This document shows, one piece after another, positions 1 to 64,000 of a stretch of 64,000 bases of DNA (positions within the stretch are counted from its first letter, which is position 1; each line of letters begins with the position of its first letter). The position numbers were made by a program, and so were the translations under genes. The stretch comes from a virus: IMG/VR virus record IMGVR_UViG_3300033183_000212, positions 64,001 through 128,000 of that record, one strand, 5' to 3'. The notes under the pieces are model-generated. The model saw only the letters and a list, made by a program, of their open reading frames with translations. It had not been told where the DNA came from and did not search any database.

Positions 1-2
1 TT

Positions 3-212
3 GACATGAACTTGAGGAGCAGCTCGGACTTCTATCAAAACTCATCTCGTGATGCAAACAACAACGTCAGGCTCAACTCTAACTGGAGACCCATCTGGCA
101 AAACATGTTCAATGAGTTTCAGAGCGTTAAGTTCGTGCTCCACCACTTCCATAAAGATATTAAATTTCCAATTAAAGAGAACGTTGAGATCATTTCATAT
201 GGTAAAAAGTAA
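3..212 (+). CDS. Partial or short hypothetical protein at left edge
   Basis: The open frame runs from the window edge to a TAA at 210-212. The first ATG is at 6, but the frame is open upstream, so this may be the C-terminal end of a longer protein. The product is polar and Asn/Ser-rich at first (about 69 residues seen) and has no motif I recognise. It ends just before a promoter region, so it closes an operon. Function unknown. Confidence 0.35.
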   Translation, partial: DMNLRSSSDFYQNSSRDANNNVRLNSNWRPIWQNMFNEFQSVKFVLHHFHKDIKFPIKENVEIISYGKK

Positions 213-241
213 TACCATAGTATTATAATACTTTTGATATA

Positions 242-270
242 TTTACTTTCTCGAGAGTCTGTGGTACAAT
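242..270 (+). promoter_or_regulatory. Sigma70-like early promoter
   Basis: TTTACT at 242-247, a 17-base spacer and TACAAT at 265-270, with GTGG directly before the -10 (extended -10 type). An AT-rich stretch with the repeated GTAATAC/ATACTTTT words lies just upstream (about 208-233). It precedes the GTG-started gene at 301. Confidence 0.6.
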
Positions 271-300
271 ACTACCATATTCAATGCAATGGAGTAGCTT

Positions 301-1029
301 GTGACCCTCGAAATTATCGATTACTTTGCACTTGCCAAGTCTGCTGGTCTGACCGACCAGCAGGCTAAAAAGTACAAAGAATATGCATGGCGTAAGAAGC
401 GTCAGATCAACATATGGGACTCCACCAACGGCCGTGACTCGCATCGTCAGCGCGTGTATGATGCTGAAGGTTCATGGGAAAACAAGCTTTACCGCGAGTA
501 CATGGATTCCTATCCGGAAGAGCATGCGGAGTATCGAGCATGGAGACGCTTTGAGACTCTTGAAGATGCTCAAAAGTTTGTCGATCGAATTACTAAGTCC
601 AAGACTTGGAAAAAGCTTGATACTGATGACACATCTGAACATCAAAATTCTAAGCGATTGGCTGAACGGTCTAAGATTAAGCTTGAGTTCCTACCTAGGC
701 ACTCTAAGTTTTTTGGCTTAGCTATGATCCGTGAAGGCGTCATCAAGCTTAGCCGTGGTAGCGGTCTAAACAAGTCTGTGATCTTACACGAACTTGCACA
801 TATGGTCGGCTTCGGCAGCTACACTCACGGCATCAAGTTCCGCCAATGGCATGTAGCACTCGTCCGTCGATTCATGGGTCGTTATGAAGGCGATGAGTTG
901 TACAAGGCCTACCGTAAGGCCGGTCTCAAGATGACAGTCAACTATAAAATCAAAACCCCACGTGAATGGCTAAAAGTCTCTACGCCAGTATATCTACGTG
1001 GCAAACAACGTAAGGTTGCAAAGTTATGA
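301..1029 (+). CDS. SprT-like zinc metalloprotease-type protein
   Basis: A 242-residue protein starting at GTG (301), 31 bases after a sigma70-like -10. The C-terminal half carries a zinc-metalloprotease signature: HELAH at about residues 163-167 (HExxH), followed by more histidines in SYTHG and RQWH that could supply the third ligand. This layout is typical of phage SprT-like or WLM-like proteins. The N-terminal 120 residues are basic and unassigned. It is the first gene of a coupled run (the next start overlaps its stop). Role unknown; SprT relatives act on DNA-bound proteins, but that is only a family analogy. Confidence 0.65.
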   Translation: MTLEIIDYFALAKSAGLTDQQAKKYKEYAWRKKRQINIWDSTNGRDSHRQRVYDAEGSWENKLYREYMDSYPEEHAEYRAWRRFETLEDAQKFVDRITKSKTWKKLDTDDTSEHQNSKRLAERSKIKLEFLPRHSKFFGLAMIREGVIKLSRGSGLNKSVILHELAHMVGFGSYTHGIKFRQWHVALVRRFMGRYEGDELYKAYRKAGLKMTVNYKIKTPREWLKVSTPVYLRGKQRKVAKL

Positions 1030-1214
1030 TGGATAAGAAGCAATTTGTAATGAATCTTTATTATATGAATAAAGAGGAACGAGAAGCCATTGGTATGGTA
1101 GGATACTCAGGACCAGATGAGTATTATTCATACAATGCACCCTTTATCAATGAACTGTGGAAACAATATGAAGAGACGGGCAAATATCCATTTCGTACGC
1201 AAGATGGTGAGTGA
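1026..1214 (+). CDS. Small hypothetical phage protein
   Basis: A 62-residue protein whose ATG overlaps the stop of the upstream metalloprotease gene (ATGATG at 1026), so it is probably translationally coupled. It is rich in Tyr, Asn and Glu, with no cysteine motif and no membrane segment. The next gene starts inside its 3' end. Unknown function; probable early accessory protein. Confidence 0.5.
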   Translation: MMDKKQFVMNLYYMNKEEREAIGMVGYSGPDEYYSYNAPFINELWKQYEETGKYPFRTQDGE

Positions 1215-1416
1215 CGAATTGCGTGATACGCTTTTCTTTTGTACCGGCATTATCGCCGAAAAGACAAAGACTTCCGCCCATACGGAACTGAAGTCCGGAG
1301 ACATCGTAGTGAAGGTCAACCATACTCGATCGATCAAGGTCAACGACGATCCTTGCACCTCAGTATGGGAGGCCAAGTACGTGATAGCTCAGAGAGCTGG
1401 TCTGGATCCAGTTTAA
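1204..1416 (+). CDS. Small hypothetical phage protein
   Basis: About 70 residues from ATG 1204 (a GTG follows at 1207), overlapping the previous gene by 11 bases. A longer open frame reaches upstream, but that part shadows the preceding gene. The segment KSGDIVVKVNHTRS looks like a beta-rich small domain. It ends just before a promoter at about 1422-1450. Function unknown. Confidence 0.5.
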   Translation: MVSDELRDTLFFCTGIIAEKTKTSAHTELKSGDIVVKVNHTRSIKVNDDPCTSVWEAKYVIAQRAGLDPV

Positions 1417-1421
1417 AAAGT

Positions 1422-1450
1422 AATACTTTTGGCAAGAGTCGTGGTATAGT
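1422..1450 (+). promoter_or_regulatory. Extended -10 promoter with upstream palindrome
   Basis: GTGGTATAGT at 1441-1450 gives a -10 of TATAGT. The -35 is weak (AATACT at 1422-1427, 17 bases away). The -35 region overlaps AAAGTAATACTTT, a near-perfect palindrome also found near the other early promoters. The downstream leader (CTATCTAACGGTTAA) is nearly identical to the one at 7077-7091. Confidence 0.5.
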
Positions 1451-1482
1451 CTATCTAACGGTTAAGTAAAAGGAATGACAAA

Positions 1483-1764
1483 ATGAACTTTAGCAAAGCC
1501 ACTGGCAAGCACCTGACTCTCGTCCGGCCTAACTCACGGCCGGCAGTGAAAACCGAGTGGGACGAGTTCTACTACGGTGTGATGGTCACTGCTGCTCTGG
1601 ATCCGGAGAATGAAGTTACGTTTGGTGATTATGTCCGGAAACAAGACATCGTCGTTGGCATTGCAGCAGAGGACAACTTAGATTTTGGTCTGACTGACTG
1701 GGACTTTCTGCAGTTCGCTGTCGATGCTCACAACGCATTTCTTTTGCAGATATTGGGAGCGTGA
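1483..1764 (+). CDS. Hypothetical early protein
   Basis: A 93-residue acidic protein with RBS AAGGA before ATG 1483, the first gene after the 1422-1450 promoter. No recognised domain. An alternative reading frame with protein-like composition (WEREDACELY, DEIKAYMW) begins inside its 3' end and continues for 100 bases past its stop. The true C-terminus could therefore lie in that other frame if an indel or a ribosomal shift is involved. Confidence 0.5.
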   Translation: MNFSKATGKHLTLVRPNSRPAVKTEWDEFYYGVMVTAALDPENEVTFGDYVRKQDIVVGIAAEDNLDFGLTDWDFLQFAVDAHNAFLLQILGA

Positions 1765-1864
1765 AGATGCTTGTGAATTGTATCAGGATGAGATTAAAGC
1801 CTATATGTGGTTAAACGACTCATACGATGAAGAAGGTGGACAAAAAGGATGGGCAGAACGATGA
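1724..1864 (+). CDS. Small overlapping ORF or frameshifted C-terminus of the upstream gene
   Basis: ATG 1724 opens a 46-codon frame that overlaps the 1483-1764 gene by 41 bases and ends in TGA overlapping the next start (ATGA at 1861). The composition (WEREDACELY, DEIKAYMWLN) looks like real protein, not noise. Either it is a small coupled gene or it is the displaced C-terminus of the upstream protein. Unknown function. Confidence 0.35.
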   Translation: MLTTHFFCRYWEREDACELYQDEIKAYMWLNDSYDEEGGQKGWAER

Positions 1865-2088
1865 ACAAACGAATTATCAAACTGGGATTAGAATCAGGCA
1901 TGCTGAACTATGTGGAGCACGAAACGCCACGCCACTATTTCCTATGCGGCAACGCTGATGAAGAATGTTTGAACAAGTTCGCCGAGTTGATTGTTCGGGA
2001 ATGTGCTGAAATCGCTGGATGTAATGGACACGTCAGTGGGTTCGCTTTGGGCGATTTGATCAAACAACATTTCGGAGTTGAAGAATGA
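1861..2088 (+). CDS. Small phage protein of the 'FAELIVREC...IKQHFGVEE' type
   Basis: I chose ATG 1861 (75 residues), coupled to the previous stop, over ATG 1849. The C-terminal half has the recurrent phage module with FAELIVREC and IKQHFGVEE; related ends occur at 3403-3513 (KYFGVEE) and 9874-10077 (IVRECVKV, YQHFGM). This module is common in T4-like and other large phages, but its role is unknown. Early operon. Confidence 0.55.
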   Translation: MNKRIIKLGLESGMLNYVEHETPRHYFLCGNADEECLNKFAELIVRECAEIAGCNGHVSGFALGDLIKQHFGVEE

Positions 2089-2131
2089 ATAGTGTAGATG
2101 AAACTGTAAATTTTTATAATTGGATTGAACG

Positions 2132-2473
2132 ATGAATGATAAATCTAAACCACTAAATCCAGAGAATGAAAAGATGATGAACGAGAAGGTGGATGAATAT
2201 ATTCGATCTTCTGAACAATGGTCTAAGTTATATGAAGAAAATCGCCGTCAGAATGATGCTGATGCTGAACTATTTTGGAGTCGCTTAACCTACACAGATA
2301 AGTGCAATGCGTTTCATTATGTGATTTCCAAGATCTTTGAAGGTGAAATCAAAGTAAAGGGAAGTTACCGATATGTTCTCTACGATATCTTTAAGTTTGG
2401 TCCAGACATGTATACTCGTGGGATGGATTGTGGGTTTATGGCTTTACACAATTCGATCATGACGGATGAATAA
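2132..2473 (+). CDS. Conserved hypothetical phage protein
   Basis: A 113-residue protein with a charged N-terminal helix region. A conserved-looking core follows (FWSRL, then KGSYRYVLYDIFKFGP and MDCGFMALHN). I recognise this core from many large phages, where it is annotated only as hypothetical. No membrane segment or catalytic motif. It lies in the early operon between a small 'QHFGVEE' protein and a BFD-like ferredoxin. Confidence 0.6.
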   Translation: MNDKSKPLNPENEKMMNEKVDEYIRSSEQWSKLYEENRRQNDADAELFWSRLTYTDKCNAFHYVISKIFEGEIKVKGSYRYVLYDIFKFGPDMYTRGMDCGFMALHNSIMTDE

Positions 2474-2491
2474 TTCAACGAAGCAAATAAA

Positions 2492-2689
2492 ATGATTGTT
2501 TGTAGTTGTAGACGAATAAGCGGCCGTGATTACGAATGTGCCGACGATCTAAAAAAACGTTTGCTAGAACCAGACTTTGATTGTAAAATATGCTTACAGT
2601 ATGTAAAGACACTGGAATGCAATTGCAAAGATTGTAGTGAGGAACAAGCAGTAGATATTATTAATAAACAAAATGTGCAAGACCAATGA
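2492..2689 (+). CDS. BFD-like [2Fe-2S] ferredoxin-type small protein
   Basis: A 65-residue protein with CxC at residues 4-6 (VCSC) and CxxC at 31-34 (CKIC). This is the spacing style of bacterioferritin-associated ferredoxin, whose four cysteines hold a [2Fe-2S] cluster. Further cysteines lie in ECNCKDC at 43-48. Bacterial BFD helps release iron from bacterioferritin; phage homologues are known only by sequence. The stop overlaps the next small gene. Fold assignment is moderate; the phage role is unknown. Confidence 0.55.
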   Translation: MIVCSCRRISGRDYECADDLKKRLLEPDFDCKICLQYVKTLECNCKDCSEEQAVDIINKQNVQDQ

Positions 2690-2781
2690 GTTATCCTGGA
2701 CTGAATATCCGCAAACGATTGAAGATGGCTTGGTGGGTGTTTACTGGTAAAGGGGATGTGCTAATGTGGGAGGTTGAATAA
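2686..2781 (+). CDS. 31-residue phage peptide
   Basis: ATG 2686 overlaps the ferredoxin-like gene's stop, and its own TAA overlaps the next ATG (TAATG at 2779-2783). The product is basic and Trp-rich (KMAWWVFTGKG). The two-sided coupling suggests it is translated. No function can be assigned. Confidence 0.4.
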   Translation: MSYPGLNIRKRLKMAWWVFTGKGDVLMWEVE

Positions 2782-3416
2782 TGAATAACATCGAAGCAAT
2801 GAAGCAGGCGCTGGGTGCGCTAGACGAAATACACGTTGGAAATATGACCCCACTGGCGGAAGAAGCGTGGAACAAAGCCATCACAGCCCTACACCAAGTC
2901 ATTGAGCAGGCAGAGAAGCAGGAGCCTGTGGCGTGGATGTGTCCACATGACCCAGGGCGTGCAAACCAATCCTGGACGCTGGATGTGCAACACGATGAAA
3001 ATGGCGAAGCCATGCTGGAATTCCCCCAGGACTTCCTGGAGTCCACGGGATGGCAGCCGGGTGATTGCATCCAATGGATCGATCGCGGTGATGGCAGTTG
3101 GGAGATCAAAAAGCGAGACACAGAATTCGTGCTGGTAGAAACCGTGCAGACATTCCGGCATCGCTATGTGGTGGAAGTGCCTCGGGGCAAATCCGATTGG
3201 GCCTTGGACACCGTGAGCATGAAAGAAGCAAAAGAATTCTCCCAGCAACATCTGGGTGAGACCATCGTGAGCCACCGTGTGATTGCCAGCGACGAAGTGT
3301 TGCGACTGTGCGACCAAGACAATGACTACTGTAAGAGTTGGTCAGAGGATAAAAAGTTCGACTCATTCGTGACAGAGTGGAAAAGTGGTGAGAGCAGTGT
3401 CAATGACGAAGTTTAG
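2781..3416 (+). CDS. Multi-module phage protein with AbrB-like segment
   Basis: A 211-residue protein of three stretches: an N-terminal helical module (about 1-60, AMKQALGALDEI), a middle module (about 75-112, with WQPGDCIQW and DGSWEIKK) like the swapped-hairpin AbrB fold, and a C-terminal module (about 115-205, YVVEVPRGKSDWALDTV and CDQDNDYCKSW) common in phages. The modules also occur separately elsewhere, so this is probably a fusion. The DNA is visibly more GC-rich than the surrounding genes, hinting at separate acquisition. AbrB-like folds often bind DNA, but no function is established here. Confidence 0.55.
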   Translation: MNNIEAMKQALGALDEIHVGNMTPLAEEAWNKAITALHQVIEQAEKQEPVAWMCPHDPGRANQSWTLDVQHDENGEAMLEFPQDFLESTGWQPGDCIQWIDRGDGSWEIKKRDTEFVLVETVQTFRHRYVVEVPRGKSDWALDTVSMKEAKEFSQQHLGETIVSHRVIASDEVLRLCDQDNDYCKSWSEDKKFDSFVTEWKSGESSVNDEV

Positions 3417-3513
3417 ATATTCGACAAACTGGATGGGCATTGCAAATCTTGATTGGTATCGTAAAGAACATCTTGCTGATAAGGTTTTAAAGTATTTCGG
3501 AGTTGAAGAATGA
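3403..3513 (+). CDS. 36-residue small phage protein
   Basis: ATG 3403 lies within the 3' end of the preceding gene; the stop TGA (3511-3513) overlaps the next ATG (3510). The peptide has YSTNWMG near the N-terminus and ends KYFGVEE, both recurrent in small phage proteins. Coupled to both neighbours. Function unknown. Confidence 0.5.
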   Translation: MTKFRYSTNWMGIANLDWYRKEHLADKVLKYFGVEE

Positions 3514-3776
3514 TGGTTAAGAAATACCGGAATCGTTATGGTAATCAGTATTGGTTCGAGAATATTGGGCCAGGGGAATATCTATTTCGCATAGAAGGTG
3601 ATTCGATGAAGTGGTGCCGATGTGCTGGCCGCGACGGTCAACTCTCCATAAATATGAATGATTTAGGTATGTTTGATCCCAGAGGCGGCCCGTTTGTATC
3701 AGTCGGTGATGTTTGGCCTTTTGGTGCAATTAAACGGATTAAGTGTACTGAACAAGGTTTTGTTCTTGAGGTGTAA
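3510..3776 (+). CDS. Conserved small phage protein
   Basis: An 88-residue protein (a second ATG at 3513 is also possible) overlapping the previous stop. Beta-rich appearance, with WFENIGPGEY, a central MKWCRCAG and DPRGGPFVSVGDVW near the C-terminus, a motif seen in many phage hypothetical proteins. No catalytic residues evident. Part of the early operon. Confidence 0.5.
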   Translation: MMVKKYRNRYGNQYWFENIGPGEYLFRIEGDSMKWCRCAGRDGQLSINMNDLGMFDPRGGPFVSVGDVWPFGAIKRIKCTEQGFVLEV

Positions 3777-3777
3777 T

Positions 3778-4443
3778 ATGTACGTCAAAATTGGTCCGTA
3801 TAAAAACTGGTTTGGTCCACATCAGTTGGCAGAGAAGCTGTGTTTTTGGACTAAGAAAGATGTAACTGATGAACATGGTTACAAAGACTATCCTGAGTAT
3901 GTGTTCAAACTCGGTGAGTGGTTGGCCTATGGCAAGTGGCGTGGTGTAGATGATATTCCGCAGTCAAAAAAGAATCTGTTTACTAATGACGAACCTGAGA
4001 CCTGGTTGTATCGTCTGATGCAATGGGTTGATAAGAAGAAGAAACGCAAGGTCAAGATTCGTATTGACAGGTACGATACGTGGTCGATGGATACAACTCT
4101 TGCATTGATCGTGTTGCCTATGCTCAAGCAGCTGAAAGAGACAAAGCATGGTTCTCCAATAGTTGATATGGAAGATGTGCCTGAACACATGCGAACAATT
4201 ACTACTGAAGATTACGACGATCAAAAGACGTTTGACTTCTATAATGATCCAGAGTTGTGTAAACAAAACGTTCAATGCGATATTCATGACCGATGGAACT
4301 GGGTGATGGATGAAATGATCTGGGCATTTGAATGTCTTAATGATGATAATCGTTCGTTTGATTTAGATGATTTAGAAAACAAAAAGCGTATGAATAACGG
4401 ACTTCGTTTGTTTGGTAAGTACTTTAGAGGATTGTGGGATTAA
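3778..4443 (+). CDS. Conserved hypothetical phage protein (about 222 aa)
   Basis: I chose ATG 3778 because the longer frame from 3673 overlaps the previous gene entirely, and MYVKIGPYKNW is the usual N-terminus of this family. Recognisable blocks include DTWSMDTTLALIVLPMLKQL in the centre, then WNWVMDEMIWAFE and RLFGKYFRGLWD at the C-terminus. The family is widespread in large marine and enteric phages and always annotated hypothetical. It is soluble, charged and helical. Function unknown. Confidence 0.7.
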   Translation: MYVKIGPYKNWFGPHQLAEKLCFWTKKDVTDEHGYKDYPEYVFKLGEWLAYGKWRGVDDIPQSKKNLFTNDEPETWLYRLMQWVDKKKKRKVKIRIDRYDTWSMDTTLALIVLPMLKQLKETKHGSPIVDMEDVPEHMRTITTEDYDDQKTFDFYNDPELCKQNVQCDIHDRWNWVMDEMIWAFECLNDDNRSFDLDDLENKKRMNNGLRLFGKYFRGLWD

Positions 4444-4444
4444 G

Positions 4445-4687
4445 ATGTCCAATAAAATTTTTGATCTAGAGCAGTCAATCATGAATTGCTGGAACGTGGT
4501 AGAGGATATTAAGCTTCTATCTGAGGCTGTTCATGATAGACCCAAACCACTTACAGAAGACGAGCTATCTAATCTCTTGATCGGCCTTGAATCTTTATAT
4601 CAATTAAAATTTGATAAGATGTGGGGACTGTTTGAAGAGGTGTGTAGAGAGTATCATTCTTTTAGAAAACAAGTTGAAGGTAAATGA
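4445..4687 (+). CDS. Conserved small helical phage protein
   Basis: About 80 residues from ATG 4445, one base after the previous stop; the longer frame from 4412 shadows the upstream gene. The block FDLEQSIMNCWNVVEDI and the acidic helices that follow match a phage family of unknown role. Predicted all-helical. Confidence 0.6.
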   Translation: MSNKIFDLEQSIMNCWNVVEDIKLLSEAVHDRPKPLTEDELSNLLIGLESLYQLKFDKMWGLFEEVCREYHSFRKQVEGK

Positions 4688-4688
4688 A

Positions 4689-4853
4689 ATGTGGAAAGTT
4701 GTAGCGTATCGTCCTGATGGCACGATGCTTGAGTTGACGTTTGATACTCGTGAGGCTGCGAGTGAGATGTATTCTATGCTAGCGGCAGACAACGAGTTCA
4801 GCTCGTATCGTATGGAAAGCCCGATTTTACACGCAGTCGAAAACGATGTATAA
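4689..4853 (+). CDS. 54-residue small hypothetical protein
   Basis: ATG 4689 sits one base after the previous stop (TGA 4685-4687). The peptide MWKVVAYRPDGTMLELTF looks like a beta hairpin followed by a helix (TREAASEMYSMLA). Its stop overlaps the next start at 4846. Function unknown. Confidence 0.45.
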   Translation: MWKVVAYRPDGTMLELTFDTREAASEMYSMLAADNEFSSYRMESPILHAVENDV

Positions 4854-4854
4854 T
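4826..4854 (+). promoter_or_regulatory. Sigma70-like promoter ahead of membrane protein and tRNA
   Basis: TTTACA at 4826-4831, a 17-base spacer and TATAAT at 4849-4854, a near-consensus match. The -10 overlaps the stop and start codons of two genes, so a transcript from here would begin after the 4846 ATG. If active, it would mainly serve the tRNA downstream. Confidence 0.45.
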
Positions 4855-5145
4855 ATACTCTATGGAATTTTTCAATGGATTCGTACTGACTGGGCAAGCA
4901 ATCCATTCCGTTTTGCTGTTGAGCTTGTTGCTTGGGCTATTAGTATTGGGTGTTCAATTGCTATGGCAGTTACTGCACCTAATCCTCCGCTTCTTTACAT
5001 GTATCCTGTATGGATTACTGGTTGCGCTTTGTATGCTTGGGCTGCTTATACTCGCAGGAGCTTTGGAATGCTCGCAAACTACATGCTCTTGGTTGGTATA
5101 GATACGGTAGGATTGACGCGGATCGTGATGCACCACTTTGGATAA
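4846..5145 (+). CDS. Small polytopic membrane protein
   Basis: A 99-residue protein with about three hydrophobic segments: roughly 22-42 (FAVELVAWAISIGCSIAMAV), 50-66 (YMYPVWITGCALYAWAA) and 74-95. The start overlaps the upstream stop, so it is probably translated by coupling. Related small membrane proteins occur in T4-like phages without known role; the length and spacing recall half of a small transporter, but no substrate can be inferred. It ends seven bases before the tRNA gene. Confidence 0.6.
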   Translation: MYNILYGIFQWIRTDWASNPFRFAVELVAWAISIGCSIAMAVTAPNPPLLYMYPVWITGCALYAWAAYTRRSFGMLANYMLLVGIDTVGLTRIVMHHFG

Positions 5146-5151
5146 GAACAT

Positions 5152-5229
<78 letters not shown>

Positions 5230-5234
5230 ATTTA

Positions 5235-5242
5235 TATAAATA
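5235..5242 (+). promoter_or_regulatory. T4-type late promoter TATAAATA
   Basis: Exact TATAAATA directly after the tRNA and 25 bases before the ATG at 5268, which has a strong RBS (GGAGAG). Such promoters are read by host RNA polymerase with the phage late sigma and its co-activator. It drives the short late block 5268-6593. Confidence 0.75.
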
Positions 5243-5267
5243 GTTTATGACTCGATAGGAGAGTACA

Positions 5268-5459
5268 ATGAGTGAACCGACTATGAAAACTATTTCAGAG
5301 TACTGGTCAGACGATGGGACTCGTTCTTCAATTGTAATGAAGTACGAGACTAATTTTTTAGTTCATTTGATTAATGGTGACAATACACAATTAGTTGAAT
5401 ATAACAACCTGCAAGACGCCGAGAACAAAGCTGAGGACTGGGTACAAGGTGTGATTTAG
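5268..5459 (+). CDS. Small late hypothetical protein
   Basis: 63 residues, first gene after the 5235 late promoter, with RBS AGGAGAG. Acidic, beta-strand-like pattern (NFLVHLINGDNTQLVEYN) and a helical tail. The stop TAG overlaps the next GTG start. No recognised domain; as a late gene it may be a minor virion or assembly component (inference). Confidence 0.55.
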   Translation: MSEPTMKTISEYWSDDGTRSSIVMKYETNFLVHLINGDNTQLVEYNNLQDAENKAEDWVQGVI

Positions 5460-5599
5460 TGGCAAAAGTAAAACAACCAGAAAAAGAAAGCATCGTTAAA
5501 GTTCATAAGAGAACGAGTCAAGGCGGTAAGGCCAAGCGTTCTTCAATGAACAAAGGACAGAAGCGAGGCTTTAAGTCGTATAGAGGACAGGGACGATGA
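5459..5599 (+). CDS. Small basic phage protein ending YRGQGR
   Basis: GTG 5459 overlaps the previous stop (TAGTG). The product has 46 residues, is very rich in Lys and Arg, and has a Ser/Lys-rich middle and the ending RGFKSYRGQGR. This ending is recurrent among T4-like and pelagic phages. The charge suggests binding to nucleic acid or DNA condensation, but nothing is proven. Confidence 0.55.
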   Translation: MAKVKQPEKESIVKVHKRTSQGGKAKRSSMNKGQKRGFKSYRGQGR

Positions 5600-5691
5600 G
5601 CGACGGTGGTAAGGGCAGTAAGCCTAGACCAATTCAAGATAGAAAGCAGTTCGACGAGAACTGGGAACGAATCTTTGGTAAGAAGAAGTAA
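5596..5691 (+). CDS. 31-residue 'MSDGGKGS...FDENWERIFGKK' phage protein
   Basis: ATG 5596 overlaps the previous TGA, and the next gene begins directly after its TAA. MSDGGKGSKPRP at the start and FDENW near the end are the hallmark of a tiny protein found in very many tailed phages. Function unknown. Confidence 0.6.
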   Translation: MSDGGKGSKPRPIQDRKQFDENWERIFGKKK

Positions 5692-6222
5692 ATGGCAAAG
5701 CCGAGTTATCTAGATTCTGATGTGCCGACAATATATTATGATTCTGATGCCGGTGAAGTCATATCAGAGATCTCAAGTGTTCCAGCGGGAACAGTTGCGT
5801 ATTTTAGTTTGTCTTCAGCTCCTACAGGCTGGTTGAAGTGCAACGGAGCAGCGGTATCGAGAACCACATACTCTGACTTATTTGCAGCTATTAGCACAAC
5901 CTTTGGATCTGGTGACGGGTCTACCACGTTTAACTTACCTGACCTACGTGGAGAGTTTCTACGTGCCTTGGATGATGGGCGCGGGGTTGACTCGAGCCGC
6001 AGCCTCGGTTCGGCGCAAGCCTATGCCGTAGAAAGCCACCAGCACGCAGTACCAAGCGGCAGGTATTGGGTGACTGACATCATCGGCTACGACGGGACGA
6101 TTGATGCATCGACGATCGCCAGTTACTACGATCGCACTATTGCAAATAACGCCGTGCAGGCTTATGGCGGCACCGAAACCCGACCGCGCAACGTAGCCCT
6201 ACTTGCTTGCATCAAATACTAA
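5692..6222 (+). CDS. Tail-collar domain (short-tail-fibre-like) receptor-binding protein
   Basis: A 176-residue protein. After about 30 residues comes a phage tail collar domain (PF07484 type): VPAGTVAYFSLSSAPTGWLKCNG, then FGSGDGSTTFNLPDLRGEFLRALDDGRG and the HQH motif typical of T4 gp12-like fibre heads. The C-terminus returns to the conserved RPRNVALLACIKY. It probably acts as a fibre tip or short-fibre adhesin on the virion surface. It lies in a late block far from the other fibre genes and is followed by an assembly-like protein. Confidence 0.8.
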   Translation: MAKPSYLDSDVPTIYYDSDAGEVISEISSVPAGTVAYFSLSSAPTGWLKCNGAAVSRTTYSDLFAAISTTFGSGDGSTTFNLPDLRGEFLRALDDGRGVDSSRSLGSAQAYAVESHQHAVPSGRYWVTDIIGYDGTIDASTIASYYDRTIANNAVQAYGGTETRPRNVALLACIKY

Positions 6223-6224
6223 TT

Positions 6225-6593
6225 ATGAAAACAAAACAAGTCATTCAATTAGATGCTGATGGTTACTTTAAAGGTTTAACCATTGCAGAAGAGTCACCTT
6301 TAGAGCCAGGAGTTTGGCTCATGCCAGGTAGGACGCTAGATGTTGCGGTTCCTACTATTCCAGATAATCATAAAGCTAAATGGCAAAATGGTCAATGGGT
6401 ATTTGAAGAGATCGTAGTTGAATCTGAGCCTGAGCCAGAGTTACCTAGTGAACCAGATACTTATGACTGGAAAAGATTAAAAGCATATCCTACGATCGGC
6501 GATCAACTAGATGCGTTGTTTAAAGCTGGTGTATTTCCAGAGGATATGGCAGCAAAAATTCAGGCTGTGAAAGACAAGTATCCAAAGGAATAA
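6225..6593 (+). CDS. Tail fibre assembly/chaperone-like protein
   Basis: I chose ATG 6225 (122 residues), three bases after the collar protein's stop; the longer frame from 6207 overlaps it. An N-terminal beta-rich region (GYFKGLTIAEES, EPGVWLMPG) and a WQNGQWVF strand precede an acidic linker, followed by a helical tail (RLKAYPTIGDQLDALFKAG). This is the build of phage proteins encoded just after fibre or collar genes and thought to aid their assembly. Moderate confidence from context and composition. Confidence 0.55.
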   Translation: MKTKQVIQLDADGYFKGLTIAEESPLEPGVWLMPGRTLDVAVPTIPDNHKAKWQNGQWVFEEIVVESEPEPELPSEPDTYDWKRLKAYPTIGDQLDALFKAGVFPEDMAAKIQAVKDKYPKE

Positions 6594-6596
6594 AAG

Positions 6597-6860
6597 ATGG
6601 AAGACGACATCTTTGACTTCGGCTTTACAGCCGTAGACGAGAACGAACTCGAAGCAGTTCAAAAGGCAGCGGCTACGGCTGAGACTGCATCCACGGCTTC
6701 GGCCGAGGTTCAGGCCAAGATCGACAAGTTGTATAACGCGATGGCACCGTTGCTCAACAACCTCAAGAAGAACCCTGAGAAAGAGTACATCTACTGGCCC
6801 AACCGGATCGAGAAGGTTGAGCAGTTTGAGTCCTACCTCCTCAAGATCTACCAGAGCTAG
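6597..6860 (+). CDS. Helical hypothetical protein
   Basis: 87 residues, starting three bases after the previous stop. A long Ala/Glu-rich segment (EAVQKAAATAETASTASAEVQAK) is likely a helix or coiled coil, and the C-terminal part has a YIYWPNRIEKVEQFE block seen in other phage proteins. It is the last gene of this block; hairpin-forming DNA follows. Function unknown. Confidence 0.5.
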   Translation: MEDDIFDFGFTAVDENELEAVQKAAATAETASTASAEVQAKIDKLYNAMAPLLNNLKKNPEKEYIYWPNRIEKVEQFESYLLKIYQS

Positions 6861-6866
6861 GCTCAC

Positions 6867-6948
6867 GAGAGGGCACGAGAGACCCTCGATCTCAGCCGGC
6901 CATAGGATACTACCACCTGGATCTCCAGAGGGCACGTGAGCCCTTCTG
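6867..6948 (+). terminator. Two related hairpins after a late block
   Basis: Two imperfect hairpins share the word AGAGGGCACG: GAGGG(6869-6873)/CCCTC(6883-6887), and CAGAGGGC(6926-6933)/GCCC plus CTG(6940-6948) with a one-base bulge. Neither has a direct T-run, so termination is only probable. They occupy most of the 6861-6950 gap. Confidence 0.4.
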
Positions 6949-6960
6949 TGCTGTAGTACT

Positions 6961-7003
6961 AAAGTATTACTTTTCTAGCTCGGGCAGGCTCGAGTAATAC
7001 TTT
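6961..7003 (+). repeat. 11-bp perfect inverted repeat
   Basis: AAAGTATTACT (6961-6971) and AGTAATACTTT (6993-7003) are exact reverse complements separated by 21 bases; a T-run lies about 7 bases after. It could form a long hairpin terminator or be a pair of operator half-sites, since the same word recurs next to the promoters at 242 and 1422. Confidence 0.6.
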
Positions 7004-7048
7004 CTTACATTTTTTCATTTTATTTGCAAAATGAATACTTTTGATATA

Positions 7049-7076
7049 TTTACTTTCTCGCTCGTTGTGGTATAGT
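7049..7076 (+). promoter_or_regulatory. Sigma70-like early promoter
   Basis: TTTACT at 7049-7054, 16 bases, then TATAGT at 7071-7076 preceded by GTGG. The preceding stretch (ATACTTTTGATATATT) repeats that at 229-244 exactly, and the leader matches that after the 1422 promoter. It drives the gene at 7107. Confidence 0.6.
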
Positions 7077-7106
7077 CTATCTAACGGTTAAACAAAAGGA
7101 GCTGTA

Positions 7107-7343
7107 ATGACTGAGCAAGAATTCAAAGTATACGGTATGTCGACCGAGGCGATTGAGAAGGCCTTTATGGCAGACCGTGATCCTGACTTACGTGCCGCTA
7201 GTCTGCTGTCTGACGTGCAGGAGATGCTCGAGCTGATCGGTGGCGATGAGGCCTACCGTGAGCAGGCTCGTAAGACTCTGAACGTAGCCAAGTACATCAT
7301 GTTCGAGATGATGGACCGTCGTGAGAACAAGGAGGTTGCATAA
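7107..7343 (+). CDS. Small helical early protein
   Basis: 78 residues with RBS AAAGGAG before ATG 7107. A helical, charged protein with the block ASLLSDVQEMLEL and LNVAKYIMFEMMDR, a pattern seen in other phage early proteins without known role. The stop overlaps the next tiny ORF. Confidence 0.55.
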   Translation: MTEQEFKVYGMSTEAIEKAFMADRDPDLRAASLLSDVQEMLELIGGDEAYREQARKTLNVAKYIMFEMMDRRENKEVA

Positions 7344-7420
7344 TGAGCTATCCTACACGTGAGGTTATGATTATTAAGAGGCCCAATGTTGGACCTGATG
7401 ATTGGAGGTACTATGTCTAA
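7343..7420 (+). CDS. Tiny 25-residue ORF
   Basis: ATG 7343 overlaps the preceding stop (TAATG) and the frame ends at 7420 after the next gene has started. The product is basic near the middle (MIIKRPNVGPDDW). Its main effect may be to carry ribosomes to the RBS GGAGG at 7403-7407. Weak support. Confidence 0.3.
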   Translation: MSYPTREVMIIKRPNVGPDDWRYYV

Positions 7421-7574
7421 GATGTCGAGCGTGTATCAAACCATCTGTGAGTGCTATGCAGATGGCATGGAAGAGCGGGAGATCGCTGAGGTGCTTTCGC
7501 TTCAGTATGATATTGACTTAGACTTTGCTTATATCTTGATTGATGAGGTGTTAGATGAAGAAGAAAAGTACTGA
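7413..7574 (+). CDS. Small acidic hypothetical protein
   Basis: I chose ATG 7413, which has RBS GGAGG at good distance, over ATG 7386. The 53-residue product is acidic: a helix with CECYADGMEEREIAEVL resembling the start of a helix-turn-helix, and an acidic end (DEVLDEEEKY). Its 3' end overlaps the next gene. Function unknown. Confidence 0.5.
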   Translation: MSKMSSVYQTICECYADGMEEREIAEVLSLQYDIDLDFAYILIDEVLDEEEKY

Positions 7575-7743
7575 AACTAAAGTCAAGGTGACCACACCCA
7601 AGCGACGTGGTCGTCCTTCGAAACGTGATCAGCAGGAGCTCGCCGATGACCTTCAATACTGGGGCGACTCTAAGAGCTATGCTCGCGACTACGTTGGCGA
7701 TGTGGCCTTCCATACCACTCGATTCGATAACGATTGGAACTGA
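7555..7743 (+). CDS. Small basic protein with AT-hook-like motif
   Basis: 62 residues; the N-terminal third is strongly basic with KRRGRPSKR, matching the AT-hook core (RGRP flanked by basic residues) that binds the minor groove of AT-rich DNA. The remainder is short and acidic/aromatic. It overlaps the previous gene by 20 bases. A DNA-binding role is plausible but inferred only from the motif. Confidence 0.5.
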   Translation: MKKKSTETKVKVTTPKRRGRPSKRDQQELADDLQYWGDSKSYARDYVGDVAFHTTRFDNDWN

Positions 7744-7837
7744 CGTAGTAGGGATTGTTCTGCTCTCGTTGTTTACAATCCCTGCGTTTCTTGGTATAAT
7801 CGCAGCATTCTTGTTAAATCTGTCTGAGAGGTGGTGA
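7700..7837 (+). CDS. Possible single-span membrane peptide
   Basis: An open frame from ATG 7700 encodes about 45 residues with one strongly hydrophobic stretch (VVGIVLLSLFTIPAFLGIIA) and a basic end. It overlaps the AT-hook gene, ends one base before the next ATG, and contains the 7772 promoter. The hydrophobic pattern is too regular to dismiss, but its start is uncertain. Confidence 0.3.
   Translation: MWPSIPLDSITIGTDVVGIVLLSLFTIPAFLGIIAAFLLNLSERW
7772..7800 (+). promoter_or_regulatory. Near-consensus sigma70 promoter
   Basis: TTTACA at 7772-7777, 17 bases, TATAAT at 7795-7800, preceded by TTGG. It lies 38 bases before the ATG at 7839. Confidence 0.6.
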
Positions 7838-7838
7838 C

Positions 7839-8204
7839 ATGTCTGGTTATGTTATTATGAGTCGTGATTCTATAAATAGATCTACTAAGAAAAAGCAGGC
7901 TAAGAAGCCAGGTTGGAAGGAAGCTGAGGCTGAGTACAAGCTGTGGCTGATGAAGCACGGTGCTCATAAGTCTCAGAAGAAGAAACAGAAGCCAGAAGTG
8001 TATGTGCCACCTCGTGATTCGTACATCCGCGAAACTCCATATTATCCGAGCTTAGGCTCAGGCGCTGGATCTACAGCTAAGGTGAAGACTACAAAATACA
8101 CTGGCGACTATTTTGTCGGCATAGCCACGATGCATAAATCTAACCTCGTTCCAGTTGGAAAGGATCAAGACGCACGTGACTATGCGACGATGAGAAGGAA
8201 CTAA
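7839..8204 (+). CDS. Conserved hypothetical phage protein
   Basis: 121 residues with RBS GAGGTGG. The N-terminus is basic (STKKKQAKKPGWKEAE), the middle Pro/Tyr-rich, and the C-terminus carries YFVGIATMHKSNLVPV followed by an acidic/basic helix. This last block is shared by many phage hypothetical proteins. It directly precedes the endolysin gene. Function unknown. Confidence 0.6.
   Translation: MSGYVIMSRDSINRSTKKKQAKKPGWKEAEAEYKLWLMKHGAHKSQKKKQKPEVYVPPRDSYIRETPYYPSLGSGAGSTAKVKTTKYTGDYFVGIATMHKSNLVPVGKDQDARDYATMRRN
7871..7878 (+). promoter_or_regulatory. Candidate late promoter inside coding sequence
   Basis: Exact TATAAATA within the 7839 gene. If used, it would allow late expression of the endolysin at 8207. 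It could also be chance, as the codons read Ser-Ile-Asn-Arg. Confidence 0.35.
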
Positions 8205-8206
8205 GT

Positions 8207-8710
8207 ATGTTAACGTCAACAATCATTGCTCTTGCAATTACGCAGTCAGGTATTAACCTACCGCCACTGCCAAAAGAAGACGTGGTTTGTTTAGCTCAGA
8301 ACATATATCATGAGGCACGCAATCAGAGTGAACGCGGACAGGTTGCTGTCACTCACGTGGTGCTTAACCGCATGAAGTCAGATCGTTATCCAAGCACCGC
8401 TTGTAAAGTCATTAAACAGGCGAGGTGGAAAGATGGTAAGATCATCAAGGACAAGTGTCAGTTCTCATGGTACTGTGACGGACGGCCAGACGTTAATCCT
8501 GAACGACCAAGAGATAGAGAGTCGTGGGTCAAAGCTCTGCAGGTTGCACTGGATTCTTACATGCTCTATCACCTTGGGTTTGATGTCACCGACGGAGCTA
8601 CATACTATCATGCTAGCTATGTCAGACCGTGGTGGAGAAAACACTTTCAACGAGTAACTAGGATTGGTACACACATTTTCTATAAGAGAAAAGAAAAAAT
8701 ACAATCATAG
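8207..8710 (+). CDS. SleB/Hydrolase_2-type cell-wall hydrolase (endolysin)
   Basis: 167 residues. The hydrophobic N-terminus (LTSTIIALAITQSG) could be a signal or signal-arrest sequence. The rest matches the SleB-type hydrolase fold: CLAQNIYHEARNQSERGQ with the catalytic Glu at about residue 36, AVTHVVLNRMKS, YPSTACKVIKQ, then CQFSWYCDG and an ATYYHASYV block. Such enzymes cleave the glycan strand of peptidoglycan and serve as lysins in many large phages. Start ATG 8207 follows the upstream gene closely. No holin could be assigned nearby with confidence. Confidence 0.8.
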   Translation: MLTSTIIALAITQSGINLPPLPKEDVVCLAQNIYHEARNQSERGQVAVTHVVLNRMKSDRYPSTACKVIKQARWKDGKIIKDKCQFSWYCDGRPDVNPERPRDRESWVKALQVALDSYMLYHLGFDVTDGATYYHASYVRPWWRKHFQRVTRIGTHIFYKRKEKIQS

Positions 8711-8713
8711 CTG

Positions 8714-8742
8714 TTTACATTTGTCGTGAACTATGGTATAAT
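8714..8742 (+). promoter_or_regulatory. Near-consensus sigma70 promoter
   Basis: TTTACA at 8714-8719, 17-base spacer, TATAAT at 8737-8742 with ATGG before it. RBS TTGGAG follows and the gene starts at 8765. Confidence 0.65.
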
Positions 8743-8764
8743 GGCGATATCATTGGAGATGTAA

Positions 8765-9877
8765 ATGGCCAAAACACGTAAACCTATGTCTAGACCAAAG
8801 ACTGGTCTAAGAGGCGCGCCTACAGATTCCTTCACTTCTATGAAGCATTACTTCCACATGGACGTGGAGAAGAAGGCCTGTGGCGATGTATTCAAATCTT
8901 ATATTAAAGCAAAGTTTCCTAAGAAAGATGTAGCGGCAATCCTGCTGAATCCTGAGTACTCGTTTAACATGTACTCACACTTCTCAGCAGTTGCCTATTG
9001 GCTCACACTTAATCTTGAAAAAGACTGGGTTGTTGAGACATATGAAAAAGGACTACACGAATATATTAAAGAACTGCTTGATCATGGTAAAGTTCTTGCT
9101 AAGAAGAAAGCAGAAGAAGAGAAGAAACCAAACAACGTCGTTCAATTCAATCCACGTGATAGACTGCAGCAGAAGGTCAACGTAACGATCATTGAAGACC
9201 TATATGCTCTAGAAGAAAAGTGGCTGGCTGGTGAAGACGCAGAGTTTGACATGTATGCATCCTTCAAGGCACATGTGCTACCAACCTCAACCATCTCTAT
9301 GGTACTACCATTTGTTGAGTCTCAACTAAATGAGTATCAAGCCGTATGGGATAAAGAGGACAAGCAGATCGTTGAAGGTTATAGTCATCTGACTCGAAAG
9401 CAGATCAAGCATCGCCTTGATCAATATAAGAAGATGATCGATGATCTCAATCGATTGAAGGTGGCGACTAAAGCCGTACGACAACCAAGAGTCAAGAAGC
9501 CTAAGGCAATCGATAAGCAGATCGCCAAGGTGCAATTTAAGAGAGAAGATCACGACTTCAAGATCGCATCGGTGAATCCAGTAAAAGTTGTAGGTGCGTT
9601 TAGGTTGTATACGTTCAACACTAAGACAAGAACACTGAACGAGCTGGTCACTGAAGACGTCAACGGCTTTGAGATCTCAGGTACATCGATCAAGAACTTC
9701 GATCCTGGACTAAGTCGATCCGTCAAGCTTAGAAAGCCTGAAGAGTTTCTACAGGTTGTATTGAACAAGATGCCTAAGCAGATCGATATTGAATGGAAGA
9801 AGCTTACTACAAAGACTAGTGCTGCAAACGGTAGGCTTAATGTAGATACGGTACTATTGAAAGTGTTGAGTAAATGA
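8765..9877 (+). CDS. Conserved T4-like phage protein, function unknown
   Basis: 370 residues, highly charged. N-terminal third with NMYSHFSAVAYWLTLNLE, a Lys/Glu-rich linker (AKKKAEEEKKPNN), a helical middle, a basic stretch rich in KxPK near 245-260, and a beta-rich C-terminal third (FRLYTFNTKTRTL). I do not recognise a domain, but the gene sits in the gp33-gp32 cluster under its own promoter, so a role in DNA metabolism or late transcription is possible. That rests on position only. Confidence 0.55.
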   Translation: MAKTRKPMSRPKTGLRGAPTDSFTSMKHYFHMDVEKKACGDVFKSYIKAKFPKKDVAAILLNPEYSFNMYSHFSAVAYWLTLNLEKDWVVETYEKGLHEYIKELLDHGKVLAKKKAEEEKKPNNVVQFNPRDRLQQKVNVTIIEDLYALEEKWLAGEDAEFDMYASFKAHVLPTSTISMVLPFVESQLNEYQAVWDKEDKQIVEGYSHLTRKQIKHRLDQYKKMIDDLNRLKVATKAVRQPRVKKPKAIDKQIAKVQFKREDHDFKIASVNPVKVVGAFRLYTFNTKTRTLNELVTEDVNGFEISGTSIKNFDPGLSRSVKLRKPEEFLQVVLNKMPKQIDIEWKKLTTKTSAANGRLNVDTVLLKVLSK

Positions 9878-10077
9878 ACGAACGACTGAAAGAGATCGCA
9901 AAGGAAGCAATGGTGCACATGGTGGCCGAACACCGACTAGAAGACTTTGCTCATCGAATCGTGAGAGAGTGTGTTAAGGTCAATAGGCAGTACAGTTTCT
10001 ATGAACGTGGTTGGATTGCGATGTATCAACACTTTGGTATGGACGCTACGGAGATCTTTAATGACAAAAAGTTATGA
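9874..10077 (+). CDS. Small phage protein (IVREC/QHFGM type)
   Basis: 67 residues overlapping the previous stop (ATGA). Helical, with FAHRIVRECVKV and YQHFGMDATEIF, the same small module seen at 1861-2088. Function unknown. Confidence 0.5.
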   Translation: MNERLKEIAKEAMVHMVAEHRLEDFAHRIVRECVKVNRQYSFYERGWIAMYQHFGMDATEIFNDKKL

Positions 10078-10300
10078 TTGGATGCTTGATAAGAGTCGAT
10101 CGACTAACTACTACTACGATATGAGTGATGGTCGTATTGTAGGACAAACGACAAACATCGTCCACACAGGCGTGTGGGTGGCAAAGGTCATCTATAATCA
10201 CAATGAAGAAAAGTTTCTAGGTCAATATATCAATGAAGAATCCTCTATGATCGCAGTGAGGATGTATTGGGATACACAGAATAGGACACTATTAGAATGA
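10061..10300 (+). CDS. Small hypothetical protein
   Basis: I chose ATG 10061, inside the end of the previous gene; the longer frame from 9971 shadows that gene. 79 residues, polar with several Tyr and Asn (STNYYYDMSDG) and beta-like pattern. The stop overlaps the next gene's ATG. Function unknown. Confidence 0.45.
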   Translation: MTKSYDWMLDKSRSTNYYYDMSDGRIVGQTTNIVHTGVWVAKVIYNHNEEKFLGQYINEESSMIAVRMYWDTQNRTLLE

Positions 10301-10527
10301 GTGAGTTCTTAAACAAACAAAAGTTTTCAATGTTAATTGAAGAGACCGTGTTGAACGATAAGATCTCTTACATGGATGCTATTATTGAGGTATGTGAGAA
10401 GAATGGAATAGAACTGGAAGACGTTCGTAAGTTCATATCACCCGCCATCAAGGATAAGCTAGAGGCAGAAGCTCGTAACTTAAACTACTTGCCGAAGCTA
10501 AATTCACTTCCGTTTGATGATATATAA
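10297..10527 (+). CDS. 33: gp33-like late-transcription co-activator
   Basis: 76 residues. The sequence pattern (KISYMDAIIEVCEKNGIELEDVRKF, ISPAIKDKLEAEARNLNYLP, ending in a short acidic-hydrophobic tail) matches the small gp33 family of T4-like phages. In T4, gp33 bridges RNA polymerase and the sliding clamp at late promoters. Its position next to gp32 is as in T4, and many TATAAATA late promoters in this window support the role. Confidence moderate to good. Confidence 0.7.
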   Translation: MSEFLNKQKFSMLIEETVLNDKISYMDAIIEVCEKNGIELEDVRKFISPAIKDKLEAEARNLNYLPKLNSLPFDDI

Positions 10528-10530
10528 TAG

Positions 10531-10559
10531 TATACATCATGGAAGTTTTGTGGTATAAT
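10531..10559 (+). promoter_or_regulatory. Sigma70-like promoter for gp32
   Basis: TATACA at 10531-10536, 17 bases, TATAAT at 10554-10559 preceded by TGTGG. The start codon of gp32 is 34 bases further down, with RBS AAGGAAA. Confidence 0.6.
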
Positions 10560-10593
10560 ACAGTAACATTTCAGCAATACAAAGGAAATACAA

Positions 10594-11487
10594 ATGTCAT
10601 TTGCAAATCTTAAACGCAACCGCGACCAGATCAACAAGCTTGTTCAAGCTGCAGAAAAAGTTGGTGGTGGTCAGACTGAACAGAAGTCCTATGCCGACGA
10701 TCGCTTTTGGAAGCCTACGGTCGACAAAGCAGGCAACGGATACGCAGTCCTCCGATTCCTCCCCGCTCCTGAAGGTGAAGACCTACCTTGGGTTCGCTAT
10801 TGGGATCACGGCTTTAAGGGTCCTACGGGTCTCTGGTACATCGAGAACAGCCTTACCTCTATTGGCCAAACCGATCCTGTTGGCGAGCTGAACAGCCGAC
10901 TGTGGAACAGCGGTGTTGAGGCGGATAAGGAAGTTGCTCGTACTCAGAAGCGTCGCCTACACTATGTGTCCAACGTCTACGTGGTAAGTGACTCTGGTAA
11001 CCCTGACAACGAGGGTAAGGTGTTCCTCTATAAGTTCGGTAAGAAGATCTTTGACAAGATCATGGACGTGATGCAGCCCGCTTTCCAAGACGAGACTCCA
11101 GTCAATCCTTTCGATCTGTGGGAAGGTGCCGACTTCAAGTTGAAGATCCGGAACGTTGAGGGCTATCGTAACTACGACAAGTCTGAGTTCTCTTCGCCTG
11201 CTGCTCTGGCTGATGATGACTCCAAGTTGGAGGCCATCTATGATAAGTGCTACTCTCTAGCAGAGTTCACTGATCCTAAGAACTATAAGACCTATGCCGA
11301 ACTGAAGGCTAAGTTGATGCGTGTTCTAGGTCAAGAGGTTGAAGGCGGTGCTCCTACTCTTCAACAAGAAGCTCGTATGAATGAGCCTGTTGAGGCACCT
11401 GCACCTAAGCAGCCAGTCACCGCGGCCGACATGGACGACGATGACGATACGATGAGCTACTTTGCTAAGCTAGCGAACGACGATTAA
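10594..11487 (+). CDS. 32: gp32 single-stranded DNA-binding protein (zinc-less)
   Basis: 297 residues (T4 gp32 has 301). A basic N-terminal cooperativity region (FANLKRNRDQINKL), an OB-fold core with HVSNVYVV-like strands, NEGKVFLYKFGKKIFDKI and the C-terminal acidic tail (DMDDDDDTMSYFAKL) identify it. It coats ssDNA in replication, recombination and repair. In T4 the core binds zinc through one His and three Cys; here His72 remains but the three Cys positions read Ser86, Asp94 and Gly97. The fold is therefore predicted to be stable without zinc. Own promoter upstream; convergent with the tail operon downstream. Confidence 0.93.
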   Translation: MSFANLKRNRDQINKLVQAAEKVGGGQTEQKSYADDRFWKPTVDKAGNGYAVLRFLPAPEGEDLPWVRYWDHGFKGPTGLWYIENSLTSIGQTDPVGELNSRLWNSGVEADKEVARTQKRRLHYVSNVYVVSDSGNPDNEGKVFLYKFGKKIFDKIMDVMQPAFQDETPVNPFDLWEGADFKLKIRNVEGYRNYDKSEFSSPAALADDDSKLEAIYDKCYSLAEFTDPKNYKTYAELKAKLMRVLGQEVEGGAPTLQQEARMNEPVEAPAPKQPVTAADMDDDDDTMSYFAKLANDD

Positions 11488-11553
11488 AAGCAAAGACTCC
11501 ATGCGTATGCTAGCATGAGAGTTACAGTCGTTCCATAAAGGTGGAAGACCCAA

Positions 11554-11588
11554 GCGGCCGTTACTAGTAATACAATTAGTGCGGCCGC
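11554..11588. terminator. Inverted repeat between convergent operons
   Basis: GCGGCCG (11554-11560) and CGGCCGC (11582-11588) flank a 21-base loop that itself contains TTACTAGTAA. It lies between gp32 (+) and the last gene of the - strand operon, so it may end both transcripts. No T-run follows, which lowers confidence. The first 60 bases of the gap also hold a short CATGC/GCATG hairpin. Confidence 0.4.
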
Positions 11589-11590
11589 AG

Positions 11591-11686
11591 TTATTTGGAC
11601 TGAGCTTTTCTCCATGTACACGGTGATTGTTTATTCTTTGGCTCGCACTCAGTGCTTAGTGCTACATCAAAGATAGACTTGTTCAT
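11591..11686 (-). CDS. Small 31-residue protein after the tape measure
   Basis: ATG at 11686 overlaps the stop of the tape-measure gene (TAATG) and the frame ends at TAA 11593-11591. The peptide starts MNKSIFDVAL and is Lys/Gln/Ser-rich with two cysteines. Coupling to the previous gene supports translation. Function unknown. Confidence 0.4.
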   Translation of the reverse strand: MNKSIFDVALSTECEPKNKQSPCTWRKAQSK

Positions 11687-13071
11687 TACCTTGATGGAAA
11701 GTAAGGATCCCACTTATCCATCGGTGTAGGCGGATTCATTACTAACCCTTGGTTGCTAGTAGAAGAATAGTTTCTCACTGAGTTGTCAGAGTTATCCATC
11801 GAAACAACACTAGTGCCGCCACCAGCAAATCCACTAGAAGCATTAAGCTCCTTGATCACTGTAGATGGTAAGTTTCTACCTTGTGTATAGTTCAATTGGG
11901 CTGCAGCGCTTCTACTCATTCCTGCAGCAGCTGCTCTTTCTTGTGCTGTAGGTGGTCGTAATACAGTTTGAGGTGTTCTGAACATCATACGTTCGTATGG
12001 TTTGTTAATGTTCTCTAACCCCTTAAGATGTTTTTCTAATTGATACTCATACGGTAAAGCTTCAGGACCAACATCAACTTTAAAGCCAGGATAATCAGGA
12101 TCATCTTGGTATTGCTTATCAGCTAATGTTTCAGTTCTATTTTTCTTCTGATCATCTTTAATTGCAAAGTACAAAGAACCAGCAATAAGTGCAGCTAATC
12201 CTAAAGGTGACAATACAGCTCCAGCTAGACCTGCAGCGGCCGCAGCACCTGCTTTGCCAAAGCCTAGTCCTAACATTTTAGCAGCTGTACCAGCCAAACC
12301 ACTTAATCCTTTTAAAAGCATTCTAAACGTGGCGCCTGGAGCAAGAATAGCAGCTAGACCGCCTAGTGCCAGTGCAACATTCTTAAACTCATCTAAACTA
12401 GGCATCTCACCTTTAAGCGCTTTATTAATACCAGTGAGTGCACCGTTGATTGTAGTTGTGACACCTTCTAACATTTCTGGCATTGTTGGAATCTCAATTC
12501 CCATCTCTTTTAATCTTGCTCTAGCGTTTTCGCCAATGTCACTGAGCAACTTCTGATTTTCTTTAGTGAGCACAGCACCAATTGCAGCACCAATAATACC
12601 AAACCTCTTACCAAACAACAGACCAATTGCACCAAGCTTTGTTGATCTAAAAGCAGCATCTGCAAGTTCTTTACTTCCCGTTTCAGACTCAACGTAGTCT
12701 GCAATCTCTTGCGCCAATAGACCTAGTGCAACTGCAGGAACACCTCTCATCAGCAAACCTTTACCCAGCGCAGCTGCCGCACCAGCTATACCACCAAGAC
12801 TTGCCAACTTACCAAAGCCGAGACTCGGCATGCTCATCTTTCCAACAGCACCTTTACCTGCAGCCATTGTTCTGCTGAACACCTTTGAGACGCTGGTGCC
12901 GAATCCTATTTTCTTAGACTCTCTATCAGCCTCTAGGTCGTCTAATCTCTTGCCGCTCTCGAGCTTATTGATTCTCGTAATGAACGAACCAATGTTAGAG
13001 CTGAGCTGACTTAGCGTTCCGTTCTGCTCTTGCAGTGTATCGTTAATATCACTTAAAGTTGTAGCTGTCAT
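11686..13071 (-). CDS. Tape-measure-like tail protein
   Basis: 461 residues. An N-terminal coiled-coil part (SDINDTLQEQNGTLSQL, then a charged helix) is followed by Gly/Ala-rich, hydrophobic segments across about residues 70-310, a soluble acidic stretch and a Ser/Asn-rich tail. This make-up, and its place right after a tail-chaperone pair (gp26 and the -1 frame ORF), fit a tape-measure protein that sets tail length inside the tube, the role of T4 gp29 (590 residues). At 461 residues it would predict a shorter tail than T4. Sequence similarity to gp29 was not evident to me. Confidence 0.55.
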   Translation of the reverse strand: MTATTLSDINDTLQEQNGTLSQLSSNIGSFITRINKLESGKRLDDLEADRESKKIGFGTSVSKVFSRTMAAGKGAVGKMSMPSLGFGKLASLGGIAGAAAALGKGLLMRGVPAVALGLLAQEIADYVESETGSKELADAAFRSTKLGAIGLLFGKRFGIIGAAIGAVLTKENQKLLSDIGENARARLKEMGIEIPTMPEMLEGVTTTINGALTGINKALKGEMPSLDEFKNVALALGGLAAILAPGATFRMLLKGLSGLAGTAAKMLGLGFGKAGAAAAAGLAGAVLSPLGLAALIAGSLYFAIKDDQKKNRTETLADKQYQDDPDYPGFKVDVGPEALPYEYQLEKHLKGLENINKPYERMMFRTPQTVLRPPTAQERAAAAGMSRSAAAQLNYTQGRNLPSTVIKELNASSGFAGGGTSVVSMDNSDNSVRNYSSTSNQGLVMNPPTPMDKWDPYFPSR

Positions 13072-13254
13072 TTAAGTTCCTTGTTGCCTTGCCCTTTCGT
13101 TCTTTTCCTTAATGTCTTCAATTAGCATAATCAAGTAGATCTCTCTCTCCCAAGGGAACATCTCTTCGAGTTCTGTTAGAGAATAGTGAAAGTTCTGTAG
13201 TAGTTGAAAGTTCACTTTATAGAAGTTCTCTAAACTATCGTGAGAGAGACACAC
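13072..13254 (-). CDS. Small tail-assembly chaperone-like ORF, probably read as a gp26 fusion
   Basis: About 60 codons, GTG at 13254 overlapping the gp26 stop (TAGTG). NFHYSLTELEEMFPWEREIYL resembles the short 'T' part of tail chaperones (aromatic, then Leu-x-Glu, then acidic helix). The same frame is entered by a -1 shift on the T8 run at the end of gp26, giving a fused product of about 296 residues. The upstream SD-like GGAGGG is too far from GTG (18 bases) for normal initiation but well placed to stimulate a shift. It may also correspond to T4 gp51, which I cannot confirm. Confidence 0.6.
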   Translation of the reverse strand: MCLSHDSLENFYKVNFQLLQNFHYSLTELEEMFPWEREIYLIMLIEDIKEKNERARQQGT

Positions 13255-13961
13255 TAAAAAAAATCGTCGAGGCCCTCCAGTTTTCTTGTATTTTCATGAC
13301 CACACTTTGTACACTTAAACTTCAAGTCATGTGTAAGTTTTGGTAAGTTCATTACAAATTCACTGATCTTCTCAAACTGAGTTGCCGTCAATGAATCGAT
13401 GAACCTTTCAACCTCTTCTCTCGGTTCGTCTTCAATCATGATGTTTTCTTCACCGGACTGAATAGACTCTAGACATGATACGATCAGGTCAATCACGGCC
13501 TGAGTCGGAGAATCAGTGTCCATAAGCTTTGGATCTTTGATGAACATGTCATAGTCAGGATACTTCATCTTAATGGAAATGTCGTCAGTCACCTTGACAA
13601 GCATGTTCTTCTTTTCAACTTCAAGCTTGATCTCTTCAAGATTAAATGTAATCTCGTTTGGTGTGTCACACTCACTACACGCAATACTCAGGTCTGCCGT
13701 TTCACCTACAGACTTTGCCCTGATCTGAGTAAAGGCGTAGTCAACGTCAAACGTTGTCATCTTTTGTGGATTTACACCTTCAACACAGGCACCAATCGTG
13801 TCTAAGATCGATTGTATGATAGCTCTTCTATCTTTCGATTCAAACGCAATCATCAACACCTTCTGCTCTTTGACAAGGAAAGGCCTAAACCTTACTTTCT
13901 TTTGAGTCGAAGGTATGATCATCTCATACTTCGGTGTTGTGTTTAGTTGTGGTAACGCCAT
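13254..13961 (-). CDS. 26: gp26-like baseplate hub/tail assembly protein
   Basis: 235 residues (T4 gp26 has 208). Two cysteine pairs, CSEC at about 95-98 and CTKCG at about 217-221, are arranged as a zinc ribbon; this and the surrounding blocks (RFRPFLVKEQKVLMIAFES near the N-terminus) are typical of the gp26 family. T4 gp26 takes part in assembling the baseplate hub. Immediately upstream of a small chaperone-like ORF and a tape measure, it also occupies the place of lambda gpG. The gene ends in a T8 run that could support a -1 frameshift. RBS AAAGGAG. Confidence 0.75.
   Translation of the reverse strand: MALPQLNTTPKYEMIIPSTQKKVRFRPFLVKEQKVLMIAFESKDRRAIIQSILDTIGACVEGVNPQKMTTFDVDYAFTQIRAKSVGETADLSIACSECDTPNEITFNLEEIKLEVEKKNMLVKVTDDISIKMKYPDYDMFIKDPKLMDTDSPTQAVIDLIVSCLESIQSGEENIMIEDEPREEVERFIDSLTATQFEKISEFVMNLPKLTHDLKFKCTKCGHENTRKLEGLDDFF
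13256..13278 (-). promoter_or_regulatory. Predicted -1 ribosomal frameshift signal
   Basis: Read on the - strand: GGAGGG (13278-13273), nine bases, then eight T (13263-13256), then AG of the stop TAG. In the zero frame this is Asp-Phe-Phe-stop; slipping back one base reads Phe-Phe-Leu-Val and continues in the next ORF. An SD-like element about 10 bases before a slippery run is the arrangement used by E. coli dnaX. Confidence 0.6.
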
Positions 13962-13979
13962 AATTTACTCCTTTTCACG

Positions 13980-14675
13980 TCAACCAAATAATTGTCCAGG
14001 ATTAATGTCTAAAGTCAAGAAGTTTTGCGACGGAGACACTCTCTTCCAGTTTGTGTAAGACAACTGAACAGTCACTCTTACTAATCCGTCTTGTTCGTTT
14101 GTAAAGTCGATCTGTTGTATCGTAGTTGGAAACGCTTCTATCAGTTCAACGCTATACACAGAACCACCGCCTACACCTAGATTGATTCGGATAGGACCAA
14201 TACCTTGAGATAAACCTATGATTGGCTTTCTCAACTGGTGAATCTTTACGGTCTTTGCATAGTCTTTCTTGTATCCAGGTTCATACGTATCGCTGCTGAA
14301 CACTGTCTCCATCCATGCATCAAAGTAGTTCTTTACTCCGTAGTCGTTTAACAGATAGAAAGACATTGTGATGTCATCTACTGCGTAACCGTAACCAACC
14401 TTTTCAAAGACGTTGCCGATTCTTCTTTCATGAGTCATGATCTGCTTACCTGGCATGGTAACAGTTTCACATAGAATATTGAGCTCTCTAGAATTTGATT
14501 GAGGCGCGTCTGAAGTGATACCAGGAATAGACGGAATGAAGTTGGCAAACCTTCCAAGTATTCCTGAAAGAATTCCATTGGCAGAAAGTGTAGGCAGCTC
14601 AACTAAAAAGTTATTGTTACGAGCAAAGCCAAGCTTTGCGGAGGCTATGCCTTTTAGTTCGTCAATCGTTGGCAT
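13980..14675 (-). CDS. 54: gp54-like tail-tube-fold baseplate protein
   Basis: 231 residues. The central block (LNILCETVTMPGKQIMTHERRIG, then DDITMSFYLLNDYGVKNYFDAW) is the gp19/gp54 tube-fold signature and ends with a YTNWKRV strand. Since separate gp19 (58186) and gp48 (16584) are present, gp54, the tube initiator, is the best fit by elimination, though it is shorter than T4 gp54 (320). Its ATG overlaps the stop of the upstream gene. A second tube-like function cannot be excluded. Confidence 0.65.
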   Translation of the reverse strand: MPTIDELKGIASAKLGFARNNNFLVELPTLSANGILSGILGRFANFIPSIPGITSDAPQSNSRELNILCETVTMPGKQIMTHERRIGNVFEKVGYGYAVDDITMSFYLLNDYGVKNYFDAWMETVFSSDTYEPGYKKDYAKTVKIHQLRKPIIGLSQGIGPIRINLGVGGGSVYSVELIEAFPTTIQQIDFTNEQDGLVRVTVQLSYTNWKRVSPSQNFLTLDINPGQLFG

Positions 14676-15274
14676 TAGATGATTATCCTTCTAGAATCTC
14701 TATAAACTCTCTGAGCATTAGTTTTCTTCCACATTGCTGTCGGTAGAAACGTAGCAATCTCCCACTCAGGAGCATAAACTTTGGCAATCCTACCCTTAAC
14801 GTGTTTTGTAAGATAGTGCTTGAAACATGGTTCGTAGTATCTCAACTTACGCATTCTCTGAAGTATGTTGTATCGGATACGAAACCTTGTCGTCTCATCA
14901 TACTTCTTGTTGTTAGTGATCTCCATCAGACCATCAAGCATCTTAGCTCTCAATACAGGTGAGAGGTAGTGTAGGTTCAAACCATAGAACCCACCTGGCG
15001 CTGGTCCAACGACAATCACCAACGGAAACCTGTCGTAGTACGGTAACTCTTCTTTCAACTTAGGATCGTAGAAGTACATGAACATGTTGCCGATCAGTGC
15101 GCGATTGACAACGGGTTGCATCAACTCCAACTCTTCCTCTTTCATGAGCTGTCGCTGGTTGATGTTACGCATTCTCGCTAGTTTCTTAGAGAACCACTCG
15201 CGAGACTCATTAGTGCGTGGAGTGATTCCAGCGCGAAATGCTTGCTGTTCTACTTTTTGAAATAGGTTACTCAT
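14675..15274 (-). CDS. T4-superfamily virion-assembly protein, possibly gp2-like
   Basis: 199 residues. Basic N-terminus (ITPRTNESREWFSKKLARM), then YYDRFPLVIVVGPAPGGFYG and LNLHYLSPVLRAKMLDGLM, and a basic end (RVYRDSRRIII). I recognise this pattern from T4-like phage genomes as a conserved protein encoded beside gp4. The gp2 DNA-end protector lies beside gp4 in T4, so gp2 is possible, but I cannot confirm it. A TATAAATA lies so close upstream that a transcript from it would be nearly leaderless. Confidence 0.55.
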   Translation of the reverse strand: MSNLFQKVEQQAFRAGITPRTNESREWFSKKLARMRNINQRQLMKEEELELMQPVVNRALIGNMFMYFYDPKLKEELPYYDRFPLVIVVGPAPGGFYGLNLHYLSPVLRAKMLDGLMEITNNKKYDETTRFRIRYNILQRMRKLRYYEPCFKHYLTKHVKGRIAKVYAPEWEIATFLPTAMWKKTNAQRVYRDSRRIII

Positions 15275-15280
15275 GAAGAG

Positions 15281-15288
15281 TATTTATA
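15281..15288 (-). promoter_or_regulatory. Candidate late promoter on the - strand
   Basis: Exact TATAAATA (15288-15281) spanning the stop of gp4. With T4 geometry transcription would start about one base before the ATG at 15274, leaving no room for an RBS. Either a leaderless message or a chance match formed around the TAA stop. Confidence 0.35.
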
Positions 15289-15772
15289 TGGATTTCTTGC
15301 GCTTAAACGCTGGAAGAGGCTTTAATGGTTTAATCCCCTTCTTCATTATGTTCATCTCTTGTAGTGTCTTCTCTGTCCAGACTTGAAATTCCCAGCCCCG
15401 ATCTTTACAGTAACTCTCGGCGGCTTGCCACTTGCGCATGTTCTTTATGTATGTCAGACCTTCAGCGATGTATTGCTTGGTCCTACGTTGTCCTTTTGGT
15501 GGAGCAGTCTCTTTCTCAGGTTTAATCTCAACTAAGATCGTGCTGCCATTTGTAAACTTAATCTTAAGATCTGGGAAGTAACGGTGATACTTCTTGTCAA
15601 CGTCGTAGTAATATGGAATGATTGTCTCTTCAGAACTCCATTCCTTAATCGACTGATTGTTGTCGCACCAGATAAAGCATAGTTTCTCCCAATGCGACCG
15701 GTAGACAACCTCCCTTGGATTGCCTCTGTACTTGTCTTTATTGACGACCGTGTACTTCCCAGAATACGCCAT
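15284..15772 (-). CDS. 4: gp4 (gp50/65) head-completion nuclease-like protein
   Basis: I chose ATG 15772 (162 residues) because it overlaps the upstream stop and because gp4 proteins start MAYSGKY/F. A further ATG at 15799 gives nine extra residues with no support. The blocks YRGNPREVVYRSHWEKL, WSSEETIIPYYY and YFPDLKIKF, followed by ILVEIKPEKE, have the E..D..ExK layout of a restriction-like nuclease fold. T4 gp4 completes filled heads before tail joining. A confident assignment. Confidence 0.85.
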   Translation of the reverse strand: MAYSGKYTVVNKDKYRGNPREVVYRSHWEKLCFIWCDNNQSIKEWSSEETIIPYYYDVDKKYHRYFPDLKIKFTNGSTILVEIKPEKETAPPKGQRRTKQYIAEGLTYIKNMRKWQAAESYCKDRGWEFQVWTEKTLQEMNIMKKGIKPLKPLPAFKRKKSI

Positions 15773-15933
15773 TAGCTCTCTTTTTTCCAGAGTGTCCAAG
15801 CGCCATAGATGATTGCAGCATAGGCTACAAACTTAGCGAGTGGACCAAGTGCTAGAAAAGAAACACCTGCACCAATGCAGATGATGCCGTCCCATGATGT
15901 TCTCTCTTTGAGTCTATTTAGTACCCATCCCAT
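15772..15933 (-). CDS. Small membrane protein upstream of gp4
   Basis: 53 residues from ATG 15933, overlapping the DUF1353 stop and ending in a TAA that overlaps gp4's ATG. One or two hydrophobic segments (GIICIGAGVSFLALGPLAKF and FVAYAAIIYGAWTLW) and charged ends. Small proteins of this shape recur in phages and are sometimes proposed as holins; no direct evidence here. Double coupling makes translation very likely. Confidence 0.6.
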   Translation of the reverse strand: MGWVLNRLKERTSWDGIICIGAGVSFLALGPLAKFVAYAAIIYGAWTLWKKES

Positions 15934-16526
15934 TATGCTTCTCCTACTTTGCAGTTACGCTTACGATGTCCGTTCCATGCAACAAAGCCACCAACACGGA
16001 GTGCTAAGTATGCAGCCCAGTTCAAGACATGGATACCGTTCTGTTCAATGTTGATATCACGGAACAGTTGATCGGCTTGTTTTTGTGTCATCGGCTCACT
16101 TGTATCTTTCTTGTTCTTCTTCAACAAGACAGTGTACTTATAGACATAGTCGTGTACTAAACCACCAGCAAGTAGAATACCAACGGGTGATAGCCACGAT
16201 GCCAAGAACTTAGGCACCGATGCACCGTCAAACTGAAATCCAGCCGGAATCACATACTTCTCACCATTGACTTGGAAGTGCCAGTCCTCGGCGATCTCCC
16301 ATTGGCGAACTTCCCAGAACCAACACCAAATAGATGCCCAAAAACCTCTACCATCCGTAGGAATACGAATTGGTTTCATGTGAGGCATCTCATCATACCT
16401 AAAGCCGACGATGTCTTCTTCTTGGTCAACACCAAATAAGTTTACGACCCAACCGACTATGATGAGTGCCAAGAAGGCACTTGCCATCCAATAGTCCAAT
16501 AGTAATCCAACTACAGTTTCCACCAT
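15933..16526 (-). CDS. DUF1353 family protein with N-terminal membrane anchor
   Basis: 197 residues. A hydrophobic stretch at about 5-30 (LLLDYWMASAFLALIIVGWV) is followed by a DUF1353-like domain: VIPAGFQFDGASVPKFLASWL, LAGGLVHDYVYKY, a Lys-rich insert, then AD-x-LFRDI. DUF1353 proteins are common in phages and of unknown function. RBS GGGAGG. It heads the - strand operon and is divergent from gp48. Confidence 0.75.
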   Translation of the reverse strand: MVETVVGLLLDYWMASAFLALIIVGWVVNLFGVDQEEDIVGFRYDEMPHMKPIRIPTDGRGFWASIWCWFWEVRQWEIAEDWHFQVNGEKYVIPAGFQFDGASVPKFLASWLSPVGILLAGGLVHDYVYKYTVLLKKNKKDTSEPMTQKQADQLFRDINIEQNGIHVLNWAAYLALRVGGFVAWNGHRKRNCKVGEA

Positions 16527-16542
16527 AATTTCCTCCCGTGGA

Positions 16543-16550
16543 TATAAATA
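16543..16550 (+). promoter_or_regulatory. T4-type late promoter
   Basis: Exact TATAAATA in the 57-base gap between the divergent DUF1353 and gp48 genes, 33 bases before gp48. It should drive the + strand baseplate operon. Confidence 0.75.
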
Positions 16551-16583
16551 TTGTTGTTATACCTCTATCTATAGGAAAAGCGC

Positions 16584-17642
16584 ATGGCAGTACCAGACTA
16601 TGAAGTCGGAGATCCTAAGTTTTTAGGAACATCACCTTTATTCTTTCCGCTTGAAAATCAAGATCGGTCTAAAGCAGTCGCGTCTTTTCAGGCCGTAGAG
16701 GTTGAACCACCCGCAGTCGATGATGTTCGTAAACTAACCAGAACATTGTTGAATACATCAAAGAAAATTACGAGTCTAAATAGAAGTGAAGCAACTGAAG
16801 AAGAAGAAGTTAATCCGTATGAAGTAGGCGGCGGACTTGATCAAACTGCTTCAGTAACTAACTATGCTCGGCTTAAACCAATAAAGTATAACGTGCTCAA
16901 TGGTGAAAAGGCATCGCTCTATATTCCCATTGGTTTTGTTGTTAACGATACGATTGACTACCAGAATGCAGATCTAGGACAGTTAGGAATGACTGGTCTC
17001 AGAGCGCTGGAAGCTGGTGGAACACTGCGTGATGCAACGTCTAAAGTTGTAACTACCGGCATCAACGCAATGAAAGACGTCTTGTCGCCAGGTGGAAGTC
17101 TCAGCGGCATTGCTGCTCAGGTTGCTCTTTCACGTCTTGCAACTAAGATACCTCTTGGCGGAGGACCAGCTTTGCAGTCTGCTCTTCAGGTGTCATTAAA
17201 CCCAAACACTCGCTCAATGTTTAGAGGTGTGATGCTCAGAGAGTTTGCGTTTCAGTTTAAACTAATTCCTACCTCTTCACAAGAAGCAAGAGAGATCAAA
17301 AAGATCATAAAGTTCTTTCGCAAGCATGCATATCCAGAGAGCATCGCTCTGGAAAACATTCCTGTCTTATACAAGTTTCCAAGCCTGTTTAAGATCAAGC
17401 TTCAGTATGATGGAAAAGACATTGGAAGCAGAATCAAGATGTCGTACTTAAGAAACGTTCAGGCCGTGTATGGAAGCACCGCCTCCAGTTATCACACTGA
17501 CGGTGAGCCGACTGAGATTGATCTAACGCTCAACTTTGTTGAACACCGCGCTCTTGTACGTCAAGACATTGATGGCGGAAGCTATGACTCTAGACTCGGA
17601 ACCGACGATGGCAGATACATGGACCAAGGAGATGGATTCTAA
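16584..17642 (+). CDS. 48: gp48 baseplate tail-tube cap
   Basis: 352 residues (T4 gp48 has 364). N-terminal DPKFLGTSPLFFPLENQDR, an Ala/Gly-rich middle, then a tube-fold C-terminal half: MFRGVMLREFAFQFKLIPTSS, IKKIIKFFRKHAYPES, and FKIKLQYDGK with EIDLTLNFVEHRAL. In T4, gp48 with gp54 caps the hub and starts tail-tube polymerisation. First gene after the late promoter at 16543. Next gene starts directly after its stop. Confidence 0.82.
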   Translation: MAVPDYEVGDPKFLGTSPLFFPLENQDRSKAVASFQAVEVEPPAVDDVRKLTRTLLNTSKKITSLNRSEATEEEEVNPYEVGGGLDQTASVTNYARLKPIKYNVLNGEKASLYIPIGFVVNDTIDYQNADLGQLGMTGLRALEAGGTLRDATSKVVTTGINAMKDVLSPGGSLSGIAAQVALSRLATKIPLGGGPALQSALQVSLNPNTRSMFRGVMLREFAFQFKLIPTSSQEAREIKKIIKFFRKHAYPESIALENIPVLYKFPSLFKIKLQYDGKDIGSRIKMSYLRNVQAVYGSTASSYHTDGEPTEIDLTLNFVEHRALVRQDIDGGSYDSRLGTDDGRYMDQGDGF

Positions 17643-18368
17643 ATGGCTTACTTTCAAAACTTTCCATCCACTCTATATAAGTTTGGAGATGAGAACTCGA
17701 GAACTCGTTTTCAAGATCTATCTGCATATGCACAGGTTGTTGATGATGTAAAAGACGTAGCATCTGCGTATTCAAAGTACACAATCTTAGAAGGTGAAAG
17801 ACCCGATCAGCTGTCATTTAAACTGTATGGAAGTACAGATTACTACTGGACCTTCTATATGATGAACGACAACATCCGTGAGCAGGGCTGGCCTCTGTCT
17901 AACACTGATATTGTTGCTTTTGCTCAGAGTGAGCTTACTCTCACTACGCTTACAACAAGAACTGTATTGACAGATAAGTTCAAGATTGGTCAAACAGTTG
18001 AGGGTCAAGAATCTGGTGCAACTGGAACGATCGATCACCGTCACTTAGACCTAGGCCAATTGCTACTAAGCGGTGTAAGTGGTACATTCACTGCAGGAGA
18101 AAACATTAACTCAACGACAGATGAAGGTATTGAAGTTATTGTCTTAGAGTCATCTGCAAGTGAATACAACTCAGTGCATCACTATGAAGATGGAGACGGC
18201 GAGTGGACAGACATCGATCCTACCGTAGGTCCTGGTGCTTCTCTATCTGCAGTCACACACCTTGATCGTTACATTAGACTAAATAATGCATTGAAAGAAA
18301 TAAAAGTTTTAAAGAGAGATGCACTGCTTCAGGTAGTAAGAGCATATAACGAGGCGATAGCAAGTTAA
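17643..18368 (+). CDS. 53: gp53 baseplate wedge protein
   Basis: 241 residues (T4 gp53 has 196). The middle shows the gp53 signature: ERPDQLSFKLYGSTDYYWTF and MMNDNIREQGWPLS, a LysM-like fold that anchors the wedge. A beta-rich insert (about 105-180, with GQESGATGTIDH and FTAGENI) explains the greater length, and a helical C-terminus (RDALLQVVRAYNEAI) follows. Context between gp48 and the hub protein fits T4 order. Confidence 0.8.
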   Translation: MAYFQNFPSTLYKFGDENSRTRFQDLSAYAQVVDDVKDVASAYSKYTILEGERPDQLSFKLYGSTDYYWTFYMMNDNIREQGWPLSNTDIVAFAQSELTLTTLTTRTVLTDKFKIGQTVEGQESGATGTIDHRHLDLGQLLLSGVSGTFTAGENINSTTDEGIEVIVLESSASEYNSVHHYEDGDGEWTDIDPTVGPGASLSAVTHLDRYIRLNNALKEIKVLKRDALLQVVRAYNEAIAS

Positions 18369-18369
18369 G

Positions 18370-19683
18370 ATGGCAGAGACTGCAAATCAAGCGCACAATG
18401 CATCTGAACCTTTCATCTTTGAAAAGGTGACGATTGAGTCTGATCGTGCAGCTAATCTAAAGTATGACATTCAAAGTGTTGTTACAGACATAGAGATATA
18501 CGAACACTTAGACAAACCATACCTCACCGGATCAATCGTCTTCGTTGATAGTGGTGGACTACTTACGTCTCTTGACTTGATCGGCGGCGAGAAGATTACA
18601 ATCAACATTAAGAGCACCAGGCAGAACGCTAAGACAATAAAGAAGGTCTTCTATATTACACATATCTCTAACGCAATCAAAGTAAACGATGATAATGAAG
18701 TTATATCTCTACAGATCATTGAAGACATTGGTTACTTCTCAAACCTCATTAACCTAAGCAAGAGCTTTAAAGGTAAGTGTGAGGACATCATTTCACAGAT
18801 CAGTAAGAGCTACTTGAACAAGGATATTGAGAAAGAAGGTGACGTCTATCAGAGTGCGATGAAGGTGATTACTCCTAACATTGGTCCATTAGAAGCTATG
18901 GCCTGGATAAAGAACAAGGCTACTGACACTCAGGGTTACCCTTTCTTCTTATACAGCACGTTTGTTGAAGACACAATTAAGTTCAGAAGTCTATCTTCAA
19001 TGTTAGACAAGGTTGCAATGAACCCGTTCGCACCGTTTACTCACTGGGGAACAGGCGCTTCAGCGAGCAGTGACGCCACACGAAGAATCATTCAGTCTTA
19101 CAACTACTCTAACGTTGAAAACATGTTTCAAATGATTAGTGACGGTGTGATTGGAAGTAAGAACTTATTCATCGACACCATTAACGGAACGCAGGAATCG
19201 TTTCAATTAGATGCCACAAACGATGTGTTGAAGAGCTATGAAACAACTTACAAAGTAAAGACTCTTCCATATGATAATCGGTTGAACTTAAACGGAACAG
19301 CATTAAATAAGTTAGAGAGCAGAACAATATCTCAGATTGGCGGGTCACAGGCATTTCAAAACACTACATCTTACAGTGAAGAAGCAAATAAGGACGGATA
19401 CAAGAAGAGAACTGTTGCACGTGCATTCAATAAGTTTCTAACGAAAGCTCCGATTGATATTGTCGTTGACGGCTATGACTTTATAGACGGTGAATATAAC
19501 ACGACTATCGGTAACAAGATAAATGTTCAGTTTATCGACACGATTGGACCGACAGAAAAGATTGAAGACAAGATAGATCAAAAGAGATCTGGTGACTATC
19601 TGATATTTGCTGCTCGTCACATCTTTAAGAAAGAGAAGCACGACTTAGTTATGAGTTGTGTTAAGATAGGAAACGAGAAATGA
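18370..19683 (+). CDS. 27: gp27-like baseplate hub protein
   Basis: 437 residues (T4 gp27 has 391). N-terminal part with YDIQSVVTDIEIYEHLDKPY and GSIVFVDSGGLLTSLDL, a middle EAMAWIKNKATDTQGYPFFLY, and DGYDFIDGEYNTTIGNKINV near the C-terminus. This matches hub proteins of the gp27/gpD class, which form the trimeric ring holding gp5. The stop overlaps the start of the gp5-like gene, fitting a gp27-gp5 hub complex. Confidence 0.72.
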   Translation: MAETANQAHNASEPFIFEKVTIESDRAANLKYDIQSVVTDIEIYEHLDKPYLTGSIVFVDSGGLLTSLDLIGGEKITINIKSTRQNAKTIKKVFYITHISNAIKVNDDNEVISLQIIEDIGYFSNLINLSKSFKGKCEDIISQISKSYLNKDIEKEGDVYQSAMKVITPNIGPLEAMAWIKNKATDTQGYPFFLYSTFVEDTIKFRSLSSMLDKVAMNPFAPFTHWGTGASASSDATRRIIQSYNYSNVENMFQMISDGVIGSKNLFIDTINGTQESFQLDATNDVLKSYETTYKVKTLPYDNRLNLNGTALNKLESRTISQIGGSQAFQNTTSYSEEANKDGYKKRTVARAFNKFLTKAPIDIVVDGYDFIDGEYNTTIGNKINVQFIDTIGPTEKIEDKIDQKRSGDYLIFAARHIFKKEKHDLVMSCVKIGNEK

Positions 19684-20531
19684 TACCACAGAGTCATGTA
19701 GATTACTATGGAGATCAAACTCGATGGTTCATTGGCGTGGTTGTTGATATTAAAGACCCGCTTCAGATGGGTAGGGTTAGAGTTCGCATTCATGGCGTTC
19801 ACTCAGATAACACAACCGATATTCCAGACGCAGATCTTCCTTGGGCTCAGACCGTAGTGCCTGTCACTGAAGGCGGCAGCTCTGGCACTGGTACAAACGT
19901 AGGTATTCAGATCAAGGCTCAAGTGTTTGGCATGTTTCTTGATGGAAAAGCTTCACAGCTTCCATTGGTGCTCGGTTCAATTCCTAAGCTTGAGACAGTT
20001 TCAAATCCTGAAAAGAAACCTACTACGCTTGATGTTCAGCCTCCGTTGTCTCTAGAGACTAAAGACACGTTGTTAAAGGGTAACACTAACGTAGAGAAAG
20101 CATACAACTTCTTTATCAGTAAAGGGTTTACTCCTGTTCAAGCTGCAGGTATGATCGGTAACTTTATCGTTGAGTCTGGCCGTAGTTTAGATCCAACGAT
20201 CATCAGCGGCGTAGAAGGTGAAGGCTCTCAGGGCATTGCGCAATGGAATCCTGCTGGAGGTAGACTGCAGGATCTAAAGAAGTTTGCTCAATCGATTGGT
20301 TATCCATACACTTCTCTGTATGCACAGCTTAACTTCGTAGTGTATGAACTTTATGGTAAAGAGCAGTCGGCAAGAAAAAGGCTTCAGTCTGCAACCAGTG
20401 TAGATGAGGCTGCATACCTTTTTGCAAAGTACTATGAAAGGCCTGCATCTAAGGATGGATTGCCTTTACACTTAGATAGAAGACAGGCCTCGGCTAAACA
20501 AGTTTACAAAGACTTTGAGTACACAGCATGA
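19680..20531 (+). CDS. 5: gp5-like OB-fold hub protein with tail-lysozyme domain
   Basis: 283 residues. An OB-fold at about 12-105 (WFIGVVVDIKDPLQMGRVRV, then PWAQTVVPV and LPLVLGSIP) is the gp5 N-terminal domain. A second domain at about 138-280 is a phage tail lysozyme-type hydrolase: GFTPVQAAGMIGNFIVESG with a likely catalytic Glu, GEGSQGIAQWN, YLFAKYYERPA. It should cut peptidoglycan during infection. The beta-helix needle that completes T4 gp5 is absent here and encoded separately at 22489. Overlaps the hub gene and the next gene by 4 bases each. Confidence 0.82.
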   Translation: MIPQSHVDYYGDQTRWFIGVVVDIKDPLQMGRVRVRIHGVHSDNTTDIPDADLPWAQTVVPVTEGGSSGTGTNVGIQIKAQVFGMFLDGKASQLPLVLGSIPKLETVSNPEKKPTTLDVQPPLSLETKDTLLKGNTNVEKAYNFFISKGFTPVQAAGMIGNFIVESGRSLDPTIISGVEGEGSQGIAQWNPAGGRLQDLKKFAQSIGYPYTSLYAQLNFVVYELYGKEQSARKRLQSATSVDEAAYLFAKYYERPASKDGLPLHLDRRQASAKQVYKDFEYTA

Positions 20532-22486
20532 CAATTTCAATAGATAAGTTAAATCAAACGCTTGCTGAAATTAATCTTGAATCTAAACTTGCAAGTTTAG
20601 TTCAGGTCGGTGATACTGCAATCGCAAATAGAACTACGCTTGAAGGTTCAACTCTTGGATTAAAGATAAGTAAAATTGCCGGTGGATTTCAGTCATTGAC
20701 CATAACGACAGATGAAGGTGAAACTGTTACTGTAGAACCTACAGTTGCATTAATGACCAATGCAATTGATGGCGGTGGGATTAAAGTCACCAGAACATCA
20801 GGAAACAAATCTGAAATCACCACATTGACTGGTAAGACAACAGCCGATGGATTCTTGACAGTAGCTGTTACTCAAGGATCACCGAAAGGATTAGAGAAAA
20901 CTATCGCTGCAACAGCTTCTTCTAATCCTGAAGCTATCAAGAAAAAGATGAAGCAAGTCTCTTCAAGTCCTGAAACTGTAGAGGTTCTAAAGATTAATAC
21001 AGATACGGCAAGAGAAGTTACAAATGATCTTGAAAAAGTTATCAATAGAAATAGATATGAAGTAGGTAACCCATATGGATCGCTAAGTAATCCTTTCTCC
21101 GGCGCCGCTGGTCTTCCCTTTGCAAACATTTTAGGTAATGCGGCTGGACTGCTCAAGAGCGTGCTCAGAAAGACAAGTGCGTCTAACGCAACAACCAAGA
21201 ACTTATCTCAACTTACATATAATGTTCCAAGCAGTTCAACACCAGTTGAAATCATTAAGAGTGATGGTTCAACGAATCTAACAGAGATTCTTGATAATGT
21301 TCTATTTACGTTATCAGACGTTCCCTTTGTAGTAGGTGAGAGTCCTGTTGCTTGGGCGGGTAGTAACACTTCTGAGTCTGAGTACAAGAACGTATTTACA
21401 AACGTGGATAAGGTTGAAGAGTTAGAGACTGAAATCAGAAAGGCGTTTAAGTTTAGACCCTTTACTGCTCTACTCGTTAGTTCATCAAACACTGGATTAA
21501 ACCAAGATCTAGATGCAGCTACGATTCATAAAAAAGATACAGAGTATGTAAGAACCATATTGCCCGCTAGTCAACTATCTAGTTTTGGTGGAATACAAAC
21601 ACACTACGTCATTAGAAGAGACGGTACCATACAGAGAGGAAGACCTTTGCGTGTTCCTCTATATGCCGGCAGTGGTCTTCATGGCTGGGCAAAGAGAACA
21701 GTTTCTGTCATGTTCATTGGTGGAGTAAACAGTCTTGCTCCGTTTGAGGACGGTGCAGCAACGGCATATTCATCTGACTCTTATACCACCAAGCAGTGGG
21801 AGTCTTTTGGAATCTTGTGTAAAGCCTTTAGAGCTGCAGTGCCGGGTGGTGAGGCTCTTACTATCGATGAGTACAGCGGAACTGAAAAACCAAACGCACA
21901 CTTTAGTGCGCGCGACTGGACCAATACAAAATTTGGTTGGGAAACTCAGTATGTTGGTAACAACGACTTAAAGAACAGGTGGGATAGAAATCTAGGACCA
22001 ATGCAGCTGGATGAAATATCCAAACACTTGCCAGAAAAAGTTGCAAAGGCCACCTCTTCACTCAATAAAACTAAACCAGCGGTTCCTAAACCAGCTGTAC
22101 AAGAGAAGACTGACGCCGAGAAAGAAGCCGATCAGAGATCTATCATCAATACTCAGAAAAATATTGACAAGAACGAGAGTCGCATTCTTCAACTTGAAAA
22201 TGAGCTGGCAACTTTAAGAGGTGATCCTATTGCTAATGCATCTAGAATCTTAGAGATATCTGCACAGATCGTTGATCTAAAGTTAGAGAACTTTAACGCA
22301 GAAAAAACACTTGAAAATTTAAGAGTAAACAGACACGACAGTGTAACTTACAACCAGACACTGTTCAATCAGGCTCAGGCTGTTTATAGAGATGAAGGAA
22401 CGGCCGCGGCTCGAGCCAGCTTGAAGCAAGCAGAGACTGCAGTAAGACAAGCTGTGAAGTCACAGCAAAAAGAGAATGAGAGATAA
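20528..22486 (+). CDS. Baseplate hub-associated protein with degenerate amidase-like domain
   Basis: 652 residues. An N-terminal beta-rich region (about 1-150), a linker, then at about 305-470 an N-acetylmuramoyl-alanine amidase-like fold: THYVIRRDGTIQRGRPL, GLHGWAKRTVSVMFIGGVN, a QWESFGILCKAF helix, and NAHFSARDW. The first zinc ligand normally seen as His in a 'HCSAT' strand reads VSSSNT here, so catalysis is doubtful. The C-terminal 150 residues form Lys/Glu-rich coiled coil. It lies between gp5-N and the gp5 needle. Confidence 0.65.
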   Translation: MTISIDKLNQTLAEINLESKLASLVQVGDTAIANRTTLEGSTLGLKISKIAGGFQSLTITTDEGETVTVEPTVALMTNAIDGGGIKVTRTSGNKSEITTLTGKTTADGFLTVAVTQGSPKGLEKTIAATASSNPEAIKKKMKQVSSSPETVEVLKINTDTAREVTNDLEKVINRNRYEVGNPYGSLSNPFSGAAGLPFANILGNAAGLLKSVLRKTSASNATTKNLSQLTYNVPSSSTPVEIIKSDGSTNLTEILDNVLFTLSDVPFVVGESPVAWAGSNTSESEYKNVFTNVDKVEELETEIRKAFKFRPFTALLVSSSNTGLNQDLDAATIHKKDTEYVRTILPASQLSSFGGIQTHYVIRRDGTIQRGRPLRVPLYAGSGLHGWAKRTVSVMFIGGVNSLAPFEDGAATAYSSDSYTTKQWESFGILCKAFRAAVPGGEALTIDEYSGTEKPNAHFSARDWTNTKFGWETQYVGNNDLKNRWDRNLGPMQLDEISKHLPEKVAKATSSLNKTKPAVPKPAVQEKTDAEKEADQRSIINTQKNIDKNESRILQLENELATLRGDPIANASRILEISAQIVDLKLENFNAEKTLENLRVNRHDSVTYNQTLFNQAQAVYRDEGTAAARASLKQAETAVRQAVKSQQKENER

Positions 22487-22488
22487 TT

Positions 22489-23769
22489 ATGGCTGACATC
22501 ACCGAATTCATTCAACAAGACTATTCTAATGAAAAGCTTGATACAAAGGGATTTGAAGATCCGAGTAGAGAGTGGCCAAGACAGAGTTACTTAAACACGG
22601 CTTCAACTAATCAGGCTGCTCGTGGAATCAAGACAAATAAGGTATACACCGGTGGTGGATACAAGAACGTGTCTCTGGATCTAAAACCAGTTCAGCCTTC
22701 ATCTTATCCTAATAACCAAGTTAGAGAAACTGTAAGCGGCCACATCACTGAGATCGATGATACGCCAGGTGCTGAGCGAATGTTGTTCAGACACCGTACT
22801 GGATCTGGTGTAGAGATGCGAGCAGACGGCACTGTTATCATCAGCTCTACAAACAATACGGTGAGAGTTACATGTTGTGATGAAAAAGTAATCGTAGATG
22901 GTGATGCTGAGATGATCTATAACGGTAACTTGAGTCTACAGGTTGCTGGTGACTTTGATCTTGTTGTTGGTGGTAACTTCAACATCACTACAGGTGGAAA
23001 CAAGAACGAAGAGATTCGTGGTTCACATAAACAACAGGTCCGTAAAACACAAAAGACAATTGTCACTGAACACCAGTCAAACTTTGTAGGTGGCGTACAA
23101 ACCGAAACTGTCTTAGGTAACTCTAACAAGATCGTCAAAGGTATCGACAAGAGCATCGTAGAAGGTGGTGTTGAAGTCTTTAGTGGCAATGACATCTTGA
23201 TGACAGCTGAAGACACAGTCGTGATCAGTGCCGACAACGCAAACGTCATGGCAGACAACTTAACTGTCATCGGTGCGACAGGAACATTCGGCGGTGCAGG
23301 AATTACACATTACGGTAATACGTTTCATGGATCTTTAAACGGAGTTTCTACCGGAGCGCTAGTTGCTGGAGGTATTGGCCCTCCTGGAACACAAACAATT
23401 AGTTCAACTGTTCAGCCTACATCTGGTATCTTGAATGATATTCTACATAACAATAGCTTTGGGGTTCGTGAAGTGTCAGTCGATCCTGGTAATGTATTGA
23501 AGAGTTCTTTTGATAAGACAGAGAACTACGGCGGCATTGCCAGTAGAGAACTCACTGTTGAAGAGGTTAGGTCTAAACTGAGAGATGCTAACGCTTTGAA
23601 CAACAGGAAGTTTATTGGTGCAATGATATCTGAAGGAAAATTAAATCCAAAGTATGCGCAACAGTCTCCTTCTAAGATTGGCAGAACTGCGTCTTTGAAA
23701 TCAAATCCGGGTAGAGGCGTTAGACCAATCGGTAACAACGCTGACCTTACAAAGAGATTTACAACATGA
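22489..23769 (+). CDS. gp5 C-terminal beta-helix (cell-puncturing needle) protein
   Basis: 426 residues. After a Pro/Asn-rich start, residues about 75-120 (SGHITEIDDTPGAERMLFRH, RTGSGVEMRADGTVII) match the VgrG/gp5 region leading into the beta-helix. Repeating short strands with Val/Gly/Asn (about 125-290, KVIVDGDAEMIYNG, DFDLVVGGNFNI) form the helix. In T4 this trimeric needle pierces the outer membrane and is part of gp5; here it is a separate gene. A helical basic C-terminus is extra. Start follows the upstream stop by two bases. Confidence 0.78.
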   Translation: MADITEFIQQDYSNEKLDTKGFEDPSREWPRQSYLNTASTNQAARGIKTNKVYTGGGYKNVSLDLKPVQPSSYPNNQVRETVSGHITEIDDTPGAERMLFRHRTGSGVEMRADGTVIISSTNNTVRVTCCDEKVIVDGDAEMIYNGNLSLQVAGDFDLVVGGNFNITTGGNKNEEIRGSHKQQVRKTQKTIVTEHQSNFVGGVQTETVLGNSNKIVKGIDKSIVEGGVEVFSGNDILMTAEDTVVISADNANVMADNLTVIGATGTFGGAGITHYGNTFHGSLNGVSTGALVAGGIGPPGTQTISSTVQPTSGILNDILHNNSFGVREVSVDPGNVLKSSFDKTENYGGIASRELTVEEVRSKLRDANALNNRKFIGAMISEGKLNPKYAQQSPSKIGRTASLKSNPGRGVRPIGNNADLTKRFTT

Positions 23770-24365
23770 TTTACACACCTGATCCAGTATATAATCCAGA
23801 AAACCAAAGCGAAATCACCGCAAGGACAAAACTTGCACCGGGTATCGCTATGGCTAGGTTTCTTGGTGGTTACGGTGATAAGCAGACAATGAATCACATA
23901 ACTGATACGACCGAAAGATTGAACCTGGCCAAGCAGTATTATCTTCAAGCACAAGTTATTCGAGTTGTATCTGAAGACACCAGCGGTATGTTTGATGACT
24001 ATCGTCTTGTCGTGGCTGAAGGACTATACAGACCCTCGGCTGGAGAAACTTTAGACATAAACGGAACAAACTATTTTATGGCAAACGGCCAAGCAGTTGT
24101 GTATGAGTTGATAGACAACGATGGTGAAAATGCTTATGAAAAGACATTTGATCTTGCCGTTTTCTTAAAGGACAACATTGAATTTAAGAAGATGATTCTT
24201 GATTATGATTCATATGATCCAAGTGGTGCACTCAACGCTCAGATCGTTATGATCATGCCAAAGATCAGACATCCTTGGGCTGTAACATACGAAAACAAAA
24301 TCGAAACACAGTTCAATAATTATGTACAGAGCACCAATGAACTCGTAGAAATTCTAGAAATTTAG
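23766..24365 (+). CDS. Baseplate-operon hypothetical protein
   Basis: 199 residues overlapping the needle gene by 4 bases. Mixed beta and helical, with AKQYYLQAQVIRVVSED and RLVVAEGLYRPSAGETLDIN (a strand-rich centre) and an acidic end. I do not recognise the family. Its place between the needle and gp25 suggests a hub or inner-wedge part, perhaps a plug at the needle base, but this is inference from position. Confidence 0.5.
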   Translation: MIYTPDPVYNPENQSEITARTKLAPGIAMARFLGGYGDKQTMNHITDTTERLNLAKQYYLQAQVIRVVSEDTSGMFDDYRLVVAEGLYRPSAGETLDINGTNYFMANGQAVVYELIDNDGENAYEKTFDLAVFLKDNIEFKKMILDYDSYDPSGALNAQIVMIMPKIRHPWAVTYENKIETQFNNYVQSTNELVEILEI

Positions 24366-24379
24366 AATAAATAGTAACT

Positions 24380-24823
24380 ATGCCAGCAAAAGCCTTTTCC
24401 ATCGAAGACGGAGATCTTCAAACAAAGTCAATCATTACTGCTCGTCAGAGGCAGTACAGTGATATTGATCTTACGTTCACGAACAAGACAACTGGCGACA
24501 TCTATAAGAAGACAGATGCAGCCGCTGTTAAGCAGGCTGTAAAGAATCTCTTGTTGACAAACAGAACAGAGAGACCCTTTCAACCTTACTTTGGCGCAGA
24601 CTTAAATAAGTTTCTGTTTTCTTTGTCATCTGAGTTTGATGAAGATGATGTGAAAGAAGAGATCGCGGCCGCGATTCAAAACTATGAGCCGAGAGCGCGC
24701 GTCAAAGATATAAAAGTTAATGTTACTCCAGATAGAAATGACGTTAGAGTGACTGTAGTTTTTCAAGTAATCAGTACGTCCGAGATCGTATCAATCGATG
24801 TATCGATAGCGAGGTTAAGATAA
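24380..24823 (+). CDS. 25: gp25 baseplate wedge (sheath initiator)
   Basis: 147 residues (T4 gp25 has 132). Characteristic blocks: YSDIDLTFTNKTTGDIYKKT, VKQAVKNLLLTNRTERPFQP, then FGADLNKFLF and helix EEIAAAIQNYEPRARV. The gp25 family is lysozyme-like by name only; it nucleates the sheath on the baseplate. Directly followed by gp6 as in other T4-like phages. Confidence 0.9.
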   Translation: MPAKAFSIEDGDLQTKSIITARQRQYSDIDLTFTNKTTGDIYKKTDAAAVKQAVKNLLLTNRTERPFQPYFGADLNKFLFSLSSEFDEDDVKEEIAAAIQNYEPRARVKDIKVNVTPDRNDVRVTVVFQVISTSEIVSIDVSIARLR

Positions 24824-26665
24824 ATGGCAACAACAATCCAATCGACAAACTTAGACTTTGTTGACATCAAGAGTCGATTAAAGACGTATCTTCAGGCACG
24901 GACTGAGTTCGCTGACTATGACTTTGACGCTTCAGGTTTGTCAAACATTCTAGACGTATTAGCTTACAATACTCACATTAATGGATTGATTGCAAACTTC
25001 GCACTCAACGAGTCTTTCTTAAACACTTCTCAACTTCGCTCTTCGGCTGTTTCACACGCTGAAGTGTTGGGTTACTTTCCGAGATCTAAGACTGCATCAC
25101 AGGCTACAGTTAATCTTTCGATGACTGTGACTGACGCGAGTCGTCCAGCCACAATCACGCTTCCTGGATACACTACATCGTTCACTACATCGATTGAAGG
25201 CGTGACGTATACGTTTAGAACGATTGAAGACTATATCGCTACCGATGATGGATCTGGTGGATATGACTTCTTGAACAGTGATGGTGGAACTGGCATTCAG
25301 ATATACGAAGGAACAAGAAAAACTAAGACGTTTATTGTCGGTGAATCAGAAGAGGATCAGGTCTATGTTATTCCTGATGATACGATTGACACAACGACAA
25401 TGAAGGTTGAAGTGTATGATACAGTGTCTTCAAGCACGTTTACAACATACACTAACATTAACAGAGCCGTTAGGATTGACTCAACATCTACGATCTATCA
25501 GATCAAAGAAGTGCCTAACGGATATTATGAAGTCATCTTCGGTGATGGAAGTGTTCTAGGTCAGCAGCCTTCGGCTGGAAACAAGATCGTCATTACGTAC
25601 ATCTCTTCTTCTGCTGCAGATGCAAATGGAGGATCGACGTTCACTGCCACGTCTCAGGTTAATGTCTCTGATCTAGGTAACTATCCTCTCTCGGTGACAA
25701 CCGTTGCCGCATCAGCCGGCGGTGATGACAAAGAGAGCATCTCTTCAATCAAGAGGAATGCAACCATCGCCTTTGCCTCTCAACAGAGAATGGTAACGGC
25801 TGAAGACTATAGAGCACAGATTCTAGCAAACTACTCATCTTATGTCTCAGACGTATCTGCCTGGGGTGGAAATGAAAACGAACCACCAGAGTATGGAAAG
25901 GTGTTTGTGAGCCTGAACTTTGTATCTGGTTTGACAGACGCTACAAAGCAGTCTGTTAAAGATCAGATCGTAACGAATCTAACAAACAACTTAGCTATCA
26001 TGTCTATTGACACTAAGTTCTCGGATCCAGTTACTGCTTATCTTGAGGTAGTGACTACGTTTAACTTTGATCCAGATCTATCTTCTTTGTCAAAGAGAGC
26101 TATTGAAACGGAAGTTACAAACACGATCAATACACACTTTATAAACAACCTCAAGCAGTTTAATAAAGTGTTCCGTAGATCTTTGATGTTAAAAGACGTC
26201 GATAACACTTCTGTTGCTATTCTAGATTCTAGAGCAGATGTGAAGGTTCAACTTAGATTCACTCCTACTCTTGGAACAGCTCTGAACTACAGCTTGTATT
26301 TTCCAGTGGCAATCGCTGCACCAGATGACGTGAATCATCGTGTAACTTCTTCTACGTTTACATATGATGGTAGAACGTGTCTAATTCGTAACCTATTAAA
26401 TTCTAATGACTTGCAGATTCAAACTTTGTCTGGAACAGTTGTTGAAACAAACGTTGGTTCTTATATCGCCTCAACTGGCACAATAACTCTTATTGCTTTT
26501 AACCCGACTGCTCTACCATCGGGCACACAGATAAAGATGTCAGTTGTTCCTGCAGATGAATCGACAATCAGACCGTTGAGAAACTATATCATTGACATCG
26601 ACACTGCAGCGTCTACATCAATCGCATCGTTTGATTATCAGAACACTCGTACGACACTGGCATGA
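24824..26665 (+). CDS. 6: gp6 baseplate wedge
   Basis: 613 residues (T4 gp6 has 660). The N-terminus (NLDFVDIKSRLKTYLQ, LSNILDVLAYNTHIN) and a baseplate-J-like middle (STIYQIKEVPNGYYEVIFGDG, SIKRNATIAFASQQRMVTAEDYRAQ) are diagnostic. gp6 forms the iris-like ring that links the six wedges around the hub. It starts immediately after gp25, and its stop overlaps the next gene. Confidence 0.9.
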   Translation: MATTIQSTNLDFVDIKSRLKTYLQARTEFADYDFDASGLSNILDVLAYNTHINGLIANFALNESFLNTSQLRSSAVSHAEVLGYFPRSKTASQATVNLSMTVTDASRPATITLPGYTTSFTTSIEGVTYTFRTIEDYIATDDGSGGYDFLNSDGGTGIQIYEGTRKTKTFIVGESEEDQVYVIPDDTIDTTTMKVEVYDTVSSSTFTTYTNINRAVRIDSTSTIYQIKEVPNGYYEVIFGDGSVLGQQPSAGNKIVITYISSSAADANGGSTFTATSQVNVSDLGNYPLSVTTVAASAGGDDKESISSIKRNATIAFASQQRMVTAEDYRAQILANYSSYVSDVSAWGGNENEPPEYGKVFVSLNFVSGLTDATKQSVKDQIVTNLTNNLAIMSIDTKFSDPVTAYLEVVTTFNFDPDLSSLSKRAIETEVTNTINTHFINNLKQFNKVFRRSLMLKDVDNTSVAILDSRADVKVQLRFTPTLGTALNYSLYFPVAIAAPDDVNHRVTSSTFTYDGRTCLIRNLLNSNDLQIQTLSGTVVETNVGSYIASTGTITLIAFNPTALPSGTQIKMSVVPADESTIRPLRNYIIDIDTAASTSIASFDYQNTRTTLA

Positions 26666-27717
26666 CACATAAAGTACAAGACCTCAATCGACGTAACTTA
26701 AGCTTTTCAAAAAGCCGAGTACGCGAGCTCCTGCCTGAATACTTCGCCGAGAGTTATCCGAACATCATAACTTTCTTAGAGAAGTACTATGAGTATCTAG
26801 AAGACGAAAACATTGATTCGTTTAAGACTGAGGTTAATCAGATCTTTGTTGCGAGAGATCCTTACCAGGTTGACCTTGATAAGCTTGATTATATTCTTCA
26901 AGAGATCGGTAACGGATTAAAGACGGCTTCTTTCTTTGATAATCCTAGAATAATGACAGGTCTCCTGTCTAGGTTTTATCGAGTCAAGGGTTCTCTCAAC
27001 TCAATTGAAGGATTCTTTCGTGGATTCTTTGGCCAAGAGGTCACAGTTGAATATCCTAAGAACAAGATGTTCATTGTCGGTCAATCTGAGATCGGTTATG
27101 AATCTCTTAAGTTCATTCAAAACAACGCGCTCTATCAGATCTTTTCGATCCTAATTAAGTCGCCTTTATCGACAACCGACTATAACGACTTGTACCTCAA
27201 GTTTGTACACCCAGCTGGATTTTATTATGCAGGTCAAGTTGAGATTGAAGGTGTCAAAGCGTTTGGCATAACTGTCGACAGCGGCGGTAGCGGTATAAGA
27301 CCTGCAGCAGAAGGTGGGTTGATTCTTGCGTCTGAAGCTCCGTTTACAACGTTTCCAATCACGAACACTGCGTTTGATGTCGACAAAGCCTTTGCTACTC
27401 AAGCAGTTGAAGGAGATTCCTTCTTCACAATATCTGATTTTACGCAACTTACGGGATTGATAGACTCTGCGTCAGTCACATATCGCATGCGTCTTGATGA
27501 TCCTATAAGTAACTATCAGGCTCTTACACCAACGCAGCTAGAGACTTACTACTCGTCTCTCAGCGAAATTATTTCACCGAACTCGTTTACGTTTGATGAC
27601 AGTGATAGACAAGACAGTGCACTTACATCTGCACCAGACTTTGCTATGACGATCGAGACGATGGACAATGATATGTTCACTGTCTTGAATGATTCAATCG
27701 GAGATTCATTCTATTGA
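26662..27717 (+). CDS. Baseplate wedge-like protein following gp6
   Basis: 351 residues. The N-terminal half (VRELLPEYFAESYPNIITFL, EDENIDSFKT, RIMTGLLSRFYRVKGSLNSI, EGFFRGFFGQEV) resembles the N-terminal wedge-binding part of T4 gp7 or P2 gpI. The C-terminal half is Ser/Asp-rich and strand-like with QDSALTSAPDFAM. It overlaps the gp6 stop, and a wedge position next to gp6 is likely. Assignment to gp7 is not certain because it is three times shorter than T4 gp7. Confidence 0.6.
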   Translation: MTHKVQDLNRRNLSFSKSRVRELLPEYFAESYPNIITFLEKYYEYLEDENIDSFKTEVNQIFVARDPYQVDLDKLDYILQEIGNGLKTASFFDNPRIMTGLLSRFYRVKGSLNSIEGFFRGFFGQEVTVEYPKNKMFIVGQSEIGYESLKFIQNNALYQIFSILIKSPLSTTDYNDLYLKFVHPAGFYYAGQVEIEGVKAFGITVDSGGSGIRPAAEGGLILASEAPFTTFPITNTAFDVDKAFATQAVEGDSFFTISDFTQLTGLIDSASVTYRMRLDDPISNYQALTPTQLETYYSSLSEIISPNSFTFDDSDRQDSALTSAPDFAMTIETMDNDMFTVLNDSIGDSFY

Positions 27718-27725
27718 TATAAATA
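27718..27725 (+). promoter_or_regulatory. T4-type late promoter
   Basis: Exact TATAAATA directly after the preceding stop codon, 29 bases before the ATG at 27755. Confidence 0.7.
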
Positions 27726-27754
27726 GAATTTGATTTATCGTAACAGGTAACAAC

Positions 27755-28153
27755 ATGGCAAAACAATCAATCAGCACTGGAACAGCAGCGAACGACGGAA
27801 CGGGAGATACGCTGCGTTCTGCTGGCACCAAGATCAACTCAAACTTCGATGAGGTGTATACCTACTTAGGTAAGCATCCATTTGAGACTATCACGGCAGA
27901 TAGTGCAGCGTCTACAACCACTCCATTTACGATCTGTAACAAAGCTACTGCGCTTGCTGTTAGCCTCGCCGATGCAGATTCCGGTGGTCAGTTTAAAGTG
28001 TTTACAAACAAAGGTGCTGGTGTTGCAACGATCACTCCGGCAAGTTTTGCCCAAGGAACCACTGTAGCTCTAGATCAGTATGACGCAGTGACTCTCGTTT
28101 GGGATGAGAACAATTGGTATATCACCGGTCACTACGGTGCTACAGTAGCATAA
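27755..28153 (+). CDS. Small fibre/baseplate-type virion protein
   Basis: 132 residues. The N-terminal block (GTAANDGTGDTLRSAGTKIN, followed by SNFDEVY) is a well-known repeated element of phage fibre and baseplate proteins, probably an attachment coil. The rest is a small beta domain (FKVFTNKGAG, VTLVWDENNWYITGH). Likely surface-exposed on the baseplate. First gene after a late promoter, upstream of gp8. Confidence 0.6.
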   Translation: MAKQSISTGTAANDGTGDTLRSAGTKINSNFDEVYTYLGKHPFETITADSAASTTTPFTICNKATALAVSLADADSGGQFKVFTNKGAGVATITPASFAQGTTVALDQYDAVTLVWDENNWYITGHYGATVA

Positions 28154-28165
28154 CAGGAATAAAAA

Positions 28166-29545
28166 ATGGCAGCGATCATTACAGACAGTTTGAGAAAGTT
28201 AGTAGCAAACGCTCTGCTAACAGAGATTACCGACACCACAGACTCTGATCAATACTATATTGGTATTGGTAAGGCTGACGCCTATGATGACAGTGATATC
28301 ACGGCAACTCCAATCAGAACTTTAAGAGAAGAGAGAATTGCTCGTGCAAACTTGCAGTCAGTTAAGAAAGTCACGGCGTCTGATGCAACCTTTGTTATTC
28401 CTCGCTACAACTGGACTTCTGGTACGATCTACAGCGGTTATAACGACAACGTTGCCGGACTTCCTTCAAACGCATACTACGTGCTGACTGAAGCAAATGA
28501 AGTTTATATCTGTATCCAACAAGGTAGAAACACAGCTGGTACTGCCGTTCAGTCAACAGTAGTTCCTAGCTATACAACAGCAGGTGTAGCTCAAACTGCA
28601 GTGTTTGAAACATCTGACGGATACAGATGGAAACTGATGTATTCCTTATCTGCTGTAAATATCAACAACTTTCTATCGGCAAACTATATGCCGATTGAAT
28701 ACATTACAGATTCTCCTAACGCAGTTGGTATCACGTCTCAAGCATCTCAACAATCATCTATTCAAGATGCCGCTGTAGCTGGTCAGATCGTTGGTGTTAG
28801 AATCACAGCTCAGGGGTCAGGATATACATCTGCTCCTACTGTAACGATCAGAGGAAACGGTACCGCCGCGGCGGCAACAGCTACAGTATCTGGTGGTAAG
28901 GTTGTAAAGATTGAAATGAACAACACTACTACCGCACTGGGTTCTGGCTACTCATATGCTAGTGTACACATTACTGGAGGTGGTGGTACAGGTGCTACGG
29001 CCGAACCTATCATCGGTCCGTTGAATGGAATCGGTTCTGATGCTAGAGATGAACTGAAGGCCACTTCACTTATGCTTACAGTGAAGCCTGACGGAGACGA
29101 AGGCGGCACGTTCCTGATTGATGATCAAGACTTCCGACAAATCGTTCTGTTTAAGAACCTTGAACAAAAAGACAGTGCTTCGGCTGGTCCTATCTTCACT
29201 GCTAATACAGGTAAAGCTCTCAGAGCTGTTGAAGTCTTGTCTGGTGCTGACCTTAATGTAGATGCATTGATGACAAAAGATTCAGCGTCTGCATATATAG
29301 ATCATATCGATGGAAACACTGTTTTCTATCACCAGAACGAAAACACAGGATTTGGCACGTTTAATAACGGTGCGGTGACAGACGATCAAACTGGTTCAAC
29401 CACTATTGTTGCTGCTGAAGATAGCGGCGGTACCGGTGCTCTAGTAGACGCATTCACCGGTCAAGTTTTGTATATTGAAAATAGAGCTAAAGTTATTCGC
29501 AGCTCTAGTCAATCAGAAGATATTAAGATTGTACTTACATTCTAA
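28166..29545 (+). CDS. 8: gp8 baseplate wedge
   Basis: 459 residues (T4 gp8 has 334). N-terminal ITDSLRKLVANALLTEIT, a central GYRWKLMYSLSAVNINNFL and QDFRQIVLFKNL near residue 330 are typical of the gp8 family of non-enteric T4-like phages. A Gly-rich insert at about 205-290 with repeats of SAPTVTIRGNGTAAA type looks like an added surface domain. gp8 dimers sit at the wedge periphery. RBS AGGAATA. Confidence 0.78.
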   Translation: MAAIITDSLRKLVANALLTEITDTTDSDQYYIGIGKADAYDDSDITATPIRTLREERIARANLQSVKKVTASDATFVIPRYNWTSGTIYSGYNDNVAGLPSNAYYVLTEANEVYICIQQGRNTAGTAVQSTVVPSYTTAGVAQTAVFETSDGYRWKLMYSLSAVNINNFLSANYMPIEYITDSPNAVGITSQASQQSSIQDAAVAGQIVGVRITAQGSGYTSAPTVTIRGNGTAAAATATVSGGKVVKIEMNNTTTALGSGYSYASVHITGGGGTGATAEPIIGPLNGIGSDARDELKATSLMLTVKPDGDEGGTFLIDDQDFRQIVLFKNLEQKDSASAGPIFTANTGKALRAVEVLSGADLNVDALMTKDSASAYIDHIDGNTVFYHQNENTGFGTFNNGAVTDDQTGSTTIVAAEDSGGTGALVDAFTGQVLYIENRAKVIRSSSQSEDIKIVLTF

Positions 29546-29556
29546 GGTAAAGATAC

Positions 29557-32500
29557 ATGGCAACAAACCTCTCTTCAACGACCTTTGCAAACACTTATAA
29601 AGACGACTATAAGGACAGCGACAACTACTATAGAATCCTCTTTAACAGTGGAAAGGCTCTTCAAGCTCGTGAACTGACACAGCTTCAAACTATTATTCAA
29701 AGCGAGATTGGTAGATTTGCGCGCAACATCTTTAAAGAAGGTTCTGTTGTCAGCACAGGCGATCCTACTCTAAACAACAAGTATGCATATATTCGCTTAG
29801 TGTCGGGTGTTGCCGATGGAGACCTTCCCGCGGTTGGTCAGACGTGGTACGATACGACAGATAACGTTAAGTTTAAGATTCTAAGAACTGCAACTCAGAC
29901 AGATACTGGTGACAGAGCTACACTATATGTTCAATACATCTATACTAAAGACGCTACAGCTGGTGCAACTTCAATCGTTGTGGCAAACGGCCGTACGATC
30001 ACAAACGGAACTGATTTACTGACAGTTGCCAGTAGTTCAGCTACCGGGTATGGTACTCTATTTTCTGTTCCAAAAGGAGAGTTCTTCACTAAGGAACACT
30101 TTGTTTTTGTTGAATCGCAAAGTATTCTTTTAAGCTACTACAGCGATACTCCTACGGCTGACGTTGGATTTAAAATCACTGAAGACATTGTAACTGTCGC
30201 TGATACTGATGCGCTGTATGATAATCAAGGCAGCACGCCAAACACTGCATCTCCAGGAGCTGATCGCTATAGAATTAGATTGACACTCATTGACAAGTCT
30301 GACGTTCAGTCAGATGAAAACTTCATCTTATTATGTAGAGTTGTTGATGGAAAGATCACCTGGAAAGCTGACGCTAAAAAGAGTTACAACACAATTAATG
30401 AAGTACTTGCTCAGAGAACAAAGGAAGAGTCTGGTAACTATACAGTTAGAGCCTTTAGAGCAAACTTCAAAGAGAAAGATTCAGATGAGTTGACTCTTAC
30501 CGTAGAACCCGGTGTCGCATATGTTGAGGGATATCGTCTAGAAACTGGTTTAACTAACATAGATGTCAACAGATCTCAGATCACTCAGCAGGTAACAGGT
30601 AAAAGCGTTGTTCCTCAATACGGAAACTTTGTTGTTGCCGACAGCGCAAATGCTAGTTACGGTCTGCCTCCTATTCAGAACTTTGCACCAGTTAACCTTT
30701 ATGATTCAATCAACGGCACTGGTAACATCATTGGTTCTGCTAGAGTTCGTGCAGCTCAGCGATATGGCACCGATATAAGATACTACTTGTTTGACGTTCA
30801 GATGAACTCAGGCAAGAACTTTACTGCGGTCGAGAGCTTTGGCGGTGGTCCAACAGATTTTGTAACCATTAAGCTAGAGAACGGTGTTGCAGTACTGCAA
30901 GAGACTGGAAACAACTCGCTGTTGTTCCCGCTTCCTGCACCTAGACCTACAAATACTGGTGTAACTGTTCTAACTAGCACAGGCCTGAAGGTACAAAGAA
31001 GATATACTTTTACTACAAGCAGCACTACGCATAGTCTTGACGCGCTTAAAGCCAGTGACGGCGCGAACTGGGGTGGATCGGCCTTAACATTTACCGATGC
31101 CGGTGATTGGATACTTTCGAAAGTAGACGGCACACCTACAGCACCTACCATTAACAGCGGTCTTGGAACAGGCACTGTTATCATTGGTGGATTGACAACT
31201 TCTACAGCATATGTGCTGTATGCATATGTTCATGTTTCAAATCCTGTTCAAAAGAACAAGACCCTCACTGCTGCATCTAAGTCTTTCTCTGCCTTTAACG
31301 GTGGGGCCGATTCAGATGGAACGTTGAACTGGCTAGAGTTGAACCATTCGGACGTGTTTAAAGTGAACTGGGTTAAGCTTGATGACTCAAACGGAAGAGA
31401 CATCACGACTAGCTTCATCTTTGATAACGGACAACGAGATAACTTCTATAAGTTTGGTAGACTGATTCAAAAAGAAGGATTGAGCATTCCAACTAATAGA
31501 ACTATTGTCACTAACTATGAGTACTTTGAGCACGGCACTGGTCACTTCTTTAGTGCAAACTCATATGGTGGTATAAACTATACACTGATTCCTTCTCACA
31601 CGAAGAACAACGGTGAAACCATATCTTTGAGAGATGTGCTTGATTTTAGGCCTGCCTTTGATTCATCTGGTGGTTTTACTGAGACAAACGACGTTGTAAC
31701 TCTTCTACCAGAAAACACAGATAACATTGGCGTAACTACGACACACTACTTGTCTAGAAAAGATAAGCTTGTTGTTCGTAGAAACGAAACTGATCTAAAA
31801 GCACCGACGGCCGAAGTAACTTATATTGAAGGACAACCTTCATTTAATCCGGTTGAACCGTTGGCTCCTGTTGGATCTATGACTCTTTACAAGTATGAGT
31901 TGAATCCATATACGCTTAGCGAATCAGACCTGTCCGTAGAGTATATCAATAACAAAGGATATACCATGCGAGACATTGGTAAGCTTGAAAAGAGAATTGA
32001 CATCCTTGAAGAGCTTACAACATTGAACCTGCTTGAAGTAAACACAGCCAGTCTTTTGGTTGTCGACTCAGCTGGTAATCCTCGCACTAAGTCTGGCTTC
32101 TTAGCTGATAACTTTACAAGTCAAGATTTCTCAGAGATCAATACTCCTAGATACAGAGCTTCTATTGATCAAGCCGAGAACACGCTGAATCCTCCTTTCG
32201 TTTCAAAAGAAATTAGGTTGACGTTTGACTCGTCAAACTCGAACTATAGTAACGCGAACGTTCAGCGCACTGGAGATGTAGTCACTTTACAATATACTAA
32301 TAAAAATATTGTAAATCAGAATCTCGCCACAGAAACGATTAACGTTAATCCGTTTGCAGTCATTGGTAATGAAGGTTACTTGACGCTGTCTCCAACTTCT
32401 GATAACTGGGTTGAAACCAGATATAGACAAGATAATATCATCGATGGCGGAGTCAGATCTAATCTAAACGCAGATCAGCTAAGACAAGCTTTGCGTAACG

Positions 32501-34659
32501 GTTGGACCGGCAGTAACGGTCAATTCGTTATCACTGGTGATAGAGTAATTAGAGAGACTGTTGGTGATACGGTTGTTGACGTTCAAACTGTCCCTTGGAT
32601 GCGGTCTAAGAAAATTGCCTTCAAGGCTGTGAACGTTCGTCCTGATACTCAGTACTTTCCATATTTCAATGGAGTTGCAGTAGATAACTGGGTCAACGAC
32701 GATTCGTTTGAGTTAAATCGTATTTCAGCTCAAACAACCACTTATGGTAACAGATACGCAAACGCAACTGCTCACCCTGATGGCAGCACGATCCTAACAT
32801 CAAACTCTCAAGGTGTTGTTGAAGGAACGTTCTTTATTCCTTCAACCAACTCGTTGAAGTTTAGAACAGGTGCTGCAGAGTTTAAACTTCTTGATGTAAC
32901 TGGTGGCAGTGATGATAATGCAGCCTCAATTGCCAGAGCAACATTCACGTCTGCCGGCGTTATAAACACTCGTCAAAAAACTGTTCGCGCTACAAGACAA
33001 GTGACGGGCAGCCAAGTATGGTTTGATCCTATTGCACAAAGCTTCTTAGTTGACGCTGGCGAATATCCAAGCGGAATGTTCCTGACACAAGCTGGTGTAT
33101 TCTTTAGCAGCATCGACTCAGATGTACCTGTGACTCTTCAGATCGTTGCGATGGAGAATGGAATTCCGACTCAAAACGTCTTGAACGAAGCATCTGTTAC
33201 AAAGATTCCTACAAACTTTATTAACAGCACAGATCTTTCGACAATTCAATCGAATGAAGAAGTCTTTACTTTCCTAGAACCAGTTTATCTGGAACCCGGT
33301 AGAGAGTACGCTATGGTACTTCTGGCCGAAAGTACAAAATACAACGTTTATGTCGCTAAGACATATGACTATGTGATTGGAACTACGTCTAAGAGAGTAA
33401 ACAGACAGCCTACACTTGGTTCGTTCTTTGCATCTCAGAACTCTTCAACCTGGACACCAGACCAGACAAGAGACATGATGTTCAAGTTATACAGAGCTTC
33501 GTTTAATACAAACGCTCAAGCCGCATATCTTGAAAATGCAGACATGCCGTATGAGCTTCTCAGGCCGAATCCGCTAAGATTTGATAGCGGTGACTCTGAC
33601 GTAACTTTCTCCTTTAATGGTCATGGCTTTGCTTTGAACGATAAGGTAAGAGTTATTCTGCCTAGTGACTTTGATGACAGCATTGCTGGTATTGTAGATT
33701 CTGCCATCGGTGGCGATTCAGACAACTCCTTGCACGGCATTAAAGTAATTACTGGTGTTGATTGGACTGGATTTAAGATTGGTGCCGGCTCTACAAAGGC
33801 AGGTAACGTAACAGCTTCTAGTTCATTGATCACGGGTGGTGAAGGCATTGTTGTTGAACAACAAGCACACTTTGATGAGTTTATACCTCTGATTGATACG
33901 CTTCAGCCAGATGGTACATCCATCATCTCTCAAGCTCAGTTCACTAGCACTTCATCGTATGGTGATGGAAGAAACACATCTCCAGTAAGAAGTAAAACTT
34001 CTACCTTTGTTTCACCACAGAGCTCAAGCAATAGATCTCAGCACATCACTTTGAATGAAGTCAACTATCGCGATGAGCCAGCAGTTATTCTTACATCTAC
34101 CAATGAAGCAGTTGAACTTGGTGGCACTAAGAAGTCTGCTACTATTAGAATGACGTTATATTCTAACGACTCTGCAGTTTCTCCGGTGATCGATCTTCAA
34201 AGATCTTCGCTGATCGTGACTGAAAACGTCATTGATCAACAAGACTCAGCGACAGCTTCGAATGCGCCTCTGCACTATGTCGCTGAGACTCATCCATCAG
34301 CTGGTACAATTGCAGCGAGACACTTGACCAAGCAGATCACTCTGCAAGAACCTGCAGTTGGTTTGAAAGTGTTGCTCAGCGCCAATCGGCCGTCTGACGC
34401 AAACATCGAGGTATACTTCAAGACAGGTACCGGCGATGATGTTCTTGATGACAAGGCCTGGACTCAAGTCTCTGCAACGACAATTCTTCCTGCCGATGAT
34501 GACAGAAAGACGTACAGAGAGTATGAGTATCTTGCTGGTGGAAACAATGGTACATTGGCATCATTTACAACCTATCAGATTAAGATTGTAATGACATCAA
34601 CTAACAGCTCGCGGTCTCCGAAGATCAAGGATCTGAGGGTTATCGCTCTTGCAACCTAA
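29557..34659 (+). CDS. Giant DUF4815 virion structural protein
   Basis: 1700 residues, the longest gene. The start (YKDDYKDSDNYYRILFNSGK, ALQARELTQLQTIIQSEIGR) is the DUF4815 signature of cyanophage-like T4 relatives. A long series of beta domains follows, with an IAQSFLVDAGEYPSGMFLTQ block near residue 1160 and jelly-roll-like ends. It probably forms the outer baseplate and fibre-attachment shell that T4 builds from gp7, gp9, gp10 and gp11. Role inferred from family and position after gp8. Confidence 0.75.
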   Translation: MATNLSSTTFANTYKDDYKDSDNYYRILFNSGKALQARELTQLQTIIQSEIGRFARNIFKEGSVVSTGDPTLNNKYAYIRLVSGVADGDLPAVGQTWYDTTDNVKFKILRTATQTDTGDRATLYVQYIYTKDATAGATSIVVANGRTITNGTDLLTVASSSATGYGTLFSVPKGEFFTKEHFVFVESQSILLSYYSDTPTADVGFKITEDIVTVADTDALYDNQGSTPNTASPGADRYRIRLTLIDKSDVQSDENFILLCRVVDGKITWKADAKKSYNTINEVLAQRTKEESGNYTVRAFRANFKEKDSDELTLTVEPGVAYVEGYRLETGLTNIDVNRSQITQQVTGKSVVPQYGNFVVADSANASYGLPPIQNFAPVNLYDSINGTGNIIGSARVRAAQRYGTDIRYYLFDVQMNSGKNFTAVESFGGGPTDFVTIKLENGVAVLQETGNNSLLFPLPAPRPTNTGVTVLTSTGLKVQRRYTFTTSSTTHSLDALKASDGANWGGSALTFTDAGDWILSKVDGTPTAPTINSGLGTGTVIIGGLTTSTAYVLYAYVHVSNPVQKNKTLTAASKSFSAFNGGADSDGTLNWLELNHSDVFKVNWVKLDDSNGRDITTSFIFDNGQRDNFYKFGRLIQKEGLSIPTNRTIVTNYEYFEHGTGHFFSANSYGGINYTLIPSHTKNNGETISLRDVLDFRPAFDSSGGFTETNDVVTLLPENTDNIGVTTTHYLSRKDKLVVRRNETDLKAPTAEVTYIEGQPSFNPVEPLAPVGSMTLYKYELNPYTLSESDLSVEYINNKGYTMRDIGKLEKRIDILEELTTLNLLEVNTASLLVVDSAGNPRTKSGFLADNFTSQDFSEINTPRYRASIDQAENTLNPPFVSKEIRLTFDSSNSNYSNANVQRTGDVVTLQYTNKNIVNQNLATETINVNPFAVIGNEGYLTLSPTSDNWVETRYRQDNIIDGGVRSNLNADQLRQALRNGWTGSNGQFVITGDRVIRETVGDTVVDVQTVPWMRSKKIAFKAVNVRPDTQYFPYFNGVAVDNWVNDDSFELNRISAQTTTYGNRYANATAHPDGSTILTSNSQGVVEGTFFIPSTNSLKFRTGAAEFKLLDVTGGSDDNAASIARATFTSAGVINTRQKTVRATRQVTGSQVWFDPIAQSFLVDAGEYPSGMFLTQAGVFFSSIDSDVPVTLQIVAMENGIPTQNVLNEASVTKIPTNFINSTDLSTIQSNEEVFTFLEPVYLEPGREYAMVLLAESTKYNVYVAKTYDYVIGTTSKRVNRQPTLGSFFASQNSSTWTPDQTRDMMFKLYRASFNTNAQAAYLENADMPYELLRPNPLRFDSGDSDVTFSFNGHGFALNDKVRVILPSDFDDSIAGIVDSAIGGDSDNSLHGIKVITGVDWTGFKIGAGSTKAGNVTASSSLITGGEGIVVEQQAHFDEFIPLIDTLQPDGTSIISQAQFTSTSSYGDGRNTSPVRSKTSTFVSPQSSSNRSQHITLNEVNYRDEPAVILTSTNEAVELGGTKKSATIRMTLYSNDSAVSPVIDLQRSSLIVTENVIDQQDSATASNAPLHYVAETHPSAGTIAARHLTKQITLQEPAVGLKVLLSANRPSDANIEVYFKTGTGDDVLDDKAWTQVSATTILPADDDRKTYREYEYLAGGNNGTLASFTTYQIKIVMTSTNSSRSPKIKDLRVIALAT

Positions 34660-34883
34660 TGGCAAGTTTAATAAGAGTAGAAGGACATCCGGGTCTCGCA
34701 AGAGATCCGGTATCCGGCGCAATTATCAATATAAATAATGCAGAGATTGAAAGAGCTAAAAAGATAAAGAAGGCTTCTCAAAATAATCAAAAGAGGATTG
34801 ACAAGCTTGAGCAAGATATTGGAGAGATCAAGAGTATCTTGTTGAAAATGCTAGAGGAAAAACATGGCAGTAACAACAATTAA
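34659..34883 (+). CDS. Small coiled-coil virion-associated protein
   Basis: 74 residues, ATG overlapping the stop of the giant gene. N-terminal EGHPGLARDPVSGAIININ is a motif seen in small proteins of many large phages; the rest is a basic-acidic helix (RIDKLEQDIGEIKSILLKML) that should form a coiled coil. It probably links or trimerises structural parts. The 3' end overlaps the next gene. Confidence 0.6.
   Translation: MASLIRVEGHPGLARDPVSGAIININNAEIERAKKIKKASQNNQKRIDKLEQDIGEIKSILLKMLEEKHGSNNN
34730..34737 (+). promoter_or_regulatory. Candidate late promoter inside a gene
   Basis: Exact TATAAATA within the coiled-coil gene, 126 bases before the ATG at 34864. It may boost the fibre genes that follow. 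Confidence 0.45.
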
Positions 34884-35340
34884 TTTATCAGATCCAGTAT
34901 CAACTCTGGTAACAAAGACTAATACCATCTCTACTAACCTTGGAGACGCCGCTACGCTTGCGACAACAGCGACTAACCTTGTAGCAGCTATTAATGAAGT
35001 AAGAGCTCAGATCATTAATGTTGATGACTCCTCTGAAATCGTAGCGATTTCAAGAGGTGGCTTATCTGTTAACAATGATTCGGCCGACGCAAGCTTTTCT
35101 CTTTCTTATAGTTCAAGCACCGGCGTTATTAAACTAACGGCTATTCTTTCCAGTGATAGTGCAAATGGTATTGAATATAATTCTGGTGAAGGAAAGTTTA
35201 GTATCATACCTTCTGGCGTAACAGCGAGTAAGATTGCAGCAGGATCGATCACTAGTGCTAAGTTTAACAGCGCAACTTCTCTAATCATATACGACTCAAC
35301 AGGATCTGCAGTTAAAACTCTGTATAGCCCAGGGAGCTAA
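34864..35340 (+). CDS. Fibre-like virion protein
   Basis: 158 residues, Ser/Thr/Ala-rich. A helical start (TLVTKTNTISTNLGDAATLA) and beta-rich rest with repeated Asp-Ser-Ser and GVTASKIAAGSITSAKFN, a motif frequent in phage fibres. Likely a small trimeric fibre or a fibre neck. It overlaps the upstream gene by 20 bases. Confidence 0.5.
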   Translation: MAVTTINLSDPVSTLVTKTNTISTNLGDAATLATTATNLVAAINEVRAQIINVDDSSEIVAISRGGLSVNNDSADASFSLSYSSSTGVIKLTAILSSDSANGIEYNSGEGKFSIIPSGVTASKIAAGSITSAKFNSATSLIIYDSTGSAVKTLYSPGS

Positions 35341-35343
35341 ACC

Positions 35344-36279
35344 ATGGCAGTGAGAAGGCCCGTTATATGGGATACTGGCACTGGTGGAATTAAAGAGATG
35401 ACTGCTGCGCAGTTAAACGCAGTCATTGCTCAGGTATCGTATCAATATAGTTTAAATCCATCAGTTACACTGTCTGTTGTTACGTCAGGTGGTAGTCTAG
35501 GTACTATCGATGATACACGTACTCAGGCAGGATCTTACAGTACATCTACTACTGCATATCCAAGTGAAGCTACTACAGCTGAGCCATCGACGGTGACAGT
35601 TAACTACTCTAAGATCGATGAGACCGTAGCTTCTGTTTCAGCACCAAGTCCAGCTTCAGGTAAAACCTTACCCATGTATTGGAGTGGCACTGGTTTGCAA
35701 GTAATGGCAGAAGAAGATTTTTATAATACAATCATTGAACCTGCAATTGATAACTTAGTGTCAGGTTCTACCGGTACTGCTCAAGGTGGTACGTACCAAA
35801 TACACACTTCTACATCTCTGGCCGGAAATACTTTAGTAAGTGGTACTGCTGTATTTTCAGATACAAGAGCAGATACTTCATTATATACTGCAGGATCTAT
35901 TCCAGAAACTCTAGACCAACCCACAACTATTACTAATTTCTATTTGTTTAGTATCGATGGTGCAGCTTCTTCTTATGTCTCACCTTTGGGTTTAAGAACA
36001 GCAGATAATCATTTGCAAACATACACCGAATCAGATTTCAATACAATGTTGCAGAACTATGTAAGATATGCTGCAGCAAACAGGACAAACTATAAGATTC
36101 GATATAGCTATACTACTGGAAACAATAGAGGTTCTGGTATGACAGATACGAAGCTTGATGGTGCCGGTAACTATCAAACGCGGTTTGTCAATGCAAACGA
36201 TTATCGTGCGCAAGAGTTTCCAAACGGAACGGCTCAAACAATTAATACATACTACTTGAAAATAGGAAAAACGGCCTAG
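35344..36279 (+). CDS. Structural/fibre protein
   Basis: 311 residues. N-terminal IWDTGTGGIKEMTAAQLNAV, then two repeats of a unit with VTVNYSKIDE or ITNFYLFSIDG followed by LPMYWSG.GLQVMAEEDFYN / LGLRTADNHLQTYTESDFN. The duplicated unit suggests a two-domain decoration. Known in T4-like marine phages as a structural protein; role on the virion not defined. Short RBS region. Confidence 0.55.
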   Translation: MAVRRPVIWDTGTGGIKEMTAAQLNAVIAQVSYQYSLNPSVTLSVVTSGGSLGTIDDTRTQAGSYSTSTTAYPSEATTAEPSTVTVNYSKIDETVASVSAPSPASGKTLPMYWSGTGLQVMAEEDFYNTIIEPAIDNLVSGSTGTAQGGTYQIHTSTSLAGNTLVSGTAVFSDTRADTSLYTAGSIPETLDQPTTITNFYLFSIDGAASSYVSPLGLRTADNHLQTYTESDFNTMLQNYVRYAAANRTNYKIRYSYTTGNNRGSGMTDTKLDGAGNYQTRFVNANDYRAQEFPNGTAQTINTYYLKIGKTA

Positions 36280-36288
36280 GAGAAAATA

Positions 36289-36777
36289 ATGTACGATGAC
36301 TTAAATTTTGTCACAGCGAGATTTAGTAATAACGATAGAACTACAGTTGAAGTCACTTGGGAAAACAAAGAAGGTGCTTTAGTAGTGACGTATCATGAAG
36401 CTGTTGAAGGCGATGTTGCTTGGGAGGAGATTCAAAAACTTATTGGTATCGACACTCTTCATGAAAATACATACAAATATATTAAGAATACACAATTAGA
36501 AATTAGAAATTTAGCTCTTAAAATTGCCAAGGATCAAAACCTGGTGGGCAATCTTGCCGAAATGGCTAAGCATATATTTAAAGAATTTGATCCTGAAAAA
36601 GATAAAGAAGATCTTTTTACTTATAAACTTAATTTATTTGCTGTTGATCTAATTAAAAACTGTAAGGATAAAACTTTAAAAAGTAAATTAAGAAAAGCTA
36701 AGACTATTATTGAAGCTACTTCTATTGCTTGTCAGATGGCAGAAAGTACTCTTGCCACCAACCAGAGCTCTGCATAA
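36289..36777 (+). CDS. Hypothetical helical protein
   Basis: 162 residues with RBS AGGAGA. N-terminal strands with DRTTVEVTWENKEGALVV, then a charged helical body (IRNLALKIAKDQNLVGNLAE, LFTYKLNLFAVDLIKNCKDK). No recognised domain. Its last 56 bases overlap the end of the opposite-strand glycosyltransferase gene. Last + strand gene before the AT-rich cassette. Confidence 0.5.
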   Translation: MYDDLNFVTARFSNNDRTTVEVTWENKEGALVVTYHEAVEGDVAWEEIQKLIGIDTLHENTYKYIKNTQLEIRNLALKIAKDQNLVGNLAEMAKHIFKEFDPEKDKEDLFTYKLNLFAVDLIKNCKDKTLKSKLRKAKTIIEATSIACQMAESTLATNQSSA

Positions 36778-37297
36778 TAGTGTGATTTTGATTGAATAAG
36801 TAAACTGAGTAATCCGTTTCATATCTTTCAGTTTTAAATGAGCAGTATCCATTATTAAACGTGTCTGGCTTATAAACCTCATATAAAAATTGATCCATAC
36901 CTTTAGTATATCTTTTTAAAAATTCGGTAGAATCGTGATTAAAGAAATTAAAAATTCTAGATCTATCACCAGTCCAAGAAATAATTGATGAGTTTAATGG
37001 TGTGTGGAATGCTTTACGCCACCAAGCTTTACAAACTTTTATCCTATTATCATAGTTTAAAAATTGATTGCAATCACCTTTTATTAAGACATCTAGATCA
37101 AAATATAGATTTGTTCCATCGCGGTATCGGTCAAACATCAACAACTTATTAAACACTTGATGATTATAGACTGAATCTCTGATTACTACGAATTCATCGT
37201 ACTTAACATTTGAGTAAACATCAATCATGTGCTTAAGATTATCTTCGTACCACTGACTAAACTTATCTCCAGTTCTAACGCAGATAATCCTTATCAT
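36722..37297 (-). CDS. GT-A type glycosyltransferase-like protein
   Basis: 191 residues from ATG 37297, coupled to the radical SAM gene's stop (ATGA); an upstream ATG at 37324 overlaps that gene and is less likely. FVVIRDSVYNHQVFNKLLMF then NLYFDLDVLIKG with a DxD-type metal site at about 67-69, the mark of GT-A nucleotide-sugar transferases. The C-terminal half (KAWWRKAFHTPLNSSIISW) is like phage GTs of unknown acceptor. Last gene of a - strand cassette. Confidence 0.62.
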   Translation of the reverse strand: MIRIICVRTGDKFSQWYEDNLKHMIDVYSNVKYDEFVVIRDSVYNHQVFNKLLMFDRYRDGTNLYFDLDVLIKGDCNQFLNYDNRIKVCKAWWRKAFHTPLNSSIISWTGDRSRIFNFFNHDSTEFLKRYTKGMDQFLYEVYKPDTFNNGYCSFKTERYETDYSVYLFNQNHTIMQSSGWWQEYFLPSDKQ

Positions 37298-38385
37298 ATT
37301 TTTTTCCTGCACTGAAACAAACAAATTCTAGATAATTTATCCGGATCTGTAAATGATTCTAGGATATCATTATTGTATAGTTTCGTGTTGAGTATTTCAC
37401 TTAAGGAAAAATTATGTAAGGAGTATTTTGATATATCGTCTATGAACTGCTTATAGACGTTATTTGCTCCTCCAGCTGCTTGCATGTTAGATGCCGAGTA
37501 TTCCATTGGTATTGCTTTCCAGTAACAACACGGTTTTACAATTCCTTCTACGGTAATATGTAAAGATTTTGAATTGAAAAACGCACAAGATATTTCTGGT
37601 GGGTTGTCAAAATTTTTAACTAAATTAGAATATGATTTTAAAGTTCTGTGATCCCTTAATCTTCTAATTGTTGTTCTGTTAAAATCAATGAAATCTTGGT
37701 TTGAGTTACTTCCTGCTTGTTCTAGCATCTCTTCTTCCCCCTTCTCGTTTATGAAGTTTAAAACAGGACCATAAAAAAATCTTGTTGATTGAATGATTTC
37801 ATGTTCTGTTGCACCATGGTCTTTACATATTTTTTTTATTTCCTCAACATGATCTTCATTGTGTTTAAACAAGACAGTAAATGTTTTTATTCGTGCCTTT
37901 GTTAGCGACAGAGTTTCCATATTTCTTAATATTTTATTAAGGTTGGTACCTCTTCTATATTTTTCATGCATTTCCTGATTAATGCCGTCAATATCAAATG
38001 TAACCTTTAACTTTTCACCGCATAAAATACCTAATTCCCACCAAAAATCTTCATCACGTATTGATCCATTTGTTGCAATTGATACTGTACCCCAACCATC
38101 TACCATATTTTCACAACAATACTTTATTATCTCATAAATTTCCGGATTCATTAATGGGTCGCCGTATGTACCAGAAAAATGAATATTATATAAGTGTCTT
38201 AAATCGGCCGGAGTAAAAAACTTCTTAAAATTTTCTAAGGACATGTGACTTGGTCTAGGTGCTTGTGGGTGTAAGCCTAAACCTTCTATATTTGTCCTTG
38301 CGCATTGCATACACTTTGCGTTGCAGTGAGTAGATATCTCTATAATCAATTGTAATTTTAAATCTGTATATAGTTTATGCCACAT
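37294..38385 (-). CDS. Radical SAM enzyme with SPASM-like C-terminus
   Basis: 363 residues. The CxxxCxxC motif at 21-28 (STHCNAKCMQC) binds the [4Fe-4S] cluster that cleaves S-adenosylmethionine. Other radical-SAM elements follow: NIHFSGTYGDPLMNP with the glycine-rich SAM-binding turn, and VSIATNGS. The C-terminus has extra cysteines (SCAFFN, KPCCYW, ICLFQCRKK), as in SPASM or twitch domains with auxiliary clusters. Such enzymes modify peptides or sugars; flanked by glycosyltransferases, either is possible. Overlaps both neighbours by a few bases. Confidence 0.8.
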   Translation of the reverse strand: MWHKLYTDLKLQLIIEISTHCNAKCMQCARTNIEGLGLHPQAPRPSHMSLENFKKFFTPADLRHLYNIHFSGTYGDPLMNPEIYEIIKYCCENMVDGWGTVSIATNGSIRDEDFWWELGILCGEKLKVTFDIDGINQEMHEKYRRGTNLNKILRNMETLSLTKARIKTFTVLFKHNEDHVEEIKKICKDHGATEHEIIQSTRFFYGPVLNFINEKGEEEMLEQAGSNSNQDFIDFNRTTIRRLRDHRTLKSYSNLVKNFDNPPEISCAFFNSKSLHITVEGIVKPCCYWKAIPMEYSASNMQAAGGANNVYKQFIDDISKYSLHNFSLSEILNTKLYNNDILESFTDPDKLSRICLFQCRKKI

Positions 38386-39161
38386 TATAAATCACCATAT
38401 GATCTTTGAAATTCTTTGTTCACATGATGTAAAAAATGACCAGCAGCAGACACCTCTGGATGGTTTCTATCAATTAAAAAGTTCCAGGGTAAACCTATAT
38501 TTTGATATGGCACTTGGTATCTTTCCACTAGATAACTGATATAAACTTCATTGTTTTGAAACCATAGCTTTGTTATATCGTCTGGATAAACATTGTCGTC
38601 TACCGCTTCATTAAACTTTTCATGTAATTCGTTCAATCTGTTTTTAAAATCTAGTTTTTGAATCGACTCTTTATTTCCAGCAACAACACCGGTGTTTGCA
38701 ATGTCGTCATTACCATTAATGTCGTCTAAAAGCAACATAGCCTTTTTTGCACAGAGCTTTACGAACATATTCATCTTGTCGTAAGACTGATATTTTAACA
38801 TCTTTGCAACTTTTAATCTATCGTCAGACCTATTTACAGAATAGTAACATATATGATTTAAATCCCAAGCTTCAAAAAAATTTACTGGAGTGTTTGGAAT
38901 AACATCAAAGTCTAAGTAAAGCACTTCATCATAATCCTTTGATAGATCATCTAGAAGAATTAATTTTTCAAATTGAATGTGATCGTAGTTAGTCGTACTT
39001 GTGGTAAAGAGATTATATTCTGCGGCGCATGATTTGGCGTAGTTGCTCTGTGACTCCTCAAGTTTATTTTTAAACAACTTAAGTTGATTTTTCTTGAAGT
39101 CAGTAGCAGACTGATGTGGTTCAACCGTGTCAGTGTAAATGCTAAATACAATTCTTTTCAT
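38385..39161 (-). CDS. GT8-like glycosyltransferase, tandem paralogue 2
   Basis: 258 residues. KRIVFSIYTD, YDEVLYLDFDVIPNTPVNF with a DxD site at about 84-86, and a DDIANTGVVAGNKES block typical of GT8-like folds. It is clearly paralogous to the next gene upstream (same start, same DEVLY-x-D-x-DVIP and NTGVV blocks), suggesting tandem duplication. Likely transfers a sugar from a nucleotide donor to an unknown acceptor. Confidence 0.65.
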   Translation of the reverse strand: MKRIVFSIYTDTVEPHQSATDFKKNQLKLFKNKLEESQSNYAKSCAAEYNLFTTSTTNYDHIQFEKLILLDDLSKDYDEVLYLDFDVIPNTPVNFFEAWDLNHICYYSVNRSDDRLKVAKMLKYQSYDKMNMFVKLCAKKAMLLLDDINGNDDIANTGVVAGNKESIQKLDFKNRLNELHEKFNEAVDDNVYPDDITKLWFQNNEVYISYLVERYQVPYQNIGLPWNFLIDRNHPEVSAAGHFLHHVNKEFQRSYGDL

Positions 39162-40041
39162 ACCAGCTTTTTATGAGTTCAACCTTTTTTGTTATCGCAT
39201 GGATAAATTTACTATCGTTTGAAATATAGTCCCACTTGTCCATCACGTAGTGCCAACCATCAATTAAGTTTTGTGTTGGCACGTTATTGGTTTTTATGTT
39301 GTGGCTAAACATAATTTCATTATCAAAGCCAAAGTTCTGCTGTATATGTTTTGGCCACATACTATCTTCTTCGTGTAATAAAAAATTTATCTTCTCAAGC
39401 TGTTCGTCAAAACCATTCCAATAATCTAACTTATTAGCATATTCAGCTGAAATTCCAACAACACCAGTATTGTAAATATCGTTTTCACCAGAGTAACCAT
39501 TTTCAATTAAAAGTGCTTTTGTAGTCCAGTATTTTGATGCAGGTGCTCTGTTCGTTATTGAGATACCTCTTTCATTATTCTCTGCATCTGACTTTAACTT
39601 TGAGATCGATGTGTCTATTTCCTGGCGATTTGATAAGATTGCGATTCCGTTTTTAGTGATCTGCCATCTATCAAAAAAGTTTAGCTTTGTCACCGGAATT
39701 ACATCTAAATCAATATAGAGTACTTCGTCATACGTTTCACATAACTTATACATCAAGTGTATCTTGTAATAATTTACAATGTTGTATGCTGTGATATACG
39801 GATAATTTTTGTTATAGTGAGCTTTAAACTTTAGCCAATCGTCATCATGTAAAAATATCTTATAATCAGCTTTTACAAGTTCTGCATATTTTTCATGCAT
39901 TGACTTTAGCCAATCATAGTATTCGATATATACTAACTTAGTTCTTTCTGTTTTAGATAGAGTATCATTTTCATACGGTTTTTGCCAATCTAGCTCATCA
40001 TTAGGAATGTCAATATATAGACTATAAACAACGCGTTTCAT
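39142..40041 (-). CDS. GT8-like glycosyltransferase, tandem paralogue 1
   Basis: 299 residues. KRVVYSLYIDI, YDEVLYIDLDVIPVTKLNFF with DxD at about 111-113, YNTGVVGISAEYANKLDYW. First gene of the cassette; overlaps the paralogue at 38385 by 20 bases. Its ATG lies one base from the ATG of the divergent methyltransferase gene. No late promoter is seen upstream on this strand. Confidence 0.65.
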   Translation of the reverse strand: MKRVVYSLYIDIPNDELDWQKPYENDTLSKTERTKLVYIEYYDWLKSMHEKYAELVKADYKIFLHDDDWLKFKAHYNKNYPYITAYNIVNYYKIHLMYKLCETYDEVLYIDLDVIPVTKLNFFDRWQITKNGIAILSNRQEIDTSISKLKSDAENNERGISITNRAPASKYWTTKALLIENGYSGENDIYNTGVVGISAEYANKLDYWNGFDEQLEKINFLLHEEDSMWPKHIQQNFGFDNEIMFSHNIKTNNVPTQNLIDGWHYVMDKWDYISNDSKFIHAITKKVELIKSWYEKNCI

Positions 40042-40042
40042 T

Positions 40043-40624
40043 ATGGACTATCAAAAAATTCTTTCGGATATAGATTATATATGTAAAACTTATGAGGATG
40101 TGAGTTTGATTAGAGAAGTCATCAACTCAGTAAACTCAAACCAACTAAAGTGTAAGTCTTGGTTAGTAGATAAATGTGGAAAACACTTTGAGAAAAATCC
40201 AAGAATTCTTATTGCAGCAGGTTGGTTTGGGTTTGTCGGCCACTTAATTAAACAGCGATATCAAGCTGAGGTGACTTCATTTGATATGAATCCGTTATGT
40301 GCAAAGATCGGTAAGATCATGTTCCCTGAAGTGAAGTTCAGATCTAATTTCATAGAGAATCAAAGTTGTGCCGGATATGATGTAGTGATATGCACATCGT
40401 GCGAACACTTCGAAGACGAAGTCATTCATGACTTTCTTAAATCAAAAGATGAGGGCTCAGTTGTTATTTTACAGAGTAACAACTACTACTCAGTAGAAGA
40501 TCACGTAAACTGTAAAGACTCTCTAGAATCATTTGTAAAATCATATAGCGAGAGTGTAGATGTTCTTAAATCATATGAATTAGATATGGGGCATTATACT
40601 CGCTATATGTTAGTAGGTTTCTAA
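40043..40624 (+). CDS. Class I SAM-dependent methyltransferase-like protein
   Basis: 193 residues. Rossmann-like order: ILIAAGWFGFVGHLI (atypical motif I), VTSFDMNPLCAKIGK with an acidic residue for SAM ribose, then YDVVICTSCEHFED and GSVVILQSNNYY. This methyltransferase subtype is common in phages. Divergent from the glycosyltransferase operon with start codons one base apart, so it may belong to the same modification cassette. Substrate unknown. Confidence 0.65.
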   Translation: MDYQKILSDIDYICKTYEDVSLIREVINSVNSNQLKCKSWLVDKCGKHFEKNPRILIAAGWFGFVGHLIKQRYQAEVTSFDMNPLCAKIGKIMFPEVKFRSNFIENQSCAGYDVVICTSCEHFEDEVIHDFLKSKDEGSVVILQSNNYYSVEDHVNCKDSLESFVKSYSESVDVLKSYELDMGHYTRYMLVGF

Positions 40625-40628
40625 TTAT

Positions 40629-40636
40629 TATAAATA
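40629..40636 (+). promoter_or_regulatory. T4-type late promoter
   Basis: Exact TATAAATA directly after the methyltransferase stop, 55 bases before the ATG at 40692. It drives the long tail-fibre region. Confidence 0.72.
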
Positions 40637-40691
40637 AAGAGAGGCAGGGGCGTGATGGCGCGTCCGACAAAGAAATTACAGGGAGTATTTC

Positions 40692-41048
40692 ATGGCCACC
40701 TACGAAGAGATCACTATTGATCAAGGTGCAGATGTCACTATTGAACTACACTTGGTTGACATCAACGGTGCAGCAAAAAACTTAACAGGCTATTCAGTCG
40801 CTGCAAAGATGAAGAAGAACTATAACAGCGATTCTTCTGACACAACGACGTTTACAACTGGAATCAATTCAGACGCCACTACTGGCATATGTACGCTGTC
40901 GCTCACAAATACTCAGACAGACGCATTGAAAGCTCCCGGAAAATATGTTTATGATGTAGAGATCTCTTACGTAGATAGCGATGCAAACACTATCATTGAA
41001 AGAGTTCTTGAAGGAAGAATCCAAGTAACGCCGTCAGTCACTAAGTGA
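40692..41048 (+). CDS. Small beta-sandwich baseplate/fibre-adaptor protein
   Basis: 118 residues. EITIDQGADVTIELHLVDIN, NLTGYSVAAKMKKNY and TGICTLSLTNTQTDALKAPG, then YVYDVEISY and a beta end: the pattern of the baseplate-upper-protein N-terminal fold found next to phage fibres. It probably binds fibre to baseplate. Strong context: between a late promoter and the S74 long fibre. Confidence 0.6.
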   Translation: MATYEEITIDQGADVTIELHLVDINGAAKNLTGYSVAAKMKKNYNSDSSDTTTFTTGINSDATTGICTLSLTNTQTDALKAPGKYVYDVEISYVDSDANTIIERVLEGRIQVTPSVTK

Positions 41049-41055
41049 GGTAGCA

Positions 41056-44000
41056 ATGTCAATTAAAGTTTCCTCACTAGGAACAACTGTACTCGTTAAG
41101 AAGGTTGGCACTGAAAGTTCAACTTTCGTAAAGACAGTAAGAGTTGGTGTACCACGGGCTGCATACATCGCTACCACGACAGAAACGTTTAGTGGCATGC
41201 AAGATGTCAACGTTGCTGGTGCTCAGAACGGCGATATCCTTATCTATGACTCTGCATCACAGAAGTGGATAAACTCAACGTTTACAATCAAGCTCGATGC
41301 AGCAAATTTAGGTGGCACGGGTTTAACATACGACAGCGCAACAGATACTCTTCACATAGACAGCGCTGAGTTTAATACGTATTTCTTAAATCGAATCAGC
41401 ACTAACCTGATTCCTATCGCCGACAGTACATATGATCTTGGCGATTCAAACTACAAGTGGAAAGACCTGTATCTTTCTGGAAGCACGATCTATCTTGGTA
41501 ACATTAAACTCAAGGAAGAAGGCAGCACGTTTGTAGTTAGAGACAGCGGAAACAACGTTGTCGCTGTCAACCTAGATGGAAACACTACAGACGATTTGTC
41601 TGAAGGCAGCAACTTATATTATACCGACGCTCGTGTCCAGAATGTAGTTACTAAAACTTATGTTGATGGGTTAAATGTTAATGCTGATACTCTTGATGGT
41701 GTAAGTTCAGGAGCCTTCTTGAGAGGAGACGCATCTGATACTAAGACTTCAGGCGACTTAAGTTTTCTTGATAACGTAAAGCTAAAGTTTGGTAATTCTA
41801 ATGATCTGCAAATATATCATAATGGAGTTTCGAACATTGTTGAAGATGTTGGAACTGGTGGATTAACTCTGCGTGGTAATAACGTATATCTTCAAGATGA
41901 TGCGGCGGGCGGATATAACTTATTTGCTCAAGGTTTACACAACGCTGCTTTTGAGATATACTATGATGGGTCTAAGAAATTTGAAACAACTAGCACTGGA
42001 GTTACTGTAACGGGTCAAGTTACGGGTGATTCTGCTACGTTTGCGAATATCACAAGATCTGGTGCTACAAGTTATTCTGGATCATGGGGCTCTGCGACAG
42101 AGATTCCAGTTGTTACTGTCGATGCATCTGGTTTCATTGATTCAATCGGAACAACTACAGTTGCTGGTGTAACGTCGACGACATATGATTCTGCTACAGG
42201 TGTCTTTACGATCAACACTGCTGATGGTGGATCTTTTGCTACTACATTGCATGACTCTGATGATCGTATCGCAGAAATCAGAGGTGCATTGAGCGCTAGC
42301 GGAGATCTGACATATAATTCGTCTACCGGTCAATTTAGCTTTGATGTTGAATCAGTTTATACGAAAGCTAACTTTGATAGTGACTTAAGTTTGGCTCTTT
42401 CTACTGATGCTGTCACTACGACAGATCTGACTGAAGGCGATAATCTTTACTATACTACAGTAAGAGCCGATTCGGCTTTTGATGTAAGATTAGCTACAAA
42501 GACGACAACTGATCTAACAGAAGGCGATAACTTATACTACACGACTGATCGAGCAGATAGCGATGCAAAAAACGCGTTCTCTGGTGGTACTGGTGTTGAT
42601 ATCACAGCTGGTGTTGTTTCGATTGGTCAGGCTGTAGAGACAACATCGGACGTTACGTTTGCTAAGATCGAAGGTGACTCAGTATCGATCTCACAGATCG
42701 ACTTCAACACTCTATACGCTGAGCACATCCCTTACAAAGAGGGTTCAGTCTGGTACGATCAGATTCACAAGACACTGAACTACTGGAGTGATGACTCAAA
42801 CGTTGTTCACGAGATTGGTATCGAGGAACATCAGAGAGTCTACAACAACACTGGTTCTACGATCACAAAGGGTCAACCTCTTTACTTCAGCGGTAACTAT
42901 AATCCAGGCGGTGGTGCCGTTGCTGTTCCTACAGTTGGTCTTGCAGACGCGACAGACGTCAACGCGTACAACGCTCAAGGTCTTGCTGCCGGTGACATTC
43001 AAAATAACTCGTATGGTTACTGTATAATCTCAGGTCAATTAGACAAAGTCAACACACAAGGTCTAAGTGCAGGTGCAAACTTCTTCGTTGGTTTAACACC
43101 TGGAGCGGTTCAAAACGCATCACCTGTATATCCTAATTACCCGATGTGTTTAGGTTGGGTTGTAAAGACCGGTGACTCAAATGGTGTGTTGCTTGTCAAC
43201 CAACAGAACCACTCGGTAAACAGTTTCCGTGTACGCACATCTGCACACATTGGTTCGGATCTAATCGTTGGTGGTAACCTTACGGTTACCGGAACTCAGA
43301 CTATCATATCAACCGAGAACGTTCAGATTGGTGGTAACATTCAATTCTTGAACGCTGGTAACACGATCGGTGAGGCTAACACAACTTTCGCTGGTAGTGG
43401 GCTGGACGACGCGTTCTTTGCTGGTCACTATAGCGGTGATAGCTCAACTAAGAGTTTTTATGTAAAGATCGATAGTGCAGGCGCTACCGATACGTTTGAG
43501 TGGGGCCATGACAGTACGGTCGGTCCTGTTGCTACTGGTATTGCGATCACCGGTTCAGAGCAGACACTGACAGCCGGAATCAAGATTGATTTCGGAGCTA
43601 CAACTGGTCATACTTTAGGAGACGTTTGGGCAGGAACAGCAGCTGCAACAGAAACCGATACTGGTATATTTAGTAATAGAAATACTGGTGATGGAGGTGA
43701 CGGTTATACTCATGTTGGCTTCTTCTTTGACGTGTCAGAGAATAAGTGGCGACTGCTTGATGCGTATGACTCTGAGCCAGAAGCACCTATTAACATCACA
43801 GCACCAAGCCTTTCGTATGGTACACTTGTACTTGATACTGTTGAAGGAAACTTGACAGGTAATGTAACAGGTAACGCTGATACAGCTACACAACTTGCAA
43901 ATAATAGAGCTTTTTCTATTACAGGAGATATTACTGCAACTGGTGTAAACTTTAATGGTACTGGCAATGTAGCACTAAACGCTGCTATCACATCAGGTTC

Positions 44001-45261
44001 TATTGTTAATGATGATATCAATGACTCTGCCGCGATTGCTGATACTAAGCTCGCCACGATCAGTACGGCTGGTAAAGTTCTGAATAGCGCGACGTCTGCT
44101 ACAGATGCAAATACTGCTTCAGCGATAGTCGCTCGCGATGCATCTGGCAACTTCAGCGCTGGTGTGATCACTGCTACGTTTAGCGGTAACTTAACTGGTA
44201 ACGTCACTGGAAACGCGTCGACTGCAGACTCTGCGGCAGACGCTGGACAACTAAACGGCCAGACTGCAGCCTACTACTTGAACTATAATAACTTCACGAA
44301 TACGCCTACTAACGTAAGCACTTTTGTGAATGATGCTAACTACTTAGACAGCACCACGGTTCAAGATGTAATCAACGCTTCTTACATTCAGTCTAATCAA
44401 ACCACGTATAACACAAGTGACTTCTTAGATTCAACTACAGTATCTTTGGTGGTAGACGCTGCGTATGTACAAGCAAGACAGACAACATACTCGACGGCTG
44501 ACTTTTTAGACTCTTACTATGCAACAGCTCTTATCGATTCTGCGTACATTGCATCGAGAGTTAGCGCTGGTACAGACTCTTCGACAGTTGTTGCACTCAT
44601 TACGAGTACAGTTGATAATTCCTATGTTCAGTCTAGACAGATCACTTATAACACCAGTGATTTTCCGGATTCGGCTGGTGTTACAACCTTAGCTAACTCT
44701 GCAATATCTTCAGCAACTGGATCTTCAATCCTTGCCTATGATGCAAACTTACAGGGATTTGTTACTGCGTTTACACTACCGACGTCTGACGGTACGACTG
44801 GGCAAGTGTTACAGACGAATGGTTCTGGTACACTATCTTTTGTCGATCAGTCTGGTGGCGGACTGTCTAATGCAGCAGACTCTGGTTCCGGTGTTACTGT
44901 TAGCGGTGATCTCACGGTTCAAGGTAACATCTTTGCTGATAGCGACGTAACCGCTTCGAACTTCAACACAACATCTGATGCTCGTATCAAGACGAACGTT
45001 CGTACGATCTACGATGCGCTTGATAAGACGATGCAGCTTCGTGGTGTATACTTCGACAAGAACGGTAAGCCTGATATCGGTTTGATCGCTCAAGAAGTTG
45101 AAGAAGTCATGCCGATGGTCGTCAATACACTGAACGATGAGATGCAGACTAAGACTGTAAACTATGGTGGATTGGTTGGTCTGTTAGTTCAAGCAATCAA
45201 GAGTCAACAAGAGCAGATCGATGATCTGACAGACAAGGTCAATAAACTTTTAGATAAATAA
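41056..45261 (+). CDS. Long tail fibre with S74 self-cleaving chaperone domain
   Basis: 1401 residues. A beta-rich fibre with repeats: two LTEGDNLYYTT units near 455-500, NLTGNVTGN units, and DANYLDSTT/QARQTTY units near 1090-1200. The last about 95 residues form an intramolecular chaperone of the peptidase S74 type: SDARIKTNVRTIYDAL with the likely nucleophile Ser1307 and Lys1312, IGLIAQEVEEVMP, then a coiled coil (QQEQIDDLTDKVNKLL). This domain folds the trimer and then cuts itself off. Main host-binding fibre candidate. Confidence 0.82.
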   Translation: MSIKVSSLGTTVLVKKVGTESSTFVKTVRVGVPRAAYIATTTETFSGMQDVNVAGAQNGDILIYDSASQKWINSTFTIKLDAANLGGTGLTYDSATDTLHIDSAEFNTYFLNRISTNLIPIADSTYDLGDSNYKWKDLYLSGSTIYLGNIKLKEEGSTFVVRDSGNNVVAVNLDGNTTDDLSEGSNLYYTDARVQNVVTKTYVDGLNVNADTLDGVSSGAFLRGDASDTKTSGDLSFLDNVKLKFGNSNDLQIYHNGVSNIVEDVGTGGLTLRGNNVYLQDDAAGGYNLFAQGLHNAAFEIYYDGSKKFETTSTGVTVTGQVTGDSATFANITRSGATSYSGSWGSATEIPVVTVDASGFIDSIGTTTVAGVTSTTYDSATGVFTINTADGGSFATTLHDSDDRIAEIRGALSASGDLTYNSSTGQFSFDVESVYTKANFDSDLSLALSTDAVTTTDLTEGDNLYYTTVRADSAFDVRLATKTTTDLTEGDNLYYTTDRADSDAKNAFSGGTGVDITAGVVSIGQAVETTSDVTFAKIEGDSVSISQIDFNTLYAEHIPYKEGSVWYDQIHKTLNYWSDDSNVVHEIGIEEHQRVYNNTGSTITKGQPLYFSGNYNPGGGAVAVPTVGLADATDVNAYNAQGLAAGDIQNNSYGYCIISGQLDKVNTQGLSAGANFFVGLTPGAVQNASPVYPNYPMCLGWVVKTGDSNGVLLVNQQNHSVNSFRVRTSAHIGSDLIVGGNLTVTGTQTIISTENVQIGGNIQFLNAGNTIGEANTTFAGSGLDDAFFAGHYSGDSSTKSFYVKIDSAGATDTFEWGHDSTVGPVATGIAITGSEQTLTAGIKIDFGATTGHTLGDVWAGTAAATETDTGIFSNRNTGDGGDGYTHVGFFFDVSENKWRLLDAYDSEPEAPINITAPSLSYGTLVLDTVEGNLTGNVTGNADTATQLANNRAFSITGDITATGVNFNGTGNVALNAAITSGSIVNDDINDSAAIADTKLATISTAGKVLNSATSATDANTASAIVARDASGNFSAGVITATFSGNLTGNVTGNASTADSAADAGQLNGQTAAYYLNYNNFTNTPTNVSTFVNDANYLDSTTVQDVINASYIQSNQTTYNTSDFLDSTTVSLVVDAAYVQARQTTYSTADFLDSYYATALIDSAYIASRVSAGTDSSTVVALITSTVDNSYVQSRQITYNTSDFPDSAGVTTLANSAISSATGSSILAYDANLQGFVTAFTLPTSDGTTGQVLQTNGSGTLSFVDQSGGGLSNAADSGSGVTVSGDLTVQGNIFADSDVTASNFNTTSDARIKTNVRTIYDALDKTMQLRGVYFDKNGKPDIGLIAQEVEEVMPMVVNTLNDEMQTKTVNYGGLVGLLVQAIKSQQEQIDDLTDKVNKLLDK

Positions 45262-45294
45262 GAGTAGAAACTAGCCGAGTTCAAGGGAGCGAAG

Positions 45295-46545
45295 ATGGCA
45301 ATCAAAGTATCAGGTACGACTGTTATCGACGACAGTCGCAACCTCACTAACGTCGGAAACATTAACGGTAAGTCGCCTACTATCATCGACTCATCCGGCG
45401 TCGCATCTTTTATAGAGAAAGGTTACATGGAGCTGCTTGGCTCTACCGCACCTGTCGGGGCGCAGTATCTTAAAATCTTTGATCACACTTTTAGTGCGGG
45501 AGACACTTGGTCTGCTAAGATCGAGTTGAACATGCGTCAGCAAAACACCGGCGGATCGACAGCTCCAGACTATCTTGTTTTATACTTTGATGGATATTGG
45601 AGTGGTAGCGGTAACTTGCCTGTTTTTAATCTATCATGCAATCATGGAGATTATGAATATTCAACTTTTAACTATTCAGACATAACTTCTCGTTATACAA
45701 CATCTGGTAGGCTTCAAATCTTTGCTAGATCAAGTTCTACAGATTACTTGTGCTATGGAAGACTGATCAACTTAATTCAAGCGACAAACTCTGGTGGTAC
45801 TTATGACCTAGTTCAATTACCATCATTGCAAACAGGAAATACGTGGCAGTCAACCACTGATCCAGATGGAATTGGCGGGACAACCGCCACCGGGGATTTA
45901 AGAGATATTTTAATTGACGGCATTACTGCAACGTCGGTTACTGCAACGACGGTTTCCTCAACTTATTTATACCCTACTTATTATTCTCGTCATAACGATC
46001 ACATAGAAGCATATTTTGGAACAGGCAACGACACGTATTTCTATCACAATGGATCTAATTTAATTTTAGAACTGACAAGTTCAGCCACGAACGACTTTTA
46101 TGTTACTACTGGTGGGTATGCTCGAATTCAATTTGATCGAAGTAATAATAGACTTTTAGCTGTTGGCTCTGGTTCAATTCGAGCTAATGAACTTGATACT
46201 ACGAACGATACTACAAGTTCTGATTTTATAGTTCCTTTTGTAGGTACGACATCTTCTGGTGGCTCTGGTGACGTGTTGTCAAACTCTTCCTTGACGTTTA
46301 AACCATCAGACGGAACATTAAGTACAGACAGATTAGTAGTAGCAGACTCGGCGTATGGACCTGGTGGTATCGCACTCGGTGCTACAGGCGGTGGTACAGA
46401 TCAGGTGTTCTTCATGAATCAAACACATATCACGACAGACTTCACGCTCGGAGACTCGAACAACGCAGGCACGTTCGGTCCTGTCACAGTTGACAGCGGT
46501 GTCACCGTCACGATTAACTCTGGGTCCAGATGGACTGTCGTTTAA
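45295..46545 (+). CDS. Tail fibre-type protein
   Basis: 416 residues. N-terminal IKVSGTTVIDDSRNLTNVGN is a common fibre repeat start. A beta-sandwich at about 40-180 with Ser/Tyr/Thr-rich loops may bind a ligand. The end (GPVTVDSGVTVTI, SGSRWTVV) is a small C-terminal cap shared with the 77-residue gene at 48099. RBS AAGGGAG. Probably a fibre tip or side fibre. Confidence 0.62.
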   Translation: MAIKVSGTTVIDDSRNLTNVGNINGKSPTIIDSSGVASFIEKGYMELLGSTAPVGAQYLKIFDHTFSAGDTWSAKIELNMRQQNTGGSTAPDYLVLYFDGYWSGSGNLPVFNLSCNHGDYEYSTFNYSDITSRYTTSGRLQIFARSSSTDYLCYGRLINLIQATNSGGTYDLVQLPSLQTGNTWQSTTDPDGIGGTTATGDLRDILIDGITATSVTATTVSSTYLYPTYYSRHNDHIEAYFGTGNDTYFYHNGSNLILELTSSATNDFYVTTGGYARIQFDRSNNRLLAVGSGSIRANELDTTNDTTSSDFIVPFVGTTSSGGSGDVLSNSSLTFKPSDGTLSTDRLVVADSAYGPGGIALGATGGGTDQVFFMNQTHITTDFTLGDSNNAGTFGPVTVDSGVTVTINSGSRWTVV

Positions 46546-46556
46546 AGGAATAGAAT

Positions 46557-47075
46557 ATGGGAGCTTCAATAGACGGCGGCACAGGTATCGTATCTCCAGG
46601 TACACTGAAGATTCAGTCTACAGCTGGTGGTACTTTTACGCTGTCAGCTAACTCAGCGAATAACGTCGCGTTATCTTTACCAGATTCAGATGGTACATTC
46701 ATTACTTCATCTAGTTATGATTTTACAGATTTTTTAACTGATACAACACATGGAAGCAGACTTGTTGCTGGATACGTCACATTTAATTCAAGTGCGACAA
46801 TTTCTCAATCATATAATGTATCTTCGGTGACTAAAGGTACCACAGGTGCATTTGCAATCACTTGGAGCACGGCAATGGCTGACGCTGATTATGGAGTTAT
46901 TGTTACTACAGGTAAAACTGCAGGGTCATATACGGACACATCAGGTTGGTTGCTTTATGCTGGATGTGTCACTAGATCTACTACGGTTGCTTACATTTCA
47001 CAATGGAAACCATCGTCTACTTGGTTAGAGGATACTAACGCGCTGACAACTGTTATAGCGTTTACTACTACATAG
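46557..47075 (+). CDS. Fibre-tip type protein
   Basis: 172 residues. N-terminal GTIVSPG-like turn and TAGGTFTLSANSANNVALS (a fibre-attachment repeat), then a compact beta domain with FNSSATISQSYNVSS and AGSYTDTSGWLLYAG. The pattern fits small phage adhesin heads. It sits between the side fibre and an assembly-like gene. Confidence 0.5.
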   Translation: MGASIDGGTGIVSPGTLKIQSTAGGTFTLSANSANNVALSLPDSDGTFITSSSYDFTDFLTDTTHGSRLVAGYVTFNSSATISQSYNVSSVTKGTTGAFAITWSTAMADADYGVIVTTGKTAGSYTDTSGWLLYAGCVTRSTTVAYISQWKPSSTWLEDTNALTTVIAFTTT

Positions 47076-47084
47076 GAGAGATAG

Positions 47085-47501
47085 GTGGCACAGGTAATTG
47101 TTTTTACAAATGAGAACGGCGGTACTTCACTTGTCAGTGTTGCTAGTGGTGTTGATATCGCGTCTTATAAAGAATCACTAAATGAACCTACTGCTATAAT
47201 AGTTGATCGTTCGTCTCTTCCTACTGATGAGGAGTTTTTTAATTCGTGGGAAATAAATGATTCTAATTTAGTATCTGTTAATATGGTTAAAGCAAAGAGT
47301 ATTGCACATAACATAAGAAAAATGAAGAGAGAAGAAGAGTTTAAGCCTTATGATGATTTGATTTCGAAACGAATTCCTGGAACTGATTTTGATAATGTTG
47401 AAGCAGAAAGAATTAAAATACGAGCTAAATATGAAATCATGCAAAATGATATAGACAACGCGCTAAATACAGCCGAACTTAAATCTATTCTGGATCAATG
47501 A
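47085..47501 (+). CDS. Fibre-assembly-like helical protein
   Basis: 138 residues from GTG 47085 with RBS GGAGAG. N-terminal strands (IVFTNENGGTSLVSV), then two Lys/Glu-rich helices (KAKSIAHNIRKMKREEEF, then AERIKIRAKYEIM). Such small helical proteins next to fibre genes often assist fibre folding or attachment. Moderate confidence from context. Confidence 0.45.
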   Translation: MAQVIVFTNENGGTSLVSVASGVDIASYKESLNEPTAIIVDRSSLPTDEEFFNSWEINDSNLVSVNMVKAKSIAHNIRKMKREEEFKPYDDLISKRIPGTDFDNVEAERIKIRAKYEIMQNDIDNALNTAELKSILDQ

Positions 47502-47502
47502 T

Positions 47503-48102
47503 ATGACAAAGATTGCACTCTCAACAAACCAAGCCGGACAAGGTAGTATCACCCTTGCGGCTCCTAACACGAACAGTGATAACACGTTCACGTTTCCTGA
47601 CGCAACCGGCACTGCAATGTTGACAGACACCGGTGTGACTACGAGTCAGTTGCCGGCTGGTACTGTGTTGCAGGTTGTGAATAATGAACCATACACTACT
47701 ACGACGTCTGGAACTTCGATTAGTGGAACTACCTATGCTGAGGTAACTGAATTATCAACAAGCATTACTAAAAAAGCGACTTCATCTAAAATCATTTGCA
47801 TCTCTTCCGTTATGTACGGCGGTAATTACGGTCCTGCATGGTATAAGGCAAAGGCCGAGAGAAACGGTACGTTTGTATATGAAACAATGTTTTATGAGCA
47901 TGTTACGTACGGCTCGGGCATTGAAAATAAACCGATATTTAATTTTAGTGATGACACAACTTCTATCAGTGCTGGCACAAATTTAACTTATAGATTTTAT
48001 TTTGCATCTGAAAGTGCTAGCGGTGACATACGCATTAATTGGAGTGGAAATAGTTCAAATCGCACAACATCTAGTATCATGTTAATGGAGATCGCAGCAT
48101 GA
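47503..48102 (+). CDS. Fibre-tip paralogue ending MEIAA (1)
   Basis: 199 residues. A fibre-type N-terminus (STNQAGQGSITLAAPNTNSD), then VLQVVNNEPYTTTTSG and a beta domain, ending SIMLMEIAA. The same ending and an LQVV block occur in the genes at 48919 and 49831, marking a family of exchangeable tips. Likely surface adhesin. Confidence 0.55.
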   Translation: MTKIALSTNQAGQGSITLAAPNTNSDNTFTFPDATGTAMLTDTGVTTSQLPAGTVLQVVNNEPYTTTTSGTSISGTTYAEVTELSTSITKKATSSKIICISSVMYGGNYGPAWYKAKAERNGTFVYETMFYEHVTYGSGIENKPIFNFSDDTTSISAGTNLTYRFYFASESASGDIRINWSGNSSNRTTSSIMLMEIAA

Positions 48103-48332
48103 GTAAGATAGCAGTAACGAGTATCAAGCACGATGGATCTGCGGTAGATAACTTGACTTTGAGATCAGACGGTAACGTCGTGAACGGTGGAAACATCTAC
48201 TACAACAGTAGGCACATCACGTCGGACGTCACGATCGTCGCTGACGCTAACGGTCTGTCGGCTGGAACGATATACATAGATTCAGGCGTCACGGTCACTA
48301 TCGACTCTGACGCTGAGTGGAGTATCGTATGA
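48099..48332 (+). CDS. Small fibre cap protein
   Basis: 77 residues overlapping the previous stop. A short N-terminal repeat (AVTSIKHDGSAVDNLTL) and the C-terminal cap IYIDSGVTVTIDSDAEWSIV, closely matching the end of the 45295 fibre. It may be a stand-alone cap or remnant of a longer fibre. Overlaps the next gene (ATGA). Confidence 0.5.
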   Translation: MSKIAVTSIKHDGSAVDNLTLRSDGNVVNGGNIYYNSRHITSDVTIVADANGLSAGTIYIDSGVTVTIDSDAEWSIV

Positions 48333-48919
48333 GCGTATTAAAAGTTGGAGAAGTTCAGAATCAGACAGGCACGACGATCGTGTCGTCAGATGGGTATACG
48401 CGTTTGCCTGGTCAGATCATCGAGGTTTTAACTGGTGTATGCGATGGCAGTACCGCTACTGTTGGATCCGGAACGTACACGTTTGAAAATTCAGGGTCAG
48501 GAATGGCTCTTTCTACAACCTATCAAGACATCACTGGTTCTAGTATGACTTATACGCCGCCAACAGGAACTAGTAGAGTAGTGTACGAATTCTCACATCA
48601 ATTGTCTTGGTCACAAGACCATGCTATCAGCCATTGGAGACTGTACATCGACGGAACAGAAGTAACTGATGCAAGACACTCTTTATCGGGTCGCTACCCT
48701 GAGCGTGTTGAGCATCACATGTGGGTGTTCTCTATTGGTTCTGCTAATTCAGCTACAGGAGCTCAATCATCTTGGACAACAGGCAAATTAATTAAATTGC
48801 AAGCGAGAGAATACGGTACTGGCAATGGAAATGACAAGGTTCACTACACAACATACTGGGATGGCACTTCTGGTGGTCAAATATCTAAACCAGTTTTAAG
48901 AATTACGGCGATAGCATAA
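48329..48919 (+). CDS. Fibre-tip type protein
   Basis: 196 residues from ATG 48329 (ATG 48317 is upstream, inside the previous gene). N-terminus SVLKVGEVQNQTGTTIVSSD is a fibre start, followed by LPGQIIEVL and a jelly-roll-like domain (SRVVYEFSHQLSWSQDHAIS, HWRLYIDG), ending PVLRITAIA. Related in layout to the neighbouring tips but with a distinct head domain. Confidence 0.55.
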   Translation: MSVLKVGEVQNQTGTTIVSSDGYTRLPGQIIEVLTGVCDGSTATVGSGTYTFENSGSGMALSTTYQDITGSSMTYTPPTGTSRVVYEFSHQLSWSQDHAISHWRLYIDGTEVTDARHSLSGRYPERVEHHMWVFSIGSANSATGAQSSWTTGKLIKLQAREYGTGNGNDKVHYTTYWDGTSGGQISKPVLRITAIA

Positions 48920-49422
48920 TGAGTACACTACAAGTCAGAAACATTCAGGGCGACGCAGCCTCAAGTAACACGATCACTGTCGTGAGTGGTCATACGCTGT
49001 ATGCTCCAGGCCACGTGCTTCAGGTTGTGCAAAGCGAACAAACAATTGCTAGGTTTACCACAACATCAACGTCTTTTCAAGACAGTGGATTTTTTATAAA
49101 CATTACACCATCATCATCGACAAGTAAGGTTTTGGTGCATGCAAATGTAACTACATTTGCTTCGGGCACTTATTCTCAATTAACGATTTATAGAGACTCT
49201 ACTGATTTGTCAGACTGGACTAATGAAGGTTTTGTTATTGGAGGAAATACATACTGGACCGAAAACTCTTTAAAATATCTTGATTCACCAGCTACTACGT
49301 CACAGATTACCTATAAAATATATGCAAAATGTAATGCCGCTGGAACGATGTATGTTGGACGGAATGCATCTAGTGGTACAAACTGCCAAGTAACAATGCA
49401 AGCGATGGAGATCGCAGCATGA
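48919..49422 (+). CDS. Fibre-tip paralogue ending MEIAA (2)
   Basis: 167 residues, TAATG overlap with the previous gene. STLQVRNIQGDAASSN, YAPGHVLQVVQSEQTIA, then INITPSSSTSKVLVHANV, ending QAMEIAA. It aligns along its whole length with the gene at 49831 (PGHVIQVVQS, NITPSSSTSKVLIMCS), so the two are paralogues. Confidence 0.6.
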   Translation: MSTLQVRNIQGDAASSNTITVVSGHTLYAPGHVLQVVQSEQTIARFTTTSTSFQDSGFFINITPSSSTSKVLVHANVTTFASGTYSQLTIYRDSTDLSDWTNEGFVIGGNTYWTENSLKYLDSPATTSQITYKIYAKCNAAGTMYVGRNASSGTNCQVTMQAMEIAA

Positions 49423-49452
49423 CTTTAAAAAACAATTTAGGAGAAAAATCAA

Positions 49453-49821
49453 ATGAAATATGATATCCCATCAGCCCTGCAGAGCTTAGCGCCAGGAGCT
49501 CAGTGGGTTCTTCGCGGTAACAAGTACGCAGGCCTAGAGTGGACGGACACCGAGCATCGCTGTCCGACAGAACAAGAGGTCACCGACAAGATCGCTGAGC
49601 TAGACGCAGCAGAACCGATGCGATTACTTAAGGTTGAGAGAGACAAGAGACTTACCGCTGTCGACTGGGAAGTCACCAGAGCTTACTCTAAAGGTGAGAC
49701 TGTATCGGCAGACTTAGCGACCTATATGCAGGCTCTGAGAGATCTGCCAGAGACAGCTGAACCCACTGTGGATGAAGCTGGTGAACTCAACATGGATTCG
49801 GTTACTTGGCCGACCCGATAA
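49453..49821 (+). CDS. Tail fibre assembly (chaperone)-like protein
   Basis: 122 residues with RBS TAGGAG. SALQSLAPGAQWVLRGN, then helix AEPMRLLKVERDKRLTAVDW and YMQALRDLPETAEP, ending SVTWPT. The R-x-RLTAxDW, Y-x-QALRDLP and WPT pattern is typical of phage tail-fibre assembly proteins encoded beside fibre tips. Context agrees. Confidence 0.7.
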   Translation: MKYDIPSALQSLAPGAQWVLRGNKYAGLEWTDTEHRCPTEQEVTDKIAELDAAEPMRLLKVERDKRLTAVDWEVTRAYSKGETVSADLATYMQALRDLPETAEPTVDEAGELNMDSVTWPTR

Positions 49822-49830
49822 GGAATCATT

Positions 49831-50310
49831 ATGGTATCGACTCTTAAGGTTGATAAGATCGAAGGTAGAAGCGTTGCTGATACTATCGCTATTCCTGGAC
49901 ACGTGATTCAGGTTGTGCAATCAACTAGTGATACTGAAGTTTTGGTTAATGTTGCAGCAACATGGACATCGTTAATGACAGCTAATATTACTCCGAGTTC
50001 TAGTACCAGTAAAGTTTTGATTATGTGCAGTGCTGCATCTTTGCAAAGGAATTCGCAAACAATTGGGTACAGGATAAGCCGCGGTGCGAGTGTGCTCCAA
50101 CTACAAGCTATGTATTCCGTCGATCCAACTTATCTTGCTGGAAATTCTTTGTCATTAAATTATTTAGATTCTCCTGCAACTTCTTCACTAGTGACTTATA
50201 CATGGGAGGCATATAATCACACAGCAACAACTCCTTTGTATTGGAATTATGACAATTCCGATTTAGAAAGTACTAATGCTACTATGATTCTAATGGAGAT
50301 CGCAGCGTAA
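49831..50310 (+). CDS. Fibre-tip paralogue ending MEIAA (3)
   Basis: 159 residues. STLKVDKIEGRSVADTIAIP, GHVIQVVQSTSD, NITPSSSTSKVLIMCSAAS and an ending IMLMEIAA-like (MILMEIAA). Closest to the 48919 gene. Last gene of the fibre region before the neck genes. Confidence 0.6.
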   Translation: MVSTLKVDKIEGRSVADTIAIPGHVIQVVQSTSDTEVLVNVAATWTSLMTANITPSSSTSKVLIMCSAASLQRNSQTIGYRISRGASVLQLQAMYSVDPTYLAGNSLSLNYLDSPATSSLVTYTWEAYNHTATTPLYWNYDNSDLESTNATMILMEIAA

Positions 50311-50332
50311 CATTCAAACTATTATAAATAGC

Positions 50333-50340
50333 CATAGAGG
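50333..50340 (+). promoter_or_regulatory. T4-type late promoter
   Basis: Exact TATAAATA, 21 bases before gp13 (50362). It should start the neck-terminase-sheath operon. Confidence 0.75.
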
Positions 50341-50361
50341 ATTTATAAACCGGAGAACTCT

Positions 50362-51114
50362 ATGGCTGTTACAAGCAGAGCGACTCTGATTGACTATTGC
50401 AAACGTAAGCTCGGTGATCCAGTCATTGAGATTAACGTCGATGAGGATCAAGTTGAAGATCGAATCGATGAAGCATTAGAATACTATCAAGAGTATCATT
50501 CAGACGCTACATTAAAGACGTATCTAAAGCATCAGATCACATCGACCGATGTGAGTAATGAGTACATCACTCTTTCTTCTGATATCATTCAAGTTGCGAA
50601 GATGTTTCCTCTGACATCTACGTTTGCAAACTCTCGCAACTTCTTTGACATTAAGTATCAGATGATGCTCAACGACATGCAGAACCTCGCGTCTTTCGTA
50701 GGTGATCTCTATTACTACGAGCAGATGCAGCAGTACTTGTCTCTACTCGAGATGAAGCTGAACGGTATGCCGCAAGTCCAGTTTTCACGTAGACAGAATC
50801 GTCTCTATATCTTCGGTGACTTTGCAGATGAAGATATTAAGGAAGGCGACTACATCATCGCAGAAGTTTATCAGACAATCAATCCTGAAACTCACACTTC
50901 TGTCTACAACGACAAGTGGTTAAAAGAATACGCAACCGCACTAATCAAGCAGCAGTGGGGCCAGAACCTAATCAAGTTTGAAGGCATGCAGATGCCTGGA
51001 GGAGTGACGCTGAACGGCAGACAGATCTACGACGACGCTGTTAACGAGATCGAGAAGCTCAGAGAGACGATTCGTCTTGAGCATGAAATGCCACCAGACT
51101 TCTTCGTAGGTTAA
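50362..51114 (+). CDS. 13: gp13 neck protein
   Basis: 250 residues (T4 gp13 has 309). Start TSRATLIDYCKRKLGDPVIE, INVDEDQVEDRIDEALEYYQ, and MPGGVTLNGRQIYDDA near the C-terminus are diagnostic. gp13 forms the neck adaptor between portal and tail. Next gene gp14 starts two bases after. Confidence 0.9.
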   Translation: MAVTSRATLIDYCKRKLGDPVIEINVDEDQVEDRIDEALEYYQEYHSDATLKTYLKHQITSTDVSNEYITLSSDIIQVAKMFPLTSTFANSRNFFDIKYQMMLNDMQNLASFVGDLYYYEQMQQYLSLLEMKLNGMPQVQFSRRQNRLYIFGDFADEDIKEGDYIIAEVYQTINPETHTSVYNDKWLKEYATALIKQQWGQNLIKFEGMQMPGGVTLNGRQIYDDAVNEIEKLRETIRLEHEMPPDFFVG

Positions 51115-51115
51115 G

Positions 51116-52012
51116 ATGAGAAATCAATACTTCTCCCAGAGCGTTCGAACAGAGCAAAAGCTGTACGAAGACATCATCATAGAGTCGTTAAAGATCTATG
51201 GTCAGGATGTCTACTATCTGCCACGTGACTTAGTTGGCGAAGACAAGATCTTTGGTGACGACGTTCCTTCACGTTTCAACTCTTCTTATAAGATTGAGAT
51301 GTATGTTGAAAACACAGAAGGCTTTGACGGAGAAGGCGATCTCTTTACACGCTTTGGTGTAGAGATTCGTGACGAAGCTACGTTTGTCGTTTCACGAAGA
51401 CGTTGGTCCGATGCAGTTGGCGCTTACGACAACGATATCACTGGTGACAGACCAAGAGAAGGTGACTTGATCTATCTTCCCCTCTCTAGATCCCTGTTTC
51501 AGATCAACCACGTGGAACACGAGCAACCGTTCTACCAACTCAGCAACCTGCCGACATACAAGATGCGTTGTCAGTTGTTTGAGTACAACGATGAAGATCT
51601 CGACACTGGTGTCAAGGAGATCGACGCAATCGAGCGAGATCACGCCTACACTTATATCCTTACACTTGGCGGCACAAGCCAATACATTACAATCGGTGAG
51701 ACAGTCAGTCAGAATCTCGGCGGTGGCGTCACGATGTCCGGTGAGATCTCTAAGTGGTCAGACTCGGATCAGAAGCTTCATGTCATTCACGCGGGTGCAG
51801 ACGATGGATTGTACCACGAGTTTGTATCAGGAACTAACGTCACGATTACAGGTGAGCCAGATAGACTTGCAGACTCTAGCTTCTCTGTCAGTGCTGTGAC
51901 TGAGCTAAATAAGATATCTGAGAACGAACAGAACAGCGACTTCAGCACGATCTCTACAGACTTCTTAGACTTCACTGAAGAGAATCCGTTCGGTGATCCG
52001 GAGAACAACTAA
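51116..52012 (+). CDS. 14: gp14 neck protein
   Basis: 298 residues (T4 gp14 has 256). The N-terminus (QYFSQSVRTEQKLYEDIIIE, then QDVYYLPR) and FEGDGDLFTRFG-like and RPREGDLIYLPLSRSLFQIN blocks match the family. gp14 works with gp13 to finish the neck so that tails can join. The stop overlaps the ATG of gp15. Confidence 0.9.
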   Translation: MRNQYFSQSVRTEQKLYEDIIIESLKIYGQDVYYLPRDLVGEDKIFGDDVPSRFNSSYKIEMYVENTEGFDGEGDLFTRFGVEIRDEATFVVSRRRWSDAVGAYDNDITGDRPREGDLIYLPLSRSLFQINHVEHEQPFYQLSNLPTYKMRCQLFEYNDEDLDTGVKEIDAIERDHAYTYILTLGGTSQYITIGETVSQNLGGGVTMSGEISKWSDSDQKLHVIHAGADDGLYHEFVSGTNVTITGEPDRLADSSFSVSAVTELNKISENEQNSDFSTISTDFLDFTEENPFGDPENN

Positions 52013-52806
52013 TGTTTGGAACGTACTTTTACCATGAGAAGATTCGTAAATGTGTGGCTATCTTTGGCCGCATGTTTAACAATCTCTATGTTCTTCGTAA
52101 GAACTCGTCTGGTGCAGTTATCAGTCAAGTCAAGGTGCCGTTGTCGTATGCACCAAAGTCTAAGTATCTAGATCGAATTCGTGAGAATCCAGATTTAGAT
52201 AATGATACGAAGGTTGCAGTCAAGTTACCTCGTATGTCGTTTGAGATCACTGGTTTTGCCTATGATGCAACTCGGCAGCTTGCAAAGACAAGTAACTTTA
52301 ACACGATCGGATCTTCGACTTCTATTCGTCAGAAGTTCTTTACGCCAGTTCCTTATACGATCAACTTTCAGCTCAACATCTATGCTAAGACACAGGACGA
52401 TGCGTTGCAAGTCGTTGAACAGATCCTACCTTACTTTAATCCTCAATACTCGTTGACGATCAAGCCGTTTGCTACAGATTATCCTGACTTTAAAGAAGAT
52501 ATTCCTATTGCTATTCAGGGACTGACTTTTTCTGATGACTTCGACGGACAGCTTGAGACGCGAAGAACGATCATATATACATTAGACTTTGAAATGAAGA
52601 TCAGCTTTCATGGCCCAATATCTAACTCTGGTATTGTTCGCAGCTCTATCACTAAGCTGTTCCAGATGGATAAAGGACTCTCTGACTCTGACCTTCAACT
52701 TGAAACTATCACAACTGTTCCGGATCCATTGACAACGTATGGTATGCCAGACAGTGACTTTGGTTTTAGTACAACAATTGACCTAAGCTTTGACGATAGC
52801 GCATAA
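52012..52806 (+). CDS. 15: gp15 tail terminator (sheath stabiliser)
   Basis: 264 residues (T4 gp15 has 272). YFYHEKIRKCVAIFGRMFNN, VPLSYAPKSKYLDRI, and KLPRMSFEITGFAYD are typical; then a tube-terminator middle with YTINFQLNIYAKTQDDALQV. In T4, gp15 binds the last tube and sheath rings. Follows gp14 directly. Confidence 0.9.
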   Translation: MFGTYFYHEKIRKCVAIFGRMFNNLYVLRKNSSGAVISQVKVPLSYAPKSKYLDRIRENPDLDNDTKVAVKLPRMSFEITGFAYDATRQLAKTSNFNTIGSSTSIRQKFFTPVPYTINFQLNIYAKTQDDALQVVEQILPYFNPQYSLTIKPFATDYPDFKEDIPIAIQGLTFSDDFDGQLETRRTIIYTLDFEMKISFHGPISNSGIVRSSITKLFQMDKGLSDSDLQLETITTVPDPLTTYGMPDSDFGFSTTIDLSFDDSA

Positions 52807-52808
52807 CG

Positions 52809-53147
52809 ATGGACTCCGACAACGTAAAGACAGATTATGATTACTCGCGTGAAACATATTACGAGTTGATCGAAAAAGGCAAACAATCATTAGACCTCAT
52901 GGTAGAAGTAGCTCGTGAATCTGAGCATCCACGAGCCTTTGAAGTCCTTGCTACTATGATCAAGAACATTAGTGATGTAAACGATCGGTTGATGGATCTG
53001 AACAAGAAAAACAAAGACATCAACAAGAAAGACGAAGACAAACCGAGACAGATTGAGAATCAACAGAACAATATATTCCTAGGATCCACAACCGACCTAC
53101 AGAAACTACTACAGCAGCAACCGATCGATGTGACACCAAAAGAATAG
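52809..53147 (+). CDS. 16: gp16 small terminase subunit
   Basis: 112 residues (T4 gp16 has 164). The helical core DYSRETYYELIEKGKQSLDL, MVEVARESEHPRAFEVLATM and DVNDRLMDLNKKNKDI is the coiled-coil part of the family. gp16 rings recognise phage DNA and stimulate the gp17 motor. Order gp15-gp16-gp17 is as in T4, with one small gene inserted. Confidence 0.85.
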   Translation: MDSDNVKTDYDYSRETYYELIEKGKQSLDLMVEVARESEHPRAFEVLATMIKNISDVNDRLMDLNKKNKDINKKDEDKPRQIENQQNNIFLGSTTDLQKLLQQQPIDVTPKE

Positions 53148-53156
53148 GAGGTGTGT

Positions 53157-53444
53157 ATGAAAGAAGCAGAAGAAGCTTTGACCCGTGTGATGAACCTTGA
53201 CACATTCTTGGTACCGTTTGAGTTCCCAGAAGATTGGTGTTTTCATGGGCCGATTCCATTTGATCTTAAGATTGAAGACGGTCTTGCGATCGCAAAGGTG
53301 ATTGCTCTCACCCAAGAAGAAGCTGAAGAGAAAGTGCTCAACTACTTTGATGAGGCTGCAGAATACTGGGAAGAGACCTGGGAATTCACTCCTGAAGATG
53401 AAGAAGATGATGAAGATGAGGATGACGACGTAGAAGATGCATAG
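53157..53444 (+). CDS. Small acidic protein between gp16 and gp17
   Basis: I chose ATG 53157 (RBS AGGAGG); GTG 53151 lies inside that RBS. 95 residues: a compact part (LVPFEFPEDWCFHGPIPFDL) followed by a helix and a run of Asp/Glu at the end (about 30 residues). Acidic tails of this kind can mimic DNA or bind basic partners. Stop overlaps the start of gp17. Unknown role, probably packaging-related by position. Confidence 0.55.
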   Translation: MKEAEEALTRVMNLDTFLVPFEFPEDWCFHGPIPFDLKIEDGLAIAKVIALTQEEAEEKVLNYFDEAAEYWEETWEFTPEDEEDDEDEDDDVEDA

Positions 53445-54387
53445 TGAAACCTATCTCGGTAACGTCAGCGTTAAGAGAGATGGTGTAGTACAGCAGTGGA
53501 CACAGGATCTAGTTCAGGAGTATGCCAAGTGCATGACAGATCCTGTCTACTTTGCCGAGCACTACATTAAAGTTATCTCACTCGACAAAGGCTTAGTACC
53601 GTTTAATCTCTACGAGTATCAGAAGAACATGTTCGGGCAGTTCAACTCGAACAGGTTTAATATCGTGCTTGCTTGTCGACAGTCTGGTAAGTCCATCTCA
53701 GCTTGTGCGTATCTCCTCTGGTTTGCCTTATTCCACTCAGAAAAACTCATCGTAGTACTCGCTAACAAAGGTGAGACAGCTCGAGAGATGCTTGGTCGCA
53801 TCACACTTATGCTTGAGAACATCCCTTTCTTCTTGCAGCCTGGATGCAGGGCCTTAAACAAGGGATCGATCGAGTTCTCAAATAACTCTCGTATTCTCGC
53901 CAGAGCCACGTCTGGCTCATCGATTCGTGGTCTGTCAGTTAACCTATTGTATCTAGACGAGTTTGCGTTTGTGGAGCGCGCCACAGAGTTCTACACGTCG
54001 ACCTATCCTGTAATTGCAGCAGGTAAAGACACAAAGGTGATTGTCACATCCACAGCCAATGGAATAGGAAACACTTTTCACAAGATATGGGAAGGTGCAG
54101 TTCAAGGGGTCAATGAGTACAAGCCGTTCCGAGTCGATTGGTGGGATGTACCAGGAAGAGATGAGGAGTGGAAGAAGCAGACGATCGCCAACACGTCTCA
54201 GCTTCAGTTTGATCAAGAATTCGGTAACTGCCTAAAAAACTATTCTCAAATCACTATTTGTATAAATAACATTATATACGAGATACAAATAGGGGATTTA
54301 TATGACTCAATCAACACAAGAGGAGAGTGTGGTTTATCTGTTGAAGAGGAAATCAGACTCAGAGCCATACGTTGGTATCACGCTTAA
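53437..54387 (+). CDS. 17: gp17 large terminase, N-terminal half fused to a short N-intein
   Basis: 316 residues. N-extein 1-264 is the terminase ATPase: Walker A-like CRQSGKS at 80-86, Walker B LLYLDEF with Asp174-Glu175, coupling motif TST at 204-206. At Cys265 the terminase stops and an intein-like sequence begins (CLKNYSQITICINN, IIYEIQIGDLYDSI), resembling block A of inteins. The frame ends 24 residues later. The missing nuclease half is at 55130. On splicing, EFGN would join TFFG, which matches the unbroken gp17 pattern EF-x-x-x-F-x-G-x-x-x-TLI of T4. ATPase for DNA packaging. Confidence 0.88.
   Translation: MHSETYLGNVSVKRDGVVQQWTQDLVQEYAKCMTDPVYFAEHYIKVISLDKGLVPFNLYEYQKNMFGQFNSNRFNIVLACRQSGKSISACAYLLWFALFHSEKLIVVLANKGETAREMLGRITLMLENIPFFLQPGCRALNKGSIEFSNNSRILARATSGSSIRGLSVNLLYLDEFAFVERATEFYTSTYPVIAAGKDTKVIVTSTANGIGNTFHKIWEGAVQGVNEYKPFRVDWWDVPGRDEEWKKQTIANTSQLQFDQEFGNCLKNYSQITICINNIIYEIQIGDLYDSINTRGECGLSVEEEIRLRAIRWYHA
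54261..54268 (+). promoter_or_regulatory. Late promoter inside the N-intein coding region
   Basis: Exact TATAAATA, 33 bases before the endonuclease ATG (54302), which has RBS AGGGGA. It would express the endonuclease and the second terminase half apart from the upstream operon. Confidence 0.6.
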
Positions 54388-55027
54388 GAGAAGATTCAAA
54401 CAGAGGATGGGAGATCATAAAAGATCTAAAAAATTTAGGGGTATCGGATTTGATTACGAGATACTTGAAGAATCTACTGATAGATCTTATATTGAAAAAC
54501 AAGAAGAGTATTGGATTCAGAAACTAGATACTTATAACAATGGATTGAATGAAAGTCCTAGTGGAAAAGGTTGGGGTCATAACTCATCGAACTTTACTAC
54601 ATTAGGATTTGTTTTCTCAGATGAATCTCGTAAAAGAATGAGTGAATCTGCTAAGAAAAGAGCAGATAAAGAAGGATTCGAAGTAAGATCTCAAAGAAGC
54701 AAGGATAACTATAAGAATCCTGAATATCTTGCAAAGCAGAAGAATGCTAAGAATGGTAAGAGACTTAGACCTCCTAAAATAAGTGATGAGCAAGTTGATA
54801 ATATAAGAACCCATTATAAAAAAGAATATGATTCTTTGGTTGAACATTGTAAGAAAATAAACGAAGAAAGACATAAAAAGAATCCAAGTTGGAGAAAGAC
54901 AAATCCTGGCATTGAGTTTGGTAAACTCTATCAAAATCAATATAATTGTTCAGGTAAAATGTTGGAGCTTATAGTATTATGGAAAACAAGAACCAAGATT
55001 CTACCAGCACTTTATGGGAAGAACTAA
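54302..55027 (+). CDS. GIY-YIG homing endonuclease with NUMOD3-like motif
   Basis: 241 residues. Residues about 10-90 form a GIY-YIG nuclease: VVYLLKRKSDSEPYVGIT holds the two signature strands (VVY and YVG), followed by KRRFKQRM with the catalytic-type Arg, and EEYWIQKLDTYNNGLNES with the conserved Glu and Asn. FVFSDESRKRMSESAKKR at about 102-120 is a NUMOD3-type DNA-binding repeat; the basic remainder likely reads the target. Inserted between split-intein halves of the terminase, it should spread the insertion by cutting intein-less gp17 genes. Overlaps the N-intein ORF by 86 bases. Confidence 0.82.
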   Translation: MTQSTQEESVVYLLKRKSDSEPYVGITLKRRFKQRMGDHKRSKKFRGIGFDYEILEESTDRSYIEKQEEYWIQKLDTYNNGLNESPSGKGWGHNSSNFTTLGFVFSDESRKRMSESAKKRADKEGFEVRSQRSKDNYKNPEYLAKQKNAKNGKRLRPPKISDEQVDNIRTHYKKEYDSLVEHCKKINEERHKKNPSWRKTNPGIEFGKLYQNQYNCSGKMLELIVLWKTRTKILPALYGKN

Positions 55028-55155
55028 CTGATTATCAGCAAAAATCCTATTTGAATAGAGTACATTATGCTATTGATATTGGGGAAATACCTCACGACAC
55101 AAATATAGAACTAAAGGCGAAACAAATTTATGAAAATGAAAATCCTAACACCTAG
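54979..55155 (+). CDS. Small ORF between endonuclease and C-intein gene
   Basis: 58 residues from ATG 54979, overlapping the endonuclease 3' end by 49 bases and the C-intein gene's 5' end by 26. TLWEELTDYQQKSYLNRVHY and AIDIGEIPHDTNIELKAKQI look like genuine phage protein, not noise. Overlap on both sides suggests it is translated and passes ribosomes to the C-intein gene. No RBS stands out. Function unknown. Confidence 0.5.
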   Translation: MENKNQDSTSTLWEELTDYQQKSYLNRVHYAIDIGEIPHDTNIELKAKQIYENENPNT

Positions 55156-56227
55156 TGGATTTCAGCCATTTGATGGTGTCGCAAGATATTGGCATGATAA
55201 ATCTCTCAAATTTGTATTTGAAGACGGAGTAGTTGAATCTGCATACGATCATAGATTCATTGTCGACGATAAAGAAGTATTTGCTCGTGATGTTAGGATT
55301 GGTGACAATATTGGAAAGATTGTAAAAGATATTATTGAAATATCTGAAGGTGATTATTTTTATGATCCAGTAAATGTTTCGAATGGTAAGATCTATAATC
55401 ACGATAATGGATTTGTTTCACATAACACGTTCTTTGGAACAGGAGATACTCTGATCAATACAGAGACGCTCATGGCTTTCAGAGCAAAGCCATACAAGAG
55501 ACTACTTGAGAATAACAGTCTCTATGTTTACGAAGATACGACCAAAGGTCACGACTACATCATGACTGTAGACGTAAGTAAAGGGAGAGGTCAGGATTAT
55601 TCTACGTTTACCGTGATCGATATTAGCTGTCGCCCTTTCGAGCAGGTTGCTGTTTATCGCAACAATACTATCTCTCCGATACTCTTCCCTAACATTATCT
55701 ATAAGTATGCGAAACTCTACAATAATGCTTATGTTGTAATCGAGTCAAACGATCAAGGTGGTGTTGTGTGTAACGGGTTATACCATGAACTCGAGTATGA
55801 GAATGTTCACGTAGAGTCTGCAGTCAAAGCAAATGCGATCGGTGTCGAGATGACGCGTAAAGTTAAAAGACTTGGGTGTTCAGCGATTAAAGATATACTT
55901 GAGAACAACAAGTTAAACATCGTCGATGAGAACACCATTCTTGAGATCTCCACGTTTGAAGCCAGAGGCCAATCGTACGAGGCGAGTGACGGTAACCATG
56001 ATGATCTGATGATGAACCTAGTGATGTTTGGTTACTTTGTGTCTACTCAATACTTTGCAGACATGACAGACATCAACCTGAAACAGATGTTATTTGATCA
56101 GAAAATGAGAGAGATTGAAGACGATATCGTTCCATTTGGTTTTATTGACGACGGTAGCCAACATATAGCTACGATAGAAAGACCTGGAGCCGGTGATTGG
56201 GCCATTGAGTATGACCCAAATCTATGA
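55130..56227 (+). CDS. 17: C-intein fused to gp17 large terminase C-terminal half
   Basis: 365 residues. Residues 1-99 are a C-intein: KILTPSGFQPFDGV, a block-B-like GVVESAYDHRF, FARDVRIGD, and block F/G ending YNHDNGFVSHN with catalytic His98-Asn99. Thr100 is the +1 residue. The C-extein (100-365, 266 residues) is the RNase-H-like nuclease: DVSKGRGQD with Asp148, IESND with Glu205, and NHDDLMMNL with Asp291. It cuts the packaged DNA concatemer. Layout and many residues resemble the AceL-TerL atypically split intein. Spliced terminase would have about 530 residues. Confidence 0.9.
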   Translation: MKMKILTPSGFQPFDGVARYWHDKSLKFVFEDGVVESAYDHRFIVDDKEVFARDVRIGDNIGKIVKDIIEISEGDYFYDPVNVSNGKIYNHDNGFVSHNTFFGTGDTLINTETLMAFRAKPYKRLLENNSLYVYEDTTKGHDYIMTVDVSKGRGQDYSTFTVIDISCRPFEQVAVYRNNTISPILFPNIIYKYAKLYNNAYVVIESNDQGGVVCNGLYHELEYENVHVESAVKANAIGVEMTRKVKRLGCSAIKDILENNKLNIVDENTILEISTFEARGQSYEASDGNHDDLMMNLVMFGYFVSTQYFADMTDINLKQMLFDQKMREIEDDIVPFGFIDDGSQHIATIERPGAGDWAIEYDPNL

Positions 56228-56230
56228 AAT

Positions 56231-56238
56231 TATAAATA
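56231..56238 (+). promoter_or_regulatory. T4-type late promoter for the sheath gene
   Basis: Exact TATAAATA just after the terminase stop, 62 bases before gp18. The leader includes a perfect 10-base palindrome ATGACGTCAT (56265-56274). Confidence 0.75.
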
Positions 56239-56300
56239 ATAGAGAATTGAAAAACCACCGCATCATGACGTCATATCATTAACCAAAAAGGAAAAAAAGA

Positions 56301-58163
56301 ATGGCACTTTCAACACCTTCTGAATCTCCTGCGGTTGTAGTTAAAGAGATCGACCTGACCGGTGGTGTTCCCAACGTTCAGTCGACGACTGGAGCAATCG
56401 TAGGCAATTTTAGATGGGGTCCGTTATCAGAGAGATCTCTCATTTCGAATGAAGCAGAGCTCGCTGAAACATTCGGTACACCATCAGACAGCGGAGCAGT
56501 CGACTTTATCACTGCAGCACAGTTTCTGTCCTATTCTAGCGCGCTTCAAGTCGTTAGAATGTCGCCTGAACTAGACAGCGCCAAGCAAGGTTTGCATGGC
56601 ACTCTAGACGCAGCAACAAACTCGTGGTCGGCTCGCAATTCTACATCTGACTCAGCTGTAACAGTGTACACTGGAGACTCTGCATACAGCATTCAGATTG
56701 ATAATGCAGAAACCTTTAGAGCTAACGAATCGACTCTCAGCGCAGCTATCACGGGTGGAGACTCTGGTCTATCAGATACTACAGCTAAGCTGATGTTCTC
56801 GGCTAGATATCCTGGCGCATTAGGTAACAGTCTTAAAGTTTCGGTTTGTCCTGCGCAGTCGGCCGACAGCTCCTCGGCTTGGACTAATTGGACATACGCA
56901 TCTAGCTTTAACGCAGCTCCTATCACTTCTAACTTTGCTTCTGGTAAAAGCTCTAGCGGTGACTTGATGCAGGTTGCAGTTATCGACGAAGACGGTTTGA
57001 TCACCGGAACAGCTGGTACAGTGCTTGAAACTTTTGAAGACATATCTGTCTTGAAGGACGCTAAAAACGACGAAGGTACAAGCATCTACGCTAAGGAAGT
57101 TATTAACAACCAGTCGCAATACATCTGGATGCATAACTTTACTCAAGAACAAGTAGATGGCGGTGCAGGTGCTGCTTCAGCTCTAAGCACTGCGTATGCC
57201 CCGATTGGAAATTCTAGAGCCGTCACTAACTACTCTTTGGTTAATGGTACAAACTCAGCTGCTTTGACTACATCTGAATACACAGCAGGCTTTGATCTGT
57301 TTGCAGATAAAGATCAAGTTGAGATTGACTTCTTGATTGCGCCTGGTATGACTTCTAGATCAGACCAGACAACTGTCACTAACGACGCTGTTGCTACAGT
57401 TGCCGCTCGTAAAGACGCTGTGGTTGTTAGCTCTGTTGCTAGAAACGACTTGTTGAACACGTCAAGCGATGCTACTCGTGTTACTAACATCACGACTACA
57501 GCTGCTACCTTTACTAAATCTTCGTATCTGGTTGTTGATGGTAACTACCTGAAAGTCTATGACAAGTACAATGATAAGTACATCTATGTTCCCTCTGCCT
57601 CTTCGGTTGCTGGTCTCATGGCTGCTACAGATTATAATCTGGCTCCGTGGTACTCGCCGGCTGGTTCGAGAAGAGGTAACTTGCTCGGCGTGACTTCTCT
57701 TGTCTTTAACCCGACCAAGGCTCAGCGTGATACGTTGTACAAGGCCGGTGTCAACCCGATCGCTAACATTCCTGGACAAGGTGTGTTGCTCTTCGGTGAT
57801 AAGACCTTCTTGGGTCGTGTATCTGCATTCGATCGGATCAACGTCCGTCGTCTGTTCTTGGTACTCGAGAGAGCGATTGGTAGAGCCGCTGAACAAGTTC
57901 TGTTTGAGTTCAACGACGAATTTACTCGCGCTGAGTTCGTAAACATTGTAGAACCTGTTCTTCGTGAAGTTCAAGGTAGACGTGGTATTACAGACTTCCG
58001 TGTTGTCTGTGATGAGACTAACAACACCGCTGCTGTCGTCGACCGCAACGAGTTCATTGCTAGTATCTTCATCAAGCCTGCTCGGTCGATCAACTACGTG
58101 ACCATTAACTTCGTGGCCGTCAGAACTGGCGTTGACTTCGAAGAAGTCGTCGGCACAGTTTAA
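56301..58163 (+). CDS. 18: gp18 tail sheath protein
   Basis: 620 residues (T4 gp18 has 659). Start STPSESPAVVVKEIDLTGG, GAIVGNFRWGP and FGTP, variable Ser/Thr/Ala-rich middle, then the conserved C-terminal sheath domain: APWYSPAGSRRGNLLGVTSL, NPIANIPGQGVLLFGDKTFL, FDRINVRRLFLVLERAI and GRRGITDFRVVCDETNN. It forms the contractile sheath around the gp19 tube. Strong late promoter and RBS AAAAGGA. Confidence 0.95.
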   Translation: MALSTPSESPAVVVKEIDLTGGVPNVQSTTGAIVGNFRWGPLSERSLISNEAELAETFGTPSDSGAVDFITAAQFLSYSSALQVVRMSPELDSAKQGLHGTLDAATNSWSARNSTSDSAVTVYTGDSAYSIQIDNAETFRANESTLSAAITGGDSGLSDTTAKLMFSARYPGALGNSLKVSVCPAQSADSSSAWTNWTYASSFNAAPITSNFASGKSSSGDLMQVAVIDEDGLITGTAGTVLETFEDISVLKDAKNDEGTSIYAKEVINNQSQYIWMHNFTQEQVDGGAGAASALSTAYAPIGNSRAVTNYSLVNGTNSAALTTSEYTAGFDLFADKDQVEIDFLIAPGMTSRSDQTTVTNDAVATVAARKDAVVVSSVARNDLLNTSSDATRVTNITTTAATFTKSSYLVVDGNYLKVYDKYNDKYIYVPSASSVAGLMAATDYNLAPWYSPAGSRRGNLLGVTSLVFNPTKAQRDTLYKAGVNPIANIPGQGVLLFGDKTFLGRVSAFDRINVRRLFLVLERAIGRAAEQVLFEFNDEFTRAEFVNIVEPVLREVQGRRGITDFRVVCDETNNTAAVVDRNEFIASIFIKPARSINYVTINFVAVRTGVDFEEVVGTV

Positions 58164-58185
58164 CTAGCGTCATAGGAGAAATAAA

Positions 58186-58722
58186 ATGGCAATTTTAGGC
58201 GTTGACGATTTTAAGTCAAAACTCAGAGGTGGTGGCGCTAGACCTAATCTATTTTCGGTCACGATCAACTACCCTGGGTATGCAGGCGGCGACGCTGAGC
58301 TGACTTCGTTCTTGTGCGAAGGTGCTCAGCTTCCTGGTTCAACATTTGGTATCATCAGCGTTCCCTTTCGTGGACGTGTATTGAAGATGGCTGGTGACCG
58401 CACTTTCCCTGAGTGGACAATTACGGTTATCAACGACACCGACTTCAACGTACGTAACTCTATGGAGCGTTGGATGAATGGTATCAACAACCATGCTCAA
58501 AACACTGGTCTGGCAAGTCCTATCTCTTATGAGTCGGACCTGTTTGTTGACCAATTGGATCGCGAAGGTAACACTGTCAAGAGATACACCTTTAGAGGTG
58601 CTTTCCCTCAAGACATCAGTGCTATCGATCTCAGCTATGCTTCGACAGATGAGATTGAAAGGTTCCAGGTAACCTTTGCGTATCAGTATTTTGAGAGCCA
58701 ACAGCCTCAGACTACTACTTAA
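58186..58722 (+). CDS. 19: gp19 tail tube protein
   Basis: 178 residues (T4 gp19 has 163). FKSKLRGGGARPNLFSVTIN, LCEGAQLPGSTFG, then FPEWTITVINDTDFNVRNSM and ERWMNGINNHAQN are the tube-fold signature. Hexamers stack to form the inner tail tube. Follows gp18 with its own RBS (TAGGAGA). A hairpin terminator follows. Confidence 0.93.
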   Translation: MAILGVDDFKSKLRGGGARPNLFSVTINYPGYAGGDAELTSFLCEGAQLPGSTFGIISVPFRGRVLKMAGDRTFPEWTITVINDTDFNVRNSMERWMNGINNHAQNTGLASPISYESDLFVDQLDREGNTVKRYTFRGAFPQDISAIDLSYASTDEIERFQVTFAYQYFESQQPQTTT

Positions 58723-58734
58723 TATATAAGAGGA

Positions 58735-58755
58735 GGGGTGGATTAATTCCACCCC
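58735..58755 (+). terminator. Hairpin after gp19
   Basis: GGGGTGG (58735-58741) and CCACCCC (58749-58755) form a perfect 7-base stem around an ATTAATT loop. It lies 13 bases after the gp19 stop and before the portal gene. No long T-run, so it may attenuate transcription or protect the abundant sheath/tube message. Confidence 0.6.
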
Positions 58756-58776
58756 AATTCTAACAGGACAACTATA

Positions 58777-60411
58777 ATGGCGGATAGATCGATTAAATTA
58801 TTCGGCTGGGAAATTAAGAAGTCTGCGGATGAAGATCCGAAGAAGAAGCCTTCTATTGTTCCTGCACGAGACGACGACGGCGCAGGTTACGTCACAGCCG
58901 GTGGTGCGTATTTCGGCCAGTACTTGAACATGGATGGTGCCGATGCAAAGGACAACCATCAGTTGATCATGCAGTATCGCGGTGTTGCAACTCATCCAGA
59001 AGTTGACATGGCGATCGAAGACATTGTAAACGAATCAATATCTGCTTCGGAGCTTCAACAGAACATTGACATCAATCTAGATGCAGTTGAAGTATCAGAC
59101 GCTATTAAGAAGCAGATCAAAGAAGAGTTTGATAACATCTATTCCATGCTTGACTTTAGTGAGTATGGGCACGACATCTTCAAGAGATGGTACATCGACG
59201 GTAGACTGTATCACCATCTCGTAGTTAACGAGTCAGCTTTGAAAGCTGGTATTCAAGAGATTCGTCCTATCGACGCGTCTAAGATTCGTAAAGTCAAACA
59301 GGTTAAGAAGAAGAAAGATCCTCAGACTGGTGTTGAACTCATTGAGAACGTTGAAGAGTTCTATGTGTTTCAAGACAAGCCAGGTGCACAGAACGGCGGT
59401 GTTAAGCTCACGAACGACTCAGTGAGTTATGTCACGTCTGGTTTGCTGGACGAGAGTCGTAAGAAGATCATCTCTTACATACACAAGGCGCTGAAGCCTA
59501 TTAACCAATTAAGGATGATGGAAGACTCATTGGTCATCTATCGTCTTGCTCGTGCTCCTGAGCGTCGTATCTTCTATATCGACGTAGGTAACTTACCGCG
59601 TGGCAAGGCCGAGCAGTACATGAAAGACATCATGACGAAGTATAGAAATAAACTCGTCTATGATGCACAAACTGGCGAGATCAGAGATGATCGTAAACAC
59701 ATGTCAATGTTGGAAGACTTCTGGCTACCACGTAGAGAAGGCGGCAGAGGTACAGAGATCACTACGTTGCCCGGTGGTGAGAACCTTGGCCAGATCGATG
59801 ACATCATCTATTTCCAGAAGAAACTCTATCGTTCATTGAACGTACCTATCAATCGTCTTGAGCAAGAGGCACAGTTCTCTCTTGGTAGATCGACTGAGAT
59901 CAATCGTGACGAGTTGAAGTTTCAGAAGTTCATCGATCGTCTACGTAGAAGGTTTGCTCATCTGTTCTATGGTATCTTGAAGAAGCAGTTGATTCTCAAG
60001 GGCATCATCACTGAAGAAGACTGGAACGAGTGGAAGAACGATATCGCTATCGACTATGTTCGTGACAATCACTTCACTGAGTTACGTGACGCTGAACTGT
60101 TACGTGAACGTGTTCAGATGCTTGATCAGATGCAGAACTATGTTGGTGAATTCTTCTCGAAAGAGTACATATATAAGAACGTTCTGATGATGACTCAAGA
60201 CGAGATCGATGATCTCAAGCAACAGATTCAAGATGAGAAGAGTTCTGGTGAAATCAGTGGCGACGAAGAAGAGCAATCTCAACAGCAGCCTGAGCCAGAG
60301 GATCAACAAGACTCTGCACCAGAGCCTACACAGCAAGAAGCTATTGACTACGAGTTAAAAGAACAAGAGCTTAAAGTCTTAGAAGGTATCGCACAAGTAC
60401 TGAAGGGTTAA
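58777..60411 (+). CDS. 20: gp20 portal protein
   Basis: 544 residues (T4 gp20 has 524). YVTAGGAYFGQYLNMD, QYRGVATHPEVDMAIEDIVN, SYIHKALKPINQLRMMEDSL and RLARAPERRIFYIDVGNLPR, then DEITYFQ-like DDIIYFQKKLYRSLNVPINR, are diagnostic portal blocks. The C-terminus is Glu/Gln-rich. The dodecameric portal is the packaging channel and head-tail vertex. Unlike T4, it is not followed by prohead core and protease genes within this window. Confidence 0.95.
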   Translation: MADRSIKLFGWEIKKSADEDPKKKPSIVPARDDDGAGYVTAGGAYFGQYLNMDGADAKDNHQLIMQYRGVATHPEVDMAIEDIVNESISASELQQNIDINLDAVEVSDAIKKQIKEEFDNIYSMLDFSEYGHDIFKRWYIDGRLYHHLVVNESALKAGIQEIRPIDASKIRKVKQVKKKKDPQTGVELIENVEEFYVFQDKPGAQNGGVKLTNDSVSYVTSGLLDESRKKIISYIHKALKPINQLRMMEDSLVIYRLARAPERRIFYIDVGNLPRGKAEQYMKDIMTKYRNKLVYDAQTGEIRDDRKHMSMLEDFWLPRREGGRGTEITTLPGGENLGQIDDIIYFQKKLYRSLNVPINRLEQEAQFSLGRSTEINRDELKFQKFIDRLRRRFAHLFYGILKKQLILKGIITEEDWNEWKNDIAIDYVRDNHFTELRDAELLRERVQMLDQMQNYVGEFFSKEYIYKNVLMMTQDEIDDLKQQIQDEKSSGEISGDEEEQSQQQPEPEDQQDSAPEPTQQEAIDYELKEQELKVLEGIAQVLKG

Positions 60412-60413
60412 CC

Positions 60414-62015
60414 GTGAAGCCCATTATCAATGAGGCCCTCATTGCGATAGCGATCAAGCAACTCAAAGAAGAGTTAGCTGATCTCAAGCAAAATCCACGT
60501 AGAGGTAGACCAGGTCCACAAGGTGAGCGGGGTATTCCCGGTCTCATCGGAGAAGAAGGACCGGCTGGACCTCGCGGTGTTCAAGGCCTAAAGGGTGATA
60601 CTGGACCTGTTGGACCTGCAGGTCCTCAAGGCGAGCCAGGACTTATCGGTGAGCAAGGTCCTCAGGGTATTCAAGGCGAAGTCGGTCCACAAGGCATCCA
60701 AGGTGAAAGAGGATTAGATGGAAAAGATGGTCTGGACGGAAGAGATGGAAAAGATGGCGCAGTGGGTCCCGCTGGGCCACAAGGCGAACAAGGTATTCAA
60801 GGCGAACGTGGACCTCAAGGAGAAAGAGGACCAATCGGACTTCAAGGCGAAAGAGGAGCCCAAGGAGAACGAGGTGAGCAGGGAATTCAAGGTCTTCCAG
60901 GTAAGGACGGTTTAGACGGAAAGCCTGGTGAAAAGGGTGAGAGAGGTGAGCGCGGACCACAAGGTCTGCAAGGGCCAAAGGGTGATAAAGGTGACAAGGG
61001 TGATCGTGGTGATGTAGGTCCCCAAGGTCCTGCAGGTAAAGACGGTGTTGTGCCTGACATCGAACCTATCATCAAGAAGACTCAGGACGATTTCAATCGT
61101 TGGCGTGAGAACGTTAATAAATCACTTGCATCTCTAGGCGGTGGCGGTCTTGGTGAAAGAGACGTCATTGCAATTGCGCAACAGTATGGTGGTGGTGGAG
61201 CTCTTGATGAGCTGACAGATGTCACCATCAACACAAATAATCTTGCCAATGGCAATATTCTTCTTTGGGATTCTGCAAATCAATACTGGAAGAATGCCAT
61301 TAATACAGGCGGATCATTCAGTGGAAGCTATAATGATCTCACAGATAAACCCTTAATATTAGATTCAAATGATGTAATCACTCTTATCGACTCTGATTAC
61401 ATCGCAGCACGTACTACAGCTGGCACAGACTCATCGGCTGTAAATGCTTTAATCGATTCTGCAATCGCTGCTTTAAGTATTCCTTCTAGCACAAGTGACA
61501 TTTCTGAAGGTGATAAATTATTCTATACAAAAGCTAGAGTTGATTCTGATATCGCAGCATTGGTCGATTCTGATTATATCCAGGCAAGGCAATCGGCTGG
61601 TGGTGGTTCAGGCACTGTTGATTCAGCATACTTAAGTGCATTACAACAGGCGCTTGTTCCAGCAGAAGATAGCACATATAGTCTAGGTTCACCAACGAAG
61701 AAATGGAAAGACTTATATCTATCTGGTAACACCTTAAATCTTGGCACTGTTTCAATGTCAGTGAGTGCTGGCGGTGGTGTTCAATTTACATCGTCCGATG
61801 GCTCAGTCTCAAAAGCAGCGATATCGAATACAACTGTAGTACCTGGAACAACCGATTTAGACATGAGAGCTCCTGTTGGTGATACTGCTGCAGCCTTTGC
61901 TGAAACAGTTTTTGGTGATAAGAATACAGGTCCTTTTGGAGAAGATCTACAAACAAGATACGATAACCTAGAGCCGATTGGATCTATTGCATCTTTAGAT
62001 TTAGGTGTACTTTGA
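60414..62015 (+). CDS. Collagen-like tail fibre protein
   Basis: 533 residues from GTG 60414. A helical N-terminus (ALIAIAIKQLKEELADLKQN), then about 180 residues of Gly-x-y triplets (about 31-212, e.g. GPAGPRGVQGLKGDTGPVGP) expected to form a trimeric collagen helix. A Ser/Asp-rich beta part follows, with DSDYIAARTTAGTDSSAV and the KWKDLYLSGNTLNLG repeat shared with the 41056 fibre. Probably a virion fibre. It directly follows the portal gene. Confidence 0.78.
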   Translation: MKPIINEALIAIAIKQLKEELADLKQNPRRGRPGPQGERGIPGLIGEEGPAGPRGVQGLKGDTGPVGPAGPQGEPGLIGEQGPQGIQGEVGPQGIQGERGLDGKDGLDGRDGKDGAVGPAGPQGEQGIQGERGPQGERGPIGLQGERGAQGERGEQGIQGLPGKDGLDGKPGEKGERGERGPQGLQGPKGDKGDKGDRGDVGPQGPAGKDGVVPDIEPIIKKTQDDFNRWRENVNKSLASLGGGGLGERDVIAIAQQYGGGGALDELTDVTINTNNLANGNILLWDSANQYWKNAINTGGSFSGSYNDLTDKPLILDSNDVITLIDSDYIAARTTAGTDSSAVNALIDSAIAALSIPSSTSDISEGDKLFYTKARVDSDIAALVDSDYIQARQSAGGGSGTVDSAYLSALQQALVPAEDSTYSLGSPTKKWKDLYLSGNTLNLGTVSMSVSAGGGVQFTSSDGSVSKAAISNTTVVPGTTDLDMRAPVGDTAAAFAETVFGDKNTGPFGEDLQTRYDNLEPIGSIASLDLGVL

Positions 62016-62016
62016 T

Positions 62017-62024
62017 TATAAATA
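62017..62024 (+). promoter_or_regulatory. T4-type late promoter
   Basis: Exact TATAAATA just after the collagen-like gene, 25 bases before ATG 62050. Confidence 0.72.
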
Positions 62025-62049
62025 GAGTATAAAGTTTTGGATAATAAAC

Positions 62050-63111
62050 ATGCCAACTAGTTTACAATTTAGACGCGGAACCGCAGTACAGAACGACTCA
62101 TTTACCGGAGCGGCTGGTGAGTTGTCTATTGATCTTACAAATAAGACTATTCGCGTCCATGATGGTTCAACAGCTGGCGGTACGCGATTAGCTAAGTATT
62201 CAGAGATTGGCTCCGGCGGTGGAGGTGGTTCTGGTACTCTAGACTCTACCACAGTTCTAGGCGTTATCGATGGTGCATACATTCAATCAAATCAGATCAC
62301 GTATAGCACTGCAGACTTTCCAGATTCTGCTGGTGTAATTTCTCTAATTGGTGCTAATGAGACGACTTATACAAATGTTTCTGAATTTGTAAACGACGCT
62401 AACTATCTTGACAGCACTACAGTTCAAGGTGTTATTAATAGCTCATACGTTCAATCAAATCAAACAACATATAATACGTCCGATTTCTTGGATTCTAGCA
62501 GTGTAACCAAAGTTGTTGATGCTGCATATGTTCAAGCAAGACAGACAACATATACAAATGTTAGTGAGTTCGTAAACGATGCAAACTATTTAGACTCTAC
62601 AACTGTTCAAGGAGTAATCGATGCATCATATGTACAATCTAATCAGACGACATACAACACATCTGACTTCTTAGACTCTACCAGCGTTACAAACGTCGTA
62701 GACGCTGCATATGTTCAAGCAAGACAGACAACATATAATACCGCAGATTTCCCGGATTCGGCTGGTGTAACTACATTAGCTAACTCTGCAATATCTTCAG
62801 CAGTTGGTTCAACCGTTCAAGCTCAACTGGTATCTGGCACAAACATTAAGACTATTAATAGCCAATCACTACTTGGAAGTGGTGATATAACTATTACTAG
62901 TGGCAGCAACGCATTCTCTGTCATTGCAGTATCTGGTCAAGATAGCGTAGTGGCTGACTCGACAGGAGATACACTGACACTCGTTGCGGGTTCAGGTATC
63001 ACAATCACAACAACGGCTGCTTCAGATCAAGTCACTATTGCTGCTACGGGCGGTGGCGGTGGTGCAAGTAATGCCCGTGCATTCACATACTCATTACTCT
63101 TTGGAGGTTAA
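62050..63111 (+). CDS. Repeat-containing tail fibre protein
   Basis: 353 residues. The start TSLQFRRGTAVQNDSFTGAA and IRVHDGSTAGGTRLAKY is a common fibre N-terminal adaptor (like the Mtd N-terminal domain). Residues about 75-255 hold near-identical repeats built from SEFVNDANYLDSTTVQGVI, SYVQSNQTTYNTSDFLDS and DAAYVQARQTTY. The same units occur near residues 1090-1220 of the 41056 fibre, partly identical in DNA. The C-terminus is a Gly-rich fibre end. Confidence 0.7.
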   Translation: MPTSLQFRRGTAVQNDSFTGAAGELSIDLTNKTIRVHDGSTAGGTRLAKYSEIGSGGGGGSGTLDSTTVLGVIDGAYIQSNQITYSTADFPDSAGVISLIGANETTYTNVSEFVNDANYLDSTTVQGVINSSYVQSNQTTYNTSDFLDSSSVTKVVDAAYVQARQTTYTNVSEFVNDANYLDSTTVQGVIDASYVQSNQTTYNTSDFLDSTSVTNVVDAAYVQARQTTYNTADFPDSAGVTTLANSAISSAVGSTVQAQLVSGTNIKTINSQSLLGSGDITITSGSNAFSVIAVSGQDSVVADSTGDTLTLVAGSGITITTTAASDQVTIAATGGGGGASNARAFTYSLLFGG

Positions 63112-63114
63112 ATA

Positions 63115-63468
63115 ATGACTGCCCCTAATCTATTAAGCATCGCTACAGCAAAGGGAGACACCGACGTCTTAGCTGTCACTACAACTCCGACAGACATTGT
63201 GTCTACTGTTGCGACTGGTTTGGTATATAAAGTTAACTTGTTAATGATTTCTAATGTCGATGGATCAAATGCTGCTGACATTACAGTTTCGTTGTACAGA
63301 TCATCGACTGAGTACCGATTAATCAGGTCAGTTTCTGTCGCTGCTGGAACGTCATTTACGGCTTTAGATAGACCTTTGTATTTAAGAGAAGGTGACTCAT
63401 TGAGGCTTACAGCTAGTGCAAATAATGATCTCGAAGCAGTCTGCTCTTATGAATACATGAATGAGTAA
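63115..63468 (+). CDS. Small virion beta-protein
   Basis: 117 residues, three bases after the previous stop. LLSIATAKGDTDVLAVTTTP, VNLLMISNVDGSNAADITVS, then SVAAGTSFTALDRPLYLREG DSLRL: a compact beta-sandwich often found near phage fibres and head decorations. Exact role unknown. Confidence 0.55.
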   Translation: MTAPNLLSIATAKGDTDVLAVTTTPTDIVSTVATGLVYKVNLLMISNVDGSNAADITVSLYRSSTEYRLIRSVSVAAGTSFTALDRPLYLREGDSLRLTASANNDLEAVCSYEYMNE

Positions 63469-63473
63469 TACTA

Positions 63474-64000
63474 ATGGCGTTTATAAACTCTGGTAAAAAA
63501 GGTAAAAGAGCTAGTGACGTAAAAGGCGTCCTATCTACTGGTGAGCAATTTAACCAGCAAAATTATCTTATTCCTACTATTACCGGTTACTCTGTTACTG
63601 GAGATTCTGATTATGAAGCAGATGATCTAGCAGTAGACACCGCCGGTGGCCAGACTATTATACTCGCCGGAAGTGGTTTTAAATCCGGAGCTCAAGTTGT
63701 ACTTGATGGTTCAACAATTGGGTCTGTAACTGTAACTGATAGCAGCATATCTTTTGAAGCGCCAGCTAAAACAGGTGGAACTTATACTGTATACGTAACC
63801 AATCCTAGTGGTGGCACCGCTGCTCTTACTCCTGGAATTTTATATTCTGGTACACCTACATGGTCTACCCCAGCAGCTGGCGCAGAGTTAGGACCTTATT
63901 ATGAAACTACAAGCTATTTAGATTCGTTTGTAGCAACCAATTCTGATGATGGTTCTTCGCCTATTGTCTATAGTTTGTATGATGGAGCTTTTCCGACCGG
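63474..64000 (+). CDS. Partial protein with IPT/TIG Ig-like domain
   Basis: From ATG 63474 the frame is open to the right edge (about 175 residues seen). A basic start (FINSGKKGKRASDVKGVLST), then at about 35-120 an Ig-like IPT/TIG pattern: TIILAGSGFKSGAQVVLDGS, GSVTVTDSSISFEAPA and GGTYTVYVTNPSGGTAAL. Such domains decorate fibres and capsids. Gene incomplete. Confidence 0.6.
   Translation, partial: MAFINSGKKGKRASDVKGVLSTGEQFNQQNYLIPTITGYSVTGDSDYEADDLAVDTAGGQTIILAGSGFKSGAQVVLDGSTIGSVTVTDSSISFEAPAKTGGTYTVYVTNPSGGTAALTPGILYSGTPTWSTPAAGAELGPYYETTSYLDSFVATNSDDGSSPIVYSLYDGAFPT

Follow-up and report, generated by a model that had tools for sequence, protein, structure and literature searches.

The window analysed here, a 64,000-nucleotide stretch (positions 64,001 to 128,000) of the 146,617-base IMG/VR virus record IMGVR_UViG_3300033183_000212, carries on its minus strand the gene order tail tube, gp26, a short -1-frame extension and a large ORF, an order that is consistent with a tail chaperone. 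The tail tube protein (13980..14675; phrog_45, E 2e-32) is encoded 5' of gp26, the putative short tail assembly chaperone TAC-N (13254..13961; 0 frame, 235 aa, 27 kDa). The extension (13072..13257), the candidate TAC-C or 'gp51' piece, comprises 61 codons after the predicted slip and a stop. It is followed by a 461-aa ORF (11686..13071), which is a candidate tape measure by position and is homologous to the Phage C48C1 ORF at the corresponding location (E 1e-15); the equivalent ORF of Vibrio phage K566 matches the tape measure family phrog_4200 (E 5.8e-7). The sequence-only reading had placed the junction before the tape measure. The gene order fits this placement, but a family search with the window's 461-aa ORF gave no direct tape-measure match. 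In P-HM1 (L003 3839-5719), the large ORF after gp51 has a VanY-type peptidase domain (E 1.6e-9), and this domain was undetected in the 461-aa counterpart of the window.

On the minus strand the junction reads ...CTGGAGGGCCTCGACGAT TTT TTT TAG TGT GTC..., and gp26 ends with the codons CTG GAG GGC CTC GAC GAT TTT TTT TAG. The T-run spans 13263-13256, with seven T's 5' of the gp26 TAG (13254..13256) and the eighth T as the first base of that stop. The slippery heptamer T_TTT_TTT (13257..13263) abuts the 0-frame stop, and GGAGGG, an SD-like putative stimulator (13273..13278), lies 5' of it across a gap of nine bases (13272-13264). A -1 slip on the heptamer would give TTA GTG TGT CTC... and continue for 61 codons until the TAA at 13074-13072. 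The predicted fusion, ...LEGLDDFF-LVCLSHDSLENFYK..., would have 235 + 61 = 296 aa (34 kDa), and LEGLDDFFLVCLSHDSLENFYK is the predicted junction-spanning peptide of this product. The sole nearby start for the extension in the window is the GTG of TAGTG, which overlaps the stop and has GGAGGG 18 nt 5' of it. Most of what had been read from the sequence at this site was borne out: GGAGGG (13278-13273) lies nine bases upstream of the T-run, a -1 slip enters the ORF at 13072-13254, and the GTG of that ORF has no properly spaced ribosome-binding site. The description 'eight T directly before TAG' was right in that the run abuts the stop, but only seven T's precede it and the eighth lies within TAG. 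The combination GGAGG-N9..12-T7 occurs at one site in the window, compared to 0.08 expected. T8 runs by themselves were no commoner in the window than expected (2 against 5.9), and their abundance was dropped as evidence for frameshifting; the only other such run is at 37830-37837 on the plus strand.

Conservation of the slip site and the SD-like element

Junctions were gathered from IMG/VR and INPHARED phages, with hosts that include Prochlorococcus, Synechococcus, Pelagibacter, Sinorhizobium, Rhizobium, Stenotrophomonas, Aeromonas and Vibrio. T_TTT_TTN was found in the right frame in all 94 distinct non-T4 junctions (last base T in 54, C in 32, A in 6 and G in 2) and in register in all 230 junctions of a second, later-fetched set. 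In 142 of these 324 junctions (32/94 and 110/230) the motif stops at six T's with a C next, which makes it a poor template for slippage by RNA polymerase. The codon before the Phe pair of the heptamer is always NNT (log10 P -18 given the amino acids, with ancestry ignored) and the first Phe is encoded by TTT without exception (log10 P -13, computed from the codon usage of these genes and again ignoring ancestry). Of 36 FF sites elsewhere in these genes, only 3 have the motif. The 0-frame stop lies 0 or 3 nt past the heptamer in 90 of the 94 relatives. In L002, L073 and L090 it is well 3' of the slip site (24-27 nt where counted), and the short form therefore has an extra C-terminal tail. Conservation of the -1-frame peptide sets in at the slip site, with the pattern FF...LsHd.L.nyYktNF...PWERe.

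The window GGAGGG forms an anti-SD duplex of -9.8 kcal/mol, compared to a mean of -5.4 for synonymous versions. Across the relatives, mean anti-SD pairing was -6.2 kcal/mol against -5.17 for synonymous versions (sd of the mean 0.13; 0 of 60 simulations), and fresh loci gave -6.32 against -5.22 kcal/mol (sd 0.21). The SD-like element is conserved beyond synonymous expectation, and the fresh loci confirm this. Conservation of the T-run and of the SD in related phages, which the sequence-only reading had named as checks on its proposal, was thus found for both, the SD being stronger than in synonymous versions in either set. The spacing of 9 nt in the window falls within the range of 9-14 nt that a review gives for SD elements of known -1 shifts (PMC5009743).

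RNA structure downstream of the heptamer

The 126 nt past the slip site are more stable than synonymous versions (mean z -2.7, with 71% below -2). The same folding test gave -0.4 to -1.2 elsewhere in gp26 and -0.5 after the folded segment was shifted by 30 nt. Short downstream segments of 50-80 nt gave a weak signal (mean z -1.3 to -1.5), compared to -2.9 at 120 nt. RNAalifold on all 90 aligned sequences returned no consensus structure; averaged pair probabilities alone revealed one long-range register, helix P1, in which positions 9-19 of the -1 ORF pair with 104-114 (position p being window base 13258-p). In the window, the 5' arm TCTCTCTCACG (13239..13249, minus strand) begins 7 nt past the heptamer in the conserved register and 6 nt past it in an alternative one. 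The 3' arm CTTGGGAGAGA (13144..13154, minus strand) lies in the PWERE codons and pairs with 13249-13239 at 10 of 11 positions. The alternative register, shifted by the CU/GA repeat, is slightly more stable in the window (-31.6 vs -29.0 kcal/mol). An Rfam scan of window positions 12900-13500 gave no match, including to the frameshift element families.

Sequences formed on average 8.63 of the 11 P1 pairs, compared to 7.24 (sd 0.12) in synonymous versions, and at least 9 pairs were present in 54 of the 90 sequences (20 expected). In 52 fresh non-redundant loci outside the P-SSM2 type, a set that is independent of the discovery of P1 though phylogenetically related, the mean was 9.37 against 7.74 (sd 0.20), with at least 9 of 11 pairs in 36 loci (15.9 expected). 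Two wobble-wobble pairs of P1 covary among 127 sequences: pair 9-114 (CG 70, UA 20) and pair 12-111 (UA 49, CG 43, UG 12). Pair 9-114 ranked first of 946 wobble-wobble pairs by excess pairing and showed 11 CG/UA switches on the gp26 tree. For P1, none of the 500 shuffles and none of the slid registers reached the percentage of paired cells, the double-change cells or the covariation score; drift in base composition can produce part of such a covariation signal. A sign test on independent tree pairs for 9-114 (3.8 same, 0.0 opposite, p 0.125) pointed in the right direction but was underpowered. Two inner helices had weaker support than P1. RNA structure at this position is therefore under selection beyond the encoded peptide, as the excess over synonymous versions shows in both sets.

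In most marine relatives P1 is a long-range 11-bp helix that closes a multibranch loop, its arms about 95 nt apart. P-SSM2-type phages have in its place a local 11-bp hairpin that starts 6 nt past the heptamer (first 45 nt, mean -12.5 vs -5.2 kcal/mol, sd 0.5), and about a third of the loci show neither structure clearly. Loci L054, L265 and L160 and those of WSSN type (e.g. L312) keep the slip site and have a broken P1 (for example through GAACGTGAA in the 3' arm). Since about a third of the sequences are without P1, the RNA structure could be thought to have nothing to do with the shift and to serve another role, such as stabilizing the mRNA or controlling the gene that follows; this would come in addition to a frameshift, not in its stead. 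We consider such a role unlikely, because the signal is lost on a 30-nt shift and is weak elsewhere in gp26, because the folds start 6-7 nt past the heptamer, the usual position of a stimulator, and because this position is taken up by one or the other of two unlike structures, depending on the lineage.

gp26 and gp51 in T4 and in the relatives

Window gp26 matches PF12322 T4_baseplate (E 3.5e-61) and phrog_150 (E 8e-62). For the 61-codon extension, one match is to phrog_634, 'baseplate hub assembly catalyst' (E 2.8e-23), and another is to the final 50 positions of phrog_150 (232-282), starting where the gp26 match ends; phrog_150 thus covers both window pieces end to end. T4 gene 51 is on the strand opposite to gene 26. 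T4 gp51 also belongs to PF12322 (E 4e-52) and is related to T4 gp26 (BLASTP 2e-6) and to the gp26 profile (hhalign probability 96.9). Its C-terminal piece, which is homologous to the window extension (2e-6), is joined in frame to a gp26-like domain. The matches of the extension to phrog_634 and to the end of phrog_150 arise because T4 gp51 consists of a gp26-like domain and this same C-terminal piece. On this architecture gp26 and gp51 would be the short and long tail assembly chaperones, and, judged by homology, T4 encodes the two forms as two genes. T4 gp26 (M77695, L013, about 1380-1427) ends in ...GLKEFFELL with the non-slippery codons GAG TTC TTT GAG, and the FF at the homologous place is possibly a vestige of a lost frameshift site.

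An AlphaFold2 model of window gp26 had a pLDDT of 86.6. In a Foldseek comparison with the PDB, the highest probability among the matches listed was that of the HK97 chaperone 2ob9 (0.47), a weak match below significance (E 1.5 over 61 columns), and a PDB sequence search gave no match. Window gp26 also has two CxxC pairs (C95, C98, C217 and C220) that are near-invariant in its group and, in our alignments, absent from the homologues of P-SSM2-type cyanophages; the pattern suggests a zinc site.

Cyanophage gp51 has been described as being without about 200 N-terminal residues compared to T4 gp51 (PMC3037559). This resemblance to a truncated T4 gp51 would be explained if cyanophage 'gp51' is the piece that the shift adds to gp26; its start would then be wrong in several records. 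Public records start gp51 internally (L001 3090-3194; L002 3049-3183; L003 3678-3839), well past the conserved beginning of the -1 frame, and the proteins are shortened by the annotation.

The second ORF could instead encode a separate small protein, restarted by translational coupling at the GTG in TAGTG with the aid of GGAGGG. TAGTG is indeed present in the window, an ATG or GTG lies within 18 nt of the stop in 38 of 157 relatives, and some records annotate gp51 from such starts. However, in 113 of the 157 non-redundant loci no ATG, GTG or TTG lies within 18 nt, even though conservation of the peptide begins at the slip site, and of the 44 candidate starts just 1 is preceded by an SD at 5-15 nt. 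A -1 ORF that is conserved yet mostly startless is evidence against simple restart. The slippery heptamer is moreover invariant, GGAGGG lies as far as 18 nt from the GTG, and T4 joins these two pieces in a single continuous protein, all of which makes restart very improbable, though in the window, with its overlapping GTG, the sequence taken alone would also allow it. Transcriptional slippage, in which RNA polymerase would add or drop U's on the T8 run and join the frames in the mRNA, is hardly credible: T8 is a possible substrate, as mentioned for such motifs (PMC4066793), but 142 of the 324 junctions read six T's then C, and the conserved SD-like element and downstream mRNA structure implicate the ribosome.

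Proposed frameshift and comparison with known systems

We therefore return to a -1 frameshift joining gp26 to the next ORF with an SD-like stimulator, as the sequence-only reading had predicted with lambda G/GT and dnaX as parallels, for which the comparative data argue strongly; part of the comparative signal reflects shared ancestry. It is very probable that one T4-like phage gene yields both tail chaperone isoforms through a -1 frameshift on T_TTT_TTT. Most ribosomes would terminate at TAG and give the 235-aa gp26 (TAC-N). A fraction would probably be paused by pairing of GGAGGG with 16S rRNA and by the downstream RNA structure, and would slip one base back on T_TTT_TTT to read 61 more codons, producing the 296-aa gp26-gp51 fusion (TAC-NC). 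To judge from lambda gpG/gpGT, these two proteins may coat the tape measure and recruit the tail tube protein during assembly. We infer both the slippage and its efficiency, as well as the stimulation by the SD-like and RNA elements and the chaperone role. U_UUU_UUU and U_UUU_UUC are among the efficient -1 motifs in E. coli (PMC4066793).

The tail assembly chaperones of T4-like phages were identified by Vladimirov, Gautam & Davidson (2022, Virology 566:9), according to excerpts of papers that cite this work (PMC10885494, PMC12846349). The available text of PMC12846349 says that T4-like TAC-N genes carry poly-T slippery signals, and that of PMC10885494 reports that some T4-like phages have a separate short gene and a long fused gene instead of a frameshift. 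The initial view that a frameshift was undescribed for gp26 of T4-like phages was, going by these excerpts, wrong. Our locus belongs to the same gene family as T4-like genes 26/51, in which the excerpts place a poly-T -1 frameshift in several groups, whereas T4 itself encodes the short form in gene 26 and the long form in gene 51. What is added here is this genome, the RNA structures and the analysis of the SD-like element. The frameshift in this gene family is thus already known, while putative stimulators conserved beyond synonymous expectation appear undescribed.

The arrangement predicted here resembles that of lambda gpG/gpGT and other long-tailed phages, in which a -1 shift close to the 3' end of the gene 5' of the tape measure, in the window a candidate ORF, makes the short and long chaperones; no sequence relation to lambda is shown here. 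The accessible part of one review says that the lambda G/GT products act on the tape measure as tail assembly chaperones and mentions no downstream RNA stimulator for lambda (PMC5009743). E. coli dnaX has a similar layout, with an SD-like element about 10 nt 5', a slippery heptamer and an RNA structure after a short spacer, but its heptamer is A_AAA_AAG, not T_TTT_TTT, and its RNA structure is a simple 11-bp stem-loop where P1 is a long-range helix; the local hairpin of the P-SSM2 type is closer to the dnaX stem-loop than P1 is. IS911 of the IS3 family has, in the same part of that review, a branched downstream stimulator, a three-way junction with constituent stem loops (PMC5009743), but differs in its transposase gene, A-run motif and unrelated sequence. 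The TAC frameshift of Vandenendeviridae/Andersonviridae (phage Adele), as far as the available text of PMC12846349 describes it, follows the same logic with a GTTTTT motif, but concerns different phage families, and RNA structure is unmentioned in that text.

A partial literature search found no conserved RNA structures at the T4-like chaperone slip site. On balance, our alignments favour the view that the chaperone site of marine T4-like phages carries an undescribed stimulatory cassette, made up of the SD-like element and a covarying long-range helix, the latter swapped for a local hairpin at the same spacing in P-SSM2-type cyanophages. If this is true, phages of one family retain a recoding event while exchanging its RNA stimulator. 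If the RNA structures do stimulate the shift, abundant marine phages would provide a natural series in which one frameshift is combined with different RNA folds.
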